A stretch of 35,991 bases of DNA. It comes from Eubacteriales bacterium. Lineage in GTDB: Bacteria > Bacillota > Clostridia > Lachnospirales > Lachnospiraceae. Shown here piece after piece: positions 1-35,991 of the stretch; within the stretch, counting starts at the first letter, position 1, and each line of letters opens with the position of its first letter. The notes under the pieces were generated by a model. It made no database searches and was not told the origin of the DNA. It was given only the letters and a program-made list of their open reading frames with translations. The stretch spans positions 1 to 35,991 of the forward strand of contig JAUNGJ010000012.1 in the NCBI GenBank assembly GCA_030524585.1, read 5' to 3'. Made by a program: the position numbers and the translations under genes.

Positions 1-89
1 GATTGGCTGAGAAGAAAGCACAGGTAGCTGGTTCTGGACAGGAACATGAAGTACAGGAAAATACAAAGAAAAATCAGAGGGAAGTATAG
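1..89 (+). CDS. C-terminal tail of an unrecognised gene (cut by window edge)
   Basis: One frame is open from the left edge to a TAG at 87-89 and gives about 28 residues rich in Lys, Gln and Glu. It is followed by a good intrinsic terminator at 129-158, which supports it being the real end of an upstream gene. The tail is too short and too low in complexity to name. It does not resemble a KdpC end, so I do not claim a kdp operon upstream. Confidence 0.4.
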   Translation, partial: LAEKKAQVAGSGQEHEVQENTKKNQREV

Positions 90-128
90 AAAAGTATAGC
101 AAATTTATGGTAGTAGAATAAAGAGTAG

Positions 129-158
129 CAGGGCAAGGAAATTTCCTGCCCTGTTTTT
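129..158 (+). terminator. Intrinsic terminator
   Basis: CAGGGCA pairs with TGCCCTG around a GGAAATTTCC core, with one bulged A, followed by five T (154-158). It ends the upstream transcript and separates it from the kinase gene. Confidence 0.8.
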
Positions 159-201
159 GAGTTTACGAAAAAATTCTTTAAATATAGAATTTTTGTTTCG
201 A

Positions 202-230
202 TGTAAAACAGAGAGAAAATATGGTATACT
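202..230 (+). promoter_or_regulatory. Possible promoter of the sensor kinase gene
   Basis: A TATACT -10 box at 225-230 lies 17 bp after a weak -35 (TGTAAA, 202-207). It is about 37 bp before the preferred kinase start. The TTCTCACA repeats seen before the potassium genes are absent here, so the two-component genes do not appear to share that control. Confidence 0.4.
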
Positions 231-266
231 ATAAAAAGTTTATTGCAAATGAAACGAGGTGTTTTT

Positions 267-1778
267 TTGGACAATCATAAGAAATATGTACTGTGGATTA
301 TTGATATAGCAAAGTTATTGGCAATTGTTTGTGGTGCAACTCTGCTTGGAATATTCTTTGTGAAAGTAGGATTTCCTGAAACAAACATTGTTGTAATCTA
401 TATCTTTGCGGTACTTTTAGTGGCACGTTTTACAAAAGGATATTTTTATGGGATTCTGTCCTCAGTCGTGAGTCTTTTATGTTTTAATTATTTTTTTACG
501 GCACCTTATCATACTCTGGCAGTCAACGATCCGAGCTACATGATAACTTTTTGTATTATGTTGATTACAGCACTGATTACCAGTGCACTTACAACAAAGG
601 AAAAGTTGATGACTATGGAAGCTACCAGGAAAGGTATGGAGAGTCAGACACTCTATATGCTTTCCAGCAAACTTTCTGATGCAGCAGATATCGAAGCTGT
701 GATAAAGATAGCGGCGGAGAGTATGAGCAGATTGTTACAGGTAAATGTAGGATGTATCTATGTAGGAGAGCAGGCAGAACCAATCTATATTCAGCAGCTT
801 GAAAAAGAGCAGCTCCATAGAAGTGTTACAGACGTTGATGAAATCCGTAGAAAATTTACAAATCTACGAACAGAATATCTCGAAAATGAGGAAAACTGGA
901 CCTTTCCAGTCAACGGACAGAACAGACTTTTGGCAGTTATCATGATTGACAGAAAAGTATCAGAAGAAGAACTTTCCTCGAATAAGAAACTGATTCATTC
1001 CATGATTGAAAATATTTCTCTTGCATTGGAACGTATTGAGATTACCATTGAAAGAGTAAGAGACAGACAACGGATGGAACGAGAAAGGGAGAGAGCAAAT
1101 CTTCTCAGAGCAATTTCTCATGATTTGCGCACACCTCTTTCCGGAATTATGGGTTCTGCGGAAATGTTAATGGATATGACCGAAAAGGATGATAATCGCC
1201 AGAAACTTCTAAAAGGCATATATCAGGATGCGGACTGGTTAAAATCATTAGTGGAAAATATATTAAGTTTGACAAGATTGCAGGATGGAAAGATATTAGT
1301 ACATAAAGAAATGGAGGCACTGGAAGAGGTTATTGCATGTGCGGTGGCACATATAGAAAAAAATTATCCAGACAGGGAAATACAGGTTGAGATACCGGAA
1401 GATTTTAGAATGGTTCCCATGGATGCAAAGCTGATTGAACAGGTAATCACTAATCTGTTGGATAATGCGGTAAAGCATACTACCTGTGAGGAGGCAATTA
1501 CAGTCTGTGTAAGCTATTTGCCTGACAAGGCACAGGTAACAGTCAAGGACGAAGGAGAAGGGATTGCGAAAGAGGATGAAGGGAATCTGTTCCAGATTTT
1601 TTATACCTCAAAGACAAGAGCTGCCGATGTCAGAAAGGGGATTGGACTTGGACTTACAATCTGCGAAACAGTTGTGAATGCCCACGGAGGAACGATTACT
1701 GGAAGAAACAGGGAAGATGGTAAGGGTGCTGAGTTTATCTTTACACTGCCATTAGAAAGAAAGGAAGAAAGCCAATGA
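267..1778 (+). CDS. KdpD-like sensor histidine kinase (DUF4118 membrane domain, no N-terminal KdpD domain)
   Basis: Membrane sensor kinase, about 503 aa. The first ~110 residues form hydrophobic segments of the DUF4118 (KdpD four-helix) type. A GAF-like region and a coiled stretch follow, then HisKA with the H-box SHDLRTPLSG (His about residue 285), and HATPase with the N-box LLDNAVKH (Asn about 400), DEGEGI and GIGLGL. The N-terminal KdpD and USP domains of full KdpD (~900 aa) are absent, so the kinase keeps only the membrane and transmitter parts. The frame is open back to TTG 243, but TTG 267 is preferred because a CGAGGTG ribosome binding site precedes it at suitable spacing. The stop overlaps the next ATG (ATGA), so the kinase and regulator are translationally coupled. 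Its neighbours suggest potassium, turgor or cation sensing; the ligand is inferred. Confidence 0.93.
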   Translation: MDNHKKYVLWIIDIAKLLAIVCGATLLGIFFVKVGFPETNIVVIYIFAVLLVARFTKGYFYGILSSVVSLLCFNYFFTAPYHTLAVNDPSYMITFCIMLITALITSALTTKEKLMTMEATRKGMESQTLYMLSSKLSDAADIEAVIKIAAESMSRLLQVNVGCIYVGEQAEPIYIQQLEKEQLHRSVTDVDEIRRKFTNLRTEYLENEENWTFPVNGQNRLLAVIMIDRKVSEEELSSNKKLIHSMIENISLALERIEITIERVRDRQRMERERERANLLRAISHDLRTPLSGIMGSAEMLMDMTEKDDNRQKLLKGIYQDADWLKSLVENILSLTRLQDGKILVHKEMEALEEVIACAVAHIEKNYPDREIQVEIPEDFRMVPMDAKLIEQVITNLLDNAVKHTTCEEAITVCVSYLPDKAQVTVKDEGEGIAKEDEGNLFQIFYTSKTRAADVRKGIGLGLTICETVVNAHGGTITGRNREDGKGAEFIFTLPLERKEESQ

Positions 1779-2488
1779 TTCAGGAAAAAATACTCGTGGT
1801 AGAAGATGACATACAAATTCAGAATTTTATGATATATACACTTGAAAATGCCGGATTTGAAGTTGCGGCGGTGCCTAGTGGAAAAGAAGCGATTGAATGT
1901 ATGATAAGAAAAGACATAGACTTAATCCTGCTTGATCTGGGACTGCCGGATATGGACGGCATGGATGTTTTACACAAAGTCAGGGAATGGTCTGGTGTGC
2001 CAATTATTATCGTATCAGCAAGGGACCAGGATAAAGAAAAGGTAACTGCTCTTGACGATGGGGCAGATGATTATTTGACCAAGCCTTTTTCCGCTACAGA
2101 GCTGATGGCAAGAATCCGAGTTGCCTTAAGACATTATTACCGGATGAATCAAAAGGAAGAGGTAGAAAAACCTGACGATGCTGTTTACACCAATGGAGAA
2201 ATTTGTTTGGATAATGGAAAACATATGGTATATAAAAGCGGACAGGAGATACATCTGACGCCAATGGAATATAACCTTTTGTATCTTTTTATGAGAAACC
2301 CGGGTAAAGTGCTGACATACCATACAATCCTTCAAAAAATCTGGGGAGATGGTTATGGTGAGGATACACAGGTCTTACGTTCTGTGATGGCATCAACCAG
2401 AAGAAAGATTGAGAATAATCCTGCAAAACCGGAGTATATACTGACAGAAATCGGTATTGGTTACCGTATGAGAGAAAGAGACAAATAA
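1775..2488 (+). CDS. kdpE: KdpE-like OmpR-family response regulator
   Basis: Cytoplasmic transcription regulator, 237 aa. The receiver domain (about 1-120) has acidic residues VVEDD near the start, the phospho-acceptor Asp54 in LILLDLGLPD, and the conserved Lys in LTKPFSA. The C-terminal winged helix (about 140-235) shows the OmpR/PhoB pattern LTPMEYNLLYLF followed by a recognition-helix region RSVMASTRRKIE and a GIGYRM wing. It overlaps the kinase stop by 4 bp. OmpR-family dimers bind direct repeats about 11 bp apart, and such repeats sit in front of the downstream TPR and trkA genes, so this protein is the obvious candidate to bind them (inference). The symbol rests on similarity and pairing with a KdpD-like kinase; no kdpFABC genes are in view. 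Confidence 0.93.
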   Translation: MIQEKILVVEDDIQIQNFMIYTLENAGFEVAAVPSGKEAIECMIRKDIDLILLDLGLPDMDGMDVLHKVREWSGVPIIIVSARDQDKEKVTALDDGADDYLTKPFSATELMARIRVALRHYYRMNQKEEVEKPDDAVYTNGEICLDNGKHMVYKSGQEIHLTPMEYNLLYLFMRNPGKVLTYHTILQKIWGDGYGEDTQVLRSVMASTRRKIENNPAKPEYILTEIGIGYRMRERDK

Positions 2489-2507
2489 AGAGAAGGCAGG
2501 GATTTTC

Positions 2508-3380
2508 ATGCAAGATACAGATGTTTCATCTTTTTTTGCTGTTATGAGCACAGCAGAATTTCGGGAAAGAAAAGAGGAATTTACTTATCAAAAGGAGATG
2601 CTGCACAGTCTTGGTTCTATTCGATACTGTAAGGCAGAGCTGTTTAAAGATTGCATTCTCGGTACAATCCGGCTTCCACAAAAGAATGAACAGAAAAAGG
2701 CACAGCTTTCATTTGGATTCTATTTGACAGGCAGGAAAGTGTTTTTTGTCGAAGATGAAGGAAAATTGAAGGCATGGATAGAAAAGCAGACGGAGATGTT
2801 TCAGGAAGTTGATACACCGAAACAGTTGTTGTTACGGATTATGGAGCATATGATAGAAGAGGATACATTGTATTTTTCGCATATGGAGTCTGAACTGGAC
2901 AAGCTGGAAGAGGAAATAAGCGGGGGAGCAGGAAGGAATAATAATTTTTTTACATCACTGACAAAGCATAGGCAAAAACTTTCTGAGTTTAATATTTATT
3001 ATGAACAGTTGATAGACATTGGAGAATTGTTCAGTACCTGTGATTTTTATCGATCTGAACAGGATACACAAGGTTGGGACAGATTTATGCACCGTGTGGA
3101 ACGATTGCAAAATCATGTACATCTTCTTCGTGAAAATGTGCTCCAGATACGTGAACTGTATCAATCAATGCAGGATGCACGTCAAAATAAAATTATGGTT
3201 GTAATTACCATTGTCACAACTATTTTTCTTCCACTTACATTGATTACAGGCTGGTATGGAATGAATTTTGTCTACATGCCGGAGTTGCAATGGCGGTATG
3301 GATATTTGGCTGTGATAATGATATCATTGGTTATTGTAATAGCAGAAATCATATATTTTAAAAAGAAAAAATTCTTTTAA
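2508..3380 (+). CDS. corA: CorA-family divalent cation (Mg2+/Co2+) channel
   Basis: Membrane channel, 290 aa. A large acidic, mostly helical N-terminal cytoplasmic domain precedes two C-terminal membrane helices. The signature Gly-Met-Asn lies in WYGMNF (Gly about residue 251), at the end of the first helix, where it forms the pore mouth. The protein ends in a Lys-rich tail after the second helix, as in CorA pentamers. It starts 19 bp after the regulator stop and shares its transcript, which ends at the terminator at 3386-3434. Family members carry Mg2+, Co2+ or Zn2+; substrate is not decided by sequence. Its presence in a potassium locus suggests joint control of cation balance. Confidence 0.9.
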   Translation: MQDTDVSSFFAVMSTAEFRERKEEFTYQKEMLHSLGSIRYCKAELFKDCILGTIRLPQKNEQKKAQLSFGFYLTGRKVFFVEDEGKLKAWIEKQTEMFQEVDTPKQLLLRIMEHMIEEDTLYFSHMESELDKLEEEISGGAGRNNNFFTSLTKHRQKLSEFNIYYEQLIDIGELFSTCDFYRSEQDTQGWDRFMHRVERLQNHVHLLRENVLQIRELYQSMQDARQNKIMVVITIVTTIFLPLTLITGWYGMNFVYMPELQWRYGYLAVIMISLVIVIAEIIYFKKKKFF

Positions 3381-3385
3381 TCTTA

Positions 3386-3434
3386 AAAAGCAGATAATCT
3401 TAAAATAATATGTTTTAAGGTTATCTGCTTTTTT
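3386..3434 (+). terminator. Intrinsic terminator after corA
   Basis: A long hairpin pairs AAAAGCAGATAA with TTATCTGCTTTT and CTTAAAA with TTTTAAG, and runs into six T. It closes the kinase-regulator-corA transcript. The first direct repeat of the next promoter overlaps its T-tract. Confidence 0.85.
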
Positions 3435-3527
3435 CACATCATTTTTACACATGGTTACCATTCTCACAGAATTCTCACATGGCATAAGGCAATTCCCACA
3501 CTATTCTGACAAGGAACAAATTATAAT
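3431..3527 (+). promoter_or_regulatory. Promoter with three pairs of 11-bp-phased direct repeats (probable response-regulator operator)
   Basis: Octamers close to TTCTCACA occur at 3431 (TTTTCACA), 3442 (TTTTTACA), 3461, 3472 (both exact), 3493 (TTCCCACA) and 3504 (TTCTGACA). Within each pair the spacing is 11 bp; between pairs it is 30-32 bp. A perfect TATAAT lies at 3522-3527, 18 bp from the start of the last octamer, and no TTGACA-like -35 is present. This is the layout of an activator-dependent promoter bound by an OmpR/PhoB-type dimer at the -35 position. The neighbouring KdpE-like protein is the inferred binder. Confidence 0.7.
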
Positions 3528-3554
3528 ACAGGTAAAGCAAAGGAGGAATGCGAA

Positions 3555-3911
3555 ATGAGTCATACGTTGGAAGAAAGATGCAGGCAGTTGATGATACAAA
3601 GAAAATTTGAACAATGTCAGAAAGAAATAGAAACAGCCATGGCAGAAAATCCTCATTGTGCAATTCCGCATAATTTGATGGGGATTTTATTGGAGAAGGA
3701 ATCCAACCATGTACTTGCCATGAAGCATTTTCGTGCTGCTTATGCGCTGGATCCTACTTATGTTCCTGCACGGTATAACATGGACCAGTATGCGCAGATG
3801 TATCCGACAGGAAAATGTGCCTTTACGGAAGAGGATTGTCCGGTTGAAAATGATCAGCAGTTCGAATTGGTCTATGATGAGCATCATGTTGGTCATTTGG
3901 TACGAAAGTAA
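3555..3911 (+). CDS. Small TPR-containing protein of the potassium locus
   Basis: Cytoplasmic protein, 118 aa, with no signal peptide or membrane segment. Two tetratricopeptide-like repeats span about residues 5-75: QCQKEIETAMAENP followed by AIPHNLMGILLE, then AMKHFRAAYALDP followed by ARYNMDQ. A short acidic C-terminal tail has two Cys and no clear motif. TPRs bind other proteins, so it may be an adaptor or regulator of the Trk system, but the sequence shows no specific role. AAAGGAGG precedes the ATG. It is the first gene behind the repeat-containing promoter, and a second, similar promoter separates it from trkA. Confidence 0.8.
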   Translation: MSHTLEERCRQLMIQRKFEQCQKEIETAMAENPHCAIPHNLMGILLEKESNHVLAMKHFRAAYALDPTYVPARYNMDQYAQMYPTGKCAFTEEDCPVENDQQFELVYDEHHVGHLVRK

Positions 3912-3927
3912 AGATGTTGACAAAAAA

Positions 3928-3962
3928 CTCTCATAACATTCCGACAGCAGAAAAATTCTAAT
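3928..3962 (+). promoter_or_regulatory. Second, matching activator-type promoter before trkA
   Basis: CTCTCATA (3928) and TTCCGACA (3939) are 11 bp apart. The second is followed, again at 18 bp, by a -10 box TCTAAT (3957-3962) and the same ATACAG. The segment from 3939 to the ribosome binding site matches that from 3504 at most positions, so the two promoters look like duplicated or co-selected targets of the same regulator. Confidence 0.6.
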
Positions 3963-3991
3963 ACAGACAGAAATCAAAGGAGGATAAGCCT

Positions 3992-4423
3992 ATGGAAAAA
4001 AGCTATACAATTATTGCAGGTAGTGGGCGTTTAGGAGCAAGCATTGCAGGTAAGTTATCAGAGCAAAAAAAAGATGTTATGATTATTGACCGTGACAAGA
4101 CGGCTTTTCGTAAATTGCCTATATCTTTTGGAGGATTGACGCTGGTTGCAAGTGTAACAGATTTGGAAAGACTGAAAGCAGCAGAAATAGATAAGGCAAC
4201 AGTATTTATTGCGGTGACAGATGATGACTGCACAAATATTTGTGCAGCGCAAATTGCTAAAAAGGTATTTCATATAGAAAAGGTGGTAGCACGAATTTAT
4301 GACGAAGAAAAAATACCTCTCGTAACGGGAATGGAAATTGATACAATTTGTCCGACCAGGTTATCCGAGAAAGAAATTGCTGATTATATTCAGATAGGAG
4401 GACGGGATTATGTGGGTAAATAA
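3992..4423 (+). CDS. trkA: TrkA-type NAD-binding (RCK_N) protein, single domain
   Basis: Cytoplasmic regulatory subunit of a Trk/Ktr potassium channel, 143 aa. It is a lone RCK_N Rossmann domain. The dinucleotide-binding glycines are intact (IIAGSGRLGASIA, about residues 7-19), and the acidic residues IIDRDK end the second strand. The C-terminal RCK_C ligand domain found in KtrA or in each TrkA half is missing. The second RCK protein begins inside its last codons (14-bp overlap), so the two are probably made in equal amounts and assemble together, as the two halves of E. coli TrkA do in one chain. AAAGGAGG lies before the ATG. Confidence 0.88.
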   Translation: MEKSYTIIAGSGRLGASIAGKLSEQKKDVMIIDRDKTAFRKLPISFGGLTLVASVTDLERLKAAEIDKATVFIAVTDDDCTNICAAQIAKKVFHIEKVVARIYDEEKIPLVTGMEIDTICPTRLSEKEIADYIQIGGRDYVGK

Positions 4424-5093
4424 AAAGAAAAAAAAGAGTATTTTGATAGTAGGAGGATTTCATGAAGCCAGATCGCTTGCTAATTCGCTCCTCGAAAAAG
4501 ATTATCGTGTAACTGTAGTCAATAAAAATTATGCAGATTGTGAAAAACTTGCAGAGATTAATAAACTGAATGTGATATATGGAGATGGAAGTAAAAAATT
4601 CATATTGGAGGATGCTGATGCAGCATCATGTCAGGTGGCGATTGCTTTAACCGGAAGCGATGAAACAAATTTGATCATCTGTGAAATGTGTAAGGAATTT
4701 TTCCATGTGGAAAAGACGGTTTCCATGTTAAATGATCCGTCCAAAACAGATTTTTTTTACCAGATGGGAATTGACCGGGTGGTATGTGCATTAAACATGA
4801 TTACCAATATTATGGAAGAAAATGCCCTTATGGATGAAATGATGAAAATGATTCCGCTTGAGGAGGGAAGGCTTCACATTGCAGAGACGGCAATCTTACA
4901 TAATTCTACTCTAATAGGGAAGAAGCTATGGGAACTAAATCTTCCGAAAGAGATTATTATCGGCTGTATTTTAAGAGGCGATCAGAGTTTGATTCCAAGA
5001 GGTGATACCAGTGTAAAAGAGGGAGATATACTGCTCATGATCACTTCAGACAAGCAAAAACTGAACGCTGTAAAGGAGTTGACGAAAAGTTGA
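4410..5093 (+). CDS. trkA: TrkA-type RCK_N + RCK_C protein with degenerate nucleotide loop
   Basis: Cytoplasmic gating subunit, 227 aa. An RCK_N Rossmann fold (about 8-130) is followed by an RCK_C domain (about 145-225; NSTLIGKKLWELNLP, then GDILLMITSD). The nucleotide loop reads VGGFHEARSLA in place of GxGxxG, so this subunit may not bind NAD(H) in the usual way; the preceding RCK protein keeps the intact loop. The pair thus splits the labour: one nucleotide-binding subunit, one carrying the effector domain (inference). AGGAGG precedes the start inside the upstream gene. The stop overlaps the TTG start of trkH. Confidence 0.88.
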   Translation: MWVNKKKKKSILIVGGFHEARSLANSLLEKDYRVTVVNKNYADCEKLAEINKLNVIYGDGSKKFILEDADAASCQVAIALTGSDETNLIICEMCKEFFHVEKTVSMLNDPSKTDFFYQMGIDRVVCALNMITNIMEENALMDEMMKMIPLEEGRLHIAETAILHNSTLIGKKLWELNLPKEIIIGCILRGDQSLIPRGDTSVKEGDILLMITSDKQKLNAVKELTKS

Positions 5094-6517
5094 TTATTCA
5101 TGAAAAGACTTCTATTTCAGGCAATTCAATTGCCGGTAAGATGATGGTACTGGAAGGTATAATATTATTTGTTCCGCTCATCGTGATTCCATTCTATCCC
5201 GGAGAAGCCAAGTTGTCTGTTATTTTTTTGATACCCGCATGTTTGTCTGTTATGGCAGGTTTGTTTGTATGCCGTTATGGGAAGCAGATTGGTAATAGCA
5301 GTCGTCTTGTTGTATTTTCATGGTTTTATGGAATTCTTCTGGCTGCGGTTCCGTTTCTTATGTATGGAGATGTCACACCTGTGCAGGCTCTGTTTGAATC
5401 GGTCAGTGGTTTTACTACAACCGGGCTTTCTGTGCTTGATGTAGAAAAACTTCCGCATACATTCTTGTTTTACAGGGCATTTTTGCAATATGTAGGTGGT
5501 CTTGGGTTTATTATGACAATGCTTCTTTTCGTGCAGGAAAAGGATTCTGCGGTTTTATATCAGGCAGAAGGGCATCCGGACAGGCTGATGCCGGGTATAG
5601 GAAAAACGGCAAAGGTAATTGGCACCATGTATGGATTCTTCCTGTTAATTGGTACAGTATTTTATACTATATTTGGAATGCCGTTTTTTGACAGTGTTGT
5701 ACATACTATGTGTGCATTATCTACAGGTGGATTTTCTAATAGAATGGACAGTATTGGATACTATAACTCGTTGCCAATTGAATGTATTACTGTTATTTTG
5801 ATGTTAATTGGTACAACAAATTTTTCGTTGCTTCTTCTGCTGTTTAAGGGTAGAATCAGGGATTTTTGCAAGTCAAGTGAAATGCGTTTTTTAGGAGGGC
5901 TTATTTTAATTACTATCCCTATCCTATCGGGATTTTTGGTAGCAGGAGGAAAAACGATAGGAGAAGGAGTACGTCTCTCAATATTCAATGCATTTTCTGC
6001 ATTGTCGACAACTGGGTATGCAACCGGTAGTTTCAGTGACTGGTCAGAGAGTGCTCTTGCAGTCATGATTCTTCTTATGGTAATTGGTGGAGGATTAGGC
6101 TCCACTGCGGGTGGAATAAAACTGGCACGTGTGTGTATTTTAATGAAGAATCTTGTTCGGAATGTACGAAAAAAGATGGTGCCGGATAGAACTGTCCTAC
6201 TTACCTATTATCACAGGGGAACAGAAAAAGAATTGTTAGAGAATGAACAGATAGAGGAGGCATCAACTTATGCAGGATGTTATGTATTGATTTATATATT
6301 AGGTACAGTGCTTTTAACCTTTTTCTCTGGGTGTACTTTGGTCCAGGGCGCATTTGAATTTGCATCGTCTCTTGGAACCGTAGGGCTTTCTATCGGAGTA
6401 ACAAATTCCAACACTTCGACAATATGTCTTTTAATTGAAATTGTAGGAATGGTTTTAGGAAGGCTAGAAATATTTGTAATCTTCAAGGCGTTAAAAAAAT
6501 ATAAGGAAAAAAGTTGA
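5090..6517 (+). CDS. trkH: TrkH/KtrB-family potassium channel subunit
   Basis: Membrane pore of a Trk-type K+ uptake system, 475 aa, within the usual 440-490 range. The four M-P-M pore loops can be seen: SGFTTTGLS (about residue 107), LSTGGFSN (about 210), LSTTGYAT (about 305) and LGTVGLSIG (about 428), each with the selectivity-filter glycine. The start is a TTG that overlaps the preceding TGA (TTGA), with GGAG about 12 bp upstream; no ATG is near enough to replace it. It closes the TPR-trkA-trkA-trkH operon and is followed by a terminator. K+ or Na+ dependence cannot be read from the sequence. Confidence 0.95.
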   Translation: MIIHEKTSISGNSIAGKMMVLEGIILFVPLIVIPFYPGEAKLSVIFLIPACLSVMAGLFVCRYGKQIGNSSRLVVFSWFYGILLAAVPFLMYGDVTPVQALFESVSGFTTTGLSVLDVEKLPHTFLFYRAFLQYVGGLGFIMTMLLFVQEKDSAVLYQAEGHPDRLMPGIGKTAKVIGTMYGFFLLIGTVFYTIFGMPFFDSVVHTMCALSTGGFSNRMDSIGYYNSLPIECITVILMLIGTTNFSLLLLLFKGRIRDFCKSSEMRFLGGLILITIPILSGFLVAGGKTIGEGVRLSIFNAFSALSTTGYATGSFSDWSESALAVMILLMVIGGGLGSTAGGIKLARVCILMKNLVRNVRKKMVPDRTVLLTYYHRGTEKELLENEQIEEASTYAGCYVLIYILGTVLLTFFSGCTLVQGAFEFASSLGTVGLSIGVTNSNTSTICLLIEIVGMVLGRLEIFVIFKALKKYKEKS

Positions 6518-6527
6518 ATGGAGCTAA

Positions 6528-6572
6528 AAGAAAACCAATAGCTTCGTATGAATTGATTCTATTGGTTTTCTT
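6528..6572. terminator. Bidirectional terminator between trkH and the XRE gene
   Basis: AAGAAAACCAATAG and CTATTGGTTTTCTT form a 14-bp perfect stem with A-rich and T-rich flanks, so it works from both sides. It overlaps the stop codon of the convergent XRE gene. Confidence 0.8.
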
Positions 6573-6918
6573 AAAGAGTTGGATTGCCTTGTTTTCGCAG
6601 TAAATCAAGCATATAACGAACCATAGGTAATAGATTATTGGCTTCCTGCTCCGTGCAGTCATTTAACGTGGCTTGGAGCTTTTGAAGGCTAGGTGACTGA
6701 TTCTCTTTGTCTGGATAGAAAATTCTATCAGATGGTATTTTCAAATATGTAATTAAAGGATAAAGCACCTCAAATTTTGGATTGCCACGCCCAGCCTCAA
6801 TGTTCAGTATGGTGCGTTGATCCAGATTAAGAATTTCTGCCAGCTTTTCCTGTGAAAGACTGAGTTCTGTTCGGTATTCACGTACTGCGTTGGCAAGATT
6901 TTGTTTTATATCCTGCAT
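6571..6918 (-). CDS. XRE-family HTH transcriptional regulator
   Basis: DNA-binding protein, 115 aa. The N-terminal helix-turn-helix (about 8-65) has the Cro/XRE pattern LSLSQEKLAEILNLDQRTILNIE followed by GRGNPKFEVLYPLITYL. The rest is helical, possibly a dimerisation region. A GAGGTG ribosome binding site lies 7 bp before the ATG. Regulators of this size often sit at the edge of integrative elements in Clostridia, and the neighbouring relaxase, mobC and integrase genes suggest that it controls the element. It could instead belong to the potassium locus; its target is unknown. Confidence 0.88.
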   Translation of the reverse strand: MQDIKQNLANAVREYRTELSLSQEKLAEILNLDQRTILNIEAGRGNPKFEVLYPLITYLKIPSDRIFYPDKENQSPSLQKLQATLNDCTEQEANNLLPMVRYMLDLLRKQGNPTL

Positions 6919-7017
6919 TGTAATTCACCTCGATAGTAGTTTACATTACACATCGGCAGGAGTGAATTGCATTAGAATACAGAGCGAATATGGAGTACAG
7001 TACATGATAAAACGAAG

Positions 7018-7131
7018 GTGGAAAATACGAGGAAAAAAGAATATCAGTATAAAAAGCAGCAAGAGCTTACTACACATATCAAGGTGTATCGTAATGAAGT
7101 AAAAAACTTCAATGCGATACACCTTTTTTAG
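7018..7131 (+). CDS. Possible small leader-type ORF ending inside a terminator
   Basis: A GTG at 7018 opens a 37-codon frame that is Lys/Glu/Gln-rich and reads through the hairpin at 7081-7129, with its TAG just after the T-tract. The upstream frame is open to about 6976 without an ATG. An ORF that ends exactly with a terminator resembles leader peptides controlling attenuation, but no gene follows on this strand. The ribosome binding site (CGAAGG) overlaps the start and is poor. It may also be the remnant of a lost cargo gene. Confidence 0.2.
   Translation: MENTRKKEYQYKKQQELTTHIKVYRNEVKNFNAIHLF
7081..7129 (+). terminator. Strong intrinsic terminator
   Basis: AAGGTGTATCG pairs with CGATACACCTT, and inside it TGAAGT pairs with ACTTCA; six T follow (7124-7129). 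The T-tract is on the plus side, so it stops rightward transcripts rather than the leftward relaxase transcript, although no clear plus-strand gene precedes it. Confidence 0.75.
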
Positions 7132-7140
7132 TGGGCAAAA

Positions 7141-8544
7141 TCAGAGAGTAGTTTGGTCCTTTTTCGGTTTCCTGTCATTAGTCTGCTGAACTGACGAACT
7201 ACGGTTAAGATATTGATTCAGATTATCTAATTTTCTGTTGAGAGCATTGATTTCTTTCTCAGCAAATTTATAGGTTTTCTGTAAGGTTTCTTTCTTGGAA
7301 TACAAAGAATTGTATTCGTTACGGAGTTTTTCAATATCAAGAGTTTTAGGGTTCATTCCAAGACGTTTCAACATATTTTCTGCACCGTCATGGAGTAGAA
7401 GTTCTGTTTCGTGACTTCGCAGGTAAGCATCCGGATTTTTGGATTTCTGATACCGGACATGATAGATATGATTGGACTGATATTGTTCGGCATATTTCAA
7501 AATCTGTCCTAAATCCTTTAACTGATGCTCGGTTTCAACAAGACTGTTTCGTGCAGTTTTGGCAAGAACCGACTTAGCTGCAAGCTGTTTTTCCAGCTCG
7601 GCAATGGAGCCTGTTTCACTGTAACTGCTGGCAGCAATCTTTAGGTTTTGGATGTCTGCCCAATGCTTTAGACCGGGACTATGTTCAAACTTTTCTTCCG
7701 AGGTGTCAATGAGCTTTTTGGAAGAAAAATCTTTGACAAGCTGCTTCTTTCTTGTAGGAAATGGAATACGTTTTTGGGGCTGTATCAATGCCTTTGCCTC
7801 GATCCGTTCCTTAATACGTTCTTTGGTGTATTCCGCACCCAAAGAGTTGGCTCTGCCACGGATAAAATGCTCACGGTCAAGTGGTCGAAATGAGATATAT
7901 TTTAAAGATTTTTCGTCAAAGGTTTCGCCTTTTATCTCATATCCTTTGGCACGGATAAGCTCAAGAAAGTCCTCGTAAGTATCAGCAGTTTGGATAGCTT
8001 CGTCAATGTCATTTTTGAGCCTGATTTTCCATGAGGAATTATTTTTATTGGAGAGCCATTCCTTGTATGTTTTTCCACGCTGGTCAGTTGGTGGCAGGAC
8101 GGATAACTGATGCTCGGAACACAGCTCATCATTCAGATGCCGGATGTGATAGTAGGTCTTTTTACAGTCATGGTATTTCTCATGACTGATGTTATCTGCA
8201 GCACAGAAAATGATGTGGTTGTGAACGTGTCCTTTGTCAATGTGGGTAGCCACAATGTAAGAGTATTTTCCTTCCAGAAGTTTATCGGCAAGCTCTATGC
8301 CGATTTGATGAGCTTCCTTATAAGATACTTCTCCGGGCATAAATGCCTGTATCAGATGAAAGGCTTTGTTTGGGTCTGCCTGATTGGTTTTTGACAGGGC
8401 AAACTTGAAATCAAAAGCAGCAGTTTCCGGACTACATCCAAAGGAAGAAATGAGAATACTTTCATCTGTCTTTGCAGGGTTGCAGATGTAATCTACTGCT
8501 TTATTGACGGTTGCTTGGATAGCATGGATTTTTGTGATTGCCAT
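7141..8544 (-). CDS. MobA/VirD2-family relaxase
   Basis: Conjugative relaxase, 467 aa, which nicks oriT and pilots the strand. The N-terminal catalytic domain has a candidate nucleophile Tyr in VDYICNP (about residue 18), followed by an HLIQAF strand and the metal-binding histidines in DKGHVHNHIIF (about 125-135). The C-terminal third is charged and coiled-coil-like. It starts 52 bp inside mobC and ends before a plus-strand terminator. No coupling protein or type IV secretion gene is in the window, so the element is either mobilised by a helper or belongs to a larger element extending leftward. No frameshift is seen. Confidence 0.92.
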   Translation of the reverse strand: MAITKIHAIQATVNKAVDYICNPAKTDESILISSFGCSPETAAFDFKFALSKTNQADPNKAFHLIQAFMPGEVSYKEAHQIGIELADKLLEGKYSYIVATHIDKGHVHNHIIFCAADNISHEKYHDCKKTYYHIRHLNDELCSEHQLSVLPPTDQRGKTYKEWLSNKNNSSWKIRLKNDIDEAIQTADTYEDFLELIRAKGYEIKGETFDEKSLKYISFRPLDREHFIRGRANSLGAEYTKERIKERIEAKALIQPQKRIPFPTRKKQLVKDFSSKKLIDTSEEKFEHSPGLKHWADIQNLKIAASSYSETGSIAELEKQLAAKSVLAKTARNSLVETEHQLKDLGQILKYAEQYQSNHIYHVRYQKSKNPDAYLRSHETELLLHDGAENMLKRLGMNPKTLDIEKLRNEYNSLYSKKETLQKTYKFAEKEINALNRKLDNLNQYLNRSSSVQQTNDRKPKKDQTTL

Positions 8545-8834
8545 ACCTGTTTCATCAGCTCCTTTACTTCTTTTACATCGGCTTCATAGACGTTGCCCGT
8601 GGCGTTCATACGCTTGGCAATCTGGTTTAAATTGTTCCCGATGCGAGAGAGGATTGTGTTGTATTCCCGTAGGTGTTCATAGTTTACATCATAGACATAT
8701 CCGTACAAAATCAGATGCCGGATAAAGGCGGATTTGCTTTTCATATTGGAGGCTTTCCACTTCTGTTCTAGGATGTACTGCTCATCATTGCTCAGATATA
8801 TTTTCAATTCATTTTGTCTTTCTCTTTTTGCCAT
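8493..8834 (-). CDS. mobC: MobC-like relaxosome protein
   Basis: Small DNA-binding accessory factor, 113 aa. The N-terminal half (ELKIYLSNDEQYILEQKW, then SAFIRHLIL) is a ribbon-helix-helix-like domain. The C-terminal half has the MobC pattern LSRIGNNLNQIAKRMN followed by EVKELMKQVW. MobC proteins bind near oriT and help the relaxase open the strands. It overlaps the relaxase by 52 bp, and the hairpin-rich region upstream (8880-9270) is the natural candidate for the oriT it acts on. Confidence 0.9.
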   Translation of the reverse strand: MAKRERQNELKIYLSNDEQYILEQKWKASNMKSKSAFIRHLILYGYVYDVNYEHLREYNTILSRIGNNLNQIAKRMNATGNVYEADVKEVKELMKQVWQSQKSMLSKQPSIKQ

Positions 8835-8879
8835 TGCTTTGTCCTTTCCCTTCCTTATTTATAAAAAAGATTTTGTGAT

Positions 8880-9270
8880 ATGCCGTATCCGGCGGTGTGG
8901 TTTTTGAACGTAAAAATTCAGAAATTCTCGTGTAGTAATTACTGAGTTTTGGAGTGCAAAGGGGGTCAGGGGGATATGCCCCATGCAAGCCAATTTTCTC
9001 AAGTTTCTACTTGGAAGAAACTTTGGGAAATGGTGCCTGTGAGGGAACACAGGCAGTGCTTGCTATCTTTGGCAAATTGTCCGCAGGGAATTTGCGAGTT
9101 TTAGGCTGCATAGGCAGCCTGTCCAAAACTCATACGGGCGTTACCGCCCATTTATGGACAGCATCCGGCTGTCCGGCTTCGGAGAACGGCATAGGTAATA
9201 AAAAAACTGCCACAGCTCACAGCAGGCATCAGATGCCCGTGAAGCTCCATAGCAGTTTGTGTGTCTTTTT
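8880..9270. other. Hairpin-dense non-coding region, probable oriT and leading region
   Basis: The 650-bp gap between the divergent mobC and DeoR-like genes holds at least ten inverted repeats: 8882-8893 (GCCG/CGGC), 8934-8943 (AGTAATTACT), 8969-8982 (GGGG/CCCC), 9001-9023 (AAGTTTCT/AGAAACTT), 9034-9055 (TGCCTGTG/CACAGGCA), 9072-9095 (GCAAATT/AATTTGC), 9096-9131 (GAGTTTT and AGGCTGC nested with GCAGCCT and AAAACTC), 9136-9149 (GGGCG/CGCCC), 9156-9174 (GGACAGC/GCTGTCC), 9172-9183 (TCCG/CGGA) and 9204-9258 (AAACTGC/GCAGTTT with inner GGCAT/ATGCC). Position next to mobC suggests oriT, with the G-rich part near 8961-8982 most like a nic region. A structured RNA is the alternative. ORFs crossing it are not convincing. 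Confidence 0.55.
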
Positions 9271-9396
9271 ATGAATTTGTGATTTTATCCATAAAAGATT
9301 TTAGCAACCAGAAGCTGCAAAGTCAATAAGAGAAAGCAGGAGAGAAAAGAGTATTTATTTTGGGATAAGTTGAGTTGATTGTGTCAAAAGCGGTTG

Positions 9397-9445
9397 CGGA
9401 AAAAAGCCTGTTTTAATATGAAAGGTTTTTTCCGGTTCGTTTTTT
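9397..9445 (+). terminator. Terminator or attenuator hairpin ahead of the DeoR-like gene
   Basis: CGGAAAAAA-CCT pairs with AGG-TTTTTTCCG (one bulged G), and six T follow at 9440-9445. It lies about 40 bp before the next start codon, so it may control that gene or insulate it from the oriT region. Confidence 0.5.
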
Positions 9446-9483
9446 ACAATGAGATTGGAGAATTTACAGAAAGGAGGTAAAGC

Positions 9484-9813
9484 ATGAATACAGCAGATCG
9501 AAGAGCTGAAATAATAAATATTCTGCTTGTCAGACGTCGCATTACGGCGAAAGAACTGGCAGACGAATTTCATGTTACGGTTCGCACAATACAAAATGAT
9601 ATTCAGGCTTTATCTCTTGGTTTTCCAATTTATACAAAACAGGGAGGCGATGGTGGAATTTTTGTGGGAGAGAATTATAAGCCATACATGAATACGCTGA
9701 CTCCTCTTGAACTGAAAGTTTTACAGGAAATGTATGAACTGGCAGAGGGGATACATAAGAAAGTTTTATTACAGATTATCTGCAAGTATGGACCGGATAA
9801 GCTGGAACTCTAA
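9484..9813 (+). CDS. Short DeoR-type HTH regulator
   Basis: DNA-binding protein, 109 aa. The N-terminal helix-turn-helix of HTH_11/DeoR type covers about residues 5-60 (RRAEIINILLVRRRITAKEL, then VTVRTIQNDIQAL), with a small wing around GGDGGIFV. The effector domain of full DeoR or YafY-type regulators (about 250-320 aa) is absent; about 45 helical residues follow instead. AAAGGAGG lies just before the ATG. It sits between the oriT-like region and the integration genes, so control of excision or transfer is likely. A terminator follows at 9829-9888. Confidence 0.85.
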   Translation: MNTADRRAEIINILLVRRRITAKELADEFHVTVRTIQNDIQALSLGFPIYTKQGGDGGIFVGENYKPYMNTLTPLELKVLQEMYELAEGIHKKVLLQIICKYGPDKLEL

Positions 9814-9828
9814 TCTTGTCATTCCGCT

Positions 9829-9888
9829 AAAGCACATAATTTTTACAACACCGTTCATAGCAGACGGAAGTGTGCTTATGTGCTTTTT
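9829..9888 (+). terminator. Intrinsic terminator after the DeoR-like gene
   Basis: AAAGCACATAA (9829-9839) pairs perfectly with TTATGTGCTTT (9876-9886), with a small inner CCGT/ACGG pairing, and the stem runs into five T. Confidence 0.75.
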
Positions 9889-10330
9889 GGGCTGATAAGT
9901 CCAGAGTTGATTTTATCCAAAATGCAGGCAGGAGCCTGTGAATGTACCTTGACAATTTCATATACAAATGCGTACAGGACGTGTGGAATATGTGGAGCCA
10001 CTATGCGGACACGCCAAGAGATACCTGCTTTCTTTTTTTTTATAAGAAGGTTCATACGAGGGAGTACCGAAATCCGGTACTGAAGTTAAGGTAAGTAGCG
10101 ATGAATGTCTGGCAAAATGTGCAGCAGTTGCACGGGGCAAAGATACATATTTTTGATAATGATACTTCCGGAGAAATCCGGTCAATTTGAATGACGGTGC
10201 AAGACCGATGTGGGCAGAGTAATGACCTGCCACCTGTATGGATTTTTTGTTGTCTGCTGATGAGAGATTGGAGCATTGGTTCCTGTTTGTCATGGGCAGA
10301 TAAAGTGCTGCCTATTTTATTAGGAAAGAG
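9889..10330. other. Non-coding stretch with a chain of short hairpins before the excisionase-like gene
   Basis: No convincing gene is present; the minus-strand ORFs here have no ribosome binding site or recognisable motif. Short stems occur at 10063-10081 (AGTACCG/CGGTACT), 10119-10133 (GTGCA/TGCAC), 10168-10181 (CCGGA/TCCGG with a GAAA tetraloop), 10195-10207 (CGGT/ACCG) and 10213-10231 (GGCAG/CTGCC). This could be a structured leader for the excision and integration genes or protein-binding DNA for the recombinase; sequence alone does not decide. Confidence 0.4.
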
Positions 10331-10528
10331 GTGATAGTTGTGGAGCGAATGAAAAATGGAAAGAGGTTTGTTCGCTACAAAGAGGGAGCAGAAATGTATA
10401 GTATGTGCCAGAGCAAGTTTGAGCAGATGGCAAAGGATGCAAAGGCAATCTATAAGGTAGACAAGCTGGTGCTTGTAAATTGCGATATTTTTGAGGAATA
10501 TTTGGAAACATTCAGATTGTATGTGTGA
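10331..10528 (+). CDS. Excisionase-like small DNA-binding protein
   Basis: Small basic protein, 65 aa, with a GTG start and AGGAAAGAGG upstream. The pattern RYKEGAEMYSMCQSKFEQMAKDAKAIYKV, shown here as two parts RYKEGAEMYSM and CQSKFEQMAKDAKA, fits the winged MerR/excisionase-type helix-turn-helix of element-borne Xis proteins: a helix that reads the groove, then a Lys-rich turn and a short strand. It lies upstream of the integrase, the usual place for xis. Role by analogy: binds arm sites and directs the integrase to excise. Confidence 0.7.
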   Translation: MIVVERMKNGKRFVRYKEGAEMYSMCQSKFEQMAKDAKAIYKVDKLVLVNCDIFEEYLETFRLYV

Positions 10529-10564
10529 TGATTTTTATTCAAGGGATTTTGCAGTAGAAAACAC

Positions 10565-10592
10565 TTGACTTTTCGTATACGAAAAGTATAAT
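10565..10592 (+). promoter_or_regulatory. Promoter with a perfect palindromic operator between -35 and -10
   Basis: TTGACT (10565-10570) and TATAAT (10587-10592) are 16 bp apart. The spacer is almost wholly a perfect 20-bp palindrome (10568-10587) centred on CGTATACG with flanking TTTT/AAAA. A bound repressor would block RNA polymerase directly. The first gene downstream encodes a ribbon-helix-helix protein, a class that binds such palindromes, so autorepression is likely. Confidence 0.8.
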
Positions 10593-10623
10593 GGTATATA
10601 GAAGTGATTGGAGGTGCATACAG

Positions 10624-10818
10624 ATGGCTAAAATGGGTAGACCAAAATCTGATGCCCCAAAGCTGAATACATTAAGTGTAAGGGTAACAGATAGCGAGCT
10701 GCAAAAGCTAAAGGAATATGCGGACAGTCACGGAATGACCATAACTCAATTATTGCATACAGGTGTTGATTTATTACTTAGGACACCGGATGCAGAGGTG
10801 CAAAATCTCTTTCCTTGA
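10624..10818 (+). CDS. Ribbon-helix-helix (CopG/Arc-like) repressor
   Basis: DNA-binding protein, about 64 aa from ATG 10624. An upstream in-frame extension to 10591 exists, but GGAGGT lies about 8 bp before 10624, and 10591 falls inside the -10 box. It has a basic start (KMGRPKSD), then the beta strand LNTLSVRVT, helix A (SELQKLKEYADSHG) and helix B (TITQLLHTGVDLLL), the complete RHH fold. It lies directly behind the palindromic promoter and 14 bp before the integrase, so it probably represses its own and integrase expression. Confidence 0.85.
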   Translation: MAKMGRPKSDAPKLNTLSVRVTDSELQKLKEYADSHGMTITQLLHTGVDLLLRTPDAEVQNLFP

Positions 10819-10832
10819 AGAAAGGAGTAGAG

Positions 10833-12071
10833 ATGGCAAAAGCAAGAAAAGACAACAAAGGCAGAGCATTACGGAAGGGGGAATCCCAGAGAACGGATAA
10901 TACATATGTATATACTTACACTGATCCGTTCAAGAAACGCAGATTTGTATATGCCAAAGATTTGCAGACACTAAGACAAAAAGAAGCAGATTTGATAAAA
11001 AATCAGCTTGATGGATTAGATGTTTATGTAGCTGGTAGTGCGACTTTGAATTTTGTATTTGACAGGTATATGTCAACGAAGTATGACTTACGCAAGACAA
11101 CACGTTCCAATTACAATTATATGTATGACCATTTTGTGAGGGACGGATTTGGACAGAGAAAAATCGGAGAGATAAAGTATTCCGATGTAATGTATTTTTA
11201 TTACTATTTGTTGAATGAGAAAGACTTGCAGGCAAATACAGTCGATACGATTCATACGGTGCTTCACCCTACATTTCAGTTGGCAGTGCGTGATGGAATA
11301 ATCCGCACAAATCCTTCTGATGGTGTCATGGCAGAAATCAAAAGAAAAGCAGGGAAGAACAAAGGCATTAGACACGCTTTGACGGTAGAGCAGCAGAGGG
11401 CTTTTATGAATTATACCGCAAACAGTCCAATCTTTTATCATTGGCATCCATTGTTCACAGTATTGTTGGGAACCGGATGCAGAATTGGAGAAGTGATTGG
11501 ATTAAGGTGGGAAGATTTGGACTTTGAAAACCGTCTTATCAATATCAATCATAGCGTGACCTATTATGCCAGAGAGGGCAGTAAAACACGCAAGTCAGAA
11601 TTTGCGGTGTCACTTCCAAAGACAGAAGCGGGTATCCGGACTGTTCCGATGATGGATGCGGTTTACAATGCATTCAAAGAGGAATATGAGGTGCAGAAAG
11701 AAAATGGTTTTAACAGTACCGTGATTGATGGTATGACAGGCTTCATTTTTTGTAACCGCTTCGGTAATATTCATAATCCACAGACTGTTAATCGGACGAT
11801 TAAGAGGATCTTGGAGAACTATAATGCTGAGGAAGTAGTCAATGCCAAAAAGGAGAGACGGCAGCCTGTTATTATCCCACATTTTTCCTGCCACCATTTA
11901 CGGCATACCTTTTGTACGAGGTTCTGCGAAAAGGAAACAAACATAAAAGTCATTCAGGCTGTCATGGGACACGCTAACATCGAAACAACGATGGATATTT
12001 ATGCGGAGGTCACAGACGCAAAGAAAAAAGAAGCAATTGAAAATTTATCACACAATCTTGATATATTTTAG
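10833..12071 (+). CDS. int: Tyrosine recombinase, Tn916 Int-like integrase
   Basis: Site-specific integrase, 412 aa. The order is an N-terminal arm-binding region (GRALRKGESQR, then YVYTYTDPFKKRRFVYA), a SAM-like core-binding domain (about 65-165), and the catalytic domain with Arg about 217 in GTGCRIGEVIGLRW, His and Arg in HHLRHTFC (about 355-357), the Gly-His of MGHANIETT, and the nucleophile Tyr about 390 in MDIYAEV. All catalytic residues are present, so it is probably active. ATG 10833 is preferred to 10815 because AAAGGAG lies 6-7 bp before it. It ends 187 bp before the metG tail, as expected for an integrase beside its attachment site. Confidence 0.95.
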   Translation: MAKARKDNKGRALRKGESQRTDNTYVYTYTDPFKKRRFVYAKDLQTLRQKEADLIKNQLDGLDVYVAGSATLNFVFDRYMSTKYDLRKTTRSNYNYMYDHFVRDGFGQRKIGEIKYSDVMYFYYYLLNEKDLQANTVDTIHTVLHPTFQLAVRDGIIRTNPSDGVMAEIKRKAGKNKGIRHALTVEQQRAFMNYTANSPIFYHWHPLFTVLLGTGCRIGEVIGLRWEDLDFENRLININHSVTYYAREGSKTRKSEFAVSLPKTEAGIRTVPMMDAVYNAFKEEYEVQKENGFNSTVIDGMTGFIFCNRFGNIHNPQTVNRTIKRILENYNAEEVVNAKKERRQPVIIPHFSCHHLRHTFCTRFCEKETNIKVIQAVMGHANIETTMDIYAEVTDAKKKEAIENLSHNLDIF

Positions 12072-12164
12072 GGAAGAGTCCTTAAAATTGAATGTGTGAA
12101 TTACAACTACAAAATCATTGATTTACTACTTAGTTACTACGAATTTTGCTTGCATGGTACTGAA

Positions 12165-12257
12165 TAATACATGATAATACATTGCAGAGAGTTAGCAAAT
12201 ACGTGGTAATACTTCATAATAGGGAACAATACCTCTTCTTCTTGGGTATTCCCGACA
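12165..12257. repeat. Tandem TAATACAT repeats and probable right attachment region
   Basis: TAATACAT occurs at 12165 and 12175 (10 bp apart), TAATACTT at 12207 and CAATACCT at 12227. Short directly repeated words beside an integrase gene resemble arm-type integrase sites. The following segment to 12257 leads in frame into the metG-derived coding sequence, so the core crossover site should be here. The partner att copy was not found in the window. Confidence 0.45.
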
Positions 12258-12716
12258 ATGAAGAGTATGGGTGCTGCAAAGAATGAAGCAAACAATGCGG
12301 CACAGGCTGTAAAAGCGGAAGAAAAACCGGCAGAGAAAATAGATTTCTCTCATGTGAAGATTGAGCCGCTTTTTGAGGAAATGGTTGATTTTGACACGTT
12401 CAGCAAGTCGGATTTCCGTGCGGTGAAGATCAAAGATTGTGTGGCTGTACCAAAGAGCAAAAAGCTTCTTCAGTTCACACTGGATGATGGAACGGGCACA
12501 GATCGTACGATTTTAAGTGGAATTCACGAGTATTACGAGCCAGAAGAGCTGATTGGAAAGACAGCTATCGCTATTGTGAATCTGCCGCCGAGAAAGATGA
12601 TGGGTATCGATTCCTGTGGTATGTTGATCAGTGCAGTACATGAGGAAGGCGGAAGAGAAGGATTGAACCTGCTGATGGTAGATGATGCGATTCCCGCAGG
12701 CGCGAAGCTGTATTAG
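12258..12716 (+). CDS. metG: C-terminal tRNA-binding fragment of methionyl-tRNA synthetase, cut off at the element junction
   Basis: This frame, 152 aa from ATG 12258, matches the C-terminal part of clostridial MetG: an Ala/Lys/Glu-rich linker, then the OB-fold tRNA-binding domain (FSKSDFRAVKIKDCVAVP, SKKLLQFTLDDG, RTILSGIHEYY, NLPPRKMMGIDSCGML, ending IPAGAKLY). Full MetG is about 640-660 aa; the Rossmann catalytic part is absent. The frame stays open upstream only to 12210 and has no ribosome binding site at 12258. The integrase gene lies immediately upstream, so insertion of the element into metG is the simplest explanation. It may be a silent remnant or, if expressed, a stand-alone tRNA-binding protein like Trbp111. 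Confidence 0.8.
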   Translation: MKSMGAAKNEANNAAQAVKAEEKPAEKIDFSHVKIEPLFEEMVDFDTFSKSDFRAVKIKDCVAVPKSKKLLQFTLDDGTGTDRTILSGIHEYYEPEELIGKTAIAIVNLPPRKMMGIDSCGMLISAVHEEGGREGLNLLMVDDAIPAGAKLY

Positions 12717-12763
12717 GCAGTATATCGGCATGAGCAGAGAATATGAATAAAGAGTTAAATGTA

Positions 12764-12805
12764 AAAATGCGACAGAGGATGATAGTTATCCTGTTGTCGC
12801 GTTTT
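12764..12805 (+). terminator. Intrinsic terminator after the metG tail
   Basis: GCGACA-AGGAT pairs with ATCCT-TGTCGC and is followed by G and four T. It would be the native metG terminator. Confidence 0.7.
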
Positions 12806-12816
12806 AATTTTCTAAA

Positions 12817-13413
12817 ATGGTGATGCAGATGAGTTATTGTGATAAGAATGACTATTATCCGGTCCGGGTTATCAGAAGCAGCCGCAGATCAATTGGGATA
12901 GAGATTCGTCCGGATTGTTCTGTATATGTCCGTGCGCCATATAAGGTAACGAATGAAGAGATTAGACGGTTTCTGCAGGAGAAAGATAGCTGGATCAGGA
13001 AACATCTGGAGCTGATGGAAGGAAAACGGGAACAGCTTTCTGCCATAGAACCGCTTTCCGTGGATGAAATCAGGGAGCTGGCGGATCGGGCATTAGAAGT
13101 GATTCCGCCCAAGGCAGCCCATTATGCAGAGCTTCTGAAGGTGTCTTATGGAAGAATTACTATTCGCAATCAGAAGACAAGGTGGGGAAGCTGCAGCAGT
13201 AAAGGAAATCTGAATTTTAACTGCCTGCTGATGCTCATGCCGGATGAGGTGATAGATTATGTGGTGGTACATGAATTATGCCACAGAATAGAAATGAATC
13301 ATTCCAAGGAATTCTGGGCTCTTGTAGAAAGTGTTCTGCCTGATTATAAAAATCATAAGAAGTGGCTGAAGGAGCACGACGGAGAGTTTATGAGAAGAAT
13401 GAAATATTGCTGA
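12817..13413 (+). CDS. YgjP/DUF45-family zinc metalloprotease-like protein
   Basis: Cytoplasmic protein, 198 aa, with no signal peptide. The family core is present: TRWGSCSSKGNLNFN, then LLMLMPDEVIDYVVVHELCH with the zinc-binding HExxH (His-Glu-Leu-Cys-His, about residue 151) and MNHSKEFW supplying the third ligand region. The N-terminal part (VRVIRSSRRSIGIEI, then VRAPYKV) matches the usual lead-in. YgjP relatives are often adjacent to or fused with type I restriction genes, but none is here; the cellular substrate is unknown. Starts at 12817 or 12829 are possible; neither has a strong ribosome binding site. Confidence 0.85.
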   Translation: MVMQMSYCDKNDYYPVRVIRSSRRSIGIEIRPDCSVYVRAPYKVTNEEIRRFLQEKDSWIRKHLELMEGKREQLSAIEPLSVDEIRELADRALEVIPPKAAHYAELLKVSYGRITIRNQKTRWGSCSSKGNLNFNCLLMLMPDEVIDYVVVHELCHRIEMNHSKEFWALVESVLPDYKNHKKWLKEHDGEFMRRMKYC

Positions 13414-13429
13414 CCAAAAATTCAAAAAC

Positions 13430-13482
13430 TATAGTAATTCATGTAAATTCTTGGTAGAATCTATGTAAAAGATATGTAAAAT
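13430..13482 (+). promoter_or_regulatory. 11-bp-phased ATGTAAA repeats upstream of the phosphate transporter (Pho-box-like)
   Basis: ATGTAAA occurs at 13441, 13463 and 13474, with a weaker match at 13452, so all four lie on an 11-bp register. Read on the other strand they are TTTACAT units like PhoP/PhoB boxes. A possible promoter TTGCTG-17 bp-TATAGT (13407-13435) ends just before them, and TAAAAT (13477-13482) could be an alternative -10. Phosphate control fits the downstream gene but is inferred. Confidence 0.5.
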
Positions 13483-13507
13483 TTACAAGGTTTTGTGGGT
13501 GAATACG

Positions 13508-15307
13508 ATGAATATTTTTAATATAATTACACTGTTAGGCGGACTTGCCATGTTTTTGTATGGAATGCGTTTGATGGGAGATGGATTAAAGGCCGGTTCT
13601 TCAGGAACATTGAAGAGAGCTATGGAGAAGGCTACTAACACTCCGGTCAAAGCATTTCTTTTAGGGTTGGCGATGACTGCGGTGATTCAATCATCGACGG
13701 CAACGATCGTGATTACTTCAGGACTTGTGGGAGCAGGAATTATTTCACTGAAGCAGTCTCTGGGGGTTGTTATTGGTGCAAATGTCGGAACGACCGTCAC
13801 CGGACAGATCATCCGGCTGTTGGATGTGGATTCATCGGGAGCTTCCATTCTGCAGTTTTTTAATCCATCTACACTGGCGCCGCTGGCAATGATTGTCGGC
13901 ATTATAATCATCATGGGTGTGAAATCCAAAGGTTCGGGTACGCTGGGGCAGATTATCATTGGATTTGGTATTCTGTTTTCCGGTCTTCTGAATATGACGG
14001 ATGCAGTTGGTACGCTGACGGAAAGCGGAATTGTTGAGAGGCTCTTTTCCGGATTGGGAGATAACCCATTTGTTGGTTATGCAGTGGGAGCCGGAGTGGC
14101 TTTTGTACTGCAGAGTTCGTCTGCGACAATTGGTATTCTGCAGGCGTTTTCTACGTCCGGTCAGCTGACGTTCGGCGCGATTTATGCGGTTTTAGTGGGT
14201 ATATATCTGGGAGACTGCGTGACGACAGCAATTGTCTGTAATATCGGCGCCAAGCCGGAGGCAAAGCGTGTCGGTATTGTAAATATTCTGTTTAACCTGA
14301 GTAAATCCGCCTTGATTTTAGTGGTGGTTACAATTGTACATAATATTGGATTGCTGGACGGCATCTGGAACAATACGATACGTTCGGGTGGTATTGCAAA
14401 CACGAATACGATTTTTAATCTGGCATGCGCCGTTCTTCTTCTGCCGATGGTCGGAATATATGAGAAAATGAGCTACAGAATTGTGAAGGATGAGCCTGCC
14501 GTTGCCGGAAGATATGACGAGATGCTGGATGCGCTTAATCCGGTATTTATTGATACCCCCGCACTGGCTTTTGGGCGCTGTTATGAACTGCTTCTGGTTA
14601 TGTGTCAACTGGCCCGGACCAATATCAATCGCGCATTTGACCTGCTCAACGAATATGATAGGAAAATCATTGATCAAATGGACGAGGATGAGGATTATAT
14701 TGACATTATGGCGGATCGGATAAGTAATTACCTGGTCCAGATTTCTGCGAAGATTACTTTGCCGTATCATGTAGAAATTATGAATTATTATTATTCTGCG
14801 ATTACGGAATTTGAGCGTCTGGGAGACCATGCTGTGAATATTGCGGAGATTGCAACAGAGCTGAAAGAAAATGGCAATGCATTCTCAAAGGAAGCCCTGT
14901 CGGAGCTGGTTGTGCTGCGGGAGCTTCTGGATACCATTTTGGACTATACATATGAAGCATTCAGAAAACAGAATCAGCGGGCGGCTCACCATATTGAACC
15001 ACTGGAAGAGGTTGTGGATGATATGGTAAATGCATTAAAGGATAACCAGTTGAAGCGAATCCGGGATGGAGAATCCGGAGTGTTCAATGGGACAGAATTT
15101 TTCAATTTGCTGTCGGAAGCGGAACGTATCTCAGATGTCTGTTCGAATGTGGGAGTGGCAACGGTAGCAAGGGCAACGCCTGAAATTGAGCATCAGGTAC
15201 ATGATTATGTTTCCAGGCTGCATTCCGGTCGGGATGAAGAATTTAACCGTGATTACCAGGAGGCCCATGAGAGATATTTCAGGCTCCTGCATAGAAAAGA
15301 ATCTTAG
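13508..15307 (+). CDS. Na+/phosphate cotransporter (NptA/YjbB type) with C-terminal PhoU domain
   Basis: Membrane protein, about 599 aa. The N-terminal two thirds carry the two inverted Na/Pi-cotransporter repeats with their QSS motifs: AVIQSSTATIVITSGLVG (about residue 57) and FVLQSSSATIGILQAF (about 200), each followed by a GA-rich helix. From about 345 to the end is a helical PhoU-like domain (ITEFERLGDHAVNIAE, then EAERISDVCSNVGV). Family members move inorganic phosphate with sodium; the PhoU domain probably senses or gates. ATG 13508 is chosen over the TTG at 13493 because GGGTGA lies 5 bp before it. It is first in a same-strand run with the macrodomain gene 26 bp downstream. Confidence 0.93.
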   Translation: MNIFNIITLLGGLAMFLYGMRLMGDGLKAGSSGTLKRAMEKATNTPVKAFLLGLAMTAVIQSSTATIVITSGLVGAGIISLKQSLGVVIGANVGTTVTGQIIRLLDVDSSGASILQFFNPSTLAPLAMIVGIIIIMGVKSKGSGTLGQIIIGFGILFSGLLNMTDAVGTLTESGIVERLFSGLGDNPFVGYAVGAGVAFVLQSSSATIGILQAFSTSGQLTFGAIYAVLVGIYLGDCVTTAIVCNIGAKPEAKRVGIVNILFNLSKSALILVVVTIVHNIGLLDGIWNNTIRSGGIANTNTIFNLACAVLLLPMVGIYEKMSYRIVKDEPAVAGRYDEMLDALNPVFIDTPALAFGRCYELLLVMCQLARTNINRAFDLLNEYDRKIIDQMDEDEDYIDIMADRISNYLVQISAKITLPYHVEIMNYYYSAITEFERLGDHAVNIAEIATELKENGNAFSKEALSELVVLRELLDTILDYTYEAFRKQNQRAAHHIEPLEEVVDDMVNALKDNQLKRIRDGESGVFNGTEFFNLLSEAERISDVCSNVGVATVARATPEIEHQVHDYVSRLHSGRDEEFNRDYQEAHERYFRLLHRKES

Positions 15308-15333
15308 TTAAATAGGAAAGGATTTGATGTGGA

Positions 15334-15849
15334 ATGGAAATACAGACGGTTCAGGGGGATATTACAAAAGTAGATGATCTGGAAGCTATTGTAAATGCAG
15401 CCAATACCAGCCTGCTTGGGGGCGGTGGCGTGGATGGCGCCATTCACCGGGCAGCAGGGCCTGATTTGCTGAGAGAGTGCCGTACATTACACGGCTGTAA
15501 GACCGGCGAAGCTAAAATCACCGGGGCATACAATCTGCCCTGCAGATATGTGATCCATACTGTTGGTCCGATTTGGCATGGCGGCAGCAAAGGGGAAGCC
15601 AAACTGTTGGCAAATGCATACCGGAATTCGCTGCAGGCAGCAGTTGACCGTGGAATCCGTACGGTTGCATTTCCGTCTATTTCGACAGGAGTGTATCATT
15701 ATCCGCTGGAAGAGGCAGCCGGCATTGCAGTGAGAACCGTGAAGGAGTTTGCCATGAAGCATCCGGATGCATTGGAGACTGTGAGATTTGTACTGTTTGA
15801 TCCGAAAACAAAGGCTGCATATGATAATGCCATTTCCATGAGCATATGA
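15334..15849 (+). CDS. Macrodomain ADP-ribose hydrolase (YmdB/MacroD type)
   Basis: Cytoplasmic enzyme, 171 aa, a single macrodomain of usual length. It has the MacroD signature: [20 protein letters not shown] for the catalytic loop (Asn, Asp), [23 protein letters not shown], and the diphosphate loop [13 protein letters not shown]. Relatives remove ADP-ribose from acidic residues or deacetylate O-acetyl-ADP-ribose. It is placed between the phosphate transporter and a DNA helicase, possibly in one transcript; no partner ADP-ribosyltransferase is seen. The start is ATG 15334, with AGGAAAGGA upstream. Confidence 0.93.
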
Positions 15850-15907
15850 TATGGGTGAAGCAAATACAGAATGAAATGATAAGAGAAAACCGGGAGGTCG
15901 GGTTCTT

Positions 15908-18754
15908 ATGCTGGGAAATAAACCGGGCAGACTTTTAAAGGAATATGTGTCAGATTATGTAATTTTTGATCTTGAAACCACGGGGATTTCATCTAATTAT
16001 GATGAGGTCATTGAAATATCTGCCGTAAAGGTAAGAGCTGGCAGAGTGGTCGGTGAATTTAATACACTGGTAAATCCAGGACGGGCGATACCGTATGGCG
16101 CCAGCCGGGTGAATGGAATTACGGATGAAATGGTGGCGGATGCGCCGCCATTTTGTGATGTTTTAAGGGAGTTTTTAGATTTTGTGGGAGAGGATGTGCT
16201 GGCAGGACACAATATCCGGTCTTTTGATCTGAAATTCATTTATCGGGATGCTAAGAAGTATTTTGGCAGGATTCCGGAGAATGATTATGTGGATACTCTG
16301 CTGATGGCGAAGAGAGATATGCCCGAACTTTCCCGTTATCGGTTGGTGGATCTGGCAGAGTATTATCATATTTCGTCGAAAGGTGCACACCGGGCATTGA
16401 ATGACTGCCATATGAATCAGCAGATTTATGAACGTCTGGCAGCAGGGAAGGGTGACAGGACTCCGCAGCGTGGTATGGTAAAAATCAGAGGTGTTGTGGA
16501 GCGCATTACTTATCAGAATCCGGATAATGGTTATACGGTTCTGAAATGTGCTGTGAAAAATTATTCCGATTTGGTAACGGTAGTAGGAAGTCTGTTGGAT
16601 GTCAACGTGGGCTCGGTTCTTTTGATTGACGGAAATTGGAAGGTGGATCGTAAATATGGACGCCAATTTATGGCAAGCACCTGGGAAGAGACTATGCCTG
16701 CCACCATATTCGGTATTGAGAAATATCTGGGTTCCGGTCTGATCAAGGGCGTGGGGCCAAAGTTTGCAAAGCGCATTGTTCAGAAATTCGGCACAGATAC
16801 GATAGACGTGATTGAGACAGATATAGGCCGTCTCCGGGAAGTGGAGGGGATTGGAGAAAAACGCATCCGGCAGATTCATGAGAGCTGGGAAAAGCAGAAA
16901 GAGATTAAGAATGTTATGCTTTTTCTGCAGGAATATGGAGTAAATACGTCATTTGCCGCAAAGATTTATAGACAGTACGGCAATGAGAGCATTGAGACAG
17001 TGAAGGCAAATCCTTTCCGTCTGGCGGATGATATTTGGGGAATTGGCTTTAAGACGGCAGATGGTATTGCGGAAAAGCTGGGATTTGGAAGGGAAGCATT
17101 TGTCAGGCTTCGAAGCGGAATCATGTATACCCTCAGCAATCTGGCGGATGAGGGACATGTGTATGCCCTGAAGGATCAGCTGATCCGTGCAGCCTCTGAG
17201 CTTCTGGAAGCTGAGGATACATGCATTATCATGACGCTGGATCAGATGGTCAAGGACGGGGATCTGATCTTACAGAAAATCGAACGGGAAAGGCTGGAGG
17301 ATGGAGAGATCATGGTTCTGGAGGCCATTTATCTGCCGCCTTTTTATTACGCAGAGACGGGCGTTTCGAACAAATTAAGGAAGCTGGCGGACAGGCCGGC
17401 AGAGGACAGGCTGTGGTTTAGTCTTCAGGAGGCGAGAAGAAAGAGTGGGAAGGAGGATCTGTCTATTGATATAAGACATATCGAGAGACAGGTTCATATG
17501 GAATACGATGAGATCCAGGCCGAGGCAATCCGAAAAGCGGCGGTATCTAAGGTGCTGGTTCTTACCGGCGGACCGGGTACCGGGAAAACGACCACAACCC
17601 AGGGAATTATTGCGGCGTATCGTTCCTTTGGATTAAGAATTTTGCTCGCGGCGCCTACGGGACGTGCTGCAAAACGTATGACAGAGGCCACCGGGCTGGA
17701 GGCAAAGACCATTCACAGACTTCTGGAGTGTAAGCCGCCGGAAGGCTATCAGAAAAATGAGGAGCATCCACTGGAAGGGGATGTATTGATTGTAGATGAA
17801 TGTTCAATGATTGATATTGTTCTTATGAATTCCCTGCTGAAGGCTATTCCCCCGGGTATGCGCCTGATTCTTGTAGGCGACATTGACCAGCTGCCTTCGG
17901 TTGGCGCAGGAAATGTGCTTCGGGATATTATCGATTCGGAATGTTTTCCTGTGATCCGTCTGACCCGAATCTTCCGGCAGGCGCAGACCAGTCGAATTAT
18001 TATGAACGCTCATAGAATTAACAGAGGTGACATGCCGGACATTTCCAATGGCAGGGAAACAGATTTCTTTTTTGTGAATAAGGAAGAGCCGGAGGAAGCA
18101 GCCGCGGAGATTGTGAATCTGGTGCAGAATAAGCTGAGCAGGTATTATCAGACTCCGGCCCATCAGATTCAGGTGCTGACGCCTATGCAGCGGGGTGTGG
18201 TTGGAGCCGCGAATCTAAATATAGCGCTCCAGGAGGCATTGAATCCGCAGGGAGAGGGACTTCGCAGAAGCGGATTTATCTATCGGCCCAATGATAAGGT
18301 CATGCAGATCAGAAACAATTATGATAAAGAGGTATTTAATGGAGATATCGGAATGATCGAATCGGTAGATCTGGGAGCGCGCACCTTAAAGGTAAACTTT
18401 GACAGCCGGGTTGTTGAATATGACGCCACGGAGCTGGACGAGCTGGTGCATGCTTATGCGACCACCATACATAAAGCTCAGGGTTCGGAATATCCCATTG
18501 TTGTCATGCCGGTGTTAATGAACCATTTTGTTATGCTGCAGAGAAACTTGATTTATACAGGTATTACCAGAGCCAAGAAGATTCTGGTGATGGTAGGAAC
18601 AAAAAAGGCGCTGGCTTATGCAGTGAAAAATCTTACTGTCACAAAACGAAATACCCTGCTTAAGGAACGCCTGAATAAAACTGTTGATACTGTGGCTGAG
18701 CATATGCAGATGGACGAACGTTTGAAAATATCGTATACTGAATTTACAAGATAA
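15908..18754 (+). CDS. recD2: DEDD exonuclease fused to RecD2-type SF1 DNA helicase
   Basis: Large DNA-processing enzyme, 948 aa, against about 730-800 for normal RecD2. Residues about 15-180 are a DnaQ/PolC-like exonuclease: FDLETTG (Exo I), AGHNIRSFD (Exo II) and GAHRALND (Exo III, DEDDh). RecD2 follows: an N-terminal OB-like segment (RGVVERITYQNPDNGYTVLK), helix-hairpin-helix repeats (GSGLIKGVGPKFAKRIV, VEGIGEKRI, DDIWGIGFKTADGIA), then the helicase with Walker A GGPGTGKTTTT (about 553), Walker B VDECSMID, VGDIDQLPSVG and the C-terminal motif ATTIHKAQGSEYP. No RecBC-like subunit is nearby. RecD2 unwinds 5'-3'; the attached nuclease could trim the displaced strand (inference). Confidence 0.93.
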   Translation: MLGNKPGRLLKEYVSDYVIFDLETTGISSNYDEVIEISAVKVRAGRVVGEFNTLVNPGRAIPYGASRVNGITDEMVADAPPFCDVLREFLDFVGEDVLAGHNIRSFDLKFIYRDAKKYFGRIPENDYVDTLLMAKRDMPELSRYRLVDLAEYYHISSKGAHRALNDCHMNQQIYERLAAGKGDRTPQRGMVKIRGVVERITYQNPDNGYTVLKCAVKNYSDLVTVVGSLLDVNVGSVLLIDGNWKVDRKYGRQFMASTWEETMPATIFGIEKYLGSGLIKGVGPKFAKRIVQKFGTDTIDVIETDIGRLREVEGIGEKRIRQIHESWEKQKEIKNVMLFLQEYGVNTSFAAKIYRQYGNESIETVKANPFRLADDIWGIGFKTADGIAEKLGFGREAFVRLRSGIMYTLSNLADEGHVYALKDQLIRAASELLEAEDTCIIMTLDQMVKDGDLILQKIERERLEDGEIMVLEAIYLPPFYYAETGVSNKLRKLADRPAEDRLWFSLQEARRKSGKEDLSIDIRHIERQVHMEYDEIQAEAIRKAAVSKVLVLTGGPGTGKTTTTQGIIAAYRSFGLRILLAAPTGRAAKRMTEATGLEAKTIHRLLECKPPEGYQKNEEHPLEGDVLIVDECSMIDIVLMNSLLKAIPPGMRLILVGDIDQLPSVGAGNVLRDIIDSECFPVIRLTRIFRQAQTSRIIMNAHRINRGDMPDISNGRETDFFFVNKEEPEEAAAEIVNLVQNKLSRYYQTPAHQIQVLTPMQRGVVGAANLNIALQEALNPQGEGLRRSGFIYRPNDKVMQIRNNYDKEVFNGDIGMIESVDLGARTLKVNFDSRVVEYDATELDELVHAYATTIHKAQGSEYPIVVMPVLMNHFVMLQRNLIYTGITRAKKILVMVGTKKALAYAVKNLTVTKRNTLLKERLNKTVDTVAEHMQMDERLKISYTEFTR

Positions 18755-18795
18755 AGGTATGGGTTATAAAGGGTAAATTTGAAGGAGGTAGTACC

Positions 18796-20958
18796 ATGGA
18801 AGAGCGCACAAAGGGAAGAGTTACGATTCCGACAGATATGGATGTGGTGCCGGAGACGCTTGAACTTTTGGAGCGGTGGGGAGCGGATGCGATCCGAGAT
18901 TGTGATGGGACAAAATATCCGGAAGAACTGCGTAATGTGGGGGCAAAGGTCTATTCGACCTATTACACAACAAGGAAGGATAACGAATGGGCAAAAGCGA
19001 ATCCGGACGAAATTCAGCAGATGTATGTTATGACGCCATTTTACACTGCAGTAGGAGATAAACTGAGTATTCATCTGATGAATCATCTGTATCCGGATAT
19101 GCTTGCAGTTAATTCCAGGGATGATATTACCCGCTGGTGGGAAGTGATTGACAGGACTACGGGAGAGGTGGTTCCGGTATCTCAGTGGGACTACGCTGAG
19201 GAAACGGGAGATGTGACGATTAGAGAAACAAAAGAGTTTCATGAATATACTGTAAGCTTTCTTGCGTATATTATGTGGGATCCAGTACATATGTATAACG
19301 CAGTGACGAACGATTGGCAGGGTGTGGAGAAACAGATTACCTTTGATGTGCGGCAGCCGAAGACCCGGGAGTTTTCCATGAAGCGGCTGCGCCGGTATAT
19401 TGAGGAGAATCCGCATATTGATGTGATTCGTTATACAACATTTTTCCATCAGTTTACTTTGATCTTTGATGAGCTGGCGCGGGAAAAGTATGTGGATTGG
19501 TATGGGTACTCTGCATCGGTGAGTCCGTATATTCTGGAACAGTTTGAGCGGGAAGCAGGATATAAGTTCCGGCCGGAATTTATCATTGATCAGGGCTATA
19601 TGAATAACACCTATCGTATTCCAAGCCGGGAATTTCAGGATTTTCAGGCATTCCAGCGCCGGGAGGTGGCGAAGCTTGCGAAGGAGATGGTGGATATCAC
19701 CCATGAATGTGGAAAAGAAGCCATGATGTTTCTGGGAGATCACTGGATTGGCATGGAGCCATTTATGGATGAATTTAAAGACATCGGATTGGATGCAGTA
19801 GTAGGAAGTGTAGGAAATGGCGCAACACTCCGTCTGATCAGTGACATTGAGGGTGTGAAGTATACAGAAGGACGATTTCTTCCATACTTCTTCCCGGATA
19901 CCTTCCATAAAGGAGGAAATCCGGTAAAGGAGGCGAAGGTAAACTGGGTGACCGCAAGACGGGCGATTTTGAGAAAACCGATTGACCGTATTGGGTATGG
20001 CGGATATTTAAAGCTTGCGCTGAAGTTCCCGGATTTTGTGGAGTATGTGGAAAGTGTCTGTAATGAATTCCGAACCTTATATGACAATATTAAGGGAACA
20101 ACGCCATATTGCATAAAGAGAGTGGCTGTTTTAAACTGCTGGGGCAAAATGCGGGCCTGGGGCAATCACATGGTGCACCATGCGATTTACTATAAACAGA
20201 ACTATTCTTATGCGGGAGTTATAGAGGCATTAAGCGGAGCGCCTTTTGATGTTGTCTATATCAGCTTTGATGATATCCGGCAAAATCCGGAGATTCTGAA
20301 AGATATAGATGTGATCCTGAATGTGGGAGATGCGTATACTGCTTATACAGGCGGTGAGAACTGGAAGGATGAGCAGATCATTACCGCGGTGAAAAAATTT
20401 ATCTACCAGGGCGGAGGCTTTATCGGAGTCGGAGAGCCGACCGCTTATCAGTGGGAAGGAAGGTTTTTCCAGCTTGCGGGTGTGCTGGGAGTAGAGGAAG
20501 AGAACGGATTTACACTCAATGTTGACAAATATAATTGGGAGGAGCATGAGCATTTCATTACTGCAGATGTTAGCGGCAAGGTCGATTTCGGCGAGGGGAA
20601 GAAGAATATCTATGCGATGCCGGAGACCGTTGTGATCTGTCAGAAGGATAATGGTGTGCAGCTTGCGGCAAACGAGTTCGGCGAAGGAAGATGTGTCTAT
20701 ATAAGTGGTCTTCCGTACAGCTTTGAGAACAGCCGCCTTCTGTACCGGGCAATTCTGTGGGCATCCAGTGCTGAGGAAAAGATTAAGTGCTGGTTTAGTA
20801 CCAATTATAATGTAGAGGTACATGCCTATGTAAAGAATGGTAAGTATTGCGTGGTAAATAATACTTACGAGCCGCAGGAGACCCGCGTCTATAGAGGTGA
20901 CGGCACAGGCTTTAACGTGCAGCTTGCGGCAAATGAAATACTCTGGTATGAGATATAG
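18796..20958 (+). CDS. gnpA: GH112 1,3-beta-galactosyl-N-acetylhexosamine phosphorylase
   Basis: Cytoplasmic phosphorylase, 720 aa, full family length. It splits lacto-N-biose or galacto-N-biose with phosphate into galactose-1-phosphate and GlcNAc or GalNAc, a step in using mucin and milk glycans. It starts with the family opening GRVTIPTDMDVVPETLELL; the barrel shows WWEVIDRTTGEVVP, YIMWDPVHMYNAVTNDW, FFHQFTLIFDE and FLGDHWIGMEP; a later glutamine-amidotransferase-like domain has GGGFIGVGEPTAYQWEG. GAAGGAGG precedes the ATG. Neither the GlcNAc kinase and UDP-sugar genes of the usual lnp cluster nor a sugar ABC importer is adjacent. Which isomer is preferred is not readable. Confidence 0.95.
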   Translation: MEERTKGRVTIPTDMDVVPETLELLERWGADAIRDCDGTKYPEELRNVGAKVYSTYYTTRKDNEWAKANPDEIQQMYVMTPFYTAVGDKLSIHLMNHLYPDMLAVNSRDDITRWWEVIDRTTGEVVPVSQWDYAEETGDVTIRETKEFHEYTVSFLAYIMWDPVHMYNAVTNDWQGVEKQITFDVRQPKTREFSMKRLRRYIEENPHIDVIRYTTFFHQFTLIFDELAREKYVDWYGYSASVSPYILEQFEREAGYKFRPEFIIDQGYMNNTYRIPSREFQDFQAFQRREVAKLAKEMVDITHECGKEAMMFLGDHWIGMEPFMDEFKDIGLDAVVGSVGNGATLRLISDIEGVKYTEGRFLPYFFPDTFHKGGNPVKEAKVNWVTARRAILRKPIDRIGYGGYLKLALKFPDFVEYVESVCNEFRTLYDNIKGTTPYCIKRVAVLNCWGKMRAWGNHMVHHAIYYKQNYSYAGVIEALSGAPFDVVYISFDDIRQNPEILKDIDVILNVGDAYTAYTGGENWKDEQIITAVKKFIYQGGGFIGVGEPTAYQWEGRFFQLAGVLGVEEENGFTLNVDKYNWEEHEHFITADVSGKVDFGEGKKNIYAMPETVVICQKDNGVQLAANEFGEGRCVYISGLPYSFENSRLLYRAILWASSAEEKIKCWFSTNYNVEVHAYVKNGKYCVVNNTYEPQETRVYRGDGTGFNVQLAANEILWYEI

Positions 20959-20987
20959 TCAGTATGGCTAAAGGAGATGCAGAATCT

Positions 20988-22109
20988 ATGAAAAAGAAAA
21001 ACAAAACTATCGCAGGCAGCGTGCTTAAGGTGATACTGGGAATTGTTCTGCTTTGCATTCTGCTCATTGCAGGCTATGTGATCTACATGCAGACGCAGTA
21101 TTACCGCATTGAAGATCATACTGCGCTGGAGGTTGAAAACAACACAGCTTCCACGCTGAAGACTGGTGAGACCTATACGGCGGTTACCTATAATATTGGA
21201 TTTGGCGCTTATGGTCCGGATTACAGCTTTTTTATGGACACCGGGGAGATGAAGGATGGAACACAGACCCAGGGTGAATACGGTAAAGCGATGAGCAAAG
21301 AATCTGTAGAGGAACATACAAAAGGGGCAGTTGGGGAATTGCAGAAGCTGGATGCAGACTTTATGCTGCTGCAGGAGGTGGATATTGATTCCGACCGCAG
21401 TTACCATGTGGATCAGGCAGAAGAGCTGAGAGAGACTTTTTTGGACTATGGTAATGTATTTGCAAATAATTTCCACTCGGCATACTTGTTTTATCCGTTT
21501 TCAGATCCACACGGTGCGGTGCAGGCAGGGCTGCTGAATTTCAGCCGTTATGAGATTGCGTCTGCAGAGCGGCGAAGCTATCCGGTAGATAATAGCTTCA
21601 TCACGAAGTTCACAGATCTGGACAGATGTTTTGCAGTTATGCGTCTTCCGGTAGAGGGTGGACATGAGCTGGTGCTGATCAACAGCCATATGTCTGCCTA
21701 TGATGAGGGAGGTCTGATCCGTGCACAGCAGTTGGAGCTGTTGAATTCCGTAATGGAAGAGGAATATCAGGCAGGCAATTATGTAATTGTGGGCGGTGAT
21801 TTTAACCATGCCCTGGGCGAAGCGGTGTCAGAAGGGTTTGCTTCTGAGCAGAAATTTCCGGCGTGGGTGTCCATTCTCACACAGGAAGAGATTGCGGAAG
21901 GAATTACCATGCTGCGGGCAGACAATGAACTGGAAGTGCCGACCTGCCGGGGTGCGGATATTTCCTATAAGAAAGGCGTGAATTACACGACGGTGGTAGA
22001 CGGATTCCTTGTATCGGATAATATCAGGGCAAAGGCGGTAAATATTGATACGGATTTTGCCTACAGTGATCATAATCCGGTACAGCTTGAGTTCGAGCTG
22101 GCTGAGTAG
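20988..22109 (+). CDS. Membrane-anchored endonuclease/exonuclease/phosphatase (EEP) family hydrolase
   Basis: About 373 aa. A Lys-rich start and one hydrophobic helix (about residues 12-33) form a signal anchor, so the catalytic domain is probably outside the membrane. EEP residues appear in order: TYNIGFG (Asn), LLQEVD (metal Glu), NSHMSAY (His), GGDFNHALG (Asp/Asn) and YSDHNPV (terminal Asp-His). Family enzymes cleave phosphodiester or phosphomonoester bonds in nucleic acids, sphingomyelin or inositol phosphates; the substrate here is unknown. ATG 20988 is preferred over 20964 because AAAGGAG lies 11 bp before it. It follows the GH112 gene by 29 bp. Confidence 0.88.
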   Translation: MKKKNKTIAGSVLKVILGIVLLCILLIAGYVIYMQTQYYRIEDHTALEVENNTASTLKTGETYTAVTYNIGFGAYGPDYSFFMDTGEMKDGTQTQGEYGKAMSKESVEEHTKGAVGELQKLDADFMLLQEVDIDSDRSYHVDQAEELRETFLDYGNVFANNFHSAYLFYPFSDPHGAVQAGLLNFSRYEIASAERRSYPVDNSFITKFTDLDRCFAVMRLPVEGGHELVLINSHMSAYDEGGLIRAQQLELLNSVMEEEYQAGNYVIVGGDFNHALGEAVSEGFASEQKFPAWVSILTQEEIAEGITMLRADNELEVPTCRGADISYKKGVNYTTVVDGFLVSDNIRAKAVNIDTDFAYSDHNPVQLEFELAE

Positions 22110-22169
22110 ATGCTGTATATGAAAAATGAAGAAGCGCGCCGGAGACAGTAATAAAAATAAAAGTTTCTA

Positions 22170-22199
22170 TTGAAAACTGTCTGGAAAAGTGTATATAAT
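22170..22199 (+). promoter_or_regulatory. Promoter of the alcohol dehydrogenase leader
   Basis: TTGAAA (22170-22175) and TATAAT (22194-22199) are 18 bp apart. Transcription would start near 22206, leaving a ~100-nt leader before the gene. Confidence 0.7.
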
Positions 22200-22224
22200 A
22201 GCTTCAGAAGAATAATGCGCGAAC

Positions 22225-22281
22225 AAAGATGTTGCAAAGACTATGCATGAGAAGTGCATACAAAAGGCAGCATCTTTTTTT
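22225..22281 (+). terminator. Terminator-like hairpin in the leader, candidate attenuator
   Basis: AAAGATGTTGC (22225-22235) pairs over 11 bp with GCAGCATCTTT (one G-T), enclosing a second stem TATGCA/TGCATA, and runs into seven T (22275-22281). It lies between the promoter and the GGAGGGAG site of the dehydrogenase gene, so it must be bypassed for expression. Confidence 0.75.
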
Positions 22282-22305
22282 GTGTTATGGAGGGAGAAAA
22301 GAAAA

Positions 22306-23454
22306 ATGAAAGATTTTACGTTTAAGGTGCCGCAGGATATCGTATTTGGTATGGGCTCTATGAAAAAACTGCCGGAGCTGCTTGCCAAAAGTGGTTCGAA
22401 AAAGATGATGATCGTCTCAGACCGGGGACTTGAGAGGCTGGGAGTTGTAAAGAAAATTACAGACATTGTAGAGGCAGGTGGGATCGAGACGGTAAGCTTT
22501 CTTGATATTCTGCCGAATCCGACGGTGGATATGGTAAATGAGGCTACGGAGGTATATAAGAAGTCCGGAGCTACCAGTATTGTCGCTCTGGGCGGCGGAA
22601 GTCCGATGGATGTTGCTAAGGCAGTGGGTGTGCTGGCAAGATACGGTGGTTCTATCACAGAGTATGAGGGAGCGCATCTTGTGCCAGGGCCGATTGAACC
22701 GATTATTGCGATTCCCACCACGGCCGGCACCGGAAGTGAGGTGACAGCATTTTCGGTAATTACAGACACAGAAAGAAACTATAAACTAACGGTATTTAGT
22801 TATGAGTTGCTTCCTAAATACGCTCTTTTGGATCCGGAAATGATTATGTCCGTACCGCCGTCAATTGCTGCTTCCTGTGGAATCGATGCACTGATTCATG
22901 CGTGGGAGGCATATACGTCTCTGGGGGCATCCCCATTTTCAGACGCGATGGCAGAGAAGGCAATGGAATTAATTGGAGGAAATATCCGCCGTTTTGTTGC
23001 CAACAGAAAGGACGAAGAGGCAGCCTGCGCGATGATGTCAGGAAGCATGTTTGCAGGAATGGCATTTGCATGGGCAAGACTGGGAAATGTCCATGCCATG
23101 TCCCATCCGGTAAGCGCGTTCTTTGGCGTACAGCATGGCGTTGCCAATTCCATTCTGCTTCCGGTGATTGTGGAGTACAATGCGCTCGCAGATAATGGAA
23201 GATATGAGAAGATCTATAATTACATTCGTGAGAAAAAAGAGCCGGCAGTGGACTTTAAGCCTCAGATGCTGGTAGATGAGATCCGAAAGCTGAATGCAGA
23301 TCTGGGGATTCCGAAAACACTGTCCGAGGTTGGCGTAACGGAAGACAAGATTCCGCAGATGGCGGCAGACGCTATGAAGAGTGGTAATATTGCTGCAAAT
23401 CCAAGGCAGAGTACGCAGAAGGATATTGAGATGCTGTACCGCAGAGCAATGTAG
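22306..23454 (+). CDS. Iron-containing (type III) alcohol dehydrogenase
   Basis: Cytoplasmic NAD(P)-dependent oxidoreductase, 382 aa, usual length. Rossmann-like half: ALGGGSPMDVAKAVGVL (about residue 95) and the IPTTAGTGSEVTAFSVIT signature. Metal half: Asp/His ligands in CGIDALIHAWEAY and HAMSHPVSAFFGVQHGVAN, the last two histidines being the family iron ligands. Members reduce butyraldehyde, acetaldehyde, 3-hydroxypropionaldehyde or lactaldehyde; the substrate is not evident. ATG 22306 is used, with GGAGGGAG before it; the upstream in-frame ATG at 22243 lies inside the attenuator hairpin and is not credible. Expression probably depends on read-through of that hairpin. Confidence 0.93.
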   Translation: MKDFTFKVPQDIVFGMGSMKKLPELLAKSGSKKMMIVSDRGLERLGVVKKITDIVEAGGIETVSFLDILPNPTVDMVNEATEVYKKSGATSIVALGGGSPMDVAKAVGVLARYGGSITEYEGAHLVPGPIEPIIAIPTTAGTGSEVTAFSVITDTERNYKLTVFSYELLPKYALLDPEMIMSVPPSIAASCGIDALIHAWEAYTSLGASPFSDAMAEKAMELIGGNIRRFVANRKDEEAACAMMSGSMFAGMAFAWARLGNVHAMSHPVSAFFGVQHGVANSILLPVIVEYNALADNGRYEKIYNYIREKKEPAVDFKPQMLVDEIRKLNADLGIPKTLSEVGVTEDKIPQMAADAMKSGNIAANPRQSTQKDIEMLYRRAM

Positions 23455-23460
23455 AAAGTA

Positions 23461-23499
23461 AAAATTTCAGGGCAGATTTGTCTGTCCTGAAATTTTTTT
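23461..23499. terminator. Bidirectional terminator
   Basis: AAATTTCAGG-CAGA pairs with TCTG-CCTGAAATTT (one G-T), with A-rich and T-rich flanks, so it serves both the dehydrogenase and the convergent ferredoxin gene. Confidence 0.85.
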
Positions 23500-23509
23500 G
23501 TGAATAATT

Positions 23510-24337
23510 CTATAATTTTATTGCTTTTACCGGACAGTTATCAATGCAGTACATGCACAGAATACATTCGGTTCCGTTGGTTCTTTTCCTCGAGTTATTG
23601 GTTACCTCTACATTCATCGGGCAGATTCGTTCGCATTTCCCGCAGGAAATACATTTCGAGGAATCTACGGTGACACGGAAACGGGCAAAGTAGGACATCG
23701 GCTTTAGAAATACAGTCACCGGGCAGATATATTTACAAAACGCCCGGTTATCTTTGCATATATACGCCAAAGTAATGCCGACGGCATAGTACAGAATGTT
23801 GCCGGCGATGAAGCTCCACCACATAATCTGTTCAATATTATTTACTTTGAATATAAAAAGCGCGGCCACGAAGCCGAGGGATGCGGCAAAGACGAGATAT
23901 CGAATGAATCCCCAGTTTTTTCTGGCCGCCTGCGGCTTTTTGAAGGGAAGCAGATCCAGTATCATTGCAGTCCAGCAGGCATAACCGCACCAGCCGCGCC
24001 CAAACACCAGTGGTCCGAATATTTTGGCAACGGCATAGTGGATTGTAGCAGCTTCAAATACACCGAGAAAAAGGTAGTACCAGAAGCCTTCTATCTGCAT
24101 ATTTTCCCGGCTGAGAAAGCCCAGGTAGACCAGCATGTAAAGACCTACTGCAAACTGTACCACGTTGCGTGCATAGGGATTTTTTTTAATATATAAAATC
24201 AGACCGGCTGCTATACTGGTGCCTATGTAGGTAAAATTAAAGAGGTAAAATATATTGTCCAGTGCCTGCCAGAGTATTATGGCAATAGCTTCAAATATGC
24301 ACCACATGATCAGTGGTGAAGAGTATTTTTTTAACAT
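23510..24337 (-). CDS. Membrane 4Fe-4S ferredoxin (NapH/CcoG-like)
   Basis: Polytopic electron-transfer protein, 275 aa. Five to six hydrophobic helices carry the NapH-type motifs GRGWCGYACWTAMILDLLPF and FCKYICPVTVFL. The C-terminus is a bacterial two-cluster ferredoxin with CISCGKCERICPMNV and CILCMYCIDNCPVKAI, all eight Cys present. Such proteins pass electrons between a quinone or flavin system and a reductase; no partner is adjacent, so the pathway is open. The start is placed at 24337 because AAGGAGA precedes that ATG; the ATG at 24361 has no site. An extended -10 promoter lies at 24373-24381. Confidence 0.9.
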   Translation of the reverse strand: MLKKYSSPLIMWCIFEAIAIILWQALDNIFYLFNFTYIGTSIAAGLILYIKKNPYARNVVQFAVGLYMLVYLGFLSRENMQIEGFWYYLFLGVFEAATIHYAVAKIFGPLVFGRGWCGYACWTAMILDLLPFKKPQAARKNWGFIRYLVFAASLGFVAALFIFKVNNIEQIMWWSFIAGNILYYAVGITLAYICKDNRAFCKYICPVTVFLKPMSYFARFRVTVDSSKCISCGKCERICPMNVEVTNNSRKRTNGTECILCMYCIDNCPVKAIKL

Positions 24338-24372
24338 GAGTGCTTCTCCTTCATTGGTCATCTGTAATTTTT

Positions 24373-24381
24373 ATTATACCA
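24373..24381 (-). promoter_or_regulatory. Extended -10 promoter of the membrane ferredoxin gene
   Basis: Read on the minus strand, TGGTATAAT is a perfect TATAAT with the TGn extension. No good -35 is visible upstream. Confidence 0.5.
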
Positions 24382-24447
24382 CCATTATTCTTAAGAAAGC
24401 GAAGAGTTTAAGACTTTTGATAAAATTTAAGAAAAATAGTGTGTTTA

Positions 24448-24479
24448 TATCCCGGGAGATGGCGTTGTCTGCCGGGATA
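24448..24479. other. Hairpin in the divergent intergenic region
   Basis: TATCCCGG (24448-24455) and CCGGGATA (24472-24479) form an 8-bp stem with an inner AGA/TCT. It lies between the divergent ferredoxin and SGNH promoters and could be an operator or a terminator for readthrough. Confidence 0.3.
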
Positions 24480-24502
24480 ATTTATTATTCGTTCATAACA
24501 CA

Positions 24503-24531
24503 TTGCGATGCGGCTTTGATTTTGTTATGAT
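24503..24531 (+). promoter_or_regulatory. Promoter of the SGNH hydrolase-selenoprotein transcript
   Basis: TTGCGA (24503-24508), 17 bp, TATGAT (24526-24531). It lies 25 bp before the GTG start with an AGGGAGG site between. Confidence 0.5.
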
Positions 24532-24555
24532 AGTAATATTGTCAGGGAGGGATAT

Positions 24556-25200
24556 GTGGTGAAAACAATACTTTGCTATGGAGATTCAAATACATATGGC
24601 TATTATCCGGTGAATGGAGAAAGGCTTCCTAAAAGCATACGCTGGACAGGGCGTCTGCAGATGCTGCTTGGGGAGGATTACACGGTGATCGAGGAAGGCT
24701 GCAACGGCAGAACTACGGTGTATAAAGAGCCGATTGACGTCTGGAAATGTGGGCTGGAATATCTGAAACCGTGTCTGAACTCACACAAGCCGGTAGATGC
24801 TGTTGTGATGATGCTGGGAACAAATGATTTGAAAACCATGTTTCATGCAGGTGTCAGGGAAATTTCAGAGGGAGCAGAGCGTTTGGTGCAGGAGATTTAT
24901 GATTTTGCAGGGCAGAAGCAGAGTTTCCGGCCGCAGGTGATTTTGGTGTCGCCGCCGGAGATTGGAGCGGATATATGCAGCTCTTCGTTCCGGGACAGCT
25001 TTGACGAGACGGCGATAGACCGTTCAAAAGAATTTCCGAAGTATTACAGGGAAGTGGCCAGGCGGAATGGCTGTGTGTTTCTTGACGCGGCAAAAGTGGT
25101 GGCGCCATCGAAAGAGGACTCGCTGCATCTGATGCCGGAGGAACATGCAAAGCTGGCGGAGGCTCTGTATACCTGTATAAAGGAGAAGCTGCCATGGTAG
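24556..25200 (+). CDS. SGNH/GDSL-family hydrolase
   Basis: Cytoplasmic esterase/lipase-fold enzyme, 214 aa, no signal peptide. Catalytic blocks: CYGDSNTYG (Ser, block I), EEGCNGRTT (Gly, block II), MMLGTNDLK (Asn, block III) and DSLHLMPEEH (Asp-x-x-His, block V). It resembles arylesterase or acyl-CoA thioesterase-type members; the substrate is unknown. GTG 24556 follows AGGGAGG. Its TAG stop overlaps the ATG of the next gene (ATGGTAG), so the two are coupled in translation. Confidence 0.92.
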   Translation: MVKTILCYGDSNTYGYYPVNGERLPKSIRWTGRLQMLLGEDYTVIEEGCNGRTTVYKEPIDVWKCGLEYLKPCLNSHKPVDAVVMMLGTNDLKTMFHAGVREISEGAERLVQEIYDFAGQKQSFRPQVILVSPPEIGADICSSSFRDSFDETAIDRSKEFPKYYREVARRNGCVFLDAAKVVAPSKEDSLHLMPEEHAKLAEALYTCIKEKLPW

Positions 25201-25520
25201 AACTGAATGAGAATGCAATTGCCTATATGGAGAGGCGGAATTATACGGATATAGTTCTGAATGTAATAGAATTTACCAGCTGATGCGCACCTCCGCGCAT
25301 GGAGATATCAGTAGGCTTTGCTGATAAGGATGAAGCATATTATGCCGGACACGGATATGTCTGGGATGATAGTGTGATTGGTAAGGTGTATTACCCGAGA
25401 GAGGGTGTGGAGACAGAGGGACAGATTAGGGTGCGGTATATGGAATATCCGTGGATCAGTACCTTTGAGGTTGATGGAATTCGTGCGGCTTCTTTCGACA
25501 ATGATACGGATAAAGAATAG
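25194..25520 (+). CDS. Probable small selenoprotein (HesB/IscA-like; in-frame TGA read as Sec)
   Basis: One 108-codon frame runs from ATG 25194 to TAG 25518-25520, broken only by TGA at codon 30 (25281-25283), followed at once by TGC (Cys). AAAGGAG lies 8 bp before 25194, whereas the internal ATG 25299, where an ordinary gene caller would start, has no ribosome binding site. Both sides of the TGA read as one compact protein: ELNENAIAYMERRNYTDIVL and FTS, then Sec-Cys-Ala-Pro-Pro-Arg and MEISVGFADKDE, YVWDDSVIGKVYYP and YPWISTFEVDGI. The A-x-x-Y-helix-strand-Cys layout recalls IscA/HesB-like proteins, and families with Cys-Cys or Sec-Cys here are known to me from memory. A nonsense mutation is the alternative. 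Confidence 0.7.
25281..25310 (+). promoter_or_regulatory. Candidate bacterial SECIS hairpin
   Basis: Directly after the TGA, CTCC (25291-25294) pairs with GGAG (25301-25304) around the loop GCGCAT, enclosed by TGAT/ATCA. Competing with it, ATGCGC (25283-25288) pairs with GCGCAT (25295-25300). Either would be at the place a bacterial SECIS needs to be; neither is proof. Confidence 0.4.
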
Positions 25521-25537
25521 GAATGAAGGACAGACTT

Positions 25538-26740
25538 ATGAAAATGAATTATCAAAAAACAATATATGCGTGTTTTGTTGGATATATTGTGCAGGCAATC
25601 GTCAATAATTTTGTGCCGCTGCTTTTTTTGATGTTTCATGACAGCTATGGGATTCCGCTGGAGAAGATTACATTACTGGTAACCTTCAACTTTGGACTCC
25701 AGCTGCTTGTGGATTTGTGTTCGATTGGCTTTGTTGACCGGATCGGATACCGGGCATCCATGATACTGGCCCATGTGCTGGCTGCATCAGGAATGATTCT
25801 GCTTACGGTTCTGCCGGATTTATTTGCAGATTCTTTTGCCGGACTACTGATTGCAGTTATTATCTATGCAGTCGGCGGAGGTCTGCTGGAGGTTCTGGTA
25901 AGCCCGGTGATGGAGGCATGTCCGACGGATAATAAGGAGACGGCCATGAGCCTTCTGCACTCTTTTTACTGTTGGGGGCATGTGGGAGTGGTATTGATTT
26001 CTACCATTTTCTTTCAGCTGGCAGGCATTGAAAAATGGAAAATACTTGCAGTTTTGTGGGCGGTTATTCCGCTGTTAAATGCAGTTCTGTTTACAGCGGT
26101 ACCAATGGCGCCGCTGGTGGAAGAGGGAGAGAAGGGACTTTCAGTGAAGGAGCTTTTTTCTCTGAAAATTTTCTGGATTTTACTGCTGATGATGGTGTGC
26201 TCCGGCGCCAGTGAGCAGGGGGTTAGTCAGTGGGCATCTGCGCTGGCAGAGCACAGCCTTGGTATCAGCAAAACGGTTGGAGACCTGGCCGGACCCATGA
26301 CATTTGCCATTTTTATGGGAAGTGCCAGGGCATATTATGGCAGAAAAGGTGAGCGGATTGATCTGGAACGGTTTATGTATGGAAGCAGTATTCTGTGTGC
26401 AGCTGCCTATCTGATGATCGCACTGATTCCGATCCCGGCATTAGGATTAGTGGGATGCGGTCTGTGCGGCCTGTCCGTGGGGATTATGTGGCCGGGAACC
26501 TTCAGTATGGCGTCAGCTGCAATTAAGCGGGGCGGTACGGCTATGTTTGCCCTGCTCGCACTGGCAGGAGATGTGGGCTGCTCGGCAGGACCGACGCTGG
26601 CAGGTGCGGTATCGGGCATTTTGGGAGATGATCTGAGGAAGGGAATTATGGCAGCAGTTATATTTCCGGTACTTTTGGTCATTTCTTTGATCATAAAGAA
26701 GGAAAATACGAAAAAAGTGTTAGGTGAAGGTAATGAGTAA
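25538..26740 (+). CDS. MFS transporter, FucP/sugar-type or drug-type
   Basis: Membrane transporter, about 400 aa, with about 12 hydrophobic helices in two halves and a short cytoplasmic loop (EEGEKGLSVKELF). The segment after helix 2 (FVDRIGYRASM) is the MFS motif A place with the D-R-x-G pattern. Helix 5 region has YCWGHVGVV. The substrate cannot be deduced; the close relatives I would expect are sugar permease-like. ATG 25538 is used because GAAGGA lies about 7 bp before it; an ATG at 25523 is also open. It overlaps the MATE gene and starts soon after the selenoprotein gene. Confidence 0.88.
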   Translation: MKMNYQKTIYACFVGYIVQAIVNNFVPLLFLMFHDSYGIPLEKITLLVTFNFGLQLLVDLCSIGFVDRIGYRASMILAHVLAASGMILLTVLPDLFADSFAGLLIAVIIYAVGGGLLEVLVSPVMEACPTDNKETAMSLLHSFYCWGHVGVVLISTIFFQLAGIEKWKILAVLWAVIPLLNAVLFTAVPMAPLVEEGEKGLSVKELFSLKIFWILLLMMVCSGASEQGVSQWASALAEHSLGISKTVGDLAGPMTFAIFMGSARAYYGRKGERIDLERFMYGSSILCAAAYLMIALIPIPALGLVGCGLCGLSVGIMWPGTFSMASAAIKRGGTAMFALLALAGDVGCSAGPTLAGAVSGILGDDLRKGIMAAVIFPVLLVISLIIKKENTKKVLGEGNE

Positions 26741-28091
26741 GAGTAAGCAGGTCAATTTAATCGATGGGCCTATCTTAAGATCGCTGGTTACGCTGGCGAT
26801 GCCGATTATGGCATCGTCTTTTTTGAATACTGTTTACAGTATCACGGATATGGCCTGGATTGGAATGCTCGGATCAAAGGCGGTAGCCGGTGTCGGTGTT
26901 GGAGGTATGTATGTCTGGCTGTCGCAGGGACTGTCCTCTCTTGCGAGAATGGGTGGACAGGTCAACGTGGCCCAATCCGTAGGCCGTGGAAGAAGGGACG
27001 AAGCGGGACAGTATGCCAGAGCTGCGTTGCAGATGGTGGCAGTGTTTGGCGTGGTATTTGCGCTGATTAGCGTGGTTTTTACCGATGAATTGGTCGCATT
27101 ATTTCATTTGGGGGATGAGGAGACAGTTCAGTGTGCGCTGGCTTATATGAGGATTACCTGCGGGCTGGTTATTTTCTCCTATCTAACGGTAGTGCTGACT
27201 GGAATTTATACGGCTCAGGGGGATTCCAGAACACCGCTTCTGGCAAATTTTATAGGACTTATTATCAATATGATTATGGATCCGCTGCTGATTCTGGGTG
27301 TGGGAGTATTTCCAAGGCTGGAAGTAGTAGGCGCAGCAGTGGCTACTGTGCTGGCACAGCTCATTGTAATGCTGGTCCTTGTCATTGGCATTTTACGTGA
27401 TAAGAGCGGAAATAATGTGCTGACGGGAGTTTCGTTACAGAGGCTTTCTGGAAGGCAGTATTACCGGGGAGTGTGCCGAATCGGCACACCCACTGCGATT
27501 CAGGGCACGGTATACTGCATGATTTCGATGGTGCTCACCAGAATGGTGGCAGCTTTTGGTCCCGGAGCGGTGGCGGTGCAGCGTGTGGGCGGTCAGGTAG
27601 AAGCAATATCCTGGAACACGGCGGATGGATTCGCTGCGGCAATGAACGCCTTTGCTGCTCAGAACTATGGGGCAGGTCAGATGGAAAGAGTACGCAGGGG
27701 ATACCGCATTTCATTCTGGACGATTGCCATATGGGGCGGCGTGATAACGCTGCTTTTTATCCTGTTTCCGGGACAGATTTCCCGTGTGTTTTTCCATGAA
27801 GCAGAGGCTATTGGAATATCTGCCAATTACCTTAGGATTATTGGAATCAGTGAAGCGTTTATGTGTGTAGAACTGATGACGGTCGGAGCGCTGTCCGGGC
27901 TTGGAAGAACAAAGCTTTGCAGCGTAATCAGTATTCTTTTGACAGGCTCCAGGATACCGCTGGCGATTGTGCTGTCGGTTACACCGTTAGCTCTGAATGG
28001 TGTTTGGTGGGCATTGACCATATCGTCAGTGATGAAGGGAATTGTATTTACATCGACATTTAAAATCGTAACCAGGGAGAAGAGAACGTGA
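26733..28091 (+). CDS. MATE-family efflux transporter
   Basis: Membrane exporter, 452 aa, with 12 helices in two MatE repeats. The start has the family opening LIDGPILRSLVTLAMPIMASSFLN and then YSITDMAWIGMLGSKAVAGVG; TAQGDSRTPL in the first repeat loop and SGLGRTKLC in the second are conserved positions. MATE proteins extrude cationic compounds in exchange for Na+ or H+. It overlaps the MFS stop by 8 bp, and its own stop overlaps the GTG of the ABC gene (GTGA), so the four transporter genes form one coupled set. Confidence 0.92.
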   Translation: MSKSKQVNLIDGPILRSLVTLAMPIMASSFLNTVYSITDMAWIGMLGSKAVAGVGVGGMYVWLSQGLSSLARMGGQVNVAQSVGRGRRDEAGQYARAALQMVAVFGVVFALISVVFTDELVALFHLGDEETVQCALAYMRITCGLVIFSYLTVVLTGIYTAQGDSRTPLLANFIGLIINMIMDPLLILGVGVFPRLEVVGAAVATVLAQLIVMLVLVIGILRDKSGNNVLTGVSLQRLSGRQYYRGVCRIGTPTAIQGTVYCMISMVLTRMVAAFGPGAVAVQRVGGQVEAISWNTADGFAAAMNAFAAQNYGAGQMERVRRGYRISFWTIAIWGGVITLLFILFPGQISRVFFHEAEAIGISANYLRIIGISEAFMCVELMTVGALSGLGRTKLCSVISILLTGSRIPLAIVLSVTPLALNGVWWALTISSVMKGIVFTSTFKIVTREKRT

Positions 28092-29884
28092 AGAAGAAAA
28101 ATGGAAAATTTAACTTAATACTGCGCTTTTCACAGAATGCGAGGAAATATTTTGCTGTTGTTCTTGCCGCGTCTCTTGTCTCGACAGCTCTTAATGCACT
28201 GATTCCGAGAATTTTCAGCTTCACCATCGATCAGGTATTGGTTCCGGGAGGGATTTCCTGGCTGAAGGGGCACCTATGGATTTTGTCGCTGATGGTAATC
28301 GGCATTGCCCTTGGAAATGGCATTGCGATTTATCTGTACCGGAATAATACGTCGAAAGCTGGGGAGACCTTTGCCAAAAACATGCGGGATATGCTGTTTT
28401 ATCACGTACAGAGGCTTCCGATGAAGTGGCACAGTGAAAATCAGACCGGAGATATTATTCAGCGGTGTACAGCGGATGTGGAGACAATAAGAAACTTTGT
28501 CGTTACTCAGGTATTAGAAGTGTTTCGTACGGTCTTTTTGTTAGTGATTTCATTGATTATGATGTTTTCCATGAATGTGAAGCTGACTTTTGTGGCATTG
28601 GCCTTTACACCGGTTATTGTTATTTATTCGAGTGTGTTCTATCATCTGATTGCCAGAAACTTCACCACAGCAGATGAGGCAGAGGGAGAGCTGTCTACAG
28701 TTGTTCAGGAAAATGCTACCGGAGTCCGGGTAGTGCGGGCTTTTGGACGGGAGAAATTTGAGATTGACCGGTTTGATGAGAAGAATGATATATTTGCCAG
28801 ATTGTGGATAAAGCTTGGAACACTGTCGGGGCTGTATTGGGCAGTGGGAGATCTGATCACGGGATTTCAGGTTCTCTTTATCATTACTCTGGGCGCCGTG
28901 GAGGCGGTCGGCGGCGGTATTACTGCCGGAGAATTTATTGCATTTGCTTCCTATAATACTACGCTCGTGTGGCCGATCAGAAGTCTGGGTCGTATTCTGT
29001 CAGAAATGAGCAAGGCGGGAGTTTCCTTTGACCGGGTCAATTACATCCTGAATTCTGTGGAAGAGGACATGCGGACGGAAGGACAGATTCCGGAGCATAT
29101 GGACATTACCTTTGAACATGTGACGTTTGGATATCGTGATGACCAGAAGGTGCTGAAGGATGTAAGCTTCCATATGGAAGAAGGCTCAGTATATGGAATC
29201 CTTGGAGGAACTGGGAGCGGAAAATCTACGCTGGCCCATCTTTTGGACCGATTGTATGTATTAGAAGAAGGAACAATTCGGATAGGCGGAGTGGATATTC
29301 GGAATATTTCCCGGGGATGGCTGCGTGAGCATGTTGGCATGGTGCTTCAGGAGCCGTTTCTATTTTCACGGACCATTCGGGAAAATATCGCTGCGGCAAA
29401 TCCTTCTGCGACGATGGAAGAAATTAGAGAGGCGGCAAAGATTGCCTGTGTAGATGATACAATTATGGCTTTTCCGGATGGATATGATACCATAGTGGGC
29501 GAGCGGGGAGTTACTCTGTCCGGAGGCCAGAGGCAGAGGGTAGCGATTGCCAGAATGCTGATCGCAAAGACTCCGATTATGATATTTGATGATTCTCTGT
29601 CGGCTGTTGATGCAGAGACGGATGCCAGAATCCGGTGGGCGCTGAGAGAAAAGATGAAGTATGCTACTGTTATTCTGATTTCCCACCGTATAACAACGCT
29701 TATGGAGGCAAAACAGATTCTGGTGCTGAATCATGGATGTGTAGAGGAAATGGGAACCCATCAGGAGCTGATCAGGAACGGAAAGATTTACCAGAAGATC
29801 TATGAAATCCAAATGAATCAGGATGACCGCAGGCTTCTGGAGGAAGGAGAGCTGGCAGATGAAAGAAAATATGAGGGGGAATAG
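28088..29884 (+). CDS. ABC exporter half, heterodimer subunit with Asp in place of the Walker B Glu
   Basis: Membrane ATPase, 598 aa: six helices (about 1-310), then a nucleotide-binding domain with GGTGSGKST (about 372), Q-loop VLQEPFLF, signature LSGGQRQR (about 476), Walker B IMIFDDSLSAVD and H-loop ISHRITT. The residue after the Walker B Asp is Asp rather than the catalytic Glu, so its own site is probably weak; the signature is canonical. This is the TM287/BmrC-like member of a heterodimeric exporter (family knowledge). It starts with GTG overlapping the MATE stop, with GGGAG upstream. Confidence 0.95.
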   Translation: MKKKNGKFNLILRFSQNARKYFAVVLAASLVSTALNALIPRIFSFTIDQVLVPGGISWLKGHLWILSLMVIGIALGNGIAIYLYRNNTSKAGETFAKNMRDMLFYHVQRLPMKWHSENQTGDIIQRCTADVETIRNFVVTQVLEVFRTVFLLVISLIMMFSMNVKLTFVALAFTPVIVIYSSVFYHLIARNFTTADEAEGELSTVVQENATGVRVVRAFGREKFEIDRFDEKNDIFARLWIKLGTLSGLYWAVGDLITGFQVLFIITLGAVEAVGGGITAGEFIAFASYNTTLVWPIRSLGRILSEMSKAGVSFDRVNYILNSVEEDMRTEGQIPEHMDITFEHVTFGYRDDQKVLKDVSFHMEEGSVYGILGGTGSGKSTLAHLLDRLYVLEEGTIRIGGVDIRNISRGWLREHVGMVLQEPFLFSRTIRENIAAANPSATMEEIREAAKIACVDDTIMAFPDGYDTIVGERGVTLSGGQRQRVAIARMLIAKTPIMIFDDSLSAVDAETDARIRWALREKMKYATVILISHRITTLMEAKQILVLNHGCVEEMGTHQELIRNGKIYQKIYEIQMNQDDRRLLEEGELADERKYEGE

Positions 29885-31679
29885 AGCGTTCAGCTTTCAT
29901 ACCTGGAAAAAGATGCTGCCCTTTTTCCGGCCCTATTACAATTATTTTTTTACGACGATGAGTCTGAACGTCCTGCTTGTTCTGGTGGATGTGGTGATTC
30001 CGTTATTTCAGAGTTACGCGATAGATCATTTTATTGTGCCAAATACATTAAATGGGCTTCGCCCCTTTGTAATTGTTTACGGATTGGTGATTATTCTGCA
30101 GACGGTATGTGTGTTTGTCAGTGTGCGGGCGGCGATCAGTATTGAGATGAATGTTGGGAAGGACCTGAAGAGAGCGCAGTTTGTGCATCTGCAGAAACTG
30201 TCCTTTTCCTATTATAACACTACGCCGGTGGGATACATTCATGCCAGAGTGATGAGTGATACGCTGAAGATTGCATCGGTACTTGCCTGGGGATTGGTGG
30301 ATATGTTCTGGGCCTTTGCCTATGTGATTGGTGTATTTATAATCATGTTTATACTAAACTGGCGGCTTGCAGTTATCATTATGCTGGTTGTTCCGTTTAT
30401 TGCTGTGCTTACGTCTTTTTTTCAAAAAAAGATGCTTTTCTGGAATCGGAAAATTCGTGAGACTAATTCGGAAATTACCGGTGCATTTAACGAGGGCATT
30501 ACCGGAGTACAGACCAGTAAAACTCTGGTAATGGAAGGACTAAATGACCGGTCATTTCAGGAGATTACTGGAAGAATGAAAGCCAGTTCTATGACGCTTG
30601 CTAAGCTGACGGCGGTTTATATGCCGATGATTCTGTTTTTCAGCTCGGTGGTGACCGCATTCGTGCTGGCAAGAGGCGGTGCCTTTGTGCAGGAGCAGGT
30701 TATTGCGCTGGGAACGCTGTCCGTATTCCTGTCCTATGCGGTGAGTATTTTCGAGCCGATCCAGCAGCTTGCAAGACTTCTGTCGGATCTGATCTCCTGT
30801 CAGGCAAATATTGAGCGGGTAACGGGGCTTTTGGAGCAGGAGCCCAATATTACAGATTTACCGGAGGTACTGGATAGATATGGTGATGCAGTGCATCCGA
30901 AAAAGGAAAACTGGGAACCAATTCAGGGAGAGATTGAATTTAGGGATGTGACATTTTGCTATCCGGATGGAAAAGAGAATGTGTTAGAGCATTTTAATTT
31001 GAAGATTCCAGCTGGAACCACGGTGGCAATTGTAGGCGATACCGGAGCGGGAAAGTCTACAATTGTAAATCTGGCGGGGCGGTTTTTTGAGCCGACGGAA
31101 GGACAGATTCTGATTGATGGCAGGGATTATAAGGAGCGCTCCCAGTTATGGCTTCATAGTCAGATTGGATATGTGCTTCAGAACCCACATCTGTTTTCCG
31201 GAACCATTCGTGAGAATATCCGTTATGGAAGAACGGATGCTACGGATGAGGAGGTGGAGGAAGCGGCTGTTAAAGTGTCCGCGGACCAGGTGATTGCCAG
31301 ACTTGAGAACGGATATGACACGGATGTGGGCGAGGGCGGAAACCGATTGTCTACAGGAGAGAAGCAGCTGATTTCATTTGCCAGGGCGATTCTGGCTAAT
31401 CCGGCAATCTATGTGCTGGACGAGGCAACGTCTTCTATTGATACGTGGACGGAGCAGATCATTCAGAGCGCAACGGACCGGCTGCTTGCAGGGCACACGT
31501 CCTTTGTGATTGCCCATCGGCTGTCAACAGTGCGCAATGCGGATATTATTCTGGTTATGAAGGATGGCAGGATTATCGAGCGGGGAAATCACAGGGAGCT
31601 GATCAAAAAGAAAGGGCAGTATTACAGGCTGTATGCGAAACAGTTTGAGGAGGAACGTATGCTGAAGGTGTTTGGATAG
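29859..31679 (+). CDS. ABC exporter half, partner subunit with altered signature motif
   Basis: Membrane ATPase, about 606 aa: six helices (about 20-330), linker, then Walker A GDTGAGKST (about 394), Q-loop VLQNPHLF, signature LSTGEKQL instead of LSGGQ, Walker B AIYVLDEATSSID with the catalytic Glu, and H-loop IAHRLST. Its Walker site pairs with the canonical LSGGQ of the partner, giving one active and one degenerate ATP site, as in TM287/288 and BmrCD. It overlaps the partner gene by 26 bp. ATG 29859 is used because AGGAAGGAG precedes it; the ORF is open to 29823. Drug or lipid export is likely; the substrate is unknown. Confidence 0.95.
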   Translation: MKENMRGNRAFSFHTWKKMLPFFRPYYNYFFTTMSLNVLLVLVDVVIPLFQSYAIDHFIVPNTLNGLRPFVIVYGLVIILQTVCVFVSVRAAISIEMNVGKDLKRAQFVHLQKLSFSYYNTTPVGYIHARVMSDTLKIASVLAWGLVDMFWAFAYVIGVFIIMFILNWRLAVIIMLVVPFIAVLTSFFQKKMLFWNRKIRETNSEITGAFNEGITGVQTSKTLVMEGLNDRSFQEITGRMKASSMTLAKLTAVYMPMILFFSSVVTAFVLARGGAFVQEQVIALGTLSVFLSYAVSIFEPIQQLARLLSDLISCQANIERVTGLLEQEPNITDLPEVLDRYGDAVHPKKENWEPIQGEIEFRDVTFCYPDGKENVLEHFNLKIPAGTTVAIVGDTGAGKSTIVNLAGRFFEPTEGQILIDGRDYKERSQLWLHSQIGYVLQNPHLFSGTIRENIRYGRTDATDEEVEEAAVKVSADQVIARLENGYDTDVGEGGNRLSTGEKQLISFARAILANPAIYVLDEATSSIDTWTEQIIQSATDRLLAGHTSFVIAHRLSTVRNADIILVMKDGRIIERGNHRELIKKKGQYYRLYAKQFEEERMLKVFG

Positions 31680-31708
31680 TGCCTGCCTAATTAACGGGCA
31701 GAATAGGT

Positions 31709-31737
31709 TTGACAACCATTAGTGAAAAGGGTATACT
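31709..31737 (+). promoter_or_regulatory. Consensus promoter of ptsHI
   Basis: A perfect TTGACA (31709-31714) is followed after 17 bp by TATACT (31732-31737). This is the strongest-looking promoter in the window, as expected for general PTS genes. Confidence 0.85.
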
Positions 31738-31816
31738 TATAATAACAATGTGTATAGTTATGATTGGAACTTTACACAGATATTAAGCAAATATGACAAA
31801 AAGGGAGGAAGATATC

Positions 31817-32080
31817 ATGGTATCTCAGAAAGTAACAATCTCAAATCCTACAGGAATTCACGCTAGACCGGCAGCAACACTGGCTAAGACAGCAGCTCCG
31901 TTCAAATCAAACATCATTTTGGTTGTTGGAGAGAAGAGACTTCAGGCTAAAAGCGTTTTGAATCTTATGTCAGCAGCTATCAAATGCGGAACAGAGATTA
32001 CAGTTGAGTGTGACGGAGAGGACGAAGCAGAGGCTCTTAAGACAGTTGTAGAAGCAATCGAGAGCGGATTGGGAGAGTAA
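31817..32080 (+). CDS. ptsH: HPr, phosphocarrier protein of the PTS
   Basis: Cytoplasmic phosphocarrier, 87 aa from ATG 31817 with GGGAGGAAG before it (an in-frame ATG at 31793 adds eight residues and has no site). The active His15 lies in NPTGIHARPAA and Ser46, the HPr kinase target of Gram-positives, in QAKSVLNLMS. It passes phosphate from enzyme I to the sugar-specific EIIA proteins, and P-Ser-HPr takes part in CcpA repression. It is 5 bp before ptsI, with which it shares one transcript. Confidence 0.97.
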   Translation: MVSQKVTISNPTGIHARPAATLAKTAAPFKSNIILVVGEKRLQAKSVLNLMSAAIKCGTEITVECDGEDEAEALKTVVEAIESGLGE

Positions 32081-32085
32081 GTAAT

Positions 32086-33690
32086 ATGGAACAAATTCGT
32101 GTTGAGAAGACGGCGTCCAGAGGTATTGCCGTTGAGAAGATTTATCTGTATCTTGAGCCGGATCTGACACCTGATTCAACGGGAATTACAGAGGACCAGG
32201 TTCAGGCTGAGATCGATAAGTTTGCTGCTTCCAAGGCAGCAGTTATTGCTGAACTGACGAAACTGTCCGAGAAGAATGAAATTTTTGCTGCGCACTTGGA
32301 GATCGCAGACGACTTTATGCTTCAGGACGGAGTTGAGAGCAAGATCAGAAATGATAAGAAGAATGCTCAGCAGGCAGTCAGCGAGACCGTAGATGAGTTT
32401 GCGATGATTTTTGCATCTATGGACGATGACTACATGAGAGAGAGAGCGGCAGATGTGAGGGATATTGGTAAGCGTCTGCTGGCCGGTGTTAAGGGTGTGA
32501 AGCTCCCTGATCTGGGAGGCATTACAGAGCCGGTTATCGTTATGGCGCGCGATATGTATCCGTCAGATACAGTTAAGATCGATCCTTCACTGGTAAAAGG
32601 TATTATCACAGAGGAGGGTGGCGTGACAAGCCACGTTTCCATTATTGCTAAGAGTCTGGGAATCCCGACTCTGGTGGGTGTGAAGGGAATTCTTTCTAAG
32701 GTTGAAGATGGCGAGACTATTTGCATGGATGCTGGTGAAGGCGTTATTGTTGTGAAGCCGGATGAGGCTGCAGAGGAAGAATATCTTGCCAAGAAGACAG
32801 CATATGAACAGGAAAGGGCGCGTCTTGAAAGCCTGAGAAGTACTCCGGCGGTAACCAAAGACGGTAAGAGAATTTACTTATGTGCCAATGTTGGTAATGT
32901 ACAGGATATTCGAAATGCCCTGCCGATGAATATTGACGGAGTAGGTTTGTTCCGAAGCGAATTCCTGTATATGCAGAATACACATTTCCCGACAGAGGAA
33001 GAGCAGTTTGCAGTATACAAGGAGGCAGCAGAGCTTGCGTCACAGGAACTGACAATCCGTACTCTGGATATTGGTGGTGATAAGGAACTGTCTTACTATG
33101 AGTTCGAGAAAGAGGAGAATCCGTTCCTTGGATGGAGAGCGATCCGTATTTCTCTGGATTTGAAAGACATGTTCAAAGAGCAGCTTCGCGCAATCCTTCG
33201 TGCAAGTGCATTTGGCCATGTGAGAATCATGTTCCCGATGATTATTTCTATGGATGAGCTTCTGGAAGCAAAGGCTATTGTAGAAGAATGTAAGAAAGAG
33301 CTGGATGAGAGAGGTCAGGCATACGATAAGGATATTGAGATGGGTATGATGATCGAGACTCCGGCCAGTGTAATGCTTGCAGACGAGTTTGCGAAGGAAG
33401 CAGATTTCTTCAGCATCGGAACCAATGACCTGACGCAGTACATTCTGGTAGTTGACCGTGGCAACAAGAAGATTGCCAAGAAGTACAACTATTTTGATCC
33501 GGCAGTTTTGAAGGCAATTGGCCAGGTTATTGAGGCTGGACATAAGGAAGGAATCAAGGTTGGTATGTGCGGCGAGATGGCGGGAGATCAGAAGGCAGTA
33601 GAGATTCTTTTGGATCTTGGGCTGGATGAGTTCAGTATGTCAGCGGGCAGTATTGACTATGTAAGAGAGCAGATCCTGAACAGAAAATAG
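32086..33690 (+). CDS. ptsI: PTS enzyme I (phosphoenolpyruvate-protein phosphotransferase)
   Basis: Cytoplasmic enzyme, 534 aa, somewhat shorter than the usual 570. It takes phosphate from PEP and gives it to HPr. The active His is about residue 183 in GGVTSHVSIIAKSLGIP. The PEP-binding barrel has GLFRSEFLYM, TLDIGGDKELSYY, FLGWRAIRISL, GMMIETPASVMLA, FSIGTNDLTQYILVVDRGN and the catalytic Cys in GMCGEMAGD. No frameshift is seen. A terminator follows at 33717-33746, and the convergent gene encodes a PTS-controlled regulator. Confidence 0.96.
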   Translation: MEQIRVEKTASRGIAVEKIYLYLEPDLTPDSTGITEDQVQAEIDKFAASKAAVIAELTKLSEKNEIFAAHLEIADDFMLQDGVESKIRNDKKNAQQAVSETVDEFAMIFASMDDDYMRERAADVRDIGKRLLAGVKGVKLPDLGGITEPVIVMARDMYPSDTVKIDPSLVKGIITEEGGVTSHVSIIAKSLGIPTLVGVKGILSKVEDGETICMDAGEGVIVVKPDEAAEEEYLAKKTAYEQERARLESLRSTPAVTKDGKRIYLCANVGNVQDIRNALPMNIDGVGLFRSEFLYMQNTHFPTEEEQFAVYKEAAELASQELTIRTLDIGGDKELSYYEFEKEENPFLGWRAIRISLDLKDMFKEQLRAILRASAFGHVRIMFPMIISMDELLEAKAIVEECKKELDERGQAYDKDIEMGMMIETPASVMLADEFAKEADFFSIGTNDLTQYILVVDRGNKKIAKKYNYFDPAVLKAIGQVIEAGHKEGIKVGMCGEMAGDQKAVEILLDLGLDEFSMSAGSIDYVREQILNRK

Positions 33691-33716
33691 TGTGAAGGAT
33701 TCGGTATATGAAGAGA

Positions 33717-33746
33717 ACCCTCAGGTATTTAGGCCTGAGGGTTTTT
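33717..33746 (+). terminator. Intrinsic terminator after ptsI
   Basis: ACCCTCAGG (33717-33725) pairs with CCTGAGGGT (33734-33742), followed by T-rich sequence. A perfect 9-bp stem. Confidence 0.85.
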
Positions 33747-33762
33747 GCTGTATAAAATCTAT

Positions 33763-35868
33763 TTATTTGTTCGGAAGTCCGAGTCTGGAGGCAGCGCGGT
33801 TTTTGTAGAATTTTAAAAGGGAGACCTCCAGCAAACTTGTAAACAGTTCATCGTCGGTGTTCCGAAGGGCTTTTAGCAGCTCAGGCTCTTCTAACAGTGC
33901 GCCGATGATCTCACTGGCAATCGGTGCTGAGATTTTATCCTTTGGATCCTCCGGGATAAAAGAGACGATTGCACCTAGAATGATCCTTGCATTCTCATAA
34001 ATCGGAGGCTCCAGATGGATATATCCGAAGCAAGGATGTGTAATGTCCGGACTTTTTCCGTGAAGGAGCAGGGCATGGAAGGGCTTCATATAAGTATCTG
34101 CTATCATATCTCTTTTTTTCATGATCTCATAAAAATGCTGTTCTATCTCCGGCGAATCGGCAAACAGAGAGGCGGCGTGAGAAATGATTTCATCGCGGCT
34201 GTGAAGTACCGGCGCCTGCCCAATACGTATATTTCCAAGCAGCTGATAGATCCCTTCGCCCAAAGAAGAGATGTAATCGACATCCTCTTTGGAAAGAGGA
34301 GCCGCCGGGATGATTTTGGCTGATTTGTTCTGATTCTTCTTCTGAGAGAGGATCAGCTTCATTTTGGAATCCAAAAGCATCTTATCCTGCTTGGTAAGGA
34401 TTGGATTTACATTGATCCAGCGGTAGGTAGTGTCAAGCTTTACGGTGGAGATAATCAGATCAATACCGTCAGAGGCTAATTTGCTGCTATCAATATCAAA
34501 GGCAGACATAGTACCCCGGATATCCAGATCCGGATACTCTTTTTTTAGGCTTTCTGACAGAAGTCTGGAGCTTCCAATGCCGGTAGGACAGACGATAATT
34601 ACAGAAATCCGTCTGGCAAGCTTGGCCTTACGGTCCATCGCCATTACAAAATAAATGGTAATAAAGCCAATTTCACTTTCTGGAAAGAGTGGAAGTTCAT
34701 ACATTTCTGACAGAACCTGGCATCCTGTCTCACAGGCCTGAAATACTTCCCTGTAGCTGGCACGGAAATCGCCAAGCAGCGGGTTCTCAATTGGGATTCC
34801 TGCTCTCAGTCTTCCGATGGTTGGCTGAATGTGTGCGCCTAATTCTGATGGAAGCCGGGAATCATCACTAAAGTCAATGCCCAGCACCTCTCCAACATTT
34901 TTAATGAGTGTAAGCGTAATCTGATGTACGTCAAAGTCCCGCTGTGTCGTCAGGTCGCGGCGGGAGGACGGCCAGATACGGATGCCGGTCAGGAAAATGG
35001 TCAGATATCTGGTCTCAGCATCTAAGATCGGAAGCTTAAAATCCTGCCGAAGCTGCCGCATCAAATATTCTGCCACGGCAAATTCCGGTTCCATAGAAAG
35101 ATCGGAATCGGTAATCTCTGTATTTTCAATAATAAAGCCATTCTGTATACGGTAAACGGTATAAGAGATGTATGCCAGCAGATGCAGATATCCATTATCT
35201 GACAGGTGGAGGTGCAGTTTGTGCTCTCCTTCTGTTAGAACCTGCGTCACATTAGATGTGATATTCCGAGGGATTTCCCGGATATAGATTCCCTGTCTGG
35301 AATTGTTTGAGCTTTGCATAGATTCAGGATGTCTCTTCTGGCTTAACTGGCTGCATATGTGAGAGGTAACTGCCTGCCTTCGTGCTATCTCCGAGCCCTT
35401 CAGAAAGATTCCAAGCCCCTGTCTGCGGACCAGTGTCAGGTGATATTTCTCAAACCACGGTTCAATCTGATTTAGGTCGCTGGCAAGCGTTCCATCCGAT
35501 ATACCAAATTTGTCTGTAAAATAATAGGATTTGACCGGCTCTGCTGCAAAAAGGATTTCGTGGCAAAGTATCCGCTGACGATCCCGGCGGTCATCCACAG
35601 TAACATTTGCAGATTTATTATGATCCAGAAGAGCAAGCAGCTCCTGTCTGCGCTCTTCGGGCTCATCCAGTAGAAGGCCTACGCTGCGCTTTCGGACAAA
35701 ATGGTATCCTTCGGCGGCGAGCCACTGCTCAACGCCGGGCAGCTCCCGCTGAATAGAGCGGCTGCTGATATTCAGCTCTTCAGATATAATTGCGGTGGTA
35801 ACTGGATTATCCTGAGGGAACCGGATCAGTACCCGGATAATGTCTTCGGCACGTTGGGTAAGAAGCAT
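33763..35868 (-). CDS. PRD-containing PTS regulator (MtlR/LicR-type activator or antiterminator)
   Basis: Transcription regulator, 701 aa. From the N-terminus: HTH_11 (AEDIIRVLIRFPQDNP, then TTAIISEELNISSRSIQREL), a second Mga-like HTH (FGISDGTLASDLNQIEPWF), two PRDs (about 200-400), an EIIB-like domain with phospho-Cys in VIIVCPTGIGSSRLL (about 420), and an EIIA-like domain near the end with candidate phospho-His in KPFHALLLHGK (about 610). Such proteins are switched by HPr- and EIIB-dependent phosphorylation. The start is 35868, where AAAGGAG lies 6-7 bp upstream; the frame continues to the right edge without a site. No PTS permease is in view, so the controlled sugar is unknown. It is convergent with ptsI. 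Confidence 0.9.
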   Translation of the reverse strand: MLLTQRAEDIIRVLIRFPQDNPVTTAIISEELNISSRSIQRELPGVEQWLAAEGYHFVRKRSVGLLLDEPEERRQELLALLDHNKSANVTVDDRRDRQRILCHEILFAAEPVKSYYFTDKFGISDGTLASDLNQIEPWFEKYHLTLVRRQGLGIFLKGSEIARRQAVTSHICSQLSQKRHPESMQSSNNSRQGIYIREIPRNITSNVTQVLTEGEHKLHLHLSDNGYLHLLAYISYTVYRIQNGFIIENTEITDSDLSMEPEFAVAEYLMRQLRQDFKLPILDAETRYLTIFLTGIRIWPSSRRDLTTQRDFDVHQITLTLIKNVGEVLGIDFSDDSRLPSELGAHIQPTIGRLRAGIPIENPLLGDFRASYREVFQACETGCQVLSEMYELPLFPESEIGFITIYFVMAMDRKAKLARRISVIIVCPTGIGSSRLLSESLKKEYPDLDIRGTMSAFDIDSSKLASDGIDLIISTVKLDTTYRWINVNPILTKQDKMLLDSKMKLILSQKKNQNKSAKIIPAAPLSKEDVDYISSLGEGIYQLLGNIRIGQAPVLHSRDEIISHAASLFADSPEIEQHFYEIMKKRDMIADTYMKPFHALLLHGKSPDITHPCFGYIHLEPPIYENARIILGAIVSFIPEDPKDKISAPIASEIIGALLEEPELLKALRNTDDELFTSLLEVSLLKFYKNRAASRLGLPNK

Positions 35869-35902
35869 AAGATTCTCCTTTTCATTTCCTTTTGTATTTC
35901 TT

Positions 35903-35958
35903 GCTCCGAACGGGCATCTCGTCTGCGTTCGTCTGAAACGCTCCGAACGCCCATCTCG
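35903..35958. repeat. GC-rich 19-bp direct repeat with a hairpin near the window edge
   Basis: GCTCCGAACGGGCATCTCG at 35903-35921 recurs at 35940-35958 with two mismatches. A hairpin GAAGGC-AGA-GCCTTC follows at about 35957-35971. The stretch is GC-rich and upstream of the PRD regulator; it looks like a dispersed intergenic repeat, cut by the edge. Confidence 0.5.
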
Positions 35959-35991
35959 AAGGCAGAGCCTTCTCGATGTTCGTTGCACTCA

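Follow-up and report, generated by a model that had tools for sequence, protein, structure and literature searches.

Within the window (the whole 35,991-nucleotide stretch of DNA that was analysed), the gene of interest directly follows a hydrolase gene on the forward strand; the features at this locus are given below in base-pair order.

24556 to 25200, + strand: upstream SGNH/GDSL hydrolase gene (PF13472, 65.5 bits)
25179 to 25185, + strand: ribosome-binding site AAAGGAG, 8 nt ahead of the ATG at 25194, a direct reading of the sequence
25194 to 25520, + strand: putative selenoprotein gene of 108 amino acids, with selenocysteine (Sec) as residue 30 and Cys as residue 31 in the motif TSUCAPP; frame, start and TGA are the same in 16/16 aligned close homologues, the window included
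25194 (start ATG) and 25518 to 25520 (stop TAG), + strand: ends of the 108-codon frame, whose sole TGA is codon 30
25281 to 25283, + strand: in-frame TGA, probably read as Sec; TGA in 16/16 close homologues, with Sec machinery in the genome
25284 to 25286, + strand: Cys codon TGC adjoining the TGA; Cys in 16/16 close homologues (TGC in 5, TGT in 11)
25291 to 25304, + strand: upstream hairpin CUCC/GGAG, at +8 to +21 from the TGA and directly before the SECIS-like hairpin
25299 to 25520, + strand: 73-amino acid ORF from the ATG at 25299, as given by the standard code (table 11); rejected as the real gene
25308 to 25324, + strand: SECIS-like hairpin of 7 bp (8 bp on folding, 25306 to 25326), with a small apical loop that has G first, 30-31 nt after the TGA

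Translated with U for TGA, the product begins MVELNENAIAYMERRNYTDIVLNVIEFTSUCAPPRMEISVGFADKDE. The first-pass annotation had described a single 108-codon frame with one TGA followed by a Cys codon, a start served by AAAGGAG, and a 73-amino acid product of ordinary gene calling; all of this is borne out by the sequence, and the interrupted frame recurs in all 16 close homologues. Its proposal that the gene is coupled to the SGNH gene holds for the window, where the start codon overlaps the stop codon of the SGNH/GDSL gene (ATGGTAG, an overlap of 7 bases); the neighbours in relatives differ. Promoter and terminator scans gave nothing better than was obtained with shuffled sequences.

When 397 genomes from the window's bacterial family were searched, matches turned up at 20 places in 17 genomes: 15 of the UC type (in 14 genomes, the window's own included), four of a distant UGG type, and one weak match, L035. 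TGA is present at the motif in all but the last; L035 gave 21.8 bits over 47 residues and was judged to be spurious. Three further loci were taken from named genomes: L036 (Lachnospiraceae bacterium), L037 (uncultured Dorea) and L038 (Mogibacterium kristiansenii). The resulting alignment, A1, has 16 UC-type rows, the window being one, and four UGG-type rows; the UC rows comprise the window itself, sequences from 13 more genomes of the family, and two additional records, of which one is Mogibacterium. L017, which lies on the same contig as L037, was left out of the counts, as were L035 and L033, the latter a truncated second copy in genome G323 that also has the TGA. This second G323 copy (L033, L058) diverges from the family past about residue 70 and is probably a truncated duplicate. 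Within the phylum sample of 398 genomes, the window's own genome was the only match among the candidates scored (1/398), and the gene was not found in the plasmid and viral-contig collections searched. Dorea is in the Lachnospiraceae, and as the Dorea contig (L017) falls within the family of the window's genome, that genome too is probably of the Lachnospiraceae. Mogibacterium is in the Anaerovoracaceae; the gene is thus not confined to Lachnospiraceae.

The motif in the UC-type rows is TSUC, or SSUC in L018, and the position of the start codon is the same in all 16 (14 ATG, one GTG, and one TTG). Cys or Sec in the codon 30 column of homologues had been named beforehand as support for a selenoprotein; what homologues have in that column is TGA, not Cys. 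Because the query carried Cys at the Sec column, Cys homologues were equally easy to find; no Cys version was present among the matches in the 397 family genomes, the named genomes, or the phylum sample.

The genome that contains the window has tRNA-Sec (64.3 bits, and also found by ARAGORN), selA (607.8 bits), selB (353.7 bits), and selD (393.1 bits), and a single contig, C92, carries all four; the same stretch of C92 holds genes for YedF, a selenium-metabolism LysR regulator, and a member of the cysteine desulfurase family. Codon 16 of its selD (L072:5230-6270) is an in-frame TGA, at the place where SelD selenoproteins have Sec, which makes SelD itself a probable selenoprotein. Across the sample, selA was above cut-off in 15 of the 17 gene-bearing genomes versus 7 of the 63 others; the corresponding Fisher p of 2.8e-9 treats related genomes as independent and is therefore too small. 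Likewise, tRNA-Sec was above cut-off in 5/7 gene-bearing genomes tested, versus 0/8 others. The two gene-bearing genomes without it were G231, which is 82% complete and also lacks selA above cut-off, and G124, in which selA is present. G104, 96% complete and carrying only a UGG-type gene (L054), has tRNA-Sec and no selA match. With the machinery in place and conservation continuing through the TGA, neither of the outcomes that the first-pass annotation named as refuting its selenoprotein candidate was obtained, and the candidate is supported.

The RNA immediately behind the TGA is also conserved. In UC-type genes the SECIS-like hairpin spans +25 to +41 nt behind the TGA. Codons 31-46 of the 16 UC-type genes were replaced by synonymous codons in 10,000 recodings, the related genes being taken as independent: the SECIS-like hairpin forms 109 of 112 pair cells, versus 70.6 +/- 4.2 after recoding, and the CUCC/GGAG hairpin forms 64 of 64, versus 33.9 +/- 2.9; in neither case did any of the 10,000 recodings reach the natural value. 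The genes are in fact related, but any two of them are on average unlike at over half of their third positions. Synonymous entropy is 0.65 bits over codons 31-37 and 0.62 bits over codons 38-44, versus 1.12 bits elsewhere.

Covariation between paired positions gives a more mixed picture. Over both helices, 98.3% of cells pair. The CUCC/GGAG pairs are invariant in all 16 homologues and hence show no covariation. Two pairs of the SECIS-like hairpin have changed on both sides (C-G/U-A and G-C/A-U), in seven cells, a value reached in none of 500 shuffles. Two of five covariation measures were not above shuffles, however: the number of pairs with two-sided changes was matched by 88/500, and the pair types by 492/500. 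When the partners were slid by three columns, there were still two such pairs and six cells, but only 54% of cells then paired.

The bacterial SECIS model, as set out in PMC13188914, has a loop of 3-9 nt, a stem of 4-16 bp, and a spacing of 16-37 nt, together with G in the first two loop positions and an energy of -7.5 kcal/mol or lower. This geometry was found in 20/20 genes, the UGG type included: the loops are of 3-5 nt with G first, the stems are of 6-9 bp, and the TGA-hairpin spacing is 30-31 nt in the UC type and 28 nt in the UGG type. Geometry alone proves little, because 15.4% of the 1314 TGA triplets of the window are followed by chance by a SECIS-geometry stem of 6 bp or longer. The energy limit was reached by 7/20 genes versus 20/1314 window TGA triplets when only the contiguous stem was scored; on that scoring the window hairpin, at -6.8 kcal/mol, falls short of the limit. 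The fold of 60 nt of window sequence, at -17.1, is moderately stable (z -1.32, with 15/200 shuffles equally good), and the minimum-energy fold of the window sequence alone keeps the SECIS-like hairpin and pairs the CUCC/GGAG stretch otherwise. Compared with this model, the geometry is alike; the differences are the second conserved hairpin ahead and the energy limit, which 7/20 reach on contiguous-stem scoring. In the CUCC/GGAG hairpin, GGAG has the look of an internal Shine-Dalgarno sequence hidden by pairing with its complement. An Rfam scan of 25100-25600 gave sub-threshold matches only; one of them, to SECIS_1, lies outside the gene at 25529-25596, scored 17.8 bits against a cut-off of 35, and was dismissed as a chance match.

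From the conservation and the machinery, we infer that the gene at 25194-25520 very probably encodes a selenoprotein of 108 residues. One alternative, which could hold alongside ours because it is a matter of classification, accepts Sec insertion and files the protein as a divergent member of a known family, either TIGR01911 (UxGP) or NF041239 (CC/Se); this we regard as unlikely, for the reasons that follow. An inventory of 119 prokaryotic selenoprotein families includes, in its accessible part, both of these, listing the HesB-like motif as UxGP and that of NF041239 as CxxU (PMC13188914).

The first-pass annotation mentioned small proteins with a CC or Sec-C motif from Clostridia. Such a family does exist as NF041239, whose Moorella-type members have a CC/Se motif and a similarly small length, and at E 10 or better this profile matches 6 of the 20 members of our set (best E 1.3e-5). 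Some relatives align to essentially its full length; thus, residues 2-95 of the UC-type L026 fall on profile positions 3-90 of 91, at 16.9 bits. However, in the 10/20 members that were scanned individually, the five scores lie between 13.0 and 25.2 bits, where the cut-off is 40, and the profile matches neither the window protein nor anything else in its genome. The motifs also differ, as TSUCAPP has Cys right after Sec and none at -3, where CxxU places it. NF041239 gave nothing at E 0.01 in 299 family genomes, which, as the relatives score so low, is not evidence of absence. Judged by sequence, NF041239 is a distant relative and not the same family.

The CxxU motif is, however, present in the four UGG-type relatives (L030, L031, L032, and L034), which form a sister group with CxTUGG, an in-frame TGA, and a hairpin 28 nt behind it. 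In A1, the UC-type Sec lies one column ahead of the UGG-type Sec, a register that depends on one gap, and this one-column difference counts against filing the UC type in a known family. The UGG-type relatives have an IscA-like predicted fold; as they also tie to NF041239, this suggests a possible IscA-like fold for that otherwise unexplained family. The UGG-type loci have DNA-repair neighbours in common: in two of them (L054 and L056), a PF01035 methylguanine-methyltransferase-like gene and a RecQ-like gene lie downstream (domains were scanned for L054), and L054 and L055 have a UvrD-like helicase upstream, as two ORFs in L054.

As for TIGR01911, the UCAPP of the window resembles UxGP, and the family has, through its HesB kinship, an IscA-type fold, but none of the 20 members matches the profile at E 10. 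In 299 family genomes there were two weak matches, none above cut-off and none in the window's own genome. The first-pass annotation also called the protein IscA/HesB-like; this part stands as a structure prediction and not as sequence similarity. The AlphaFold model resembles IscA, with a best Foldseek E of 1.6e-3 and none at 0.001 or lower, and an IscA-type fold is thus predicted; in the model, Sec30-Cys31 lies in the loop between predicted beta strands two and three, the place of Cys35 in IscA. Neither hhalign against E. coli IscA nor hhalign against IscA/SufA/ErpA was significant, and PF01521, like TIGR01911, had no match at E 10 in the 20 members. Identity to the IscA/SufA A-type carriers (PF01521) is 13%, and the window protein matches none of the Pfam and NCBIfam models. 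A-type carriers have Cys in the loop plus a C-terminal CxC, whereas the proteins in A1 have the loop Sec/Cys without the C-terminal CxC. Other apparent kinships were rejected: DUF4465, from a PDB-sequence profile search (E 2.7e-4 and 0.0026), consisted of weak pieces, the best of which had an E of 3 by itself; Pfam EIF_2_alpha (0.0011) and DM9 (0.0019) came from one member each and were dismissed. We class the UC type as a new Sec-Cys subfamily. In the accessible part of the 119-family inventory (PMC13188914) no UC-motif IscA-like family was found, and among the literature matches listed, at the level of titles and the openings of abstracts, there was no description of a UC-motif IscA-like selenoprotein.

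It might be supposed instead that the TGA is a true stop, that the real gene is the 73-amino acid ORF, and that the 29-codon leader is open by chance. The standard code does yield that ORF, and frames joined across a TGA are common: with at least 20 codons ahead of the TGA and at least 50 after it, the window has 39 (8 on the + strand and 31 on the - strand), this one included. Such frames arise by chance, and the observation alone would therefore be weak, with homology needed to decide; in 2/39, the selenoprotein candidate being one, the first start that qualifies has a Shine-Dalgarno-like site. The open frame is accepted as real because it is conserved in homologues. Pairwise differences at the three codon positions of the 16 UC-type genes are 0.33/0.25/0.57 over codons 1-29 and 0.29/0.21/0.53 over codons 31-97, so that third positions are the most variable on either side of the TGA and the leader is conserved as protein, from the same start in all 16. 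Met36, where the shorter ORF would begin, is present in 2/16 close homologues, the other 14 having K, L, or T. We consider a chance leader very improbable.

Nor does it seem credible that UGA has been reassigned (e.g., to Trp or Gly) or is read through without selenium, although the frame is still open beyond the TGA. Of 22 further long window ORFs that were checked, 7 end in an ordinary TGA stop, and UGA is thus not reassigned; both variants are also opposed by the presence of tRNA-Sec, selA, selB, and selD and by the co-occurrence of selA with the gene from genome to genome. That a pseudogene or an assembly error placed a stop in a once-intact gene has a negligible probability, for although the genome is a draft in 115 contigs, codon 30 is TGA in all 16 close homologues and never TAA, TAG, or sense, and the hairpin is conserved with it.

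For the preferred reading, a selenoprotein, the mechanism would be that SelB and Sec-tRNA read the UGA of codon 30 as Sec, guided by the hairpin 25-41 nt downstream. The Sec-Cys pair would form the working site at an IscA-type loop, with soft-ligand chemistry: it could bind and pass on a ligand such as a soft metal, a chalcogen, or an iron-sulfur cluster, or it could form a reversible Se-S bond. The handling of a metal, a cluster, or a chalcogen is a plausible but tentative assignment of function, and a purely redox role is a possibility that we hold more loosely. Genomic context gives no function, because no neighbour gene common to the UC-type relatives was found (start-overlapping genes such as SGNH were left out of this comparison); what was seen was an ABC transporter cluster in seven loci, a MATE-type cluster in four, and pairs confined to one genus.

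A bolder reading, which we think doubtful, is that this is an always-Sec family of IscA fold, in which Sec-Cys carries a soft metal, a cluster, or selenium/sulfur, no Cys version functions well enough to persist, and the hosts seem to do without ordinary IscA/HesB. PF01521 was above cut-off in 0/100 family genomes sampled, the window's own included, with four weaker matches. According to the deep-Sep paper, Cys homologues now seem to exist for all known selenoproteins, and its method may discard any that have none (PMC12013277). As no Cys version was found, the UC type is a candidate exception to that statement, at the level of a subfamily; the always-Sec reading, if true, would mean that one selenoprotein family has no close Cys homologues, contrary to what that paper says (PMC12013277).

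Routine annotation would probably trim the gene to its 73-amino acid fragment, and methods that demand a Cys homologue could drop it altogether. Lachnospiraceae are common gut bacteria. Since the relatives are mostly Lachnospiraceae, the selenium needs of such gut bacteria may exceed what annotation shows. The window also contains, at 18796-20958, a gene for lacto-N-biose phosphorylase (PF09508, 739 bits), in keeping with a gut bacterium that feeds on host glycans, and the bacterium is probably from the gut.
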